From contig JBDRVV010000025.1 of assembly GCA_039802005.1 (NCBI GenBank), positions 1 through 36,947 of the forward strand: a stretch of 36,947 nucleotides of DNA, read 5' to 3'. Below are positions 1 through 36,947 of the stretch, in pieces (the stretch's first letter is position 1; every line of letters starts with the position of its first letter). The position numbers were made by a program, and so were the translations under genes. This DNA is from a candidate division WOR-3 bacterium (GTDB lineage Bacteria > Hydrothermota > Tepidihabitantia > SM23-42 > JAOAFX01). The notes beneath the pieces were generated by a model. That model was not told the DNA's origin, made no database searches, and worked only from the letters and a program-made list of their open reading frames with translations.

Positions 1-1
1 A

Positions 2-397
2 ATGATGGCTATTGTGCTTGACATAACAGGGGAAGGGTATGATAGACATTCTTTTACAATAGAAAACTACTCAATTCCCCCAAAATGTAGATTCAAAAAT
101 TATTTAGGGTTTGATACGGAAGAAAAAATGGAGATTTATCTTAGAAGAATTTTAAAAGATTTTAAAAGAGTAAAATTTATTGGCGATGCTGACCCTGATG
201 AAGCCTCAGAATATAGTGATTATAATTTGTGTTCTTTTTCATTTTGCTTTCCCACCAGACCCCATCCAGATAATGAAGGTGAAGTGAGTTATGTATGGAT
301 GCATAGTGATAAAGGTATCTTGATAAAGAAAAAAACTATTAAATCGTATATGGAAGCATTAATGAAATTGTTGAATGGAATAAATCAAACCTTATAA
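2..397 (+). CDS. hypothetical protein, possibly truncated by the window edge
   Basis: I do not recognise this 131-residue product. The frame is open from base 2, where an ATG-ATG pair falls on the window edge, so the true start could lie upstream. The protein is soluble-looking, with an acidic stretch near residues 60-72 and several aromatic residues in the second half. There is no signal peptide or membrane segment. It ends about 140 bases before the promoter of the ATPase gene, so it probably belongs to an upstream unit. No function can be assigned. Confidence 0.6.
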   Translation: MMAIVLDITGEGYDRHSFTIENYSIPPKCRFKNYLGFDTEEKMEIYLRRILKDFKRVKFIGDADPDEASEYSDYNLCSFSFCFPTRPHPDNEGEVSYVWMHSDKGILIKKKTIKSYMEALMKLLNGINQTL

Positions 398-538
398 AGA
401 ACAGGGGTAGAAAAGGAACGGGGTCGGGTCTTAACCTTTAACTGAAATTTACAAAATATCCTAAAACATCATTTCCTATGCTCATCAATATCCAGATCAT
501 TCTCAATTTGAGAAAAGGAAAACAGAAGGTTTTAATTC

Positions 539-566
539 TTGACTTTAAATTTATGTTAAGTATAAT
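539..566 (+). promoter_or_regulatory. sigma70-type promoter for the ATPase gene
   Basis: TTGACT (539-544) and a perfect TATAAT (561-566) are separated by 16 bp. The expected transcription start near 573 gives a short leader before the ATG at 598. The same box pair and spacer recur at three other gene starts in this window, which supports a real promoter. The rest of the 398-597 gap holds a GC-rich motif at 415-435 and otherwise AT-rich sequence with nothing recognisable. Confidence 0.75.
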
Positions 567-597
567 TAACACAAATTCTATTATAGGTTAGATAGAG

Positions 598-1863
598 ATG
601 GCAAATATTAGAGATGCTTTGAGAGAGACAAACCCCTGGTGGGAGTCCGGGTTTAATTTAAGAATCAAAGACCGTGAGGTTTATCAGCAGGTCCAAAAAT
701 TTATGCCGATGCGGCAGATAATTGCCCTGACTGGTTTGAGGCGGGTAGGTAAGACTTTTCTACTCTATAAAATAGTTGAAGATTCAATCAAAAAGGGATT
801 CAATCCACACAATATATTGTATTTTTCTTTTGATGATTTTCGCGAGATAAATATCAGAGAAATTGTAAAGGAATACCAGGATATTATAGAAAAGGATATT
901 AAAAAAGGGTATTATTTATTTTTGTTTGATGAGATACAAAAACTCACCAATTGGGAAGAACAATTAAAAAGGATTTATGATAATTTCGGCAATATCAAGA
1001 TAGTAATTTCCGGCTCGGAATCTTTATTTTTAAGAAAAAAATCAAAGGAGAGTCTTGCCGGACGGTTGTTTGAATTTAAGGTGGAACCCCTCTCTTTTAG
1101 AGAATTTTTGTCATTTAAGGGTATTGAATATAAACCCATTGGCCTGTATGAAGATAAATTAAGAAAGTCATTCAATAATTTTGTTCTGAGTCTTGGCTTT
1201 CCCGAATTGGTTGATATCAGCGAAAAGGAAGTTATTAAAAAGTATGTTAAAGAAAGCATCGTTGAAAAAATTATTTATAGAGATTTCTCTTATTTATTCA
1301 AGGTAAAAAATGTTTCCTTGATTGAATCTCTTTTAAATATATTTATTGAGGAACCAGGACAACTTATTGAAATTGATAAATTGGCTGGTGAATTGAAAAT
1401 TTCAAGGCAGACTCTGTCTAATTATCTATCCTATTTAGAAGAGTCTTTTCTTTTGCAGAAGTTATATAATTTTTCCCGAAGCCGGCGAAAAGTAGAAAGG
1501 AAACTTAAGAAGTATTATCCAGCGGTAGTTTCTATTGACCTTGTATTTAGAGATGACGAATTATCAAGGTCAAAGGTATTTGAGTGGCTTGTGGTTCAAA
1601 AATTGAAGGCCGAATTTTTCTGGCGTGACCCCTATAAAAATGAAGTGGATGTCATTTTGTCCAATAAAAATCCGATTCCAATTGAAATCAAATATCGCAA
1701 GATTGACATCAGTGGATTACTTAAATTTATGGAAAAATTCAGAGTTAATAAGGGCTATGTGATTACTTATAACATGGGAGAGGAAAAAAGAATAGATGGA
1801 AAGAAGATAGTTATCATTCCTGCTTATAAATTCCTACTCGGTATGGATGAGTTATTGGAATGA
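598..1863 (+). CDS. AAA family ATPase with DUF4143 C-terminal domain
   Basis: A 421-residue member of the AAA_14/DUF4143 family. The Walker A motif GLRRVGKT is at about residues 46-53 and the Walker B motif FLFDEIQ at about 108-114. An SGS sensor-like segment follows near residue 138. The central part contains a winged-helix-like region. The C-terminus carries a PD-(D/E)xK-like signature, with EVD followed by IEIKYR, typical of DUF4143. These proteins are widespread in uncultivated bacteria and archaea; their cellular role is not settled, and nucleic-acid handling or toxin-like roles have been suggested. The gene has its own promoter and runs into the downstream DUF167 gene with no gap. Confidence 0.88.
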   Translation: MANIRDALRETNPWWESGFNLRIKDREVYQQVQKFMPMRQIIALTGLRRVGKTFLLYKIVEDSIKKGFNPHNILYFSFDDFREINIREIVKEYQDIIEKDIKKGYYLFLFDEIQKLTNWEEQLKRIYDNFGNIKIVISGSESLFLRKKSKESLAGRLFEFKVEPLSFREFLSFKGIEYKPIGLYEDKLRKSFNNFVLSLGFPELVDISEKEVIKKYVKESIVEKIIYRDFSYLFKVKNVSLIESLLNIFIEEPGQLIEIDKLAGELKISRQTLSNYLSYLEESFLLQKLYNFSRSRRKVERKLKKYYPAVVSIDLVFRDDELSRSKVFEWLVVQKLKAEFFWRDPYKNEVDVILSNKNPIPIEIKYRKIDISGLLKFMEKFRVNKGYVITYNMGEEKRIDGKKIVIIPAYKFLLGMDELLE

Positions 1864-1879
1864 ATATGTTTTAGGGTAT

Positions 1880-2104
1880 ATGCTCATCAATATTCATACC
1901 ATTCCCAATGCGAAGAAGAAAGAAGTGATTATGCTGGGTAAGGATTCGTACAAAGTAAAGTTGATCTCTCCGCCAGAAAAAGGCAGGGCGAATAAGGAAT
2001 TGATTGAAGTTCTGGCAGAATATTTTAATACCCAAAAATCAAATATCAAAATTATCAAGGGTGAATTTGGAAGAGAGAAGGTAGTGGAGATAATTTCTAC
2101 TTGA
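1880..2104 (+). CDS. DUF167 (YggU-like) family protein
   Basis: A short basic protein of about 74 residues. The family pattern is visible: an N-terminal strand with P-N-A-K-K, a central KLISPPEKGRANKELIE block and a C-terminal IIKGEFGREK segment. I chose the ATG at 1880 because homologues begin close to the first strand. An upstream in-frame ATG at 1847 would overlap the ATPase gene and add residues unlike the family. The stop shares one base with the start of the HAD gene, so translation is probably coupled. The molecular function of DUF167 is unknown. Confidence 0.8.
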   Translation: MLINIHTIPNAKKKEVIMLGKDSYKVKLISPPEKGRANKELIEVLAEYFNTQKSNIKIIKGEFGREKVVEIIST

Positions 2105-2802
2105 TGAACCACATAAAGCATTTGATAGATATTAAATCAGCATTTTTATTTGATTTATTCCATACCCTGACTTCAATAGAACAGACTTCGCCAGGTATGT
2201 TTAAAACCGCAGATATTCTTGGTGTTGATAGAAAAAGATGGACCGAACAATTACTCAATAACTCTATTGAGCGGTTAACTGGAAAGCTCAAAGACCCTTA
2301 TAAGATAATTGAAAAAATGGCACATTCTATTGACCCGAATATACCTAACGAGATAATTAAAAAAGCGACAGATAAAAGGATTGAATTTTTTAAAAAAGCG
2401 ATTATTGAAATGCCGCAGAGTTCAATCGATACGATAATTTATTTAAAAAATAGAAACAAAAAGTTAGCGTTAATTAGCAATGCTGATTTTATGGAAAAAA
2501 TGGCGTGGGATTTTTGCCCCATTGCTCAATATTTTGATGCGGTGATATTCTCCTGTGAGGTTGGCTATGTAAAGCCCCAAAAAGAAATCTATGAAATTGC
2601 AATTAAAAATTTGAATGAATCTCCTTCTAATTGTGTTTTTGTGGGCGACGGTGGTTCAAACGAATTTTACGGCGCAAAGAATCTGGGTATGACGACAATT
2701 ATGGTTAAAGGAGTAGTTGAGAAAAACTGGCCGGAAAAAGTTAAGGTTCAAATGGAGTATGCTGACTACATAATAAATGATGTTAATGAACTGATTGTTT
2801 GA
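2104..2802 (+). CDS. HAD superfamily hydrolase
   Basis: A 232-residue haloacid-dehalogenase-fold protein. Motif I is FDLFHTLT near residue 17 and has the nucleophile Asp, but Phe replaces the usual second Asp. This resembles the dehalogenase-type subgroup more than typical phosphatases. Motif II is ISNAD, motif III the Lys of YVKPQKEIY, and motif IV VFVGDGGSNEF. A helical cap lies between motifs I and II. The ATG at 2104 overlaps the previous stop by one base; a TTG at 2101 is less likely. Substrate unknown; a small phosphomonoester or halo-acid is possible. Confidence 0.85.
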   Translation: MNHIKHLIDIKSAFLFDLFHTLTSIEQTSPGMFKTADILGVDRKRWTEQLLNNSIERLTGKLKDPYKIIEKMAHSIDPNIPNEIIKKATDKRIEFFKKAIIEMPQSSIDTIIYLKNRNKKLALISNADFMEKMAWDFCPIAQYFDAVIFSCEVGYVKPQKEIYEIAIKNLNESPSNCVFVGDGGSNEFYGAKNLGMTTIMVKGVVEKNWPEKVKVQMEYADYIINDVNELIV

Positions 2803-2859
2803 GTATGTAAAATAGAAAATATATATTACTAGAAATATTCAACAAAAAAGGAAGTGGTT

Positions 2860-3318
2860 ATGAATTCAAAAGTCAACGGCATACAAAGTTTTTTGAATCT
2901 TGAAAAAATCAAAGAGTTGTGGTCTAAAACATATAATACCCAAGGTAAGCCGGACTGGTCGCATATTTTGCCTTATTATGATGATGATATATATTTTAGG
3001 GATTCAATACAGGAGATACATGGTATAAAAGAATTTAAGGCTATGGTTGAAAACCTGACAAAAAGGTCGAAAGATTTAAAAATGCAAATTTTAAATGCTA
3101 TTCAACATGAAAATATTATTTTTATTGAATGGGAAATGACAATAAGTTTTAAGAAAAATCCACGTTCAAAATTATATGGTGTAAGTCGGTTGACATTAAA
3201 TGAAAATAATAAAATTGTTGAACAAAGAGACTATTATGATCTGTGGGGAGACATTTTTGATAATATTCCAAAGTTTAGCAAATTATATAGAAAATTTATG
3301 AAAAGAAAATTTGGATAG
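2860..3318 (+). CDS. SnoaL-like / NTF2-fold protein
   Basis: A protein of about 152 residues with the layout of the SnoaL-like family: an N-terminal helix, a WSHILPYYDDDIYFRDS segment, then a run of amphipathic strands ending in a DYYDLWGDIF motif common in these proteins. The fold includes isomerases, hydratases and polyketide cyclases. A GGAAG ribosome-binding site precedes the ATG at 2860; a GTG at 2854 is an alternative. Together with the SDR and FAD oxidoreductase genes that follow, it is likely part of a small lipid or isoprenoid modification pathway. The substrate cannot be read from sequence. Confidence 0.75.
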   Translation: MNSKVNGIQSFLNLEKIKELWSKTYNTQGKPDWSHILPYYDDDIYFRDSIQEIHGIKEFKAMVENLTKRSKDLKMQILNAIQHENIIFIEWEMTISFKKNPRSKLYGVSRLTLNENNKIVEQRDYYDLWGDIFDNIPKFSKLYRKFMKRKFG

Positions 3319-3390
3319 GGGAGAACCATTAATAGCCGCAAAAGATTCTGGAAATATTTCAAAGAATATAAGTGGTCTGATATTTTCGCT

Positions 3391-4287
3391 ATGATAAGAA
3401 ACAATCGTTTAGACCCTAAAACCTGTTCCGATAATTTTGAAAATAAACTTGTGGTCATAACTGGTGCCACATCAGGTATTGGTTACTTTACCGCAGTGAA
3501 ATATGCTTATCATGGTGCAAATCTTTGTTGTGTAAATCGCAATGAGGAAAAGTCCCGAGTCCTGCGTGACGAAATCGAAAATAAATATAAAGTTAAATGT
3601 GATTGTATTATTGCCGATTTGAGTAGATTGGCAGAAATCCGCAGAGTGGGGGATATACTTCTAAGTTTTAGTTCACCTATTGATGTTTTAATACATAATG
3701 CCGGTATCTATCTTACTCATAGACATATTACTGAAGACGGCATTGAGAAGGTCTTCGTAGTCAATTATCTTTCGTCCTTTATGTTAAATTTTATTCTAAA
3801 GGATAAATTCAAAAAACAGGGAAAAACCAGGATTATTTTAGTTAACTCTGAAGGGCATCGCTTTGTTATATGGGGAATAAGACTGGATGATTTGAATTGG
3901 GAAAAAAGGCGTTATTCAGGATTGAGAAGTTATGGTTATGCCAAAACTGCTCAACTTTTATCTATGCTTATTTTTAATGAATATTTCAAAGGTAGCAATG
4001 TAAGAATTAATGCTATGCATCCTGGGGCGGTCAGGACCGATGCCGGGGAAGAGAATGGTCCGCTATATTACTGGATCAAGAAAAATATTTATGATAAAAT
4101 TTTGAAATCCCCTGAAATATCAGCCGAGGCATTATACTATCTCGGGGTAGCAAAAGATATGGATGGAATCAGTGGAAAATTTTTTAATTTGACTACCGAA
4201 GAAAATCCAGCACCCCCTGCACGTGACCGAGAAGTAGCCTGGGAACTCTGGGAGAAAAGTTTGAAATTGAGTGGATTGGGTAATTGA
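3391..4287 (+). CDS. short-chain dehydrogenase/reductase
   Basis: A 298-residue classical SDR. The nucleotide-binding TGATSGIG is at residues 24-31, HNAG at 102-105, a candidate catalytic Ser in VNSEGH near 153, and the YGYAK catalytic pair at 181-185. The size and the C-terminal HPGAVRT segment resemble retinol-dehydrogenase-like SDRs. The ATG at 3391 has no ribosome-binding site. The frame stays open upstream for 21 more codons to an ATT at 3328, which sits 4 nt after a strong GGGGAG. The real protein may start there. It is co-directional with the SnoaL and CrtI-like genes. Confidence 0.88.
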   Translation: MIRNNRLDPKTCSDNFENKLVVITGATSGIGYFTAVKYAYHGANLCCVNRNEEKSRVLRDEIENKYKVKCDCIIADLSRLAEIRRVGDILLSFSSPIDVLIHNAGIYLTHRHITEDGIEKVFVVNYLSSFMLNFILKDKFKKQGKTRIILVNSEGHRFVIWGIRLDDLNWEKRRYSGLRSYGYAKTAQLLSMLIFNEYFKGSNVRINAMHPGAVRTDAGEENGPLYYWIKKNIYDKILKSPEISAEALYYLGVAKDMDGISGKFFNLTTEENPAPPARDREVAWELWEKSLKLSGLGN

Positions 4288-4302
4288 GATAAAGATATAA
4301 AT

Positions 4303-5904
4303 ATGAATGTTTACGAAACAATAGTTGTAGGTGGAGGCATTGCGGGTTTGACATCTGCGGTTTATCTTGCCCGTGCAGGACAGAAAGTTTTGCTTATTGA
4401 AAAAAATAATGAGTGCGGAGGGCTTGTCAGTTCTTTTAACAGGGATGGTTTCTATTTTGATGCTGGGGTAAGAGCCCTTGAAGACGCAGGTATTATCAGA
4501 CCGATGTTGAAGGAATTGGGTATCAACCTTGAATTTGTAAAAAGCCCGGTTTCTGTGGGTGTAGAGGATATTATTTTACACATTGAAAATGAAAGTAGTA
4601 TTGAAGATTACAGGAATATGTTGAAAAAATTATATCCCGAAAGTGGGGAAGATATTGATCGTATAATAATTGAAATAAAAAAGATAATGAAAGATATGGA
4701 AGTCTTGTACGGTATAGAAAATCCCGTATTTAAGGATTTAAAACATGATCTATCATTTGTCTTTAGAGAAATTATACCCTGGTTTCCGAAATTCCTTTTT
4801 ACAATTAAGAAGATTAACCGTATGAATATGCCAGTAGAAATATATTTGAAAAATATCACTAAAAATCAGTCATTGATTGATATTATTGCTCAGCATTTTT
4901 TCAAAAATACGCCTGCTTTTTTTGCACTCAGTTATTTTTCTTTATATCTTGATTATATATATCCAAAAGGTGGGGTGGGTAAATTATCCGAAGGAATACT
5001 GAAAAAATTAATAGAATATGGTGGAGAAATAAAAACCGCTACAAAAATTGTTGATGTAATTGCTGATAAACATCTCTTAAGAGATCATAATGGCAATACA
5101 TATAAATATAGAAATTTAATCTGGGCTGCTGATTTGAAGATATTATATCGGAATGTTAAAATTGGGAAATTCCCTTTAAGGATTCAGAGGAGAATTGAAG
5201 ATAGGAAAAGGCTCTTATTGAATAACAGGGGTGGAGATTCTGTTTTTACTCTTTTTTTAGAGATAGATGAGCCGCTTGAAAGTTTTAAGAAGATTGCTCA
5301 TGGACATTTCTTTTATACGCCTTCAAAAAAGTGCTTGGGTGATATCCATAGGAAAGAACTTTATGATTTATTAAAAAATTCTGGAAAAATTGAGAAAGAG
5401 AAGATTCTGTCCTGGCTGGATAGGTTTATAAAGTTTAATACTTATGAAATATCTATTCCAGGTCTTAAAGATCCTGAATTGGTTCCCAAAGGAAAGACTG
5501 GATTAATTATCAGTTTCCTTGCGGAATATGATTTGTTTAAAAAAGTACATGAAGCGGGTTGGTACGAAGAGTTTAAAATAGAGATAGAAAATCGCACTTT
5601 GAATATCATATCAAATTCTGTATATCCAATGCTGAACGGAAAAGTGATTAGTCGTTTTTCTTTTACACCATTGAGCATTCAAAACAGAGTAGGCAGTTCT
5701 GAAGGGGCAATAACAGGCTGGGCTTTTCAAGAAGAGATGCCGGTTATAAATAAGATACAGTCTTCAGCCCGTGCAGTTTTAACACCGATACCATCTGTTT
5801 TTCAGGCGGGGCAATGGGTCTATAGTCCTGCAGGTGTCCCCATGTCTATCCTTACCGGTAAATTGGCAGCCAATCAAGTATTGAAAAAGAAAAATAAAGC
5901 CTAA
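4303..5904 (+). CDS. FAD-dependent oxidoreductase, phytoene desaturase/isomerase (CrtI)-like
   Basis: A 533-residue flavoprotein. The dinucleotide-binding motif GGGIAGLTSAVYLARAGQ is at residues 10-27, followed by the LLIEKNNECGG segment of the CrtI and carotenoid-isomerase group. The C-terminal part, with AGQWVYSPAGVPMSILTG, matches the second FAD-contact region of this family. It could act on a polyprenyl or other long-chain unsaturated substrate; retinol-saturase-like chemistry is also possible. It follows the SDR by 15 bases and is followed after one base by the HEFGH gene, so the three are probably co-transcribed. No other carotenoid genes lie in the window. Confidence 0.85.
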   Translation: MNVYETIVVGGGIAGLTSAVYLARAGQKVLLIEKNNECGGLVSSFNRDGFYFDAGVRALEDAGIIRPMLKELGINLEFVKSPVSVGVEDIILHIENESSIEDYRNMLKKLYPESGEDIDRIIIEIKKIMKDMEVLYGIENPVFKDLKHDLSFVFREIIPWFPKFLFTIKKINRMNMPVEIYLKNITKNQSLIDIIAQHFFKNTPAFFALSYFSLYLDYIYPKGGVGKLSEGILKKLIEYGGEIKTATKIVDVIADKHLLRDHNGNTYKYRNLIWAADLKILYRNVKIGKFPLRIQRRIEDRKRLLLNNRGGDSVFTLFLEIDEPLESFKKIAHGHFFYTPSKKCLGDIHRKELYDLLKNSGKIEKEKILSWLDRFIKFNTYEISIPGLKDPELVPKGKTGLIISFLAEYDLFKKVHEAGWYEEFKIEIENRTLNIISNSVYPMLNGKVISRFSFTPLSIQNRVGSSEGAITGWAFQEEMPVINKIQSSARAVLTPIPSVFQAGQWVYSPAGVPMSILTGKLAANQVLKKKNKA

Positions 5905-5905
5905 T

Positions 5906-7111
5906 ATGATTTATTTATTTTGTATTTCTATTTTTTATGTAATACAGGCAAACAGTGCAAAAATAACGGATAGCACAAACATATGTTTTCACAGGGATTA
6001 TCAAGTTCTATTCGCTACAAACTATAATCTCTTAAATTCCACTGAAAATTCAAGGACTGCAGTTAAGTTTTTGAATGATATTTACTTCCGAACGCTAAAA
6101 CCTAAAATAAGGAATAGTATCTTGAAGAATTCTCTTGGATTTGTTTGGCGATTTACAACGACCTGGATCACAATGTCATTGCCCCATGAATTTGGTCATT
6201 ATTTGCGCACAAAACAGGCTGGAGGTGATTTCGGCATTGAGAAGATTACCTTTCCAATGATATATGGCAGACTAAAATTGCCTGATACTGCCACACCCGA
6301 AGACCACACACTCGCCTTAATTGGTGGTTTTGAAGCGAACTTCATCACTGCCCGTGATGTGCAGAATGATTTTTTTCAATATGGCAGTCTATATAACGAA
6401 GAACTCGCAATATCCTTTGCCCACAGGATTATGTATAACCTATATGCGTTTCTATTTACTCCTGTTAATCCTGAAGATCCCGGTTCATGGAAAGAAGTTA
6501 TTGGAGACCCTATAACTTTTACTAAATTAGTTTGGGAGTTTGGTGGAAGAAGTGTTTTTCTACAGGATAGCACAATAAACAGAGAACTTGTTGATTTTTA
6601 CAAAAAATCAATCTATTCGTCATTGCTCTGGAATCTATTTGATATGAATTTTTACCGCGAAGCGAGTTCATTTTTTGGCGATGAACTGGGCGGAAAAAAG
6701 GCTAAATATTTGATTGGCAATGAGGATAAGGGTTGGGCTTACGGAACGTTTTTTAACACCTCTGTATTAGGTGCTGAACTATATTTAAACAACTACCTTC
6801 GTTTTAATAAAAAATTTTTCGTGGTGTATCTTAAATATGGATTTCCTTTTGTGAATAATGGTGCAGGTATTTTTACTAAAAGTTTAATTGATGTTAGAAA
6901 TTTTAAGGCGGATTTTGGCATGGATATATGGAATCAATATTATTATGGTAATGGCTTCGCATTTAATAGCAGTTTGAAATACTTTATCAGCAATCAATTT
7001 ATTATAATGGTTCAGCCTTACTGGAAGTCTAAAGGATATTTATTGGGTATGCCCACCAATCAATGTGCATCAATAATTTTAGCGGTAAAGTATTACTTTA
7101 ATAAATATTGA
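5906..7111 (+). CDS. exported protein with HEFGH metal motif and barrel-like C-terminus
   Basis: I do not recognise this 401-residue protein as a named family. It begins with a hydrophobic leader (about residues 1-18) typical of export. Residues 92-100 read LPHEFGHYL, an HExxH metalloprotease-type motif following a hydrophobic helix. A conserved-looking ALIGGFEANF segment occurs about 40 residues later and could supply a third ligand. The last 130 residues alternate aromatic and polar residues and end in Tyr, as in outer-membrane beta-barrel strands. It starts one base after the FAD oxidoreductase stop. Possible jobs are a secreted or outer-membrane metallopeptidase. Confidence 0.7.
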   Translation: MIYLFCISIFYVIQANSAKITDSTNICFHRDYQVLFATNYNLLNSTENSRTAVKFLNDIYFRTLKPKIRNSILKNSLGFVWRFTTTWITMSLPHEFGHYLRTKQAGGDFGIEKITFPMIYGRLKLPDTATPEDHTLALIGGFEANFITARDVQNDFFQYGSLYNEELAISFAHRIMYNLYAFLFTPVNPEDPGSWKEVIGDPITFTKLVWEFGGRSVFLQDSTINRELVDFYKKSIYSSLLWNLFDMNFYREASSFFGDELGGKKAKYLIGNEDKGWAYGTFFNTSVLGAELYLNNYLRFNKKFFVVYLKYGFPFVNNGAGIFTKSLIDVRNFKADFGMDIWNQYYYGNGFAFNSSLKYFISNQFIIMVQPYWKSKGYLLGMPTNQCASIILAVKYYFNKY

Positions 7112-7174
7112 TAACCTCTGAAATTACAAAATTTTTATTTGAAAAAGATTTTTTAAAAATTTTTACGATTTTTC

Positions 7175-7202
7175 TTGACTTTTTTCTTTTTTTAGATATA
7201 AT
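7175..7202 (+). promoter_or_regulatory. sigma70-type promoter for the biotin carrier gene
   Basis: TTGACT (7175-7180) and TATAAT (7197-7202) are 16 bp apart within a T-rich stretch. This marks the start of the acyl-CoA catabolism block. The predicted transcription start is only about 18 bases before the ATG at 7227, so the leader is short. Downstream genes of the block lack comparable boxes, consistent with read-through from here. Confidence 0.75.
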
Positions 7203-7226
7203 TGTTTGCAACAAAGTGAAATCCCA

Positions 7227-7718
7227 ATGGCATATTTCATAAGAATAGAAGATAAAGAGTATATTGGGAACATAAGCAGGGTTGGTGCTTCATTTAATAT
7301 CCTGCTTGATGGCAAAAATATATTTGCAGAAGTTGCAGATATAGATAAGGATAAATTGACATTAATAATTGAAAACAAACCTTACCAGGTATTTCTCGAT
7401 GGGGAAAGTCAGTTGACGATAAATGGTGAAACATACTCGTTTGAAGTAATTGATGAGCAGGTTGCTAAAATATTAAAATCTGCCCCAGATGTTGGACATA
7501 AGAAAGAGATAACAGTGACTGCACCAATGCCTGGATTGGTTATTGATGTTGAGGTAAATGAAGGTGATATTGTGAAAAAAGGTCAGGGTTTGCTTATTAT
7601 TGAGGCCATGAAGATGCAAAATGAGTTCAGGGCACCAAGGGACGGGGTAGTGAAGAAAATATTGGTTCAGAAAGGTCAGACGGTGAATAGCAAAGATGGC
7701 CTGATAGTGATAGAATGA
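7227..7718 (+). CDS. biotin/lipoyl carrier protein of an acyl-CoA carboxylase or decarboxylase
   Basis: A 163-residue protein. The C-terminal half is a biotinyl domain: TVTAPMPGLVIDVEV, then the biotin attachment motif EAMKM at 126-130 with Lys129 as the target. The N-terminal 80 residues form a strand-rich domain like that in the C-terminal part of propionyl- and methylcrotonyl-CoA carboxylase alpha subunits. The biotin carboxylase domain is absent. I chose ATG 7227; a TTG at 7206 is an alternative. It is next to methylmalonyl-CoA mutase, so propionyl-CoA/methylmalonyl-CoA interconversion is the likely reaction. The partner carboxyltransferase may be the gene at 27873 or one elsewhere. Confidence 0.85.
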   Translation: MAYFIRIEDKEYIGNISRVGASFNILLDGKNIFAEVADIDKDKLTLIIENKPYQVFLDGESQLTINGETYSFEVIDEQVAKILKSAPDVGHKKEITVTAPMPGLVIDVEVNEGDIVKKGQGLLIIEAMKMQNEFRAPRDGVVKKILVQKGQTVNSKDGLIVIE

Positions 7719-7719
7719 T

Positions 7720-7853
7720 AAATTCTAAATCCGAAGCACGAAATACTAAACAAATTCTAAATTCCAAATTTCAATTTATCAAGGTTTGTATGAGATTTTT
7801 AAAATTGAGATTTGGGAATTGTTTAGGATTTAGAAATTAGAATTTAGGATTTA
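7720..7853 (+). repeat. AT-rich inverted repeat element, copy A
   Basis: The left arm (about 7720-7777) and right arm (about 7801-7853) are imperfect inverted copies, each made of repeated words such as AAATTCTAAAT and CTAAAC. There is no ORF inside. The element starts one base after the biotin carrier stop and ends six bases before the mutase ATG, leaving the mutase without a visible ribosome-binding site. Related copies lie at 27097-27207 and 27681-27794. It looks like a non-autonomous miniature element. Confidence 0.8.
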
Positions 7854-7859
7854 AAGTTT

Positions 7860-9404
7860 ATGTTGTACAAGACCAATGATATAAAAGATTTTGATTATGA
7901 ACAGGACCTTGGTAATCCCGGTGAATATCCATTTACCCGCGGCATTTATCCCACAATGTATGCGGGTAGACTCTGGACTATGCGCCAGTATGCAGGTTTC
8001 GGAACAGCTGAAGAATCAAATAAGCGCTATCATTTTTTATTAAAACAAGGGCAGACTGGGCTTTCGGTAGCATTTGATTTGCCTACTCAGATGGGGTATG
8101 ATTCTACCGACCCAATGGCCGAAGGTGAAGTTGGTAAGACCGGTGTTGCGATTGATACCCTTGCGGATATGGAGATTTTATTTAAAGGTATTCCCCTTGG
8201 TAAGGTGAGTACCTCAATGACGATAAATGCAACGGCTCCAATTATTCTTTGTATGTACATCGCAGTAGCAGAAAAACAGAATGTATCACCCGCAGTCCTT
8301 GAAGGTACAGTTCAAAATGATATTCTAAAGGAATATATTGCACGGGGGACTTATATCTTTCCACCCGAACCATCAATGAAATTGACGATAGATTTAATTG
8401 AATATTGCAGTAAAAATTTGCCCAAATGGAATACAATTTCAATCTCTGGTTATCATATTCGCGAAGCGGGCTCTACTGCGGTGCAGGAGATCGCCTTTAC
8501 ATTTTCTAACGGCATTGCCTATGTCAATGCTGCTATTAAAAGGGGATTGGAAATAGATTCATTTGCCCCACGGCTTTCGTTTTTCTTTAATTGCCACAAT
8601 AATTTTCTTGAAGAAGTTGCAAAGTTTCGTGCGGCACGCAGGCTTTGGGCAAGAATAATGAAAGAAAGGTTTGGAGCTAAAAATCCGAAATCCTGGATGT
8701 TGCGTTTTCATACCCAGACCGGTGGTTCAACCCTGACTGCCCAAGAACCTTTAAACAATGCGATAAGGGTGGCCTATCAGGCGTTGGCGGCAGTATTTGG
8801 TGGCACTCAATCATTACATACCAATTCTTATGATGAAGCATTGGGACTGCCGACTGAAGAATCGGTAAAATTAGCATTGAGAACACAGCAGGTGATTGGC
8901 TATGAAACAGCAATTCCAGAAATAATTGATCCTTGGGGTGGCTCATATGCAATTGAGGCAATGACTAATAAGATTGAGAAAGAGGCGATGGAGTATATCG
9001 AAAATATAGAAAAAATGGGCAGTGCAATAAAGGCAATTGAACAAGGGTATTTTCAACGAGAGATTCATAAAAGTGCCTACGAGTATCAGAAAAAAATTGA
9101 AAAAGGTGAAATAAATATTCTTGGTGTTAATAAATTTAAAAGCGAGGAAAAGCCAAAAACAAAGATTTTGAAAGTTAAACCTGCGGTTATGCAAAAGCAG
9201 ATTAAAAGACTGAAAAAAATCTTGTCTGAGCGTGATAATACAATTGTGAGAGAGAAACTAAACAAACTAAAAATCGCGGCAGAAAAAAATGAAAATTTAA
9301 TGCCTTATATTCTGGATTGTGTAAAGGTTTATGCCACAGTTGGCGAAATTACTACTGAGTTGAAAAAAGTCTACGGTGAGTATAAAGAGCATAAGATTAT
9401 ATGA
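7860..9404 (+). CDS. mutB: methylmalonyl-CoA mutase, large catalytic subunit
   Basis: A 514-residue protein covering the TIM-barrel catalytic part of methylmalonyl-CoA mutase, which interconverts (R)-methylmalonyl-CoA and succinyl-CoA. Diagnostic segments include [18 protein letters not shown] near 30-47, SGYHIREAG at 196-204 and [16 protein letters not shown] at 282-297, carrying the substrate-site His residues. The B12-binding domain found at the C-terminus of single-chain mutases is absent, so a separate small subunit is needed and is not in this window. Closely related barrels act on isobutyryl- or ethylmalonyl-CoA, but the nearby epimerase favours methylmalonyl-CoA. It overlaps the next gene by four bases. 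Confidence 0.93.
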
Positions 9405-9937
9405 AATTTAGAAAAGTTTTATCATCGCTCACAAAAAATTTTAAGAAATATAAGGTGCGTTATGCGCTTATTGGTGGGTTTTCGCTCTTTATATTTGGAA
9501 TTCCCAGAACAACAGTTGACCTTGATTTTCTTATTAATAAAGAAGATTTAGAAAAACTTGATAAAATAATGGATAAACTTGGATATAAACTGATTTTTAG
9601 AACCGAGAATGTATCTCAATATGCAGGTAAAACTAAAGAACTGGGTGGAATTGATTTTATACATGGATTCAGGAAGTACGCATTGGAAATGCTGTCAAGG
9701 GCAAGAAAATGGAAAATAAAAGATATAGAAATTGAGGTTCTACAACCTGAAGATATAATAGGATTGAAAGTGCAGGCAATTGCCAATAAACCCGAGCGCA
9801 AAAACAGGGAACTTGCAGATATTGAGAGTATACTTGAAAAGTTTTCTAAGGATATTGATTGGGAACTTCTAAATGAATATTTTCATCTGTTTGGTTTTGA
9901 CAAAGATTTCAATGAATTGAGAAAGAGATATGGGTAG
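9401..9937 (+). CDS. nucleotidyltransferase-fold protein (AbiEii/DUF6036-like)
   Basis: A 178-residue protein whose N-terminal half has the minimal nucleotidyltransferase signature: [17 protein letters not shown] followed by VDLDFLI. The Gly-Gly pair and the two Asp residues are the expected nucleotide and metal ligands. A later [20 protein letters not shown] segment is typical of the AbiEii/AbiGii toxin and DUF6036 group. Its ATG lies in an ATGA overlap with the mutase stop, and it overlaps the following small ORF by eight bases. The pair resembles a toxin-antitoxin module inserted in a metabolic operon, but toxicity is an inference. Confidence 0.8.
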
Positions 9938-10124
9938 ATTAACAATTGGTGAGAAAAGAGATTTATTGACTGATGCACGTTTAAAATCAAGAAGGCGGGA
10001 TTTTGAGAGGTTGGCAAGATTAAAAAATAAAGGCTTTAGTTTGGAACTGCTTGAAGAGATAACCGATTTAATAAAAACTGACTATCCACGAAATAGAATA
10101 GAGGCAAAAAGGAATAGATTGTGA
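9930..10124 (+). CDS. small basic partner of the nucleotidyltransferase
   Basis: A 64-residue, strongly basic, helical protein with an ARLKSRRRDFERLARLK stretch. I do not recognise a named family. It overlaps the nucleotidyltransferase gene by eight bases, so the two are almost certainly co-translated, and it could be the antitoxin or adaptor of the pair. Acidic residues cluster in the second half (LLEEITDLIKTD), compatible with a helical protein-binding surface. The gene ends 69 bases before cstA. Confidence 0.6.
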   Translation: MGRLTIGEKRDLLTDARLKSRRRDFERLARLKNKGFSLELLEEITDLIKTDYPRNRIEAKRNRL

Positions 10125-10193
10125 AATTAGGTTCTTTAAATTTGGGGAGAGCAACGAATTGGTTGATTTGAAATTTATCAGCAAGGAGGTTAA

Positions 10194-11813
10194 ATGAATT
10201 CCCTATTCCTTGGTTTCGGCGCAATTATACTTTTTCTGATTGCCTATAATTTATATGGTAGGATACTTGAGCGATTATTCAATGTTAGTCCTGAGAATAA
10301 AACACCTGCCCATTATAAGTATGACGGTGTGGATTATGTGCCAGCAAAAAACTGGCTTGTCTTATTCGGACATCATTTTTCATCCATTGCTGGTGCAGGT
10401 CCGATTTTAGGACCTGTTATTGCCTGCGCGGTCTGGGGTTGGGGACCTGCAATTCTATGGATTGTTATAGGGTCAATATTTGTTGGCGGTGTCCATGATT
10501 TTTCAAGTTTGATGCTCTCCTTGCGCAATGATGGACGGTCGATTGGCGATACTACAGAAACCACCCTCGGTGTCAGGGCAAAGATAATATTTTCTTTGTT
10601 TGTCTGGCTTTCTCTGATTCTTGTTATTGCAGTATTTGCTGCCTCTGCGGCGAAGACTCTTGAAACAACACCTGAAATTGTCATTCCAACTTTTGGTATT
10701 ATCCCGACTGCAATTCTCGTCGGTCTAATGCTTTATCATTGGCGTGTTAATACAATATTATCAACAATAATTGGTGTAGGAATGCTATTTGGTTTAATTT
10801 TACTCGGTTGGTATGTACCAATAAAATGGACATATTATGGGTGGCTTTTTACTCTTTTGCTTGTCTATGCATATACCGCCTCAATATTGCCAGTAAATAT
10901 TATTCTGCAGCCCAGGGATTATCTTTCTTTCTTCGTTTTATTTTTCGGTTTAATTGTGGGATATCTTGGTGTTATAATCACCCACCCTAATGTAAATACA
11001 CCTTCTTTCGTGAGTTTTTCTGGAAAAGAGGGCTATTTATTTCCAATGATGTTTGTTACTATTGCGTGTGGTGCAATTTCTGGATTTCATTCCCTTGTTG
11101 CAAGTGGAACTACATCTAAGCAATTAAATAATGAAAGGGATGCGAAAAGAATTGGTTATGGTGCAATGTTAACTGAAGGTATTTTGAGCACGCTCGCAAT
11201 AATTGCGGTTTGTGCTGGATTGTACTGGTATGGTGGTAAGGAAGGTTTTGTTTATCCCGAGCTGATAAAAGGCGGTAATTGGATAGGTGCATTTGGTAAA
11301 GGCTACGGTCAAATAACAAAACCCATACTTGGTGCCCTTGGAATGTTCATTGGTATTACAATGCTTAAAACTTTTATTGTAACAACTCTTGATACTGCGA
11401 CGAGGATAACCCGTTATATTGGAACCGAATTGTTTGGAGAAAGATTAGGTATCGGTTTTATGAAGAATATGTATATAAATAGTGCAATTGTGATTGGACT
11501 TGCGACCTATCTTGCAATTGGACCCTGGCAGAATATTTGGCCTGTCTTCGGTGCATCCAATCAACTTGTTGCTGCATTAGCGTTGCTTGTTGTGACTACC
11601 TGGCTTTTGTCCAAGAAAAAAAATAGTCTATACACGCTTATTCCGGCAATATTTATGCTTCTTGTTACTATTACTGCGCTAATCCTTCAGGCAGTGAAAT
11701 TTTTTTTCACTCAGAAAATTATGCTTGGGATAATCTCAATTATCTTACTTGTGCTTGCCGGTTTTATGATTGAGGAGACTTTGAGGAGCACAATTAAATT
11801 AAAAAGATCATGA
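10194..11813 (+). CDS. cstA: carbon starvation protein CstA family transporter
   Basis: A 539-residue polytopic membrane protein with about 13-15 hydrophobic segments. Family landmarks are VPAKNWLVLFGHHFSSIAG, AGPILGPVIACAVWGW, a GGVHDFSSLMLSLRNDGRS loop and SGFHSLVASGTTSKQL. CstA proteins import peptides or pyruvate under carbon limitation. A strong AAGGAGG site precedes the ATG. It lies between the mutase/nucleotidyltransferase genes and the alanine dehydrogenase-like gene, so uptake of peptides or pyruvate for fermentation is a sensible role. The protein is somewhat shorter than the E. coli CstA and resembles the shorter variants of other bacteria. Confidence 0.93.
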   Translation: MNSLFLGFGAIILFLIAYNLYGRILERLFNVSPENKTPAHYKYDGVDYVPAKNWLVLFGHHFSSIAGAGPILGPVIACAVWGWGPAILWIVIGSIFVGGVHDFSSLMLSLRNDGRSIGDTTETTLGVRAKIIFSLFVWLSLILVIAVFAASAAKTLETTPEIVIPTFGIIPTAILVGLMLYHWRVNTILSTIIGVGMLFGLILLGWYVPIKWTYYGWLFTLLLVYAYTASILPVNIILQPRDYLSFFVLFFGLIVGYLGVIITHPNVNTPSFVSFSGKEGYLFPMMFVTIACGAISGFHSLVASGTTSKQLNNERDAKRIGYGAMLTEGILSTLAIIAVCAGLYWYGGKEGFVYPELIKGGNWIGAFGKGYGQITKPILGALGMFIGITMLKTFIVTTLDTATRITRYIGTELFGERLGIGFMKNMYINSAIVIGLATYLAIGPWQNIWPVFGASNQLVAALALLVVTTWLLSKKKNSLYTLIPAIFMLLVTITALILQAVKFFFTQKIMLGIISIILLVLAGFMIEETLRSTIKLKRS

Positions 11814-11879
11814 TTTGTGTTTGGATTTTTAATATTGTTTGCAATTTTGTATTTGAAATTTTGTTAAAAAGGGGGTTAA

Positions 11880-12968
11880 ATGAACTTTGGCATTCCAAAG
11901 GAATTACCGCCATTTAAGGAAATCCCTGAATATCGTGTAGGATTTTCACCAAGGGCGGTGAAAGAATTGCTCCTGTATGGAGCAAAGGTTTATGTTGAAT
12001 CAGGCGCGGGTGAAGGAGCTGGTTTTACTGATGAAGAATATGTGAATGCCGGTGCAGAAATAGTTTTTTCTAAGGAAGAAGCATACCGCAGGGCTGATAT
12101 TGTATTGAAAGTCCGTCGTCCACAACAGGAAGAGTACTCGCTCATCAAAGATGGACAAATCATTATGGGATTTATTCATCTCGTTACAGCAACAAAGGAA
12201 TTCATACAGGTGATACAGGAAAAAAAGATAACACTCGTAGGCTATGAAATAATACAGAGAGAAGATGGCCGACTACCGATAGTAATACCGATGAGCGAAA
12301 TGGCAGGAAAACTCTCAGTTCAGATTGCAGGGAGATTGCTTGAGGCACCGAGTGGTGGCAGAGGTGTGCTTCTTGGCGGATTGCCAGGAATCCCCCCTGC
12401 CGAAGTTGTAATACTCGGTTGTGGAACATTGGGTTCAAATGCTGCAAGGAGTTTTGCTTCTTTAGGTGCTAATGTTTATATTGTTGATATCCTGCGTGAT
12501 AAACTTGATAATCTTGCCTGCCATACTGAAGGAAGCAGGATTACCACTATGTTTTCCACAAAATACAACATTGAAAAGCTTGTTAGATTTGCTGATGTGG
12601 TTATTGGTGCAGTGCTGGTTCCTGGAAAGAGGACACCGGTATTAGTCACTGCCGATATGGTAAAAACTATGAAAAAGGGTTCAGTGATTGTTGATTTTGA
12701 TATTGATCAGGGCGGGTCAATTGAAACAGCAAAGATAACTCCCACCGGCAGATTTGTTTATTCGGTCGATGGTGTTGTTCATTTCTGTATGCCTAATGCT
12801 ACGACGGTGGTCCCACGAACCGCGACCCATGCAATTTCCTCTGCTATTTTTCCTTACATTCGCGTTATTGCTGAATTGGGTTTTGATAGGGCATTAAGAG
12901 AGATCCCTGAACTTTCCAGAGGTATCTATGCCGAAAAAGGCGAAATTAGAAAGGAGTATCTGTCATGA
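11880..12968 (+). CDS. ald: alanine dehydrogenase family protein
   Basis: A 362-residue protein of the alanine dehydrogenase/transhydrogenase-alpha family, catalysing NAD-dependent alanine to pyruvate plus ammonia if it is a true Ald. The N-terminal GIPKE segment, the VLKVRRPQ Lys, the FIHLVT His and the VDFDIDQGGSIET Asp match the substrate and proton-relay positions of Ald. The Rossmann motif VILGCGTLGSNAA is near residue 182. The VDGVVHFCMPN and VPRTAT segments are also typical. A GGGGG-rich ribosome-binding site precedes the ATG. It overlaps the CoA-transferase gene by four bases, linking amino-acid deamination to CoA-thioester handling. Confidence 0.88.
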   Translation: MNFGIPKELPPFKEIPEYRVGFSPRAVKELLLYGAKVYVESGAGEGAGFTDEEYVNAGAEIVFSKEEAYRRADIVLKVRRPQQEEYSLIKDGQIIMGFIHLVTATKEFIQVIQEKKITLVGYEIIQREDGRLPIVIPMSEMAGKLSVQIAGRLLEAPSGGRGVLLGGLPGIPPAEVVILGCGTLGSNAARSFASLGANVYIVDILRDKLDNLACHTEGSRITTMFSTKYNIEKLVRFADVVIGAVLVPGKRTPVLVTADMVKTMKKGSVIVDFDIDQGGSIETAKITPTGRFVYSVDGVVHFCMPNATTVVPRTATHAISSAIFPYIRVIAELGFDRALREIPELSRGIYAEKGEIRKEYLS

Positions 12969-14260
12969 ATTGGTTTGATGAATATAAAAAGAAAAAGTGT
13001 TCGCTTGAAGAAGCAGTTTCTGTAGTAAAAAGTAATGACCGAATTTATATTAGTGGAAATGCCGCAACACCTATGACTTTAACTCAAGCATTGGCAATGC
13101 GTAAAGACGAATTGAAAAATGTGGAAGTTACCCATGTTCTTTTATTCGGCGACGATCCGCTTTCAAAGCCCGGGATGGAAGGACATTTTAGACACAATTC
13201 ACTATTTGTTGGACCTGGTGATCGTGCGGCAGTAAACGAAGGTAGGGCAGATTATATTCCCGTATTTTTATATGAAATCCCGGATTTATTTTATTCCGGT
13301 CTTCTACCCCTTGATGTTGCATTTCTACATTTGTCACCACCTGACGAACATGGATTTATGAGTTTCGGTGTTGAATGTCTATCGTCAAAAGCGGCGGCTG
13401 AAACCGCAAAGATAGTAGTCGCACAGGTCAATGAGAAAATGCCCCGGACTTTAGGAGATTCATTTATTCACATATCTCGTGTCCATAAAATCGTTGAGGT
13501 CAATATGGATTTGCCAGAACTTGAACCTGCCCCATTTACTGAGGTTGAAAAGAAAATCGGACAGAATATTGCAGATTTAGTAGAAGATGGTTCAACATTG
13601 CAATTAGGTATCGGTGGTATCCCCAATGCAGCATTAAAGGCAATGTTTAACAAGCGGGATCTGGGAGTTCATACAGAAATGGTATCGGATAGCATTATGG
13701 AGGCGATTGAAGCTGGAGTGATAACTGGTTCTAAAAAGACACTCCATCCCTACAAGGTGGTTGCTACATTCTATCTTGGTTCACGCCGATTATACGAATT
13801 TATCGATAATAATCCGATTTTTGAAACACACCCAACGAATTATACAAATCATCCAGTGGTTGTAGCACGGAATGATAAAATGGTTGCAATAAACTCAGCG
13901 ATAGAAGTTGATATTACTGGCCAGGTATGTTCAGATTCCATTGGAACGAAAATATATTCTGGATTCGGTGGACAGGTAGATTTCATTCGTGGTGCCGCAC
14001 AATCAAAGGGCGGAAAGCCGATTATTGCACTGCCGTCCACTGCCAAAAATGACACTGTTTCCAAAATTGTTCCAACCCTTCAAGTCGGAGCAGGTGTTGT
14101 CACTACTCGCGCTGATGTTCATTATGTAGTAACTGAGTATGGGGTAGCATACCTACACGGTAAGAATTTGCGTCAGCGTGCCGAGGCATTAATAAATATC
14201 GCCCATCCCAAATTCCGTCCCTGGCTTGAAGAAGAAGCGAAGAAAAGAAAGTTACTTTAA
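12965..14260 (+). CDS. acetyl-CoA hydrolase/transferase family, 4-hydroxybutyrate CoA-transferase-like
   Basis: A 431-residue class I CoA-transferase of the two-domain, single-chain type. The catalytic Glu lies in VHTEM at about residue 238, the position used by clostridial 4-hydroxybutyrate CoA-transferase. Other landmarks are LGIGGIPNA near 214 and GFGGQVDFIRGA in the C-terminal domain. The likely reaction moves CoA between acetate and another acid such as propionate, succinate or butyrate, giving acetyl-CoA for ATP formation. It overlaps the alanine dehydrogenase-like gene by an ATGA. Substrate preference cannot be fixed from sequence; succinate or propionate fits the methylmalonyl-CoA context. 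Confidence 0.9.
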   Translation: MNWFDEYKKKKCSLEEAVSVVKSNDRIYISGNAATPMTLTQALAMRKDELKNVEVTHVLLFGDDPLSKPGMEGHFRHNSLFVGPGDRAAVNEGRADYIPVFLYEIPDLFYSGLLPLDVAFLHLSPPDEHGFMSFGVECLSSKAAAETAKIVVAQVNEKMPRTLGDSFIHISRVHKIVEVNMDLPELEPAPFTEVEKKIGQNIADLVEDGSTLQLGIGGIPNAALKAMFNKRDLGVHTEMVSDSIMEAIEAGVITGSKKTLHPYKVVATFYLGSRRLYEFIDNNPIFETHPTNYTNHPVVVARNDKMVAINSAIEVDITGQVCSDSIGTKIYSGFGGQVDFIRGAAQSKGGKPIIALPSTAKNDTVSKIVPTLQVGAGVVTTRADVHYVVTEYGVAYLHGKNLRQRAEALINIAHPKFRPWLEEEAKKRKLL

Positions 14261-14267
14261 AATAATC

Positions 14268-14718
14268 AGTAGCCAGTAGTCAGTATAATGAAAGAAAAAA
14301 TTAAATCTATAGACGATTTTGTGGTTTATCAGAAGACGGTTCAATTGTTTAATGATTTCGTAAATGAAGATTTGCTGATTTTGCTTAGAACAGTGGTAGG
14401 TAGAGAATTAGCTAAAAATCAAGTGCGCAGTTTAGATTCAATGTGTGCTAATATAGAAGAGGGTTTTGAAAGAAAAACAGGAAAGGAATTAAGATATTTT
14501 TTTATAATTTCACGTGGCTCAGCGGGTGAAAGTAGAGGTGGATATTTACGTTGTAAAAAATTTCTTCCTTTGAGTACCATTGAAAAAAGAGTTAAACTAC
14601 TGAACGAAATATTGGCTATGCTAAATTCCTTAATAAGTAAATTGAGAGGTTAAAAGTTATTATGGTTCTAAGTTCTATCTCTAATTGTATAATTACTGGC
14701 TACTGACTACTGGCTACT
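14268..14718 (+). mobile_element. four-helix-bundle ORF cassette with tandem-repeat terminal inverted repeats
   Basis: A 451-bp segment bounded by perfect 18-bp inverted repeats: 14268-14285 (AGTAGCCAGTAGTCAGTA) and 14701-14718 (its exact reverse complement). The arms are built from a 7-bp unit, TACTGRC; the right arm has an extra inner unit from 14694. The cassette encodes only the S23-like protein at 14288. It begins seven bases after the CoA-transferase stop and ends six bases before the epimerase ATG. No transposase motif is present. Confidence 0.8.
14288..14653 (+). CDS. four helix bundle protein (S23 / 23S rRNA intervening-sequence family)
   Basis: A 121-residue all-helical protein. 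The family hallmark is CANIEEGFERKTGKELRYFF at about residues 56-75, followed by ISRGSAGESRGG and a closing hydrophobic helix. Relatives are encoded in intervening sequences of 23S rRNA in Leptospira and others, and also as isolated genes in many uncultivated bacteria. Their biochemical role is not known; nucleic-acid binding by a pentameric four-helix bundle is suggested by structures. Here the gene is the only cargo of a cassette with 18-bp inverted repeats, inserted between the CoA-transferase and epimerase genes. Confidence 0.88.
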   Translation: MKEKIKSIDDFVVYQKTVQLFNDFVNEDLLILLRTVVGRELAKNQVRSLDSMCANIEEGFERKTGKELRYFFIISRGSAGESRGGYLRCKKFLPLSTIEKRVKLLNEILAMLNSLISKLRG

Positions 14719-14724
14719 TTTGTT

Positions 14725-15117
14725 ATGAAGATTTCCCATATTGCCATCGCTGTCAAAAATATCACTGAAAGCCTGAAGATTTGGCAGGATATTTTTGGTT
14801 TGAAACTGATTAAGGTAATCGATGTTCCCGACCAGAAGGTGAAGGTTGCGATGTTGGAAGTTGATGATATGCATATTGAATTACTTGAACCACTTAATCC
14901 TGATAGCACTGTTGCAAAATTCATTGAGAAAAAAGGCGAGGGGTTACATCATATTGCCTTTGCAGTTGATAATATTGAGGCAACAATGGAACAAGTTAAA
15001 AAATCAGGGATCAAGCTGATTGATGAAAAACCACGCAAGGGTGCAATGGATTCAAAGATTGCTTTTATCCACCCTCAAAGCACGGGCGGTGTGTTGATAG
15101 AATTGTGCGAGGAGTAG
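14725..15117 (+). CDS. mce: methylmalonyl-CoA epimerase
   Basis: A 130-residue VOC-superfamily protein, the normal length for methylmalonyl-CoA epimerase, which interconverts the (S) and (R) epimers between propionyl-CoA carboxylase and the mutase. Metal-site residues are visible: His in KISHIAIAV (residue 5), Glu in MHIELLEP, His in GLHHIAF and Glu in VLIELCEE. The KPRKGAMDSKIAFIHP segment is characteristic. The gene follows the right arm of the four-helix-bundle cassette directly, and no good ribosome-binding site is seen. Its stop is two bases before the next gene's TTG start. Confidence 0.93.
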   Translation: MKISHIAIAVKNITESLKIWQDIFGLKLIKVIDVPDQKVKVAMLEVDDMHIELLEPLNPDSTVAKFIEKKGEGLHHIAFAVDNIEATMEQVKKSGIKLIDEKPRKGAMDSKIAFIHPQSTGGVLIELCEE

Positions 15118-15119
15118 TA

Positions 15120-15593
15120 TTGAGCTATCTCCCGCCATTTTTTACCATAATCAGAAGACTGACTGAAGAAAATGTTAAATTTGTAGTAGTAGGAGGTGTT
15201 GCCGCAATTATTCATGGTGTCCCAAGAGCAACATTTGATTTAGATGTGGTAATAGAATTTTCAAAGATAAATGTTAAGAGATTCAATAAAATTCTTGATG
15301 AATTTAATCTTAGACCAACTGTGCCTATCAATCCGCTTGAATTAGCAAATCCACGAAAAAGAACAGAATGGATAAAGAAAAAAAATGCAAAGGTTATCAA
15401 CTTTAAGGACCCGAAGGGAAATTATGCACTTGATGTATTACTAATCTATAATTATTCCCGAATTAGAAAAATCGAAATTGAGATTGAAGAAATAAAGTTT
15501 TATGTGGTTGACAAAAACACACTCGTAAAAATGAAGAGAGAAGCGAATCGGGATGTTGATATCAGAGACATAAAAAATTTGGAGACACTATGA
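15120..15593 (+). CDS. nucleotidyltransferase-fold protein, second module
   Basis: A protein of about 157 residues with the minimal nucleotidyltransferase core: FVVVGGVAAIIHGVPRAT followed by FDLDVVIE. This Gly-Gly and Asp-x-Asp layout matches the DUF6036/AbiEii-like group. I chose the TTG at 15120 because GGAG lies five bases upstream. A GTG at 15105 would overlap the epimerase. The C-terminus (VDKNTLVKMKREANRDVDIRDIKNLE) carries the usual Lys-Arg-Asp helix of these proteins. It shares an ATGA overlap with the helix-turn-helix gene downstream, a toxin-antitoxin-like layout. It is divergent in sequence from the nucleotidyltransferase at 9401. Confidence 0.8.
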   Translation: MSYLPPFFTIIRRLTEENVKFVVVGGVAAIIHGVPRATFDLDVVIEFSKINVKRFNKILDEFNLRPTVPINPLELANPRKRTEWIKKKNAKVINFKDPKGNYALDVLLIYNYSRIRKIEIEIEEIKFYVVDKNTLVKMKREANRDVDIRDIKNLETL

Positions 15594-15901
15594 ATATTTA
15601 TAAAAAAAGACTTTGCGATTCTTATCGCGTTTTACTCTTTTTGCAAAAAATTTATCCATCGGAGAAGATAAGATATTGGCGGGATATTCAATGCCATCGG
15701 GATGGAACACCCCAAAGACTCTGGCGGTTACGCGAAAGTTTAAAATTGAGTATTTCTGATTTTGCGAAATCTATAGGATTTTGTGCAGAAAAGTATGAAA
15801 GATTTGAAAGAATAGGTGAAAAGGTACCAGAAAAAGTTATAAATCGTGTTGCTAAAAAATACAACGTAAGAATAGAATGGTTAAAGGCGGAAATAGGATA
15901 A
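15590..15901 (+). CDS. XRE-like helix-turn-helix protein, candidate antitoxin
   Basis: A 103-residue protein. Residues about 43-98 resemble an XRE/Cro helix-turn-helix: LWRLRESLKLSISDFAKSIG, then a recognition-helix segment (CAEKYERFERIGEKVPEKVI). The N-terminal 40 residues are aromatic and basic and are not recognised. It overlaps the nucleotidyltransferase stop by four bases, so the pair is co-translated. A DNA-binding partner for a nucleotidyltransferase suggests an autoregulated antitoxin, but no operator-like palindrome is evident upstream because the module sits inside the operon. Confidence 0.7.
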   Translation: MNIYKKRLCDSYRVLLFLQKIYPSEKIRYWRDIQCHRDGTPQRLWRLRESLKLSISDFAKSIGFCAEKYERFERIGEKVPEKVINRVAKKYNVRIEWLKAEIG

Positions 15902-15943
15902 ATTTTATACAATCTGAAAGCCGGGTTGTGTTTTACTATTTGG

Positions 15944-15975
15944 GCATTTAGGTGTTTAGGAATTTAGGCATTTAA
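15944..15975 (+). repeat. four-copy 8-bp tandem repeat (solo arm)
   Basis: Four consecutive 8-bp units, GCATTTAG, GTGTTTAG, GAATTTAG and GCATTTAA, lie between the helix-turn-helix gene and the PLP enzyme. There is no inverted partner nearby. The short period resembles the arms of the ORF-carrying cassettes in this window, so it may be a remnant arm. A GGGGAGG ribosome-binding site follows for the gene at 15995. Confidence 0.75.
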
Positions 15976-15994
15976 ACTTATCGGGGAGGTTTTT

Positions 15995-17164
15995 ATGCAC
16001 ATAGAAACCAATATTGTTCATGGTGGCGTTCATCACGATGAAAAGACTGGTGCCCATGTACCACCGATTTATATGACTTCAACCTTCGTCTTTAAAGATG
16101 CAGACCAAGGTGCACGATTATTTAAAGGGGAAGAAGAGGGATATATTTACACCCGTCTTGGCAATCCGACAATTGATTTACTCGCCAAAAAGATGGCACT
16201 TTTAGAATCCGCTGAAGCCGGGCTCGCCTTTGCCTCAGGAATGGCGGCTGTTTTTGCAACGGTATTGACCTGTTGCAAAACTGGTGAACATATGATTGTG
16301 GACAAAGTAATATATGGTGGTACATATGGTCTCTGTCAAAGTGTTCTTCCGCGCCTTGGTATAACAACTACTTTTGTTGATGCAAATGATTTAAATCAGA
16401 TAAGAGCAGCCATAAGACCAGCCACAAAATTAATTCTTGTTGAGTCGCCTGCGAATCCTACATTAAAAATAAATGATATCAGTGCCATTGCTGAAATTGC
16501 TCACGATAACAATATTCTCCTCTGTGTAGATAATACTTTTGCCACCCCTTATCTACAAAGACCCATTGAGCTTGGTGCTGATATTGTTTTACACTCTGCA
16601 ACTAAATATCTTGGTGGTCATGGAGACCTGATCGGTGGGATAGTTGTGGGTAAAAAAGAATTCATTAAAACAATGGCGGATGAAATTGCAAAGGATGTCG
16701 GAGGTTGTATTTCACCAATCAATGCCTACCTGATACTCCGTGGTTTGAAGACACTTGCGGTAAGAATGGAAAGGCATAGTGCAAATGCGATGGCACTGGC
16801 GAGATTTTTGAAAAAGCATCCTAAGGTTGAAAAGGTTTATTATCCTGGTCTTGAAGACCACCCCGGATATGGAATTGCCAGAAAACAGATGCGATATTTT
16901 GGTGGAATGCTGGGTTTTGATTTAAAAGGCGGCAAAGAAGCCGGGAAGGTAGTTATGAATTCGGTTAAAGTATGTACCCTTGCAGTGAGCCTTGGTGATA
17001 CTGATACTTTAATAGAGCATCCTGCATCAATGACCCATTCAACTTATACTGAAGAAGAATTAATAAAAGCAGGGATAAATCCAGGATTTGTCAGAATGTC
17101 CGTGGGCATAGAAAATGTTGAAGATCTAATTGACGATATAGAACAGGCATTATCTAAGATCTGA
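15995..17164 (+). CDS. Cys/Met metabolism PLP enzyme, methionine gamma-lyase-like
   Basis: A 389-residue fold-type I PLP enzyme of the cystathionine gamma-synthase/lyase family. The PLP Lys is in SATKYLGGH (Lys204) and the cofactor Asp in CVDNTFATPY (Asp179). The YTRLGNPT motif (52-59) supplies phosphate contacts from the neighbouring subunit, and Tyr107 in IYGGTYG is the catalytic tyrosine. Methionine gamma-lyase would yield methanethiol, ammonia and 2-oxobutyrate, the natural feed for propionyl-CoA and the neighbouring methylmalonyl-CoA genes. Cystathionine gamma-lyase or synthase cannot be excluded: the Cys typical of pseudomonad methionine gamma-lyase is not at the same place. Confidence 0.88.
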   Translation: MHIETNIVHGGVHHDEKTGAHVPPIYMTSTFVFKDADQGARLFKGEEEGYIYTRLGNPTIDLLAKKMALLESAEAGLAFASGMAAVFATVLTCCKTGEHMIVDKVIYGGTYGLCQSVLPRLGITTTFVDANDLNQIRAAIRPATKLILVESPANPTLKINDISAIAEIAHDNNILLCVDNTFATPYLQRPIELGADIVLHSATKYLGGHGDLIGGIVVGKKEFIKTMADEIAKDVGGCISPINAYLILRGLKTLAVRMERHSANAMALARFLKKHPKVEKVYYPGLEDHPGYGIARKQMRYFGGMLGFDLKGGKEAGKVVMNSVKVCTLAVSLGDTDTLIEHPASMTHSTYTEEELIKAGINPGFVRMSVGIENVEDLIDDIEQALSKI

Positions 17165-17297
17165 AATGTAGCATTCAGTTTCTATCGGACGGCTAAGTAT
17201 AGTTAAAAGGCTCTCTTGCAGGGTTGGTTATTTTATAAAAAGAGCATCTTCATAATGATTATTGTTTGTTTAATCTAAAGAAAATGAAGCAGGGCAG

Positions 17298-17314
17298 GGT
17301 TTTCCATGGAAACC
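17298..17314 (+). repeat. small hairpin GGTTTTCC/GGAAACC
   Basis: A short inverted repeat (GGTTTTCCATGGAAACC) with a five-base perfect outer stem lies in the 238-base gap after the PLP enzyme, just after GCAGGGCA. It resembles the small intergenic hairpins seen elsewhere in the window. The gap 17165-17402 otherwise holds a weak stem at the stop codon (CTGAAATG/CATTCAG, 17161-17178) and the 40-bp tandem repeat. Confidence 0.4.
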
Positions 17315-17337
17315 AATTGTTCTTTCGGAACCAGAGG

Positions 17338-17405
17338 TTAGCCTTGCGTCAGGAGTATAACAATGTAGGGCAAGGCTTTAGCCTTGCAACAGGAGTATAA
17401 CAATG
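17338..17405 (+). repeat. 40-bp tandem repeat duplicating the ribosome-binding site and start codon around a hairpin
   Basis: Two 28-base copies (17338-17365 and 17378-17405) differ at two positions and are offset by 40 bases. Each contains the ribosome-binding site CAGGAG and an ATG. In the first copy the ATG is followed at once by TAG. The second copy supplies the real start at 17403. Between them lies the perfect hairpin GCAAGGCT-TT-AGCCTTGC (17370-17387), preceded by TGTAGGG. Confidence 0.85.
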
Positions 17406-17756
17406 AAGATAAAATCACAAGTTACATTCGGTCTGGGTATTTTTCTTGTGGTCTTTGGTGGCGTAGGCATTTTTGTTACTGACATTCCAGTCAAGATCAT
17501 ACCATTCTTTATCGGCCTTTCGCTAATCTATCTTGGTTGGAAAGGAACACGTACCGCAACTGCTGTATTCGGTCATATCACGGTTGTCTGTGGTTGTTTT
17601 CTTATTACCTATGGTCTGTATTTATTGCCTTATGTTAAACCAACGCTTGCCCATATCTTTGGTATGCCCCTTTTCTGGGGCTTGATTTGTTTACTTGGTG
17701 GCATCTGTGCAATCTATCATGCTTTTTGCAATTGTGTGAGATGCCCAAGAAATTAA
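17403..17756 (+). CDS. small four-helix membrane protein
   Basis: A 117-residue integral membrane protein with four hydrophobic segments at about 7-27, 32-48, 54-76 and 84-108. It ends with CNCVRCPRN, a short Cys-rich tail. I do not recognise a named family. Its start lies in the second copy of a duplicated ribosome-binding site and ATG. It is followed after 18 bases by another small membrane protein with a good ribosome-binding site, so the two are probably co-expressed. Function unknown. Confidence 0.7.
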   Translation: MKIKSQVTFGLGIFLVVFGGVGIFVTDIPVKIIPFFIGLSLIYLGWKGTRTATAVFGHITVVCGCFLITYGLYLLPYVKPTLAHIFGMPLFWGLICLLGGICAIYHAFCNCVRCPRN

Positions 17757-17774
17757 CAAATCTAAGGAGGAATT

Positions 17775-18245
17775 ATGTGGCAAATAAATAAACCAACGGT
17801 ATTCATTGTTGCAATACCGTTTATAATTATTGGCCTTATCTTTATTGTATTGGGTTTTAATACAGGCCCTGAAAGGAAAACCGGCGATGGCTATCCGCTA
17901 AGAACTTTTTTCTTCTTAATGGGAGGATTTTATATTTTTATTATCTTGGCAATCATTGGTGGCGGAATATTGTGGACAAAAAAGCAGCAAAAAGAGTTGG
18001 AATGGTTTAAAAAATTTGGTATCCCTGGAACTGCAGAAATCCTCTCAGCAGAGCAAACCGGTGTTTACATAAATAAACTTCCACAAGTCTGTTTGAAATT
18101 GAGCATAAGTACCGGAATGTTTGCACCATACACTGTGACTACTAATAAAGTGTTTAGTTTCACAGATATGGGTAAATTAATTCCTGGTGCAAAATTTCAA
18201 GTGCTTGTTGATCCGAAAAAACCAAAACGGTTCATAATTATCTAA
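17775..18245 (+). CDS. membrane protein, DUF3592-like layout
   Basis: A 156-residue protein with two hydrophobic segments (about 9-29 and 45-66) followed by a soluble domain of about 90 residues. That domain has GIPGTAEILSAEQTG and a final GAKFQVLVDPKKPKRFIII. This order of two membrane helices and a small beta domain with a VDPxxP ending resembles DUF3592-type proteins, though I am not certain of the family. AAGGAGG precedes the ATG. It is followed by an 87-residue gene after 13 bases. Confidence 0.7.
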   Translation: MWQINKPTVFIVAIPFIIIGLIFIVLGFNTGPERKTGDGYPLRTFFFLMGGFYIFIILAIIGGGILWTKKQQKELEWFKKFGIPGTAEILSAEQTGVYINKLPQVCLKLSISTGMFAPYTVTTNKVFSFTDMGKLIPGAKFQVLVDPKKPKRFIII

Positions 18246-18258
18246 CATGGACGTCTAA

Positions 18259-18522
18259 ATGGTAAAATTTATAGAAAAAAGTGGTGAATCATTTGAAGAG
18301 GCGATTGTAATACTTGATGCCAGCAACCATATGGAAGGTGTTAATGCTGAATATCAATATCTTGCTAAAAAATTCGGTGTCCAGGGGAGAGACTGGAAGT
18401 TACTCCGTCAGAGTTTGATGCCTCACGGCAGAAGGCAATACGACAAAATTGAAATAGAGTTCGCTGACCAAACCAAAAAGGCGATATTCTTTGATATTAC
18501 TTCATTTTTTGGTAAACTCTAA
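18259..18522 (+). CDS. hypothetical protein
   Basis: An 87-residue soluble protein I do not recognise. The first half is acidic and the middle contains FGVQGRDWKLLRQSLMPHGRR, then a C-terminal strand pair rich in charged and aromatic residues. No ribosome-binding site is evident at the ATG, so translation may depend on the gene 13 bases upstream. It ends 12 bases before the small symporter-associated ORF. Confidence 0.55.
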   Translation: MVKFIEKSGESFEEAIVILDASNHMEGVNAEYQYLAKKFGVQGRDWKLLRQSLMPHGRRQYDKIEIEFADQTKKAIFFDITSFFGKL

Positions 18523-18534
18523 AAGGGCAGGGTT

Positions 18535-18651
18535 ATGAGTATTTTAAATATTCCCATTATTACCTTTTTTGCAATCATTTTGTCCGTTATTTGTGTAATA
18601 TTTGCATTTGTATGGGGTTTGCTTTATAGACCTGGAGATAAAGATGAATAA
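18535..18651 (+). CDS. 38-residue single-helix protein, symporter small accessory type
   Basis: A short ORF with one membrane helix (about residues 6-31) ending in YRPGDKDE. AGGGCAGG precedes the ATG. Its stop overlaps the start of the sodium:solute symporter gene by eight bases (18644-18651), so the two are translationally coupled. Small single-helix proteins encoded directly before SSS-family symporters are known as symporter small accessory proteins, and this one has the right size, position and topology. A role in assembly or stability of the transporter is inferred. Confidence 0.78.
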   Translation: MSILNIPIITFFAIILSVICVIFAFVWGLLYRPGDKDE

Positions 18652-20083
18652 TATGCTTATATATGCCATGGTTATAGTGCTTTATCTTCTATTATTGCTC
18701 GTTATTGGTATCATTTCTGGTAGAAAAACAAAAGATACTTCGGACTTTTATCTGGGCGGACGAAATATCGGTCCCTGGGTGACTTCTCTGTCTTATGTAG
18801 CTGCATATTTCAGTTCAGTTGTGATAATTGGAGGTGGTGCATTTGGCTGGCTTTACGGGATGTCAACACTTTGGATTGGTGCAATAAATGTTCTACTGGG
18901 AACGACTGTATGCTGGATTGTTCTCGGTCCGAGAATGAGAGAAATTACCCATAGACTGAATGTCATTACTATTCCTGAATTTCTAAAGAGAAGATATGAT
19001 TCAAACTTTGCTTTAATATTTTCTTCGCTTGTGATAGCGATATTTTTGATAGTTTATAATGTGAGTATGCTCAAAGGTATGGGGCATATATTTGAAGGAT
19101 TGATTGGTGTTTCATATATCTACGGTCTTTTGATTTCTTCGGTGATAATACTTTTTTATGTATCAATTGGTGGATATATTGCAGTTGTTTGGACAAGTTT
19201 TATACAGGCTTGGATAATGGGAATAGGATTGATAACACTCACAATTTTTACATTGAAAAGTGTCGGTGGCATTTCAAACGCTGCATTTAATCTCTCTGTA
19301 ATTAATAAGGGATATGTTGATACACCCGGCGTATGGAATTGGCAGGGATTGATTTCTTATGCATTGATAGTCAGTTTTGGAGTTTGGGGTATGCCCCAAC
19401 TTCTGGTTAGATTTTATTCAATTAAGAAAATCAGTTTTTTCAAGATAGGAACACCAGTTGCAGCGCTTGGGACTTGTCTTGCACTTCTGCCGTATTTTAA
19501 TGGCGCTATATCAAGAATACTTTTTCCTTCATTGAAGAATCCTGACCTTGCAATACCGATGCTTGTAAAATCTGTTCTTAACCCTATAGGTTCCTCAATA
19601 TTTCTGGCAGCAGTCCTTGCTGCAGGTATGTCAACATTTTCGTCAGTATTAATAATAATCACTGGTTCAATAATCAAAGATTTTCTGAAAGAAGGATTGA
19701 AATTAAATTATGATGACAAGAGGATGCTTACGATGAGCAAAATCACAACACTCATTATAGGTATTATCTCAATAATAATTGCTATAAAACCGCCCGCCCT
19801 TGTACTTGCTTTAACCGCGTTCTCCTGGGCAATCATATCTTCTACTACACTCTGGCCGGTTCTATTTGGACTTTATGCAAGATGGGTTACAAAAGCTGGA
19901 GTAATTTCTTCAATGATTGGTGGCTTTCTCATAGCACTGATATGGATGGCTCTAAAACAACCATTCAAAGTTCATGGATTTATCCCTGGAATTATCATCT
20001 CCTTTATGATAATTACACTGGTTAGTCTGTTCACAAAAAAATATGACAAAGAATTTTTAGAGACGATTTACCACAAAAAATAA
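18644..20083 (+). CDS. sodium:solute symporter (SSS family)
   Basis: A 479-residue polytopic membrane protein with about 13 hydrophobic helices, the usual SSS (PutP/PanF) topology. Family landmarks include the SDFYLGGRNIGPW segment in loop 1-2, the AAYFSSVVIIGGGAFGW helix and ITIPEFLKRRY. In helix 8, the ILAAGMSTFSSVLIII-like segment contains the sodium-site Ser/Thr residues. I chose ATG 18644, which overlaps the small accessory ORF and has GGAG upstream; ATG 18653 is an alternative. The substrate is not predictable; an organic or amino acid would fit the catabolic neighbours. Confidence 0.9.
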   Translation: MNNMLIYAMVIVLYLLLLLVIGIISGRKTKDTSDFYLGGRNIGPWVTSLSYVAAYFSSVVIIGGGAFGWLYGMSTLWIGAINVLLGTTVCWIVLGPRMREITHRLNVITIPEFLKRRYDSNFALIFSSLVIAIFLIVYNVSMLKGMGHIFEGLIGVSYIYGLLISSVIILFYVSIGGYIAVVWTSFIQAWIMGIGLITLTIFTLKSVGGISNAAFNLSVINKGYVDTPGVWNWQGLISYALIVSFGVWGMPQLLVRFYSIKKISFFKIGTPVAALGTCLALLPYFNGAISRILFPSLKNPDLAIPMLVKSVLNPIGSSIFLAAVLAAGMSTFSSVLIIITGSIIKDFLKEGLKLNYDDKRMLTMSKITTLIIGIISIIIAIKPPALVLALTAFSWAIISSTTLWPVLFGLYARWVTKAGVISSMIGGFLIALIWMALKQPFKVHGFIPGIIISFMIITLVSLFTKKYDKEFLETIYHKK

Positions 20084-20096
20084 GAAAGGAGAAAAT

Positions 20097-21023
20097 ATGA
20101 AATTCATAAGATTTTTATTGTTGACCTTTGCTTTAATCGCGTTTTCTTTTGCGCTCAGGCCAGAAAGAGAATATAAGGCGATACCTTCTGATTACGGTAT
20201 TATTTACCGAGAGGTTGAATTTCTGACCGCAGATAATTTAAAACTAAAAGGCTGGTTCATTCCTGCTCAGGATACTGTTGGTATTTTGAACTCAGTTATT
20301 GGACGTCTCGTACCGGTTCCCGATGAGTTAAAACCCGATGTCAGAGAGTATAAAACAGATACTACAAGGAAACCAACGATTATTATCTGTGATGGTGATG
20401 CTGGTAATATGACACAATTTATATTCTATGCTTATCATTTTTTTACAAAAGGATATAACGTTTTCTTGTTTGACTGGCGTGGCTTTGGGAAAAGCTCAGA
20501 TTGGCAAACCGAGCAGGACAGGTTGTGTTATACTGAATATATTGATGATTATGATGCCACAATTGGTTTTGTAAAAAAACAACCTGAAGTTGATACGACA
20601 CGAATAGGAGTTATGGGTTTTTCCACGGGCGCTTATCTTTCCTTTGCAATCATTGCGAAAAGAAATGATATTTCTGCTTATGTAGGTAGGGCACTTATGA
20701 GTTCGTTTGATGAACTTTTACCAGTATTGAAACAATCATTACCGGGGCGAAACTTTATGGCACCAGAGAATTATCCCGAAGAACTATTACCTATAAATGC
20801 GGCTGAGAAGATTAAGATTCCAGTCTTTTTGATCGTTGGTGAAAAAGATAATCGAACACCGGTTTGGATGTCTGAGAAGATAATGGTCAAATTGAATGGT
20901 CCAAAAGAACTATGGATAGTTCCTAAAGCAGAGCACGGTGGTATAAACGGACCAGAATTCATCAATTATCCTGAATTCTTTGACAGGGTTCTGGCATTTT
21001 TTGATAAATATTTAAAAAAATAA
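20097..21023 (+). CDS. exported alpha/beta hydrolase
   Basis: A 308-residue alpha/beta-hydrolase-fold protein with an N-terminal signal peptide (about residues 1-19). The nucleophile elbow GFSTG places Ser176. Asp251 in VGEKDNRTP and His280 in PKAEHGG complete the triad. The FDWRGFGKS segment before the elbow is typical of the serine aminopeptidase/acyl-transfer hydrolase group. It follows the symporter by 13 bases with an AAGGAG site, so it may release the transported substrate in the periplasm. An esterase or peptidase activity is possible. Confidence 0.85.
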   Translation: MKFIRFLLLTFALIAFSFALRPEREYKAIPSDYGIIYREVEFLTADNLKLKGWFIPAQDTVGILNSVIGRLVPVPDELKPDVREYKTDTTRKPTIIICDGDAGNMTQFIFYAYHFFTKGYNVFLFDWRGFGKSSDWQTEQDRLCYTEYIDDYDATIGFVKKQPEVDTTRIGVMGFSTGAYLSFAIIAKRNDISAYVGRALMSSFDELLPVLKQSLPGRNFMAPENYPEELLPINAAEKIKIPVFLIVGEKDNRTPVWMSEKIMVKLNGPKELWIVPKAEHGGINGPEFINYPEFFDRVLAFFDKYLKK

Positions 21024-21105
21024 ACCGCCGTCAGTCGTTATTGAGTGCAATAGCTCACTAATGCCTTTGTACTGAAAATTTAAATTTAAATGAGAAAGGA
21101 GTAAT

Positions 21106-21453
21106 ATGTTTATATTGGCAGTCATTATTGGATACATAGCAATGTTGATATTAAGCCCGCTTCCGGTGTTAGGACCAATAATTGCTGGATTCATTGCGGG
21201 ATTGATTATTGGTGGAGTAAAGAACGGAATGCTTTCGGGATTTTTGAGCGGCACAATTGAAGGGATACTTGCCGGGATATTATTGCCGATTCTTGGTGGT
21301 TTTATAGGTAGTATCCTTGGTGGTGGTGGCACAATTTTCGGCGGCCTTGTTGGTGCAATAATCGGTGCTGGTATTTTTATTACCACACTCTATTTTGGAT
21401 TACTCGGACTCGTTGGCGGTGCCATTGGTGGGTTAATCCACAGAAAGAAATAA
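21106..21453 (+). CDS. glycine-rich small membrane protein
   Basis: A 115-residue, very hydrophobic, glycine-rich protein with four likely helices and repeated GG and GGxxG motifs (GGGGTIFGG around residue 67). It resembles DUF5518-like membrane proteins in composition, but I cannot assign it firmly. AGAAAGGAG precedes the ATG. Reading the opposite strand yields a long ORF here that is only a shadow of the glycine and isoleucine codons. Function unknown. Confidence 0.65.
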   Translation: MFILAVIIGYIAMLILSPLPVLGPIIAGFIAGLIIGGVKNGMLSGFLSGTIEGILAGILLPILGGFIGSILGGGGTIFGGLVGAIIGAGIFITTLYFGLLGLVGGAIGGLIHRKK

Positions 21454-21485
21454 GATTGTTTTTATCAGTTTATTGATTATTAAAA

Positions 21486-22127
21486 ATGAAGAAGAGTCAA
21501 CTTATTATTCTATTCTTTGTTACATCTCTTGTTTTTGCACAAGAGAACAAGCATATCAATAATCTCACGCCCAACTTCCATTTCGGTTTTGAGATTTCGG
21601 AACTATTGCAGAATGATTTTAGAAACTTGGGACCGAAGAATTTTACTTTCTTTTTTGGACAGGAATTCTGGTGTAAAAAATTGCAGAATTTTGGTTATCG
21701 TGTTTTGGTCATAAATGTTGACCTGTCAGCAGAACATCTATCAAACAATAATTTCATCAAGGGGGATAAGTCTGGTCTGACCGGTAGTCTGACTGCAGGC
21801 AGAATATTTTTTGATTGGTACCCTGGACGAAAAAAAGTTATGTTTATTCAATTTAATCCAATATTTAGCACGGGCTTGGGTTATAATAGAAATATCATTC
21901 AGAATAACGCAGTTTATGACCTGAATGGAATAACACTTGATGCAGGTTTTCGTTTGCAGAGCGTATGTTTTGAAAAAGTTTTTATTGAATTTCCTGTTAT
22001 AGACGGTTTTCTATATTTGTGGAAAAGCCGAAGTGCGAAAGGTATTGTTGATAATGCAATTATTGATTATCCAGAACAAGGAATGATATTTCTGTGGATA
22101 AATTTTGGTATAAAAATAAGTTATTAG
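21486..22127 (+). CDS. exported protein, probable outer-membrane beta-barrel
   Basis: A 213-residue protein with a clear signal peptide (about residues 1-18, cleaved after VFA). The remainder alternates aromatic and polar residues in short strands (for example LTAGRIFFDWYPG and MIFLWINFGIKISY) and ends in Tyr, as expected of an outer-membrane barrel. No named family recognised. It follows the glycine-rich membrane protein by 32 bases without a strong ribosome-binding site. Confidence 0.7.
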   Translation: MKKSQLIILFFVTSLVFAQENKHINNLTPNFHFGFEISELLQNDFRNLGPKNFTFFFGQEFWCKKLQNFGYRVLVINVDLSAEHLSNNNFIKGDKSGLTGSLTAGRIFFDWYPGRKKVMFIQFNPIFSTGLGYNRNIIQNNAVYDLNGITLDAGFRLQSVCFEKVFIEFPVIDGFLYLWKSRSAKGIVDNAIIDYPEQGMIFLWINFGIKISY

Positions 22128-22135
22128 GGGGTTGT

Positions 22136-22651
22136 ATGCAATCTATACCAGACGAGGTTGTCGAGAAAACCTTTGAAGAGATGTCAATCCTTGAACCAGA
22201 CGAGATAAAAATCTTGATTAATAAGATGGGTGAGGAACAACCTTATGTTCTTGCTTATCTTTTTGAAACAGGTGAACATGAATTCAACGAATCTGAAAAA
22301 GAAGTATTTTTCTATTTGGGAATCGGAATATGGCGAATGATGTCAAGCAGATATGCCCCTTTGCCTTTGGTTCTCCCAATACTTCTTGATGAAATAGAGG
22401 AAGAGAATCTAAAAATACTTGATTCTTTGCAAAAAATGGATGAAGAAAGATTCGTTGAGTGTATTGGCCAGATAATAGACAATTACTCCCAACCTGCTAT
22501 TTTATTTTATGTTGTTGATTTGTTGATTGAAGAAGAAATAGATGTTGCCCCAAACAAGATAGGAATAATGTTTATCTTTTTAAAAATATTGATTGATGCC
22601 TTCCAGAAGGCAATTGAATTGAAAAAAATTGAAAGACCCTGGAAGATTTAA
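22136..22651 (+). CDS. hypothetical acidic protein
   Basis: A 171-residue, acidic, mostly helical protein I do not recognise. An EPDEIKILINKMGEEQPYVLAY-like segment near the start and a helix-rich end suggest an all-alpha fold. There is no signal peptide. I chose ATG 22136 because AGGGGG lies just upstream; the frame extends further back but overlaps the preceding gene. It ends about 25 bases before the promoter of purE, so it closes the transcription unit. Confidence 0.6.
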   Translation: MQSIPDEVVEKTFEEMSILEPDEIKILINKMGEEQPYVLAYLFETGEHEFNESEKEVFFYLGIGIWRMMSSRYAPLPLVLPILLDEIEEENLKILDSLQKMDEERFVECIGQIIDNYSQPAILFYVVDLLIEEEIDVAPNKIGIMFIFLKILIDAFQKAIELKKIERPWKI

Positions 22652-22675
22652 AGATGAAAGATTTAATACTTTTTC

Positions 22676-22703
22676 TTGACCCTGCGAAATTTTTAACTAT
22701 AAT
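22676..22703 (+). promoter_or_regulatory. sigma70-type promoter for purE-purC
   Basis: TTGACC (22676-22681) and TATAAT (22698-22703) are 16 bp apart. The expected start is near 22710, with AAAGGAGG before the ATG at 22726. No riboswitch-like structure fits into such a short leader. Confidence 0.75.
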
Positions 22704-22725
22704 ATTAAATTAAAAAAGGAGGCAG

Positions 22726-23202
22726 ATGGCTAAGGTTATAATCATTATGGGTTCAAAAGGGGATTTTGAACATTCAAAAAAGATCGCAGGAGTACTGGAA
22801 AAATTTGGTGTTAACTATACCCTGCGAATTGCCTCAGCACATAAGGTTCCACTCAAAATTCTTGAAATTATAAAAGAATACGAGAATGAAGATGTGGTTT
22901 TTATCACGGTTGCAGGCAGGAGTAATGCCCTGAGCGGATTCGTCGATGCCAATACTACGAAACCTGTAATTGCCTGTCCGCCTTACAGCGACAAATTCAG
23001 CGGTGCCGACATTTTCTCTACAATCAGAATGCCTTCGGGAGTTTGTCCTTTATTTATTCTTGAACCAGAAGAGGCAGGTTTAGCAGCAATTAAAATTCTT
23101 TCCCTTGCAGACAAAAAATTAGAAAGAAAGATAAGAGATTATCAAGAAGCAAAAAGAGAGGAAATTGAAAAGGCAGATAAGGAGGTAAATAAAAATGGGT
23201 AG
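22726..23202 (+). CDS. purE: phosphoribosylaminoimidazole carboxylase PurE, class II-like
   Basis: A 158-residue PurE-fold protein. Motifs follow the class II (AIR carboxylase) type known from animals and some bacteria rather than the class I mutase: SAHK at 37-40 instead of SAHRTP, then VAGRSNALSG near 62-71, a CPP triplet at 84-86 and RMPSG at 101-105. Class II enzymes carboxylate aminoimidazole ribotide with CO2 directly and need no PurK. The C-terminal 30 residues are charged and helical. It overlaps purC by eight bases, the bacterial equivalent of the fused animal PAICS arrangement. Confidence 0.87.
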   Translation: MAKVIIIMGSKGDFEHSKKIAGVLEKFGVNYTLRIASAHKVPLKILEIIKEYENEDVVFITVAGRSNALSGFVDANTTKPVIACPPYSDKFSGADIFSTIRMPSGVCPLFILEPEEAGLAAIKILSLADKKLERKIRDYQEAKREEIEKADKEVNKNG

Positions 23203-24220
23203 TGTAAAAGACCTTACGGTTATAGAAAAACCAACCGAAAATGAACCGGGTATTGGCAGGTTTGTATTTTCAGACAGATATTCAGTTTTTGACTGGGGTG
23301 AGATGCCTGACCACATATCAAAAAAAGGACAGGCAATATGTATTGCTACAGCTTATTACTTTGAGAAACTTGAGCAATCTGGTATAAAGACTCACTATCT
23401 TGGTCTTATTGAAGATGGGAAGACAAAACGCCTGAATGATTTGAAAACACCATCTGATACGATGGAGGTCAAATTGCTCAGAGTAATAAAACCTGAGCTC
23501 AAAGGTGATAATAAATATGATTATTCAATTTATAAAAAAGAGAAAAGAAATTTTTTAATCCCACTTGAGGTTATTTATCGTAATGCCCTGCCCGCAGGTT
23601 CTTCGGTATTTAAGCGTTTAAAGGAAGGGACAATTAAACCCTCGGATATTGGATTTGACAGAATTCCAGAGCCCGGGCAAATACTTAAAAACCCGATATA
23701 CGATGTATCAACAAAACTTGAAATAACAGATAGGTATTTGACCTGGGATGAAGCGAAAGAAATATCTAATCTTTCTGATGAAGAACTTGTTCAAATGAAA
23801 AAAATATTATCTTTTGTCAATGAACTCATTAACAAGGAGACACAAAAACTCGGATTATTTAATGAAGATGGTAAAATTGAACTTGGATTTGATGAGAATA
23901 GAAATTTCGTCCTCGTTGATGCTTTGGGAACACTTGATGAATGTCGATTTACTTTTGATGGAATGCCTGTAAGCAAAGAGATAGCACGGATTTATTATCG
24001 TAAAACCGATTGGTTTAAAGATGTGGAGGAGGCAAAAAAGAAAGACCGGGTACACTGGAAATCCATCGTCCGAACCAAACCACCCCATCTACCAGAAGAA
24101 TTATATAAAGGTATCTGTTTAATATATCAGGCTTATGCAAATGAACTAACTGGTAAAAAATGGTTTGATGCACCTTCTTTAAGGAAGATTTTAGAAGATA
24201 TAAAAAAATGGGTATTGTAA
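23195..24220 (+). CDS. purC: phosphoribosylaminoimidazole-succinocarboxamide synthase
   Basis: A 341-residue SAICAR synthetase, longer than the usual 240-residue bacterial PurC and closer to archaeal-type enzymes. Landmarks are GSVKDL at the start, FVFSDRYSVFDWGEMPD, the RNALPAGSSVFKRL segment (substrate contacts) and VLVDALGTLDECRF, which corresponds to the LIDFKLEFG/DE metal region. It catalyses ATP-dependent addition of aspartate to CAIR. The ATG overlaps the end of purE by eight bases and an AAGGAGG lies within purE, so the two enzymes act in sequence and are co-translated. Confidence 0.9.
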   Translation: MGSVKDLTVIEKPTENEPGIGRFVFSDRYSVFDWGEMPDHISKKGQAICIATAYYFEKLEQSGIKTHYLGLIEDGKTKRLNDLKTPSDTMEVKLLRVIKPELKGDNKYDYSIYKKEKRNFLIPLEVIYRNALPAGSSVFKRLKEGTIKPSDIGFDRIPEPGQILKNPIYDVSTKLEITDRYLTWDEAKEISNLSDEELVQMKKILSFVNELINKETQKLGLFNEDGKIELGFDENRNFVLVDALGTLDECRFTFDGMPVSKEIARIYYRKTDWFKDVEEAKKKDRVHWKSIVRTKPPHLPEELYKGICLIYQAYANELTGKKWFDAPSLRKILEDIKKWVL

Positions 24221-24266
24221 AGTATATAACCAATCGGTTATTATTTAAAAAGAAGGGAGGTCGTTG

Positions 24267-25334
24267 ATGCGGTCAAACTCTGAAAAAATAGGTATTATTG
24301 GATACGGGTCTTATCTACCCCGGTACCGAATAAAGGTTGAAGAGATTGCAAAACAATGGGGTAGAGACCCAGAAACGATTAAAAAAGGATTAGCATTGAA
24401 AGAAAAGACCGTGCCCGGAATGGACGAAGATACAATTACCATTTCAGTCGCCGCCGCAAAAAATGCCTTAAAAAGGGCAGAGATTGACCCCAAGAAAATT
24501 GGTGCAGTCTATGTTGGTTCTGAATCGCACCCTTATGCAGTAAAGCCATCTGCTACTGTCGTTGCTGAAGTTCTCGGAATCACACCTGAAGTTCATATTG
24601 CAAGTTTCGAATTCGCCTGTAAGGCAGGAACTGAGGCAATGTTTGTAGCATATAGTTTAGTAAAAGCAGGTTTAATGGAATACGCAATGGGTATCGGTGC
24701 TGATACATCGCAGGGTGCACCAGGAGATGCGCTTGAATTCTCTGCTTCAGCCGGTGGTTCTGCATTTATCTTCGGAAAAGAAAAGATTGTAGTAGAAGTT
24801 CTTGATACATATTCCTGGGCAACAGATACACCTGATTTTTGGCGCAGAGAATATCAATTTTATCCAAGGCACGGTGGAAGATTTACCGGTGACCCGGCAT
24901 ATTTTAAACATATCTATAATGCGGGCAAAGGAATTCTTGAAAAGACAGGCTATAAACCTTCAGATTTTAAATACGCTATATTCCATATGCCCAATGGTAA
25001 ATTTCCAATGACGATTGGAAAAAGACTTGGATTCACCAAAGAGCAGATTGAACCAGGCTGGATTGTGCCCTTGATGGGTAACACCTATTCGGGTTCTTCT
25101 CCCACTGGATTTTCTGCAGTCCTTGATGTTGCTAAACCAGGCGATTTAATATTACTTGTTTCCTTTGGTTCTGGTGCGGGCAGTGATGCGTTTGTTTTTA
25201 AAGTTACTGAAAGGATAAATGAAGTTCGTGATAAGGCAGAGAAGGTAAGGGATATGCTTGAGAATAATAGAATATATCTCACTTATGGTGAGTATGCAAA
25301 ACACAGACATAAAATTATCATGGCTGAACACTGA
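24267..25334 (+). CDS. mvaS: hydroxymethylglutaryl-CoA synthase, archaeal type
   Basis: A 355-residue thiolase-fold enzyme of the archaeal HMG-CoA synthase group, condensing acetyl-CoA with acetoacetyl-CoA. The catalytic Cys is in FEFACKAGTEA (Cys118), the Glu in YVGSESHPYAVKPS (Glu86) and the His in IFHMPNGKFP (His240). GGGAGG lies just before the ATG at 24267. Gene order with thiolase and a DUF35 protein matches the archaeal complex that channels acetoacetyl-CoA. Its last codons and TGA stop fall in the left arm of the GxxExxY cassette, so the C-terminus ends in the repeat. Confidence 0.92.
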   Translation: MRSNSEKIGIIGYGSYLPRYRIKVEEIAKQWGRDPETIKKGLALKEKTVPGMDEDTITISVAAAKNALKRAEIDPKKIGAVYVGSESHPYAVKPSATVVAEVLGITPEVHIASFEFACKAGTEAMFVAYSLVKAGLMEYAMGIGADTSQGAPGDALEFSASAGGSAFIFGKEKIVVEVLDTYSWATDTPDFWRREYQFYPRHGGRFTGDPAYFKHIYNAGKGILEKTGYKPSDFKYAIFHMPNGKFPMTIGKRLGFTKEQIEPGWIVPLMGNTYSGSSPTGFSAVLDVAKPGDLILLVSFGSGAGSDAFVFKVTERINEVRDKAEKVRDMLENNRIYLTYGEYAKHRHKIIMAEH

Positions 25335-25879
25335 TGGCACTGAAATGAAAGATACTGAGGATACAGAAATAAATCACACTGAAGACACTGAAATTAGAAG
25401 ATTAAACGGAATAGGCAAGATTGAGTACAGTGAGTATCCATTCTCCGAGTTGACACACAAAATAATAAGTTGTGCGATTGAAGTACATAAATCTTTGGGA
25501 CCTGGTTTTGTGGAATCGGCCTACGAAAATGCACTAGTATTTCAACTAACTAAAAACGGCTTAAAATACGAAAGGCAAAAGCAAATAGATATTTTTTACG
25601 ATAATTGTAAAATTGGGAGACACAGATTAGATCTGGTGGTTGAAGAAAAGATAATAGTTGAGTTAAAAGTTGTAAAAAATTTCTGTACTGATGATACAAA
25701 GAGAATGCTTAGTTACCTTAAAGCGGCGGGCTTAAAAGTAGGGTTGCTGATTAATTTTGCTAAAGCAAAAATTGAAATCAAAAGGCTGATATTATGATTT
25801 ACCATATTTCACCGTTTCAGCGTTTTCAGTGTTATTATCTTCACTGTTTCAGTGTTCTAAAATTCAGTGTTTCAGTGTT
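25327..25879 (+). mobile_element. GxxExxY cassette 1 with CACTGAA-repeat arms
   Basis: A 553-bp segment. The left arm (about 25327-25398) and right arm (about 25807-25879) carry inverted, degenerate repeats of an (A)CACTGAA unit, five or so per arm. The outermost 8 bp, AACACTGA and TCAGTGTT, are perfect inverted copies. The left end overlaps the mvaS stop codon; the right end abuts the AAGGAGG of the thiolase gene. The only ORF is the GxxExxY protein, whose first 20 codons are made of the repeat. Confidence 0.78.
25345..25797 (+). CDS. GxxExxY family protein
   Basis: A 150-residue protein. The namesake motif is in [14 protein letters not shown] (G-F-V-E-S-A-Y), and a PD-(D/E)xK-like core follows: HRLDLVV, then IIVELK. 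The fold is thus nuclease-like, although the family has no established function. I chose ATG 25345; the frame extends upstream into mvaS but homologues start close to the ELTHKII segment. The N-terminal tail of about 20 residues (rich in D-T-E) is encoded by the tandem repeat arm and is probably not part of the fold. Confidence 0.85.
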
Positions 25880-25891
25880 AAAGGAGGTAAT

Positions 25892-27040
25892 ATGAGAGAA
25901 GTTGCAGTTATTGGAATTGGAATGACCAAATTTGGTGAATTATGGACAAAATCCTTAAGGGATATTTTTGTTGAAGCTGCATTAAAGGCAGTTGATGATG
26001 CAAATGTTGACCATATTGATGCAATGTATGTGGGTTCAATGACCCCGGGATTGTTTGTCGGTCAAGAACATATCGGTGCATTAATGGCAGATTACCTCGG
26101 TATCGCACCAATACCAGCACTGCGGGTCGAATCTGCCTGTGCCTCTGGTGGATTTGCCTTAAGACAGGCATTTATTGATGTGGCATCAGGAATGAATGAC
26201 ATTGTACTTGCTGGTGGTGTAGAAAAGATGACCGATGGGGCAGATGTGACCTATGCGTTATCTACTGCTGCAGACCAGGAATATGAATGTTATCACGGTA
26301 TTACCTTTCCCGGGCTTTATGCAATGATTGCCAATTTATATTTCCAACGATACGGTGCCACGCGCAGACATCTGGCAATGGTGGCAGTGAAAAACCACAA
26401 AAACGGTTCCCTAAATCCCAATGCTCAATTTCAGAGTGAAATTACAATAGATGATGTTTTAAATGCAACAATGGTGGCAGACCCGATAACAGTGATGGAT
26501 AGTTCGCCGGTTTCTGATGGTGCTGCCTGTGTAATTGTAACGACGATTGATATTGCCAAGAAACTTGGAAAACCTATGATCAAAATTATTGGTTCTGGTG
26601 CGGCAACTGATACAATCGCCTTGCATCAAAGAAAGGATATTTTAAGCCTTGATGCAGTAAGGGTTGCTGGAGAACGCGCATATAAAATGGCAGGGATTAA
26701 ACCTTCGGATATAAATTTCGCTGAAGTCCACGATTGCTTTACCATTGCTGAATTGTGCATAATGGAAGAACTTGGTTTCTGTGATAGGGGTAAGGCTTAT
26801 CAACTTGTTGAAAAAGGTGAGACTGCGCTTGAAGGAAAGATTCCAATAAACCCATCCGGTGGTTTGAAATCAAAAGGACATCCAGTTGGTGCTACGGGTA
26901 TTGCACAGGTGGTTGAAGTAGTTGAACAACTTCGAGGGACTGCTGGTAAACGTCAGGTCAAAAATGCCAAAATCGGGTTGACCCAGAATATGGGTGGCTC
27001 AGGAGCATCATCAGTAGTGCATATTTTCAAATCCGAGTGA
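25892..27040 (+). CDS. thiolase family protein, archaeal-type acetyl-CoA acetyltransferase
   Basis: A 382-residue thiolase. The nucleophile Cys83 is in VESACASGG. His280 in [10 protein letters not shown] and His330 in [11 protein letters not shown] are in the expected positions. The VHDCF motif marks the archaeal/SCP2-like thiolase group that works with HMG-CoA synthase and DUF35. It makes acetoacetyl-CoA from two acetyl-CoA. I chose ATG 25892 because AAGGAGG lies directly upstream; the longer frame reads through the cassette arm. It stands between mvaS and the DUF35 gene. Confidence 0.92.
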
Positions 27041-27096
27041 CTTGCTTTTAGATATGTGATCCATAAACTATCATGAATGAATTGATGGCAAGCACT

Positions 27097-27207
27097 AAAT
27101 TCGAAATCCGAAATTCCAAACAATATCTAATTACCAAAATTCCAAATTCAAAACAGTTTGGTAAATTGGGATTTAGGAGTTGTTTCGGATTTCGATATTC
27201 GGATTTT
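27097..27207 (+). repeat. AT-rich inverted repeat element, copy B
   Basis: The left arm (from 27097, AAATTCGAAATCCGAAATTC) and right arm (ending GGATTTT at 27207) are imperfect inverted copies, again composed of short repeated words (AAATTC, GAAATCC, CCAAACAA). No ORF. It lies in the 245-base gap between thiolase and DUF35, together with the hairpin at 27256. Related to the copies at 7720 and 27681. Confidence 0.8.
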
Positions 27208-27255
27208 CTAAAGTTTATCAGTGTGTATCCGTGTTATTATCCGCAATAGTCAGTG

Positions 27256-27273
27256 CATCGCCTGTCGGCGATG
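27256..27273 (+). repeat. hairpin directly before the DUF35 ribosome-binding site
   Basis: CATCGCC (27256-27262), TGTC loop and GGCGATG (27267-27273) form a perfect 7-bp stem, followed at once by AAAGGAGG. It could be another small intergenic repeat or influence translation of the DUF35 gene. No run of T follows, so it is not a terminator. Confidence 0.55.
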
Positions 27274-27285
27274 AAAGGAGGATAA

Positions 27286-27675
27286 ATGCCTTCACCAAGA
27301 TATACAAGAGAAATGCCACAAAGGTATCGGCTTGAAGCAAATAAGTGTAAAAAATGCGGAAAGATATTTTTCCCACCAAGACTTATTTGTTCAAATTGTA
27401 AGTCAAGAGAATTTGAAAAGATAAAATTATCAGAAGAGGGCAAAATTGTAACCTATACCACAATCCGCGTGGCACCTGATCAATTCAACACGCAGGTGCC
27501 ATATAATGTAGCAATAATTGAATTAAAGGATGGTGTCAGATTGATGGCACAGGTTGTTGATTGTAAACCCGAAGATATGGGAATTGGTAAACCGGTAAAG
27601 TTGGTTTTCCGAAAGGTCCAGGAAGAAGGCGCTGCTGGAATAATATGCTATGGATATAAAGCAATACTTGGATAA
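27286..27675 (+). CDS. DUF35 Zn-ribbon/OB-fold acyl-CoA-binding protein
   Basis: A 129-residue DUF35 protein. An N-terminal helix precedes a zinc ribbon with Cys21, Cys24, Cys35 and Cys38 (CKKCGKIFFPPRLICSNC), then an OB fold with VTYTTIRVAPDQF and GVRLMAQVVD. In archaea this small protein bridges thiolase and HMG-CoA synthase and channels the acetoacetyl-CoA intermediate. The same three genes are consecutive here. AAAGGAGG precedes the ATG. Both sides of the gene are occupied by AT-rich inverted repeat elements. Confidence 0.92.
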   Translation: MPSPRYTREMPQRYRLEANKCKKCGKIFFPPRLICSNCKSREFEKIKLSEEGKIVTYTTIRVAPDQFNTQVPYNVAIIELKDGVRLMAQVVDCKPEDMGIGKPVKLVFRKVQEEGAAGIICYGYKAILG

Positions 27676-27680
27676 TCTCG

Positions 27681-27794
27681 AAATCCTAAGTCCGAAATTC
27701 TAAACAATGTTTAATGAATTAAATTCCAAATATGAATGTCGATACATTAGAATTTGGGATTTGTTTAGGATTTAGATATTAGGATTTAGAATTT
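27681..27794 (+). repeat. AT-rich inverted repeat element, copy C
   Basis: The left arm (from 27681, AAATCCTAAGTCCGAAATTC) and right arm (ending ATTTAGAATTT at 27794) are inverted, imperfect copies. It starts five bases after the DUF35 stop. Its right end leads directly into AAAGGA and the ATG at 27805. It shares words with copies A and B. Confidence 0.8.
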
Positions 27795-27804
27795 AAAGGA
27801 TAAT

Positions 27805-27885
27805 ATGTACAAAATAGAATCAAAAATAAACCCAAATTGTAGCGGTGCGATTTATCGCACAAAGGTAGGTATATGTACAAAATAG
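27805..27885 (+). CDS. 26-codon leader ORF made from a duplicated gene start
   Basis: Starting at ATG 27805 with AAAGGA upstream, the first 11 codons encode the same residues ([11 protein letters not shown]) as the carboxylase gene at 27873. They then run through a hairpin repeat and end at TAG 27883-27885, inside the carboxylase start in another frame. The two copies differ at four sites, all silent. It may be a relic of a duplicated start or a translated leader coupled to the downstream gene. I favour relic-with-translation but cannot decide. Confidence 0.45.
27838..27860 (+). repeat. TGTAG-prefixed hairpin repeat
   Basis: TGTAGCG followed by a perfect 7-bp stem GTGCGAT-TT-ATCGCAC. A second copy at 36284-36306 differs by one base in the loop. 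Here it sits between two copies of the carboxylase gene start (27803-27837 and 27871-27905). Confidence 0.85.
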
Positions 27886-29480
27886 AATCCAAGATAAATC
27901 CCAATAGTGCGGAGTTTAAAGAAAACTATGAGGCAATGGAACAGGCAGTGAAAACATTAAAAGAGCGGCTCGAACTCGTGCGTAAAGGTGGACCTGATTA
28001 TATGCACAAGAAACATAAAGAAAGGGGTAAACTCTTTGTGCGTGATAGACTGAAATTGCTTCTTGACTCGGATACTCCATTCTTAGAATTGAGTCCGCTC
28101 GCTGCCTGGGATATGTACGATAATGAGCATCCATCTGCTGCAATTATCACCGGTATCGGTGTTGTCCAGGGTCGCGAAGTAATGATCGTTGCACACGATG
28201 CTACAGTCAAAGGTGGCACTTATGTGCCCGAGACAATAAAAAAGCATATCCGTGCTCAGGAGATTGCAATTGATAATCGCCTGCCCTGCATATATCTCGT
28301 TGATTCAGGTGGAATATTCTTGCCTTTACAAGTAGGCACATTTCCTGATAGGTTTCATTTTGGTAGAATATTTTATAACCAGGCGATAATGTCTGCAATG
28401 AATATTCCTCAGATTTCAGTGGTAATGGGTTTTTGTACTGCAGGTGGAGCATATCAACCGGCGATGAGTGATGAAGTAGTTCATGTAAAAGGTACCGGAA
28501 CGATTTATATTGGCGGTCCCCCTTTGGTGAAAGCTGCAACGGGGGAAGTGGTTACCGAAGAGGAACTCGGCGGTGCAGATGTCCATTGTCGGATTTCGGG
28601 TGTGAGTGACCATTATGCAGTAAATGATGAACAGGCGATAGAAATTACCCGTAATATCGTAGAAAACCTGGGCAGACAACCAAAATATCCACTGGAGCGT
28701 GCAGAACCCAAAGAACCCGCCTATGACCCGAAGGAATTATATGGTATAATTCCTAAGGATTTGCGCAAACCATTTGATATGCGTGAAGTGATTGCAAGAA
28801 TTGTTGATGATAGCGAATTTCATGAATTTAAAGAATTATATGGTCCAACTCTGGTCTGTGGATTTGCACGGATAATGGGTTATCCAGTGGGAATATTGGC
28901 AAACAATGGTGTATTATTTTCTGAATCTTCACAAAAAGGTGCACATTTTATTGAACTCTGTTGTGTGCGGAAAATACCTTTAATATTTTTGCAGAATATT
29001 ACTGGATTTATCGTTGGTAAAAGATATGAACATCAAGGAATTGCTAAGGATGGTGCAAAACTTGTCCATGCGGTAGCAAATGCCCAGGTGCCGAAATTCA
29101 CCGTTATAATTGGTGGTTCTTATGGCGCGGGTAATTATGGTATGTGTGGTCGTGCTTATGAACCAAGATTGTTATTTATGTGGCCCACCGCAAAGATCTG
29201 TGTAATGGGTGGTGAACAGGCTGCAGATGTGCTCACTGATATCAAGGTAAAGGCACTGCAGAAAGAAGGGAAAAAACCAACACCCGAAGAGATTGAAGAA
29301 ATCCGCAAACCAATCCTGGCAAAATATGAATACGAGTCAAGTGCCTATTATTCAACCGCACGGCTCTGGGATGACGGAATAATTGACCCACTTGATACCC
29401 GCACGGTGCTTGGACTGGGTATAGCAATGTCCCTTAATGCACCAATACCTGAACATAAATTTGGGGTGTTCAGAATGTAA
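27873..29480 (+). CDS. acyl-CoA carboxylase carboxyltransferase subunit, methylcrotonyl-CoA carboxylase beta-like
   Basis: A 535-residue biotin-dependent carboxyltransferase. The C-terminal half reads [20 protein letters not shown], then [33 protein letters not shown] and [11 protein letters not shown]. This pattern is that of methylcrotonyl-CoA (and geranyl-CoA) carboxylase beta, not the NYAWPTAEIAVMG pattern of propionyl-CoA carboxylase. It would need a biotin carboxylase, absent here, and a carrier such as the one at 7227. Its neighbours make HMG-CoA, which connects to 3-methylglutaconyl-CoA. The start is duplicated upstream around a hairpin; GGTAGG precedes ATG 27873. A broader acyl-CoA specificity is possible. 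Confidence 0.88.
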
Positions 29481-29945
29481 TCCGCCAGAGGCGGATTTAG
29501 ATTCAAACAGATTAAGGTGGATGCAAACGGATGTCTTACTTCATAAAGAGCTAACGTATAAGATTATTGGTATTCTATTCAAAGTTCATAAAAACCTTGG
29601 TTGTGGTTTTACTGAAAAGATTTATCAGCGAGCAATAGAGTTAGAATTAAAAAAAGAGAAACTTTCTTACGAAATTGAAAAAGAAATTCAGATAAAATAT
29701 GATGGTCAAGTAGTAGGAAAGCATCGTTTAGATTTGGTGGTTGAAAATAAAGTAATAATTGAATTGAAATCTGTAGAACGTTTGCCTAAGGTGTTCCGTG
29801 AACAACTGATTTCCCAACTTAAAGCATCACCTTACGAAGTGGGCTTATTGGTCAATTTTGGAACTCCTAAGCTGGAGTATATTCGTATAGTAAGGAGCAA
29901 GGATCGTTCTAAATCCGTCTGAATCCGCTCTAATCCGTCTGAATC
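29479..29945 (+). mobile_element. GxxExxY cassette 2 with 10-bp-repeat arms
   Basis: The segment opens with a perfect 8-bp hairpin, AATCCGCC-AGA-GGCGGATT (29479-29497), that overlaps the carboxylase stop codon. An inverted pair follows: left 29500-29533 and right 29912-29945, matching at 26 of 34 positions after reverse complementing. The right arm is a 10-bp tandem repeat of AATCCGTCTG-type units. The only ORF is the GxxExxY protein at 29521. Confidence 0.75.
29521..29922 (+). CDS. GxxExxY family protein, second copy
   Basis: A 133-residue protein with the motif LGCGFTEKIYQRAIE (G-F-T-E-K-I-Y) and the nuclease-like core HRLDLVV followed by VIIELKSVERL. AAGGTGG precedes the ATG at 29521. It differs considerably from the copy at 25345, so the two were acquired separately rather than by recent duplication. 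The last codons (KSV and the TGA) fall in the right arm of its cassette. The function of the family is unknown; an endonuclease or a nuclease-fold RNA/DNA-binding role is conceivable. Confidence 0.85.
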   Translation: MQTDVLLHKELTYKIIGILFKVHKNLGCGFTEKIYQRAIELELKKEKLSYEIEKEIQIKYDGQVVGKHRLDLVVENKVIIELKSVERLPKVFREQLISQLKASPYEVGLLVNFGTPKLEYIRIVRSKDRSKSV

Positions 29946-29965
29946 TTTTTTAAACTGGAGGTCTA

Positions 29966-30289
29966 ATGAATAAAATAACCTTCAAAGACATTGATAAGAA
30001 ACTCAAAGAGGCATGGCAGCCTCAGGATGTAGTATATGTAAATGAGACTGCTTTGCGAATTGCAAAAATAGATGGTATCTACAAATGGCATACCCATATG
30101 AATGAAGATGAATTTTTTTATGTATTAAAGGGTAAAATCTTCATTGATATGGAGAATGAGTCTATAGAGTTAAAAGAAGGCGAAGGTTTTTTAGTTAAGC
30201 GCGGGACCAGGCATCGCTCCCGCAGTGAAAAACCTGCTTATGTTTTACTTGTAGAACCAATCAAAACCAAGACCAAAGGCGAAGAATAA
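29966..30289 (+). CDS. cupin domain protein
   Basis: A 107-residue single-domain cupin. Motif 1 is HTHMNEDEFFYVLKG (two His and the Glu as metal ligands) and motif 2 is in KEGEGFLVKRGTRHRS with the third His. TGGAGG precedes the ATG. It follows the second GxxExxY cassette. Small cupins of this type include isomerases, dioxygenases and binding proteins; nothing here indicates which. Confidence 0.85.
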   Translation: MNKITFKDIDKKLKEAWQPQDVVYVNETALRIAKIDGIYKWHTHMNEDEFFYVLKGKIFIDMENESIELKEGEGFLVKRGTRHRSRSEKPAYVLLVEPIKTKTKGEE

Positions 30290-30303
30290 AATTCCTTATA
30301 TTA

Positions 30304-30325
30304 TGTAGGAACGGTTTCAAACTGC
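30304..30325 (+). repeat. TGTAG-prefixed hairpin repeat, degenerate
   Basis: TGTAGGA followed by ACGGTTT-C-AAACTGC, a 6-bp stem with one G-T pair. It shares the prefix and layout of the hairpins at 17364, 27838 and 36284. It lies in the 240-base gap after the cupin gene, which also holds the repeat at 30483. Confidence 0.5.
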
Positions 30326-30482
30326 GGTCGTCCGGTCTTTGGAGTTAATTCGTAAGAATTTTATGTTAAAGCAAAAAAAATAATTTTAATGGGGTAAGGC
30401 TTAATAACCCCCTGATTAAATCAAGGGAATGGAATGTGCCATTTATGATACATAAAAATGCTATGAAATTTAATAAGATTAT

Positions 30483-30519
30483 CCTCTCCCTTGATGGGAG
30501 GGGATTAAGGTGAGGGTGA
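30483..30519 (+). repeat. CCTCTCCC/GGGAGAGG-type intergenic repeat, copy 1
   Basis: CCTCTCCC-TTGAT-GGGAGGGG followed by GATTAAGGTGAGGGTG. A second copy lies at 36349-36384. The word combination is a widespread intergenic repeat in many bacterial genomes. Here it ends only 11 bases before the ATG at 30531. Confidence 0.8.
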
Positions 30520-30530
30520 AAGAAGGTGTT

Positions 30531-30809
30531 ATGACTACACGACAAGAAATAATTATTGGTGAAAACGAAGTTGTTACAATATACAAATATAAAATTGCTC
30601 TCGCAAAAGTATGGCAAGATGCAAGCGAGGGAGTAAAAAAGGCATGGATTTCGGTAGCAGAAAAGGGCGTTGAAGGAAGCAGTCAGGATTTAGAATTACA
30701 GGAAGGCGAAAAAATTGAACTTGGTGATATGAGGCTAATTGTAGATAAAATCAATCTATTTTCTGAATGCTCTAAATGTATAATTTTGAAAATGATTGAG
30801 AAGGAGTAG
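30531..30809 (+). CDS. hypothetical protein
   Basis: A 92-residue soluble protein I do not recognise. It reads as a small alpha/beta protein, with strands at MTTRQEIIIGENEVVTIYK, a helical segment (KVWQDASEGVKKAWISVAEKG) and a short C-terminal part with two Cys residues (SECSKC). I chose ATG 30531 with AAGAAGG upstream; a GTG at 30510 lies within the intergenic repeat and is unlikely. It is followed after four bases by the cyclophilin-like gene, which has an AAGGAG site within this gene's end. Confidence 0.6.
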   Translation: MTTRQEIIIGENEVVTIYKYKIALAKVWQDASEGVKKAWISVAEKGVEGSSQDLELQEGEKIELGDMRLIVDKINLFSECSKCIILKMIEKE

Positions 30810-30813
30810 AATT

Positions 30814-31200
30814 ATGAAACAGATAATCATTGAAAGTGAAAGCATCGGGAAAATTAGAGTTGAGATAACCGAAGAAAACCCAAAGACGGCAGAAAAATTT
30901 TTGAAGATTCTACCCATTGAAGCGAAGGCAAATCTCTGGGGTGAGGAAATCTATTTTAAAATTCCGATAGATAAAATTGAACCCGAAAACCCACGGCAGG
31001 TTGTAAAAGAAGGTGAAATAGCAATCTGGATTGAAGAGCCATCGCTATGCATATTTTTTGGCAAGACACCGGTAAGTAACGATAAAGAGATAAGGGCTTA
31101 TAGTGATGTGAATGTAATTGGCAGAGTAAAAGGAGACTGTAAAGTATTTAGAGAGGTGAAAAATGGAGATGAGATAAAAGTCTACGTTTCTGAAGATTGA
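30814..31200 (+). CDS. cyclophilin-like fold protein (TM1367 type)
   Basis: A 128-residue protein with the pattern of the cyclophilin-like DUF family: an N-terminal strand, ENPKTAEKFLKILPIEA, NLWGEEIYFKIP, then GEIAIWIEEPSLCIFFGKTP and DVNVIGRVKGD. The fold resembles peptidyl-prolyl isomerases but the active-site residues of true cyclophilins are not conserved in this group. AAGGAG precedes the ATG. Function unknown. Confidence 0.82.
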   Translation: MKQIIIESESIGKIRVEITEENPKTAEKFLKILPIEAKANLWGEEIYFKIPIDKIEPENPRQVVKEGEIAIWIEEPSLCIFFGKTPVSNDKEIRAYSDVNVIGRVKGDCKVFREVKNGDEIKVYVSED

Positions 31201-31237
31201 ACTAATTGCCTGTCCAAGGTTAATTAATAATGTTACC

Positions 31238-31264
31238 TTGACCGCCTGAATTTCGTCTTATAGA
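31238..31264 (+). promoter_or_regulatory. possible promoter before the DUF6249-like gene
   Basis: TTGACC (31238-31243) and TATAGA (31259-31264) are 15 bp apart. The spacer is one base shorter than in the four well-formed promoters of this window and the -10 box is weaker, so this is a tentative call. It would drive the membrane protein and the sigma/anti-sigma pair. Confidence 0.35.
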
Positions 31265-31278
31265 CAAAGGAGGTTACA

Positions 31279-31668
31279 ATGCAACACTGGATTTCTTTCC
31301 TTGTGCCAATAGTCGCAATAATAATGGGATGTTTGATAGCAATTATTTCGATAATTTCAAGCTCGCTTGTGAAAAGAAAATATTACGAATCGGTAACCAA
31401 GGCGATTGAATCAGGAAAGAGTGTACAGGAGATAAAAGAACTGCTTGGTGAGGGTCCTGAGAAAAAATGGAATTATCAACAACTGGAAACCGAAAGTCAA
31501 AGATTGGGAAGGTATTTAAAAAATGGCATCGTAGTATTAGGGGTGGGACTTGGAAGTATCTTATTTGGATATATTCAATCATCACGAGTGCTAATTGGTG
31601 CGGGAGTGTTTATAGGCGTAGTCGGCGTTTGTTTTATCTTACTCCATTTCATTTTACCTGAGAAATAG
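31279..31668 (+). CDS. membrane protein, DUF6249-like, linked to ECF sigma
   Basis: A 129-residue protein with one N-terminal helix (about 5-27), a charged linker with an ESGKSVQEIKELLGEG segment, and two C-terminal helices (about 83-125). This topology and the position directly before an ECF sigma factor match DUF6249-type proteins. ACAAAGGAGG precedes the ATG. A role in sensing or modulating the sigma pathway is an inference from position. Confidence 0.7.
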   Translation: MQHWISFLVPIVAIIMGCLIAIISIISSSLVKRKYYESVTKAIESGKSVQEIKELLGEGPEKKWNYQQLETESQRLGRYLKNGIVVLGVGLGSILFGYIQSSRVLIGAGVFIGVVGVCFILLHFILPEK

Positions 31669-31686
31669 GTATTATAACAGCTACTC

Positions 31687-32238
31687 GTGCCTTGCGGTAT
31701 TATTGAACTTGTAATTAGAAGCAGAAATGGTGATGAAAAGGCAATGGCGGAACTCGTTACGGAATATAAACAACTTATCTTTACTATTGCCTATCGGCTC
31801 CTTGGCGATTATGACATAAGTATGGATATTTGCCAGGAAACATTCATAAGGGCTTTTCAAAACTTAGCTAAGCTAAAAAATCCGGAGAAGTTTAAGACCT
31901 ATCTTTGCCGTATTACCCGGAATCTTGCTTATGACCATTTAAAAAAGAGAAAAATGATTAATCAAAGTTCCACCCAAGATTATGACCCAATTGAACTTAC
32001 CAGCACTAAAGACTCCACAGCCGAAATTAGGAAAAGGGTAATCATCCAGAATGCCCTTGAAAAGTTACATCCACGCGACCGACTCCTTTTGACCCTGTTC
32101 TATTATCAAAATTTTGATATAAAAGAAATATCTGAAATTGTTGGAATAAGTCCCGAAAATGTGAAGGTTTCTTTAAGTCGTGCAAGAATTAGATTAAGAG
32201 AAAAATTAAAGGGTTATGAAGAAGAACTCCTGTCCTGA
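31687..32238 (+). CDS. RNA polymerase ECF sigma factor (RpoE-like)
   Basis: A 183-residue sigma factor. Region 2 includes YDISMDICQETFIRAFQNL and FKTYLCRITRNLAYDHLKKR; region 4 includes LHPRDRLLLTLFYYQNFDIKEISEIVGISPENVKVSLSRAR, split here by its motifs DRLLL and VKVSLSRAR. The start is uncertain: GTG 31687 has no good ribosome-binding site. It overlaps the anti-sigma gene by 23 bases, the usual arrangement. The target promoters cannot be read from this window. Confidence 0.92.
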   Translation: MPCGIIELVIRSRNGDEKAMAELVTEYKQLIFTIAYRLLGDYDISMDICQETFIRAFQNLAKLKNPEKFKTYLCRITRNLAYDHLKKRKMINQSSTQDYDPIELTSTKDSTAEIRKRVIIQNALEKLHPRDRLLLTLFYYQNFDIKEISEIVGISPENVKVSLSRARIRLREKLKGYEEELLS

Positions 32239-32689
32239 TATTAATAAATTAATTGAGAATAGGTTGGATCTTTTATCCGATAATGAGAGGGGGCAAATAG
32301 AAAAACATCTTTTGAAGTGCCAAGAATGTCAGAAGAAAGTAGCAATTGAGAGTCAAATTGATAAAGCATTGTCTACGAATTATGACCCCGGTGTTATAGA
32401 AGACAAAGTATTGATGAAGTTAAAAGTGATGAAAGAAATTGAGCATAAAAATAGCTGGGTATTTTCATTTTTGACGATTTTATACGCATTTTCGGTTATC
32501 GCCTTTGTTCTTTTAGTAGGGTTTTTGTTAAATAAAATCTGGTTGGAAGCCATTCCGTATATATCAGTGGCACTCCTTAAAAGGGAAACATTGACTTTAA
32601 TAAATCTGTTCTCTATCAGTTTTCTTATAGTAACTTTATTATATGGATTCCGCAAGAGTATTTGTCGATATATTTCAAACATCACTTAA
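32216..32689 (+). CDS. anti-sigma factor with zinc-finger (zf-HC2) domain
   Basis: A 157-residue membrane anti-sigma factor. The N-terminal ZAS domain has the HLLKCQEC motif (H-x3-C-x2-C) at about residues 31-38 with an upstream Cys6. A helical linker leads to two hydrophobic segments (about 82-110 and 125-145). It is encoded in overlap with the ECF sigma gene, so it very likely binds and inhibits that factor. The external signal is not evident; the exported protein that follows could be a target. Confidence 0.88.
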   Translation: MKKNSCPDINKLIENRLDLLSDNERGQIEKHLLKCQECQKKVAIESQIDKALSTNYDPGVIEDKVLMKLKVMKEIEHKNSWVFSFLTILYAFSVIAFVLLVGFLLNKIWLEAIPYISVALLKRETLTLINLFSISFLIVTLLYGFRKSICRYISNIT

Positions 32690-32792
32690 AAAGCAAAAAA
32701 TTTATTGATAATTATTACCAGATGACAATAATATAAATTAAATTATAGAAAAGTTATTCAATTCGCTTAAAAACAGACTACCAAAAGTAGGA

Positions 32793-33929
32793 ATGATGAA
32801 TGATAAAAATAATATTTCTTATATAGTACTAAAGTTCCTGCTAACATTAGGTCTTTTAAGTTCGATATTTCCATATATTTTTGTGTTGAAACAAGAAAAA
32901 ATGATTTTGAGCGTTTGGAAAATCGCTCTTGCAGATACAATTATCTTTCAGGATGGTTATGAGGCGGGGCAAGACCCCCAGGGGAATTTCATAAACTGGG
33001 ATGAAACGCCAGTGTATGGGGGAGTAGGTTCTGCAAGTGCGATTGATGATACTGTTATCCATTATGCGGGTAATCATAGTGCTCGTTTTCAGCTTACCAA
33101 TGGTGCCCAGGGCGGTTGGGCATATACCAATAAGATAATTCCCTGGCCTTCGGGTAAAAAACTATGGTACAGTTGTTATCTGCGTAATGGACCAATCTCT
33201 CAATCAAATGTTACTGTTGGTGGGCTTTATTTTATGGAAGCGTATATTGTCCATCCAAGTGGTTATCGCGAGCGAGCAAATATTGAAACGCATCCTTATC
33301 AGGGATTACCTGATAGTCTGTTTATGATTAGAATGGCGTATCGGGGACGCGATGGACAGCGTCACCGTCAATATGATAATTTGCAGTTCATCAGACGTGA
33401 ACAATGGTATCATATCACGATGCTTGTTGATTTAAGCGGGCAAAATCCATTTTATGCCTGGTGGCTAAATAATAATCTTGTTTGGTATGAATATGATACT
33501 TCCATTGGTAATGATACATTGGCTCCGACCGAATTCCATGCTGGTGCCTGCTGGATTGACTGGGGCGAAGGGAACAGAGGACTGGTCTGGATAGATAATT
33601 GCCAGGTGGCTGATTTTGGTCCTGGTGCTGGGATTGAAAGCGAAAGAAATTTGAGCCTTAATAATTTTGAATTTTCTTTACATCCGAATCCCTGTAAGAG
33701 AACGATTTCTCTTTCGTTAAATATAAGAAAAGAAACAAATTTAGCAATTATCCTTTATGATTTGGTGGGTAGAGAGAAAAAAATGATTTTAAATAATAAA
33801 CTCTTTGCTCAAGGAAGTTATAATATTCAATTAAATTTTTGTGATGTGCCCGAGGGTATCTATTTCTTGAGGATAACCACTCAGAAGCAAAACTATTTTG
33901 AGAAGATAGTGATTCTAAGTAAAAATTAA
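32793..33929 (+). CDS. exported protein with polysaccharide-lyase-like beta-sandwich and type IX-like C-terminal sorting domain
   Basis: A 378-residue protein with a long hydrophobic N-terminus (about 12-35) serving as signal or anchor. Residues about 50-280 look like a heparin-lyase/LamG-type beta sandwich: FQDGYEAG, GNHSARFQL, LWYSCYLRN and REQWYHITMLVD are typical of such polysaccharide-binding domains. The C-terminal 80 residues, with FSLHPNPCKRTISLSL and GIYFLRITTQ, form a Por/type-IX-secretion sorting domain. Lyase activity is not shown by recognisable catalytic residues. It follows the sigma/anti-sigma pair by 103 bases and may be its regulon member. Confidence 0.8.
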   Translation: MMNDKNNISYIVLKFLLTLGLLSSIFPYIFVLKQEKMILSVWKIALADTIIFQDGYEAGQDPQGNFINWDETPVYGGVGSASAIDDTVIHYAGNHSARFQLTNGAQGGWAYTNKIIPWPSGKKLWYSCYLRNGPISQSNVTVGGLYFMEAYIVHPSGYRERANIETHPYQGLPDSLFMIRMAYRGRDGQRHRQYDNLQFIRREQWYHITMLVDLSGQNPFYAWWLNNNLVWYEYDTSIGNDTLAPTEFHAGACWIDWGEGNRGLVWIDNCQVADFGPGAGIESERNLSLNNFEFSLHPNPCKRTISLSLNIRKETNLAIILYDLVGREKKMILNNKLFAQGSYNIQLNFCDVPEGIYFLRITTQKQNYFEKIVILSKN

Positions 33930-33939
33930 AAGGAGATGT

Positions 33940-34509
33940 ATGAATTATATTTACATTGGTTTAATAATAACAGGGATCTGTTTAATTCTTGATGAGATTC
34001 TCCCGAGATTGAAACAACCGGGTTATTTTAAGAATCTTATCCGCCTTTCTACCTTTGAAAAGATAATGCCAAATCTTCAGAAAGATTTATCTGATGTTAA
34101 TAGTTTAAATGATACATTGAGAATGCACATAAAAAATAGATACCAATTTTTTCCAATAAATCCAAGGGCAATTTATTTCAGAGAAGTCCAATTTGATTAT
34201 TCGGTTTCAAGATATACAGTATGCCCAATCCACGGCGCAATAGAGATGGTCAATCCCCAGAAGATTAAGATTACATTTTGTTTGAATCTCACCATCCCTG
34301 CATTTCTCGCTTTTATTAGTATTCTGCTGTTTTACCGCTTTCCACAAACAAGCATAACATTGATAATTCTATTCTTTCTTTTAGTCTCGTGTTTCTGGTA
34401 TTATATTCTGATTAAAAGGCGTATCGGTGTTCTGATTGAGGCAATTACCAGATGGTTGAATACTCCACTAAAACCACAATCATTCCACAATTCCAGAATT
34501 TTGGAATAA
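33940..34509 (+). CDS. membrane protein of unknown function
   Basis: A 189-residue protein with one N-terminal helix (about 3-18) and two closely spaced helices (about 117-155). A cytoplasmic or periplasmic segment of about 95 residues between them contains two Cys residues. No family recognised. AAAAGGAG precedes the ATG. The last six codons and the stop lie in the short inverted repeat at 34482-34515, so the C-terminus may have been altered by that repeat. Confidence 0.65.
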   Translation: MNYIYIGLIITGICLILDEILPRLKQPGYFKNLIRLSTFEKIMPNLQKDLSDVNSLNDTLRMHIKNRYQFFPINPRAIYFREVQFDYSVSRYTVCPIHGAIEMVNPQKIKITFCLNLTIPAFLAFISILLFYRFPQTSITLIILFFLLVSCFWYYILIKRRIGVLIEAITRWLNTPLKPQSFHNSRILE

Positions 34510-34515
34510 TGGAAT
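34482..34515 (+). repeat. minimal inverted repeat of ATTCCA units spanning a stop codon
   Basis: ATTCCA (34482-34487) and ATTCCA (34490-34495) are answered by TGGAAT (34502-34507) and TGGAAT (34510-34515). The arms match at 12 of 14 positions and have an 8-bp period. The stop codon of the upstream membrane protein (34507-34509) lies inside. There is no T run, so a terminator is unlikely. Confidence 0.6.
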
Positions 34516-34613
34516 AGTAAAATAAATAATATTGTAGTAACAAGTCTACCCTGAAAATTTTATATTTTTAGTTGCATAGGTATTTCAGTGTTTCGTAAGC
34601 ACTAGGAGGTGAT

Positions 34614-35096
34614 GTGCCAGTCTCAAATTTTAATATCGTTAAATTCATATTTTCGTTGGCATTGACACTTGGAGCTGCATTTATAGGTTCCCTAGCGACA
34701 AGGCAGTCAGTCTCCACCTGGTATGGAACGATAAATAAGCCACCGATAAGCCCGCCAAACTGGTTGTTTGGTCCGGTCTGGACTGCGCTGTTTATTCTTA
34801 TGGGCATTGCATTTTATTTTGTCTGGAATAAGGGACTCTCTTTGACACCCGTAAAGACCGCTATTATCATTTTTTTAATACAACTGGTTCTTAATGTCGT
34901 CTGGTCTTTTCTCTTTTTCGGATTGCGCTCTCCATTATATGCATTCATTGAGATTATCATACTTTGGATTGCTATTCTGCTTACGATAATTTATTTCTTC
35001 AAGGTTTCATATGTAGCCGGCTACCTCTTGATACCGTACATTCTCTGGGTCAGTTTTGCTTCAATCTTAAACGGGTGGATTGCAGTATTGAATTGA
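34614..35096 (+). CDS. tspO: TspO/MBR family protein
   Basis: A 160-residue, five-helix membrane protein of the TspO/peripheral benzodiazepine receptor family. The signature WYGTINKPPISPPNWLFGPVW lies in and after the first loop (about residues 31-51), and WSFLFFGLRSPLYAF near residue 100 is also typical. These proteins bind tetrapyrroles and lipids; the physiological role in bacteria is unsettled. Translation starts at a GTG with AGGAGG upstream. Its stop is four bases before the aldo/keto reductase ATG, so the two genes are co-transcribed. Confidence 0.92.
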   Translation: MPVSNFNIVKFIFSLALTLGAAFIGSLATRQSVSTWYGTINKPPISPPNWLFGPVWTALFILMGIAFYFVWNKGLSLTPVKTAIIIFLIQLVLNVVWSFLFFGLRSPLYAFIEIIILWIAILLTIIYFFKVSYVAGYLLIPYILWVSFASILNGWIAVLN

Positions 35097-35100
35097 TAAA

Positions 35101-36246
35101 ATGATATATCGTGATTTTGGTAAAACAGGTGTAAAAATCTCACAACTCGGTTTTGGTTGTATGAGATTCCCACTTCTTGATGAAAATGACTTTAAATCAA
35201 TCAACAAACCCGAAGCAGCAAAAATTTTGTATTATGCGATTGATAATGGCATAAATTATCTTGATACCGCCTACGGTTATCATTCAGGTGAGAGTGAGGT
35301 ATTCTTGGGTGAAGTTTTGAAGCCAGAATATCGCAAGAAAATCTATCTTGCGACCAAATTGCCTGTCTATCTTGTGAAAGAAAAAGGTGATTCTGAAAAG
35401 TATCTTAATGAGCAACTCACGAGATTAAAGACCGAGACAATAGATATGTATCTCTTGCACGGCTTAAGTAAAGACTCCTGGCAGACCGTTCAGAAATTTG
35501 ATATATTGAAATTTTTTGATGATACATTGAAAAAAGGCAAAATAAGGTTCGCTGGTTTCTCATTCCACGATGAATTGCCGCTATTTAAAGAAATTATTAA
35601 TGCCTATCCCTGGTCATTTTGTTTGCTCCATATCAATTATGTTGATAATGATATTCAAGCAGGAATAAAGGGTCTTGAATATACGTATAGTAAAGGTCTT
35701 GGCGTCATAATTATGGAACCCCTGCGTGGTGGCAAACTTGCCCGGAATGTACCGGAAGAAGTATTAAATATCATTGCTCGCTCAAAGTTCAAACAGAAAC
35801 CTGTAGAATTTGCATTTAGATATTTATACAATCGGCCTGAGGTCTCCTGTGTGTTAAGTGGAATGAGCACGATTGAACAGGTCAAACAGAACATTGAATT
35901 TGCATCAGTAGAGCACAGAGATACACTCACCGAAGATGAGTTGAAATTGTATGAACAGGCAAAAAAATTTTTCAAATCGCGCACGAAAATCAATTGTACT
36001 GGTTGTAACTATTGTTCAGATTGTCCCCAGAAAATTCCGATTTCATTTATCTTTGAGATATATAACGATGCCTATATGTATAATGCATTTGTCGAATCAA
36101 AAGGAATGTATAAAAAATTTATCAAAGATGAAAGGAAGGCAGATAAATGCACCGAATGCGGTCAATGCGAAGACCGCTGCCCGCAGAAGATAGAGATAAT
36201 TAAAGAACTGAAAGCAGCTCATAAATTCTTGAAACGAGGCGATTGA
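35101..36246 (+). CDS. aldo/keto reductase with C-terminal ferredoxin-type cluster domain
   Basis: A 381-residue protein. The first 285 residues form an aldo/keto-reductase barrel with the tetrad Asp55 and Tyr58 (LDTAYGYHSG), Lys86 (LATKLP) and His120 (MYLLHG). The C-terminus carries two Cys clusters, CTGCNYCSDCP and CTECGQCEDRCP, as in bacterial ferredoxin-type reductases of this family. NAD(P)H-dependent reduction coupled to iron-sulfur clusters is inferred; the substrate is unknown. It follows tspO by four bases. Confidence 0.92.
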   Translation: MIYRDFGKTGVKISQLGFGCMRFPLLDENDFKSINKPEAAKILYYAIDNGINYLDTAYGYHSGESEVFLGEVLKPEYRKKIYLATKLPVYLVKEKGDSEKYLNEQLTRLKTETIDMYLLHGLSKDSWQTVQKFDILKFFDDTLKKGKIRFAGFSFHDELPLFKEIINAYPWSFCLLHINYVDNDIQAGIKGLEYTYSKGLGVIIMEPLRGGKLARNVPEEVLNIIARSKFKQKPVEFAFRYLYNRPEVSCVLSGMSTIEQVKQNIEFASVEHRDTLTEDELKLYEQAKKFFKSRTKINCTGCNYCSDCPQKIPISFIFEIYNDAYMYNAFVESKGMYKKFIKDERKADKCTECGQCEDRCPQKIEIIKELKAAHKFLKRGD

Positions 36247-36256
36247 TTCGTCTGTC

Positions 36257-36277
36257 ATGCTGAACTTGTTTCAGCAT
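36257..36277 (+). repeat. hairpin repeat ATGCTGAA/TTCAGCAT
   Basis: ATGCTGAA (36257-36264), loop CTTGT, TTCAGCAT (36270-36277): a perfect 8-bp stem 10 bases after the aldo/keto reductase stop. This is a widespread intergenic repeat type in bacteria. It might act as a weak end-of-transcript structure but lacks a T run. It is the first of three repeats packed into the 256-base gap before the methyltransferase. Confidence 0.7.
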
Positions 36278-36283
36278 CTTATC

Positions 36284-36306
36284 TGTAGCGGTGCGATTCA
36301 TCGCAC
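36284..36306 (+). repeat. TGTAG-prefixed hairpin repeat, second copy
   Basis: TGTAGCG-GTGCGAT-TC-ATCGCAC: 22 of 23 positions match the copy at 27838, and the stem is perfect. Here it is not flanked by duplicated sequence. Confidence 0.85.
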
Positions 36307-36348
36307 TTAAATTACTATCCTTGAATGGAAAAATTCCCAACTCCATTT

Positions 36349-36384
36349 CCTCTCCCTCAAAGGGAGAGGATAAAGGCGAGGGTG
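36349..36384 (+). repeat. CCTCTCCC/GGGAGAGG intergenic repeat, copy 2
   Basis: CCTCTCCC-TCAAA-GGGAGAGG followed by ATAAAGGCGAGGGTG. It is related to the copy at 30483-30519; this one has a perfect 8-bp stem. Confidence 0.8.
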
Positions 36385-36442
36385 TGGTTTTAGATTCTAA
36401 CGCTCCAGGTAAACGGCACACGTTTAAAACCTCTTAGTGTCA

Positions 36443-36470
36443 TTGACAAAAAATTAATATTAAGTATAAT
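36443..36470 (+). promoter_or_regulatory. sigma70-type promoter for the methyltransferase gene
   Basis: A perfect TTGACA (36443-36448) and perfect TATAAT (36465-36470) are 16 bp apart. A second TATAAT follows at 36474. The expected start near 36477 gives a 26-base leader with AAAGGAAC before the ATG at 36503. It is the closest to consensus in the window. Confidence 0.82.
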
Positions 36471-36502
36471 AAAATATAATCCGATAAAAAGGAACTAACT
36501 GT

Positions 36503-36947
36503 ATGAAGACCCGGCATAAAATAATCATTGGTGATGCAAGATGGATGAAAGAAGTTCCCGATGAATCCGTCCATCTTATTATCACATCACCCCCTTACTG
36601 GCAGTTAAAGGATTATGGCAATGGAAAGCAAATAGGATTTAATGATACTTATGAAGAATATATAAATAACCTTAACCTTGTCTGGAGTGAATGCCGCAGA
36701 GTTCTTCATAAAGGTTGCCGTTTATGTATTAACATTGGAGACCAGTTTGCCCGTTCGGTTTATTATGGAAGATATAAGGTTATTCCGATCAGGACAGAAA
36801 TCATCAAATTTTGTGAGAGCGCAGGATTTGATTATATGGGCGCAATTATCTGGCAGAAGGTTACTACCTGTCATACAACTGGCGGAGCAACAGTAATGGG
36901 TTCTTATCCTTACCCAAGGAATGGGATTCTTAAATTAGACTATGAAT
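36503..36947 (+). CDS. DNA methyltransferase (N4-cytosine/N6-adenine type), 3' end cut by the window
   Basis: The first 148 codons of a gene that continues past the window edge. After a short IIIGDARWM segment comes the catalytic motif IV TSPPYW at residues 28-33, then LKDYGNGKQIGF and the RVLHKGCRLCINIGDQF strand-helix-strand. This order (motif IV near the N-terminus) fits beta-class or N4-cytosine methyltransferases with the AdoMet-binding motif later in the protein. Whether it belongs to a restriction-modification system depends on the genes downstream. Translation starts at ATG 36503 with AAAGGA upstream. Confidence 0.87.
   Translation, partial: MKTRHKIIIGDARWMKEVPDESVHLIITSPPYWQLKDYGNGKQIGFNDTYEEYINNLNLVWSECRRVLHKGCRLCINIGDQFARSVYYGRYKVIPIRTEIIKFCESAGFDYMGAIIWQKVTTCHTTGGATVMGSYPYPRNGILKLDYE

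Follow-up and report, generated by a model that had tools for sequence, protein, structure and literature searches.

A single S23 gene closed by inverted short-period arrays: a probable mobile cassette recurring across bacterial phyla

Introduction

Two operon genes of a candidate division WOR-3 bacterium are separated by a 450-bp insert that consists of a left arm, a single open reading frame (ORF) of 121 amino acids, and a right arm inverted relative to the left. What is this insert, and does it move? It lies in a stretch of 36,947 nucleotides, here called the window (contig JBDRVV010000025.1, assembly GCA_039802005.1). An initial annotation of this DNA had proposed that the ORF encodes an S23-like protein, that it is the sole gene of a cassette with exact 18-bp inverted ends built from TACTGRC units, and that the cassette, akin to the stem-closed intervening sequences (IVSs) of rRNA, could be a mobile element that uses this protein.

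S23/IVP proteins are widespread and their structures have been solved since 2006; homologs form pentameric rings, and we know of no function for them. The IVSs of 23S rRNA, as in Coxiella and Leptospira, hold an S23 ORF within a closing stem, are excised by RNase III, and are thought to be horizontally transferred. Intergenic arrays of short heptamers, including the STRR of cyanobacteria, have been described several times without explanation.

Results

The arms of the window cassette pair exactly over 18 bp, with AGTAGCCAGTAGTCAGTA at 14268–14285 complementary to TACTGACTACTGGCTACT at 14701–14718, and both are built from TACTGRC units. Together with the Pfam match given below, this bears out the original description of the ORF and its brackets, as does the placement of the arms no more than 7 bases from the flanking stop and start codons. 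The features of the locus, with two S23-less arrays elsewhere in the window, are as follows:

12965–14260, + strand: upstream host gene, acetyl-CoA hydrolase/transferase (PF02550/PF13336); its stop codon ends 7 bp before the left arm
14268–14285, + strand: left arm, units CAGTAGC, CAGTAGT, CAGTA; imperfect extension from 14259; pairs in the RNA fold
14288–14653, + strand: S23/IVP four-helix-bundle ORF, 121 aa, the cassette's only gene (PF05635, AlphaFold2, Foldseek)
14694–14720, + strand: right arm, units TACTGGC, TACTGAC, TACTGGC, TACT; perfect part 14701–14718
14725–15117, + strand: downstream host gene, methylmalonyl-CoA-epimerase-like glyoxalase (PF13669/PF00903); its ATG lies 6 bp past the right arm
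15937–15975, + strand: S23-less short-period array ATTTAGGN, 8 bp; its unit is that of the arms of the S23 cassette on contig C34 of the same genome
7722–7860, + strand: S23-less inverted pair of 7-bp arrays, AATTCTA.. / TTTAGGA.., from reading by eye and an array scan

Pairing of the arms continues imperfectly to 27 nt (14259–14285 with 14694–14720, 81%), and the right arm carries an additional unit at 14694. This is the window's sole exact 18-bp inverted repeat with a loop of 700 nt or less, and 40 Markov simulations yielded no inverted repeat of 16 or 18 bp, with 0 expected by chance. The sequence TACTGRCTACTGRC has no second occurrence in the 2.54-Mb genome, in which the window cassette is single-copy.

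The ORF matches Pfam family PF05635 (23S_rRNA_IVP) at 42.6 bits against a cut-off of 33.8. Its AlphaFold2 model comprises four helices arranged in a four-helix bundle (pLDDT 95.8), for which Foldseek returned the solved S23 proteins 2gsc and 2rld as top matches, followed more weakly by Avd (4dwl/8ub7). No transposase, reverse transcriptase (RT), or nuclease is present in the cassette, the PF05635 protein being its sole ORF. Downstream, between the epimerase and a PLP-enzyme gene (15105–15901), lie a gene for a DUF6036 nucleotidyltransferase-like protein and a small ORF that matched no Pfam family, possibly a toxin-antitoxin-like pair; among the relatives searched, the DUF6036 gene occupies this position only in G001, a genome of the same genus (locus L099).

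The genome that contains the window (G000) has five S23 genes, and inverted repeats flank every one. Short-period arrays make up at least four of these arm pairs, with a separate unit in each case (TACTGRC, CGGTNAA, a 10-bp GGC-rich unit, and AAATNCCT), and the fifth is a single 16-bp pair. On contig C11 of this genome, one S23 ORF (L001:1420–1926) reads through its own arms, with the CGGTNAA units translated as N- and C-terminal repeats.

S23 genes are common in 40 relatives, reaching 13 per genome. A search for inverted repeats at S23 homologs had been proposed in the initial annotation, and the majority of these genes proved to be armed: arms significant against shuffled sequences (z > 4) flank 64 of 101 S23 genes in the relatives, compared with 8 of 200 other ORFs at the same loci. 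Across about 15 phyla, arms at z > 4 occur at 61 of 79 usable S23 loci, a figure that derives from one genome per species and from loci that are not all independent, by a search seeded with one S23 subfamily, so that the armed fraction may differ in others. The period of these cross-phylum arms is mostly 7 where it is measurable, and the loci come from WOR-3, Bacteroidota, Chloroflexota, Acidobacteriota, Desulfobacterota, Fibrobacterota, Verrucomicrobiota, Planctomycetota, CPR groups, and others; no arms are detectable at about one S23 gene in four. The Markov simulations and the rarity of arms at control ORFs led us to reject a chance or artefactual origin. What defines the class is a short-period array, inverted and with a unit that varies by element; neither exactness nor TACTGRC is its signature, and we rejected the latter because it is confined to the window locus within its genome. 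rRNA was detected by Rfam at 0 of 12 S23 loci and conserved rRNA motifs in none of the fetched loci, on which basis we also rejected the idea that S23 loci are hidden in rRNA genes.

Two further loci deserve mention. On the Pseudanabaena plasmid pPg_01 (L250), an S23 cassette with long AAAAGCT/AAAAGCC arrays has cas6 on one side and cas4 on the other, within a type I-D CRISPR operon. A Nitrospiraceae MAG (L185:5591–7100) has a CRISPR array (CRISPR-DR7, at least 21 units) downstream of an armless S23 gene.

Arm units change quickly relative to the protein. At 45–65% S23 identity, arm scores between elements are at background (8–9), compared with 18–19 within elements (1575/1590 pairs), and the arms of related elements stay mutually complementary after complete change of the unit. 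A common unit is found only above about 60–65% S23 protein identity, which holds at unrelated loci too. This co-change is compatible with an S23 protein that reads a rapidly evolving unit, or with arms that pair with, or are copied from, each other. Once the common unit is discounted, register pairing is weak (mean z 0.42, 6/74), and overall the arms resemble a pair of arrays built on a single degenerate word, in which about 5 positions are fixed and 2 vary, more than a long perfect stem; the exact pairing of the window arms departs from this trend. The protein itself is under purifying selection, with dN/dS of 0.04–0.29 where dS is not saturated, a range that leaves out L004 versus L082 (frame offset).

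The initial annotation had also pointed to empty junctions as something to look for, and these exist. The CoA-transferase and epimerase genes abut directly, cassette-free, in several relatives, and the cassette is absent from this junction in G001, whose CoA-transferase is 95.6% identical. At the same junction, G014 carries the same cassette (S23 64% identical) with CAGTAGN in both arms and a different variable base, G016 a different S23 cassette, and G006 a solo CAGTAGG array; other solo arrays occur there too, and the loci with S23-less arrays at this junction include L104, L100, L107, and L108. On Nostoc plasmids, operon junction A/B is empty (3–4 bp) in five cases and occupied by an S23 cassette in three others; pNsp_c, empty at A/B, bears a different S23 cassette at the neighboring junction, which is empty in pNsp_a. 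In Nostoc edaphicum pNe_5, an S23 cassette (L247:2980–3348) separates ribonucleotide reductase subunit genes at a junction that is empty in Calothrix NIES-4105; this cassette has G-rich GGGAGTA arms and the rare antisense orientation. G005 and G012 provide a further filled/empty comparison. One candidate target-site duplication of 5–7 bp (TTCTAA) was found and two other cases had none, so that no general duplication emerged from the junctions compared.

Similar cassettes also occupy unrelated positions. In G000 and G016, genomes of two different families, S23 proteins that are 83–88% identical sit at non-homologous loci with common AAATGCCT arms, and S23 proteins of WOR-3 and Syntrophaceae are 77% identical with the CGTGTCC unit in both. 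Between the two WOR-3 genomes, core genes are 58% (epimerase) and 84% (CoA-transferase) identical, and the S23 identities just given are equal or higher. A tblastn search for phage carriage returned 0 matches in 50,697 phage records.

Arms are found without the gene as well. In pNPM1, an S23 ORF is split by a clean 182-bp S23-less insert with the same heptamer arms, and the family of this insert occupies at least 61 places on 37 plasmids. In G012 and G011, cassette arm sequences recur at dozens of sites that have no S23 gene. The 9-bp-period CGTTATTNN arms of one G012 locus (L043:2346–2475 and 2910–2990) have S23-less copies, often paired, at more than 60 sites in that genome and at more than 35 in G011. 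Solo-array density per genome tracks S23 presence only partly, and G037 (L318–L322), a genome in which PF05635 has no match, contains one 7-bp CTCTTTGCC-like array, so the link between arrays and S23 is not strict. Given the filled and empty sites, the S23-less insertion, and the spread of cassettes, arms included, to unrelated loci and between phyla, mobility of the cassette together with its arms is well supported by sequence comparison.

Discussion

We consider it probable that the window carries a small mobile cassette in which two inverted degenerate arrays, with a unit mostly of 7 bp, enclose a single S23 (IVP) gene, and whose arms S23 would recognize. As a layout that recurs across phyla, comes and goes, and moves from gene to gene, it looks like a mobile-cassette class that has gone unnoticed. 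Such a cassette would insert between co-transcribed genes, nearly always in sense, would be read through by the host transcript, and would travel with its arms. Most likely an S23 oligomer recognizes the unit of its own arms, either in the DNA or in a stem-loop transcript, and may mark the element for movement by host enzymes, which we infer from the lack of a transposase and the absence of RT from 38 of 41 genomes. S23 would presumably be needed for mobility, RNase III could process the stem, and S23-less copies with matching arms would be non-autonomous passengers. The original suggestion of a mobile element that uses its S23 protein thus stands as to mobility; that the protein acts on the arms we infer.

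An alternative that we regard as unlikely is that the arms function only in RNA, making the cassette an operonic intervening sequence: RNase III would cut the long transcript stem, free or destroy the S23 mRNA, and split the operon message, and base pairing would maintain the complementarity. The window arms do pair in the predicted RNA, forming the outer stem of both the MFE and centroid structures (z −3.7), and the Coxiella IVS has tandem GACAGAT heptamers of variable copy number just upstream of the S23 start, with the RNase III site falling at the first of them (PMC4990558). The sense orientation of S23 relative to its neighbors (++ 75, −− 2; 49 and 0 in a second count) suits both this reading and the mobile-cassette one, and is ordinary behavior for operon genes too, control ORFs also being mostly sense (++ 173, −− 13). 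Arm mismatches in the WOR-3 set are of the G:U type in 181 cases and of the A:C type in 114, where composition predicts 143:133; however, this signal could come from strand mutation bias, there is no such excess across phyla (105:103), and the weakness of unit-by-unit pairing beyond the shared unit also argues against a role confined to RNA. The sense bias, along with the fold similarity to Avd (4dwl, 8ub7), would also accommodate a retroelement in which S23, like its fold relative, recruits an RT to the element RNA. This is the least probable of the readings weighed here: a search in which positive controls were detected found no RVT_1 in G000 or in G016, which has 13 S23 copies, and none in 38 of 41 genomes overall, and RT- or DGR-like mobility is disfavored on that ground.

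Less credible to us than the RNA reading is a scheme in which the inverted arrays came first, as hairpin elements or landing sites in their own right, and S23 genes insert into them or persist between them. S23-less arrays are common, even at the same junction elsewhere, but the unit tracks the S23 subfamily across loci, and whole cassettes with their arms have been gained at junctions that are array-free when empty. Already strongly disfavored is the notion that S23 is an ordinary operon gene whose adjacent short tandem repeats arise from slippage or tolerant operon junctions; this would account for its codirectionality with other operon genes and for purifying selection, but the arrays are inverted and unit-matched, copies are mobile with their arms, and control ORFs of the same loci go without arms.

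The mobile-cassette reading has a bolder form, which is possible and on which we would not yet wager: a pan-bacterial class of minimal mobile element apart from transposons and introns, in which a ring-forming four-helix protein would move a cassette ending in inverted arrays of a self-chosen, fast-changing heptamer and drive large families of S23-less arrays in trans. If true, this would explain the heptamer repeats of cyanobacteria, Xanthomonas, and others, as well as the origin of rRNA IVSs. If S23 and the heptamer arrays are halves of one mobile system, binding of the arms by S23 and S23-dependent movement become directly testable, and rRNA IVSs would represent a single setting of a far broader kind of element.

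Among known systems, rRNA IVSs are the nearest relatives. Like them, the window cassette encodes an S23/IVP protein as the one ORF of an insert of about 430 nt, the ends of which form a closing stem, and the kinship proposed at the outset gains weight from the Coxiella heptamers just upstream of the S23 ORF (PMC4990558). Unlike them, its hosts are operon genes and not an rRNA gene; S23 cassettes lie between protein-coding operon genes, have a repeat unit that differs per element, and are known here from DNA. Published heptamer arrays, namely GGGNATC in Xanthomonas and Nostoc, with about 70 convergent inverted pairs in Xanthomonas (PMC4692102), and TAACTGA in Beggiatoaceae (PMC4679880), resemble the S23 arrays, as does STRR, in being intergenic, abundant, and of period 7, which the window arm fits. 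In contrast to these, S23-cassette arrays bracket an S23 gene and move along with it, and a text search of the two papers found no mention of S23. Transposons and MITEs share inverted ends, filled and empty sites, and, in the form of S23-less copies, gene-free relatives with the same ends; S23 cassettes differ from them in having no transposase, array-type ends, and, at the junctions compared, no consistent target duplication. Ordinary terminal inverted repeats are conserved within a family, whereas the arm unit is not, being common only above the protein identity given above. Avd of diversity-generating retroelements has the same fold (Foldseek TM 0.70–0.74 to 4dwl/8ube), but most S23 genomes, G000 included, have no RT. 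In the open-access literature, to which our search was confined, we found nothing that links S23 genes to inverted heptamer arrays. With rRNA IVSs as the closest relatives and no such open-access paper found, we file these cassettes as IVS-like S23 elements outside rRNA, and there is a fair chance that they are the main body of an unrecognized class.
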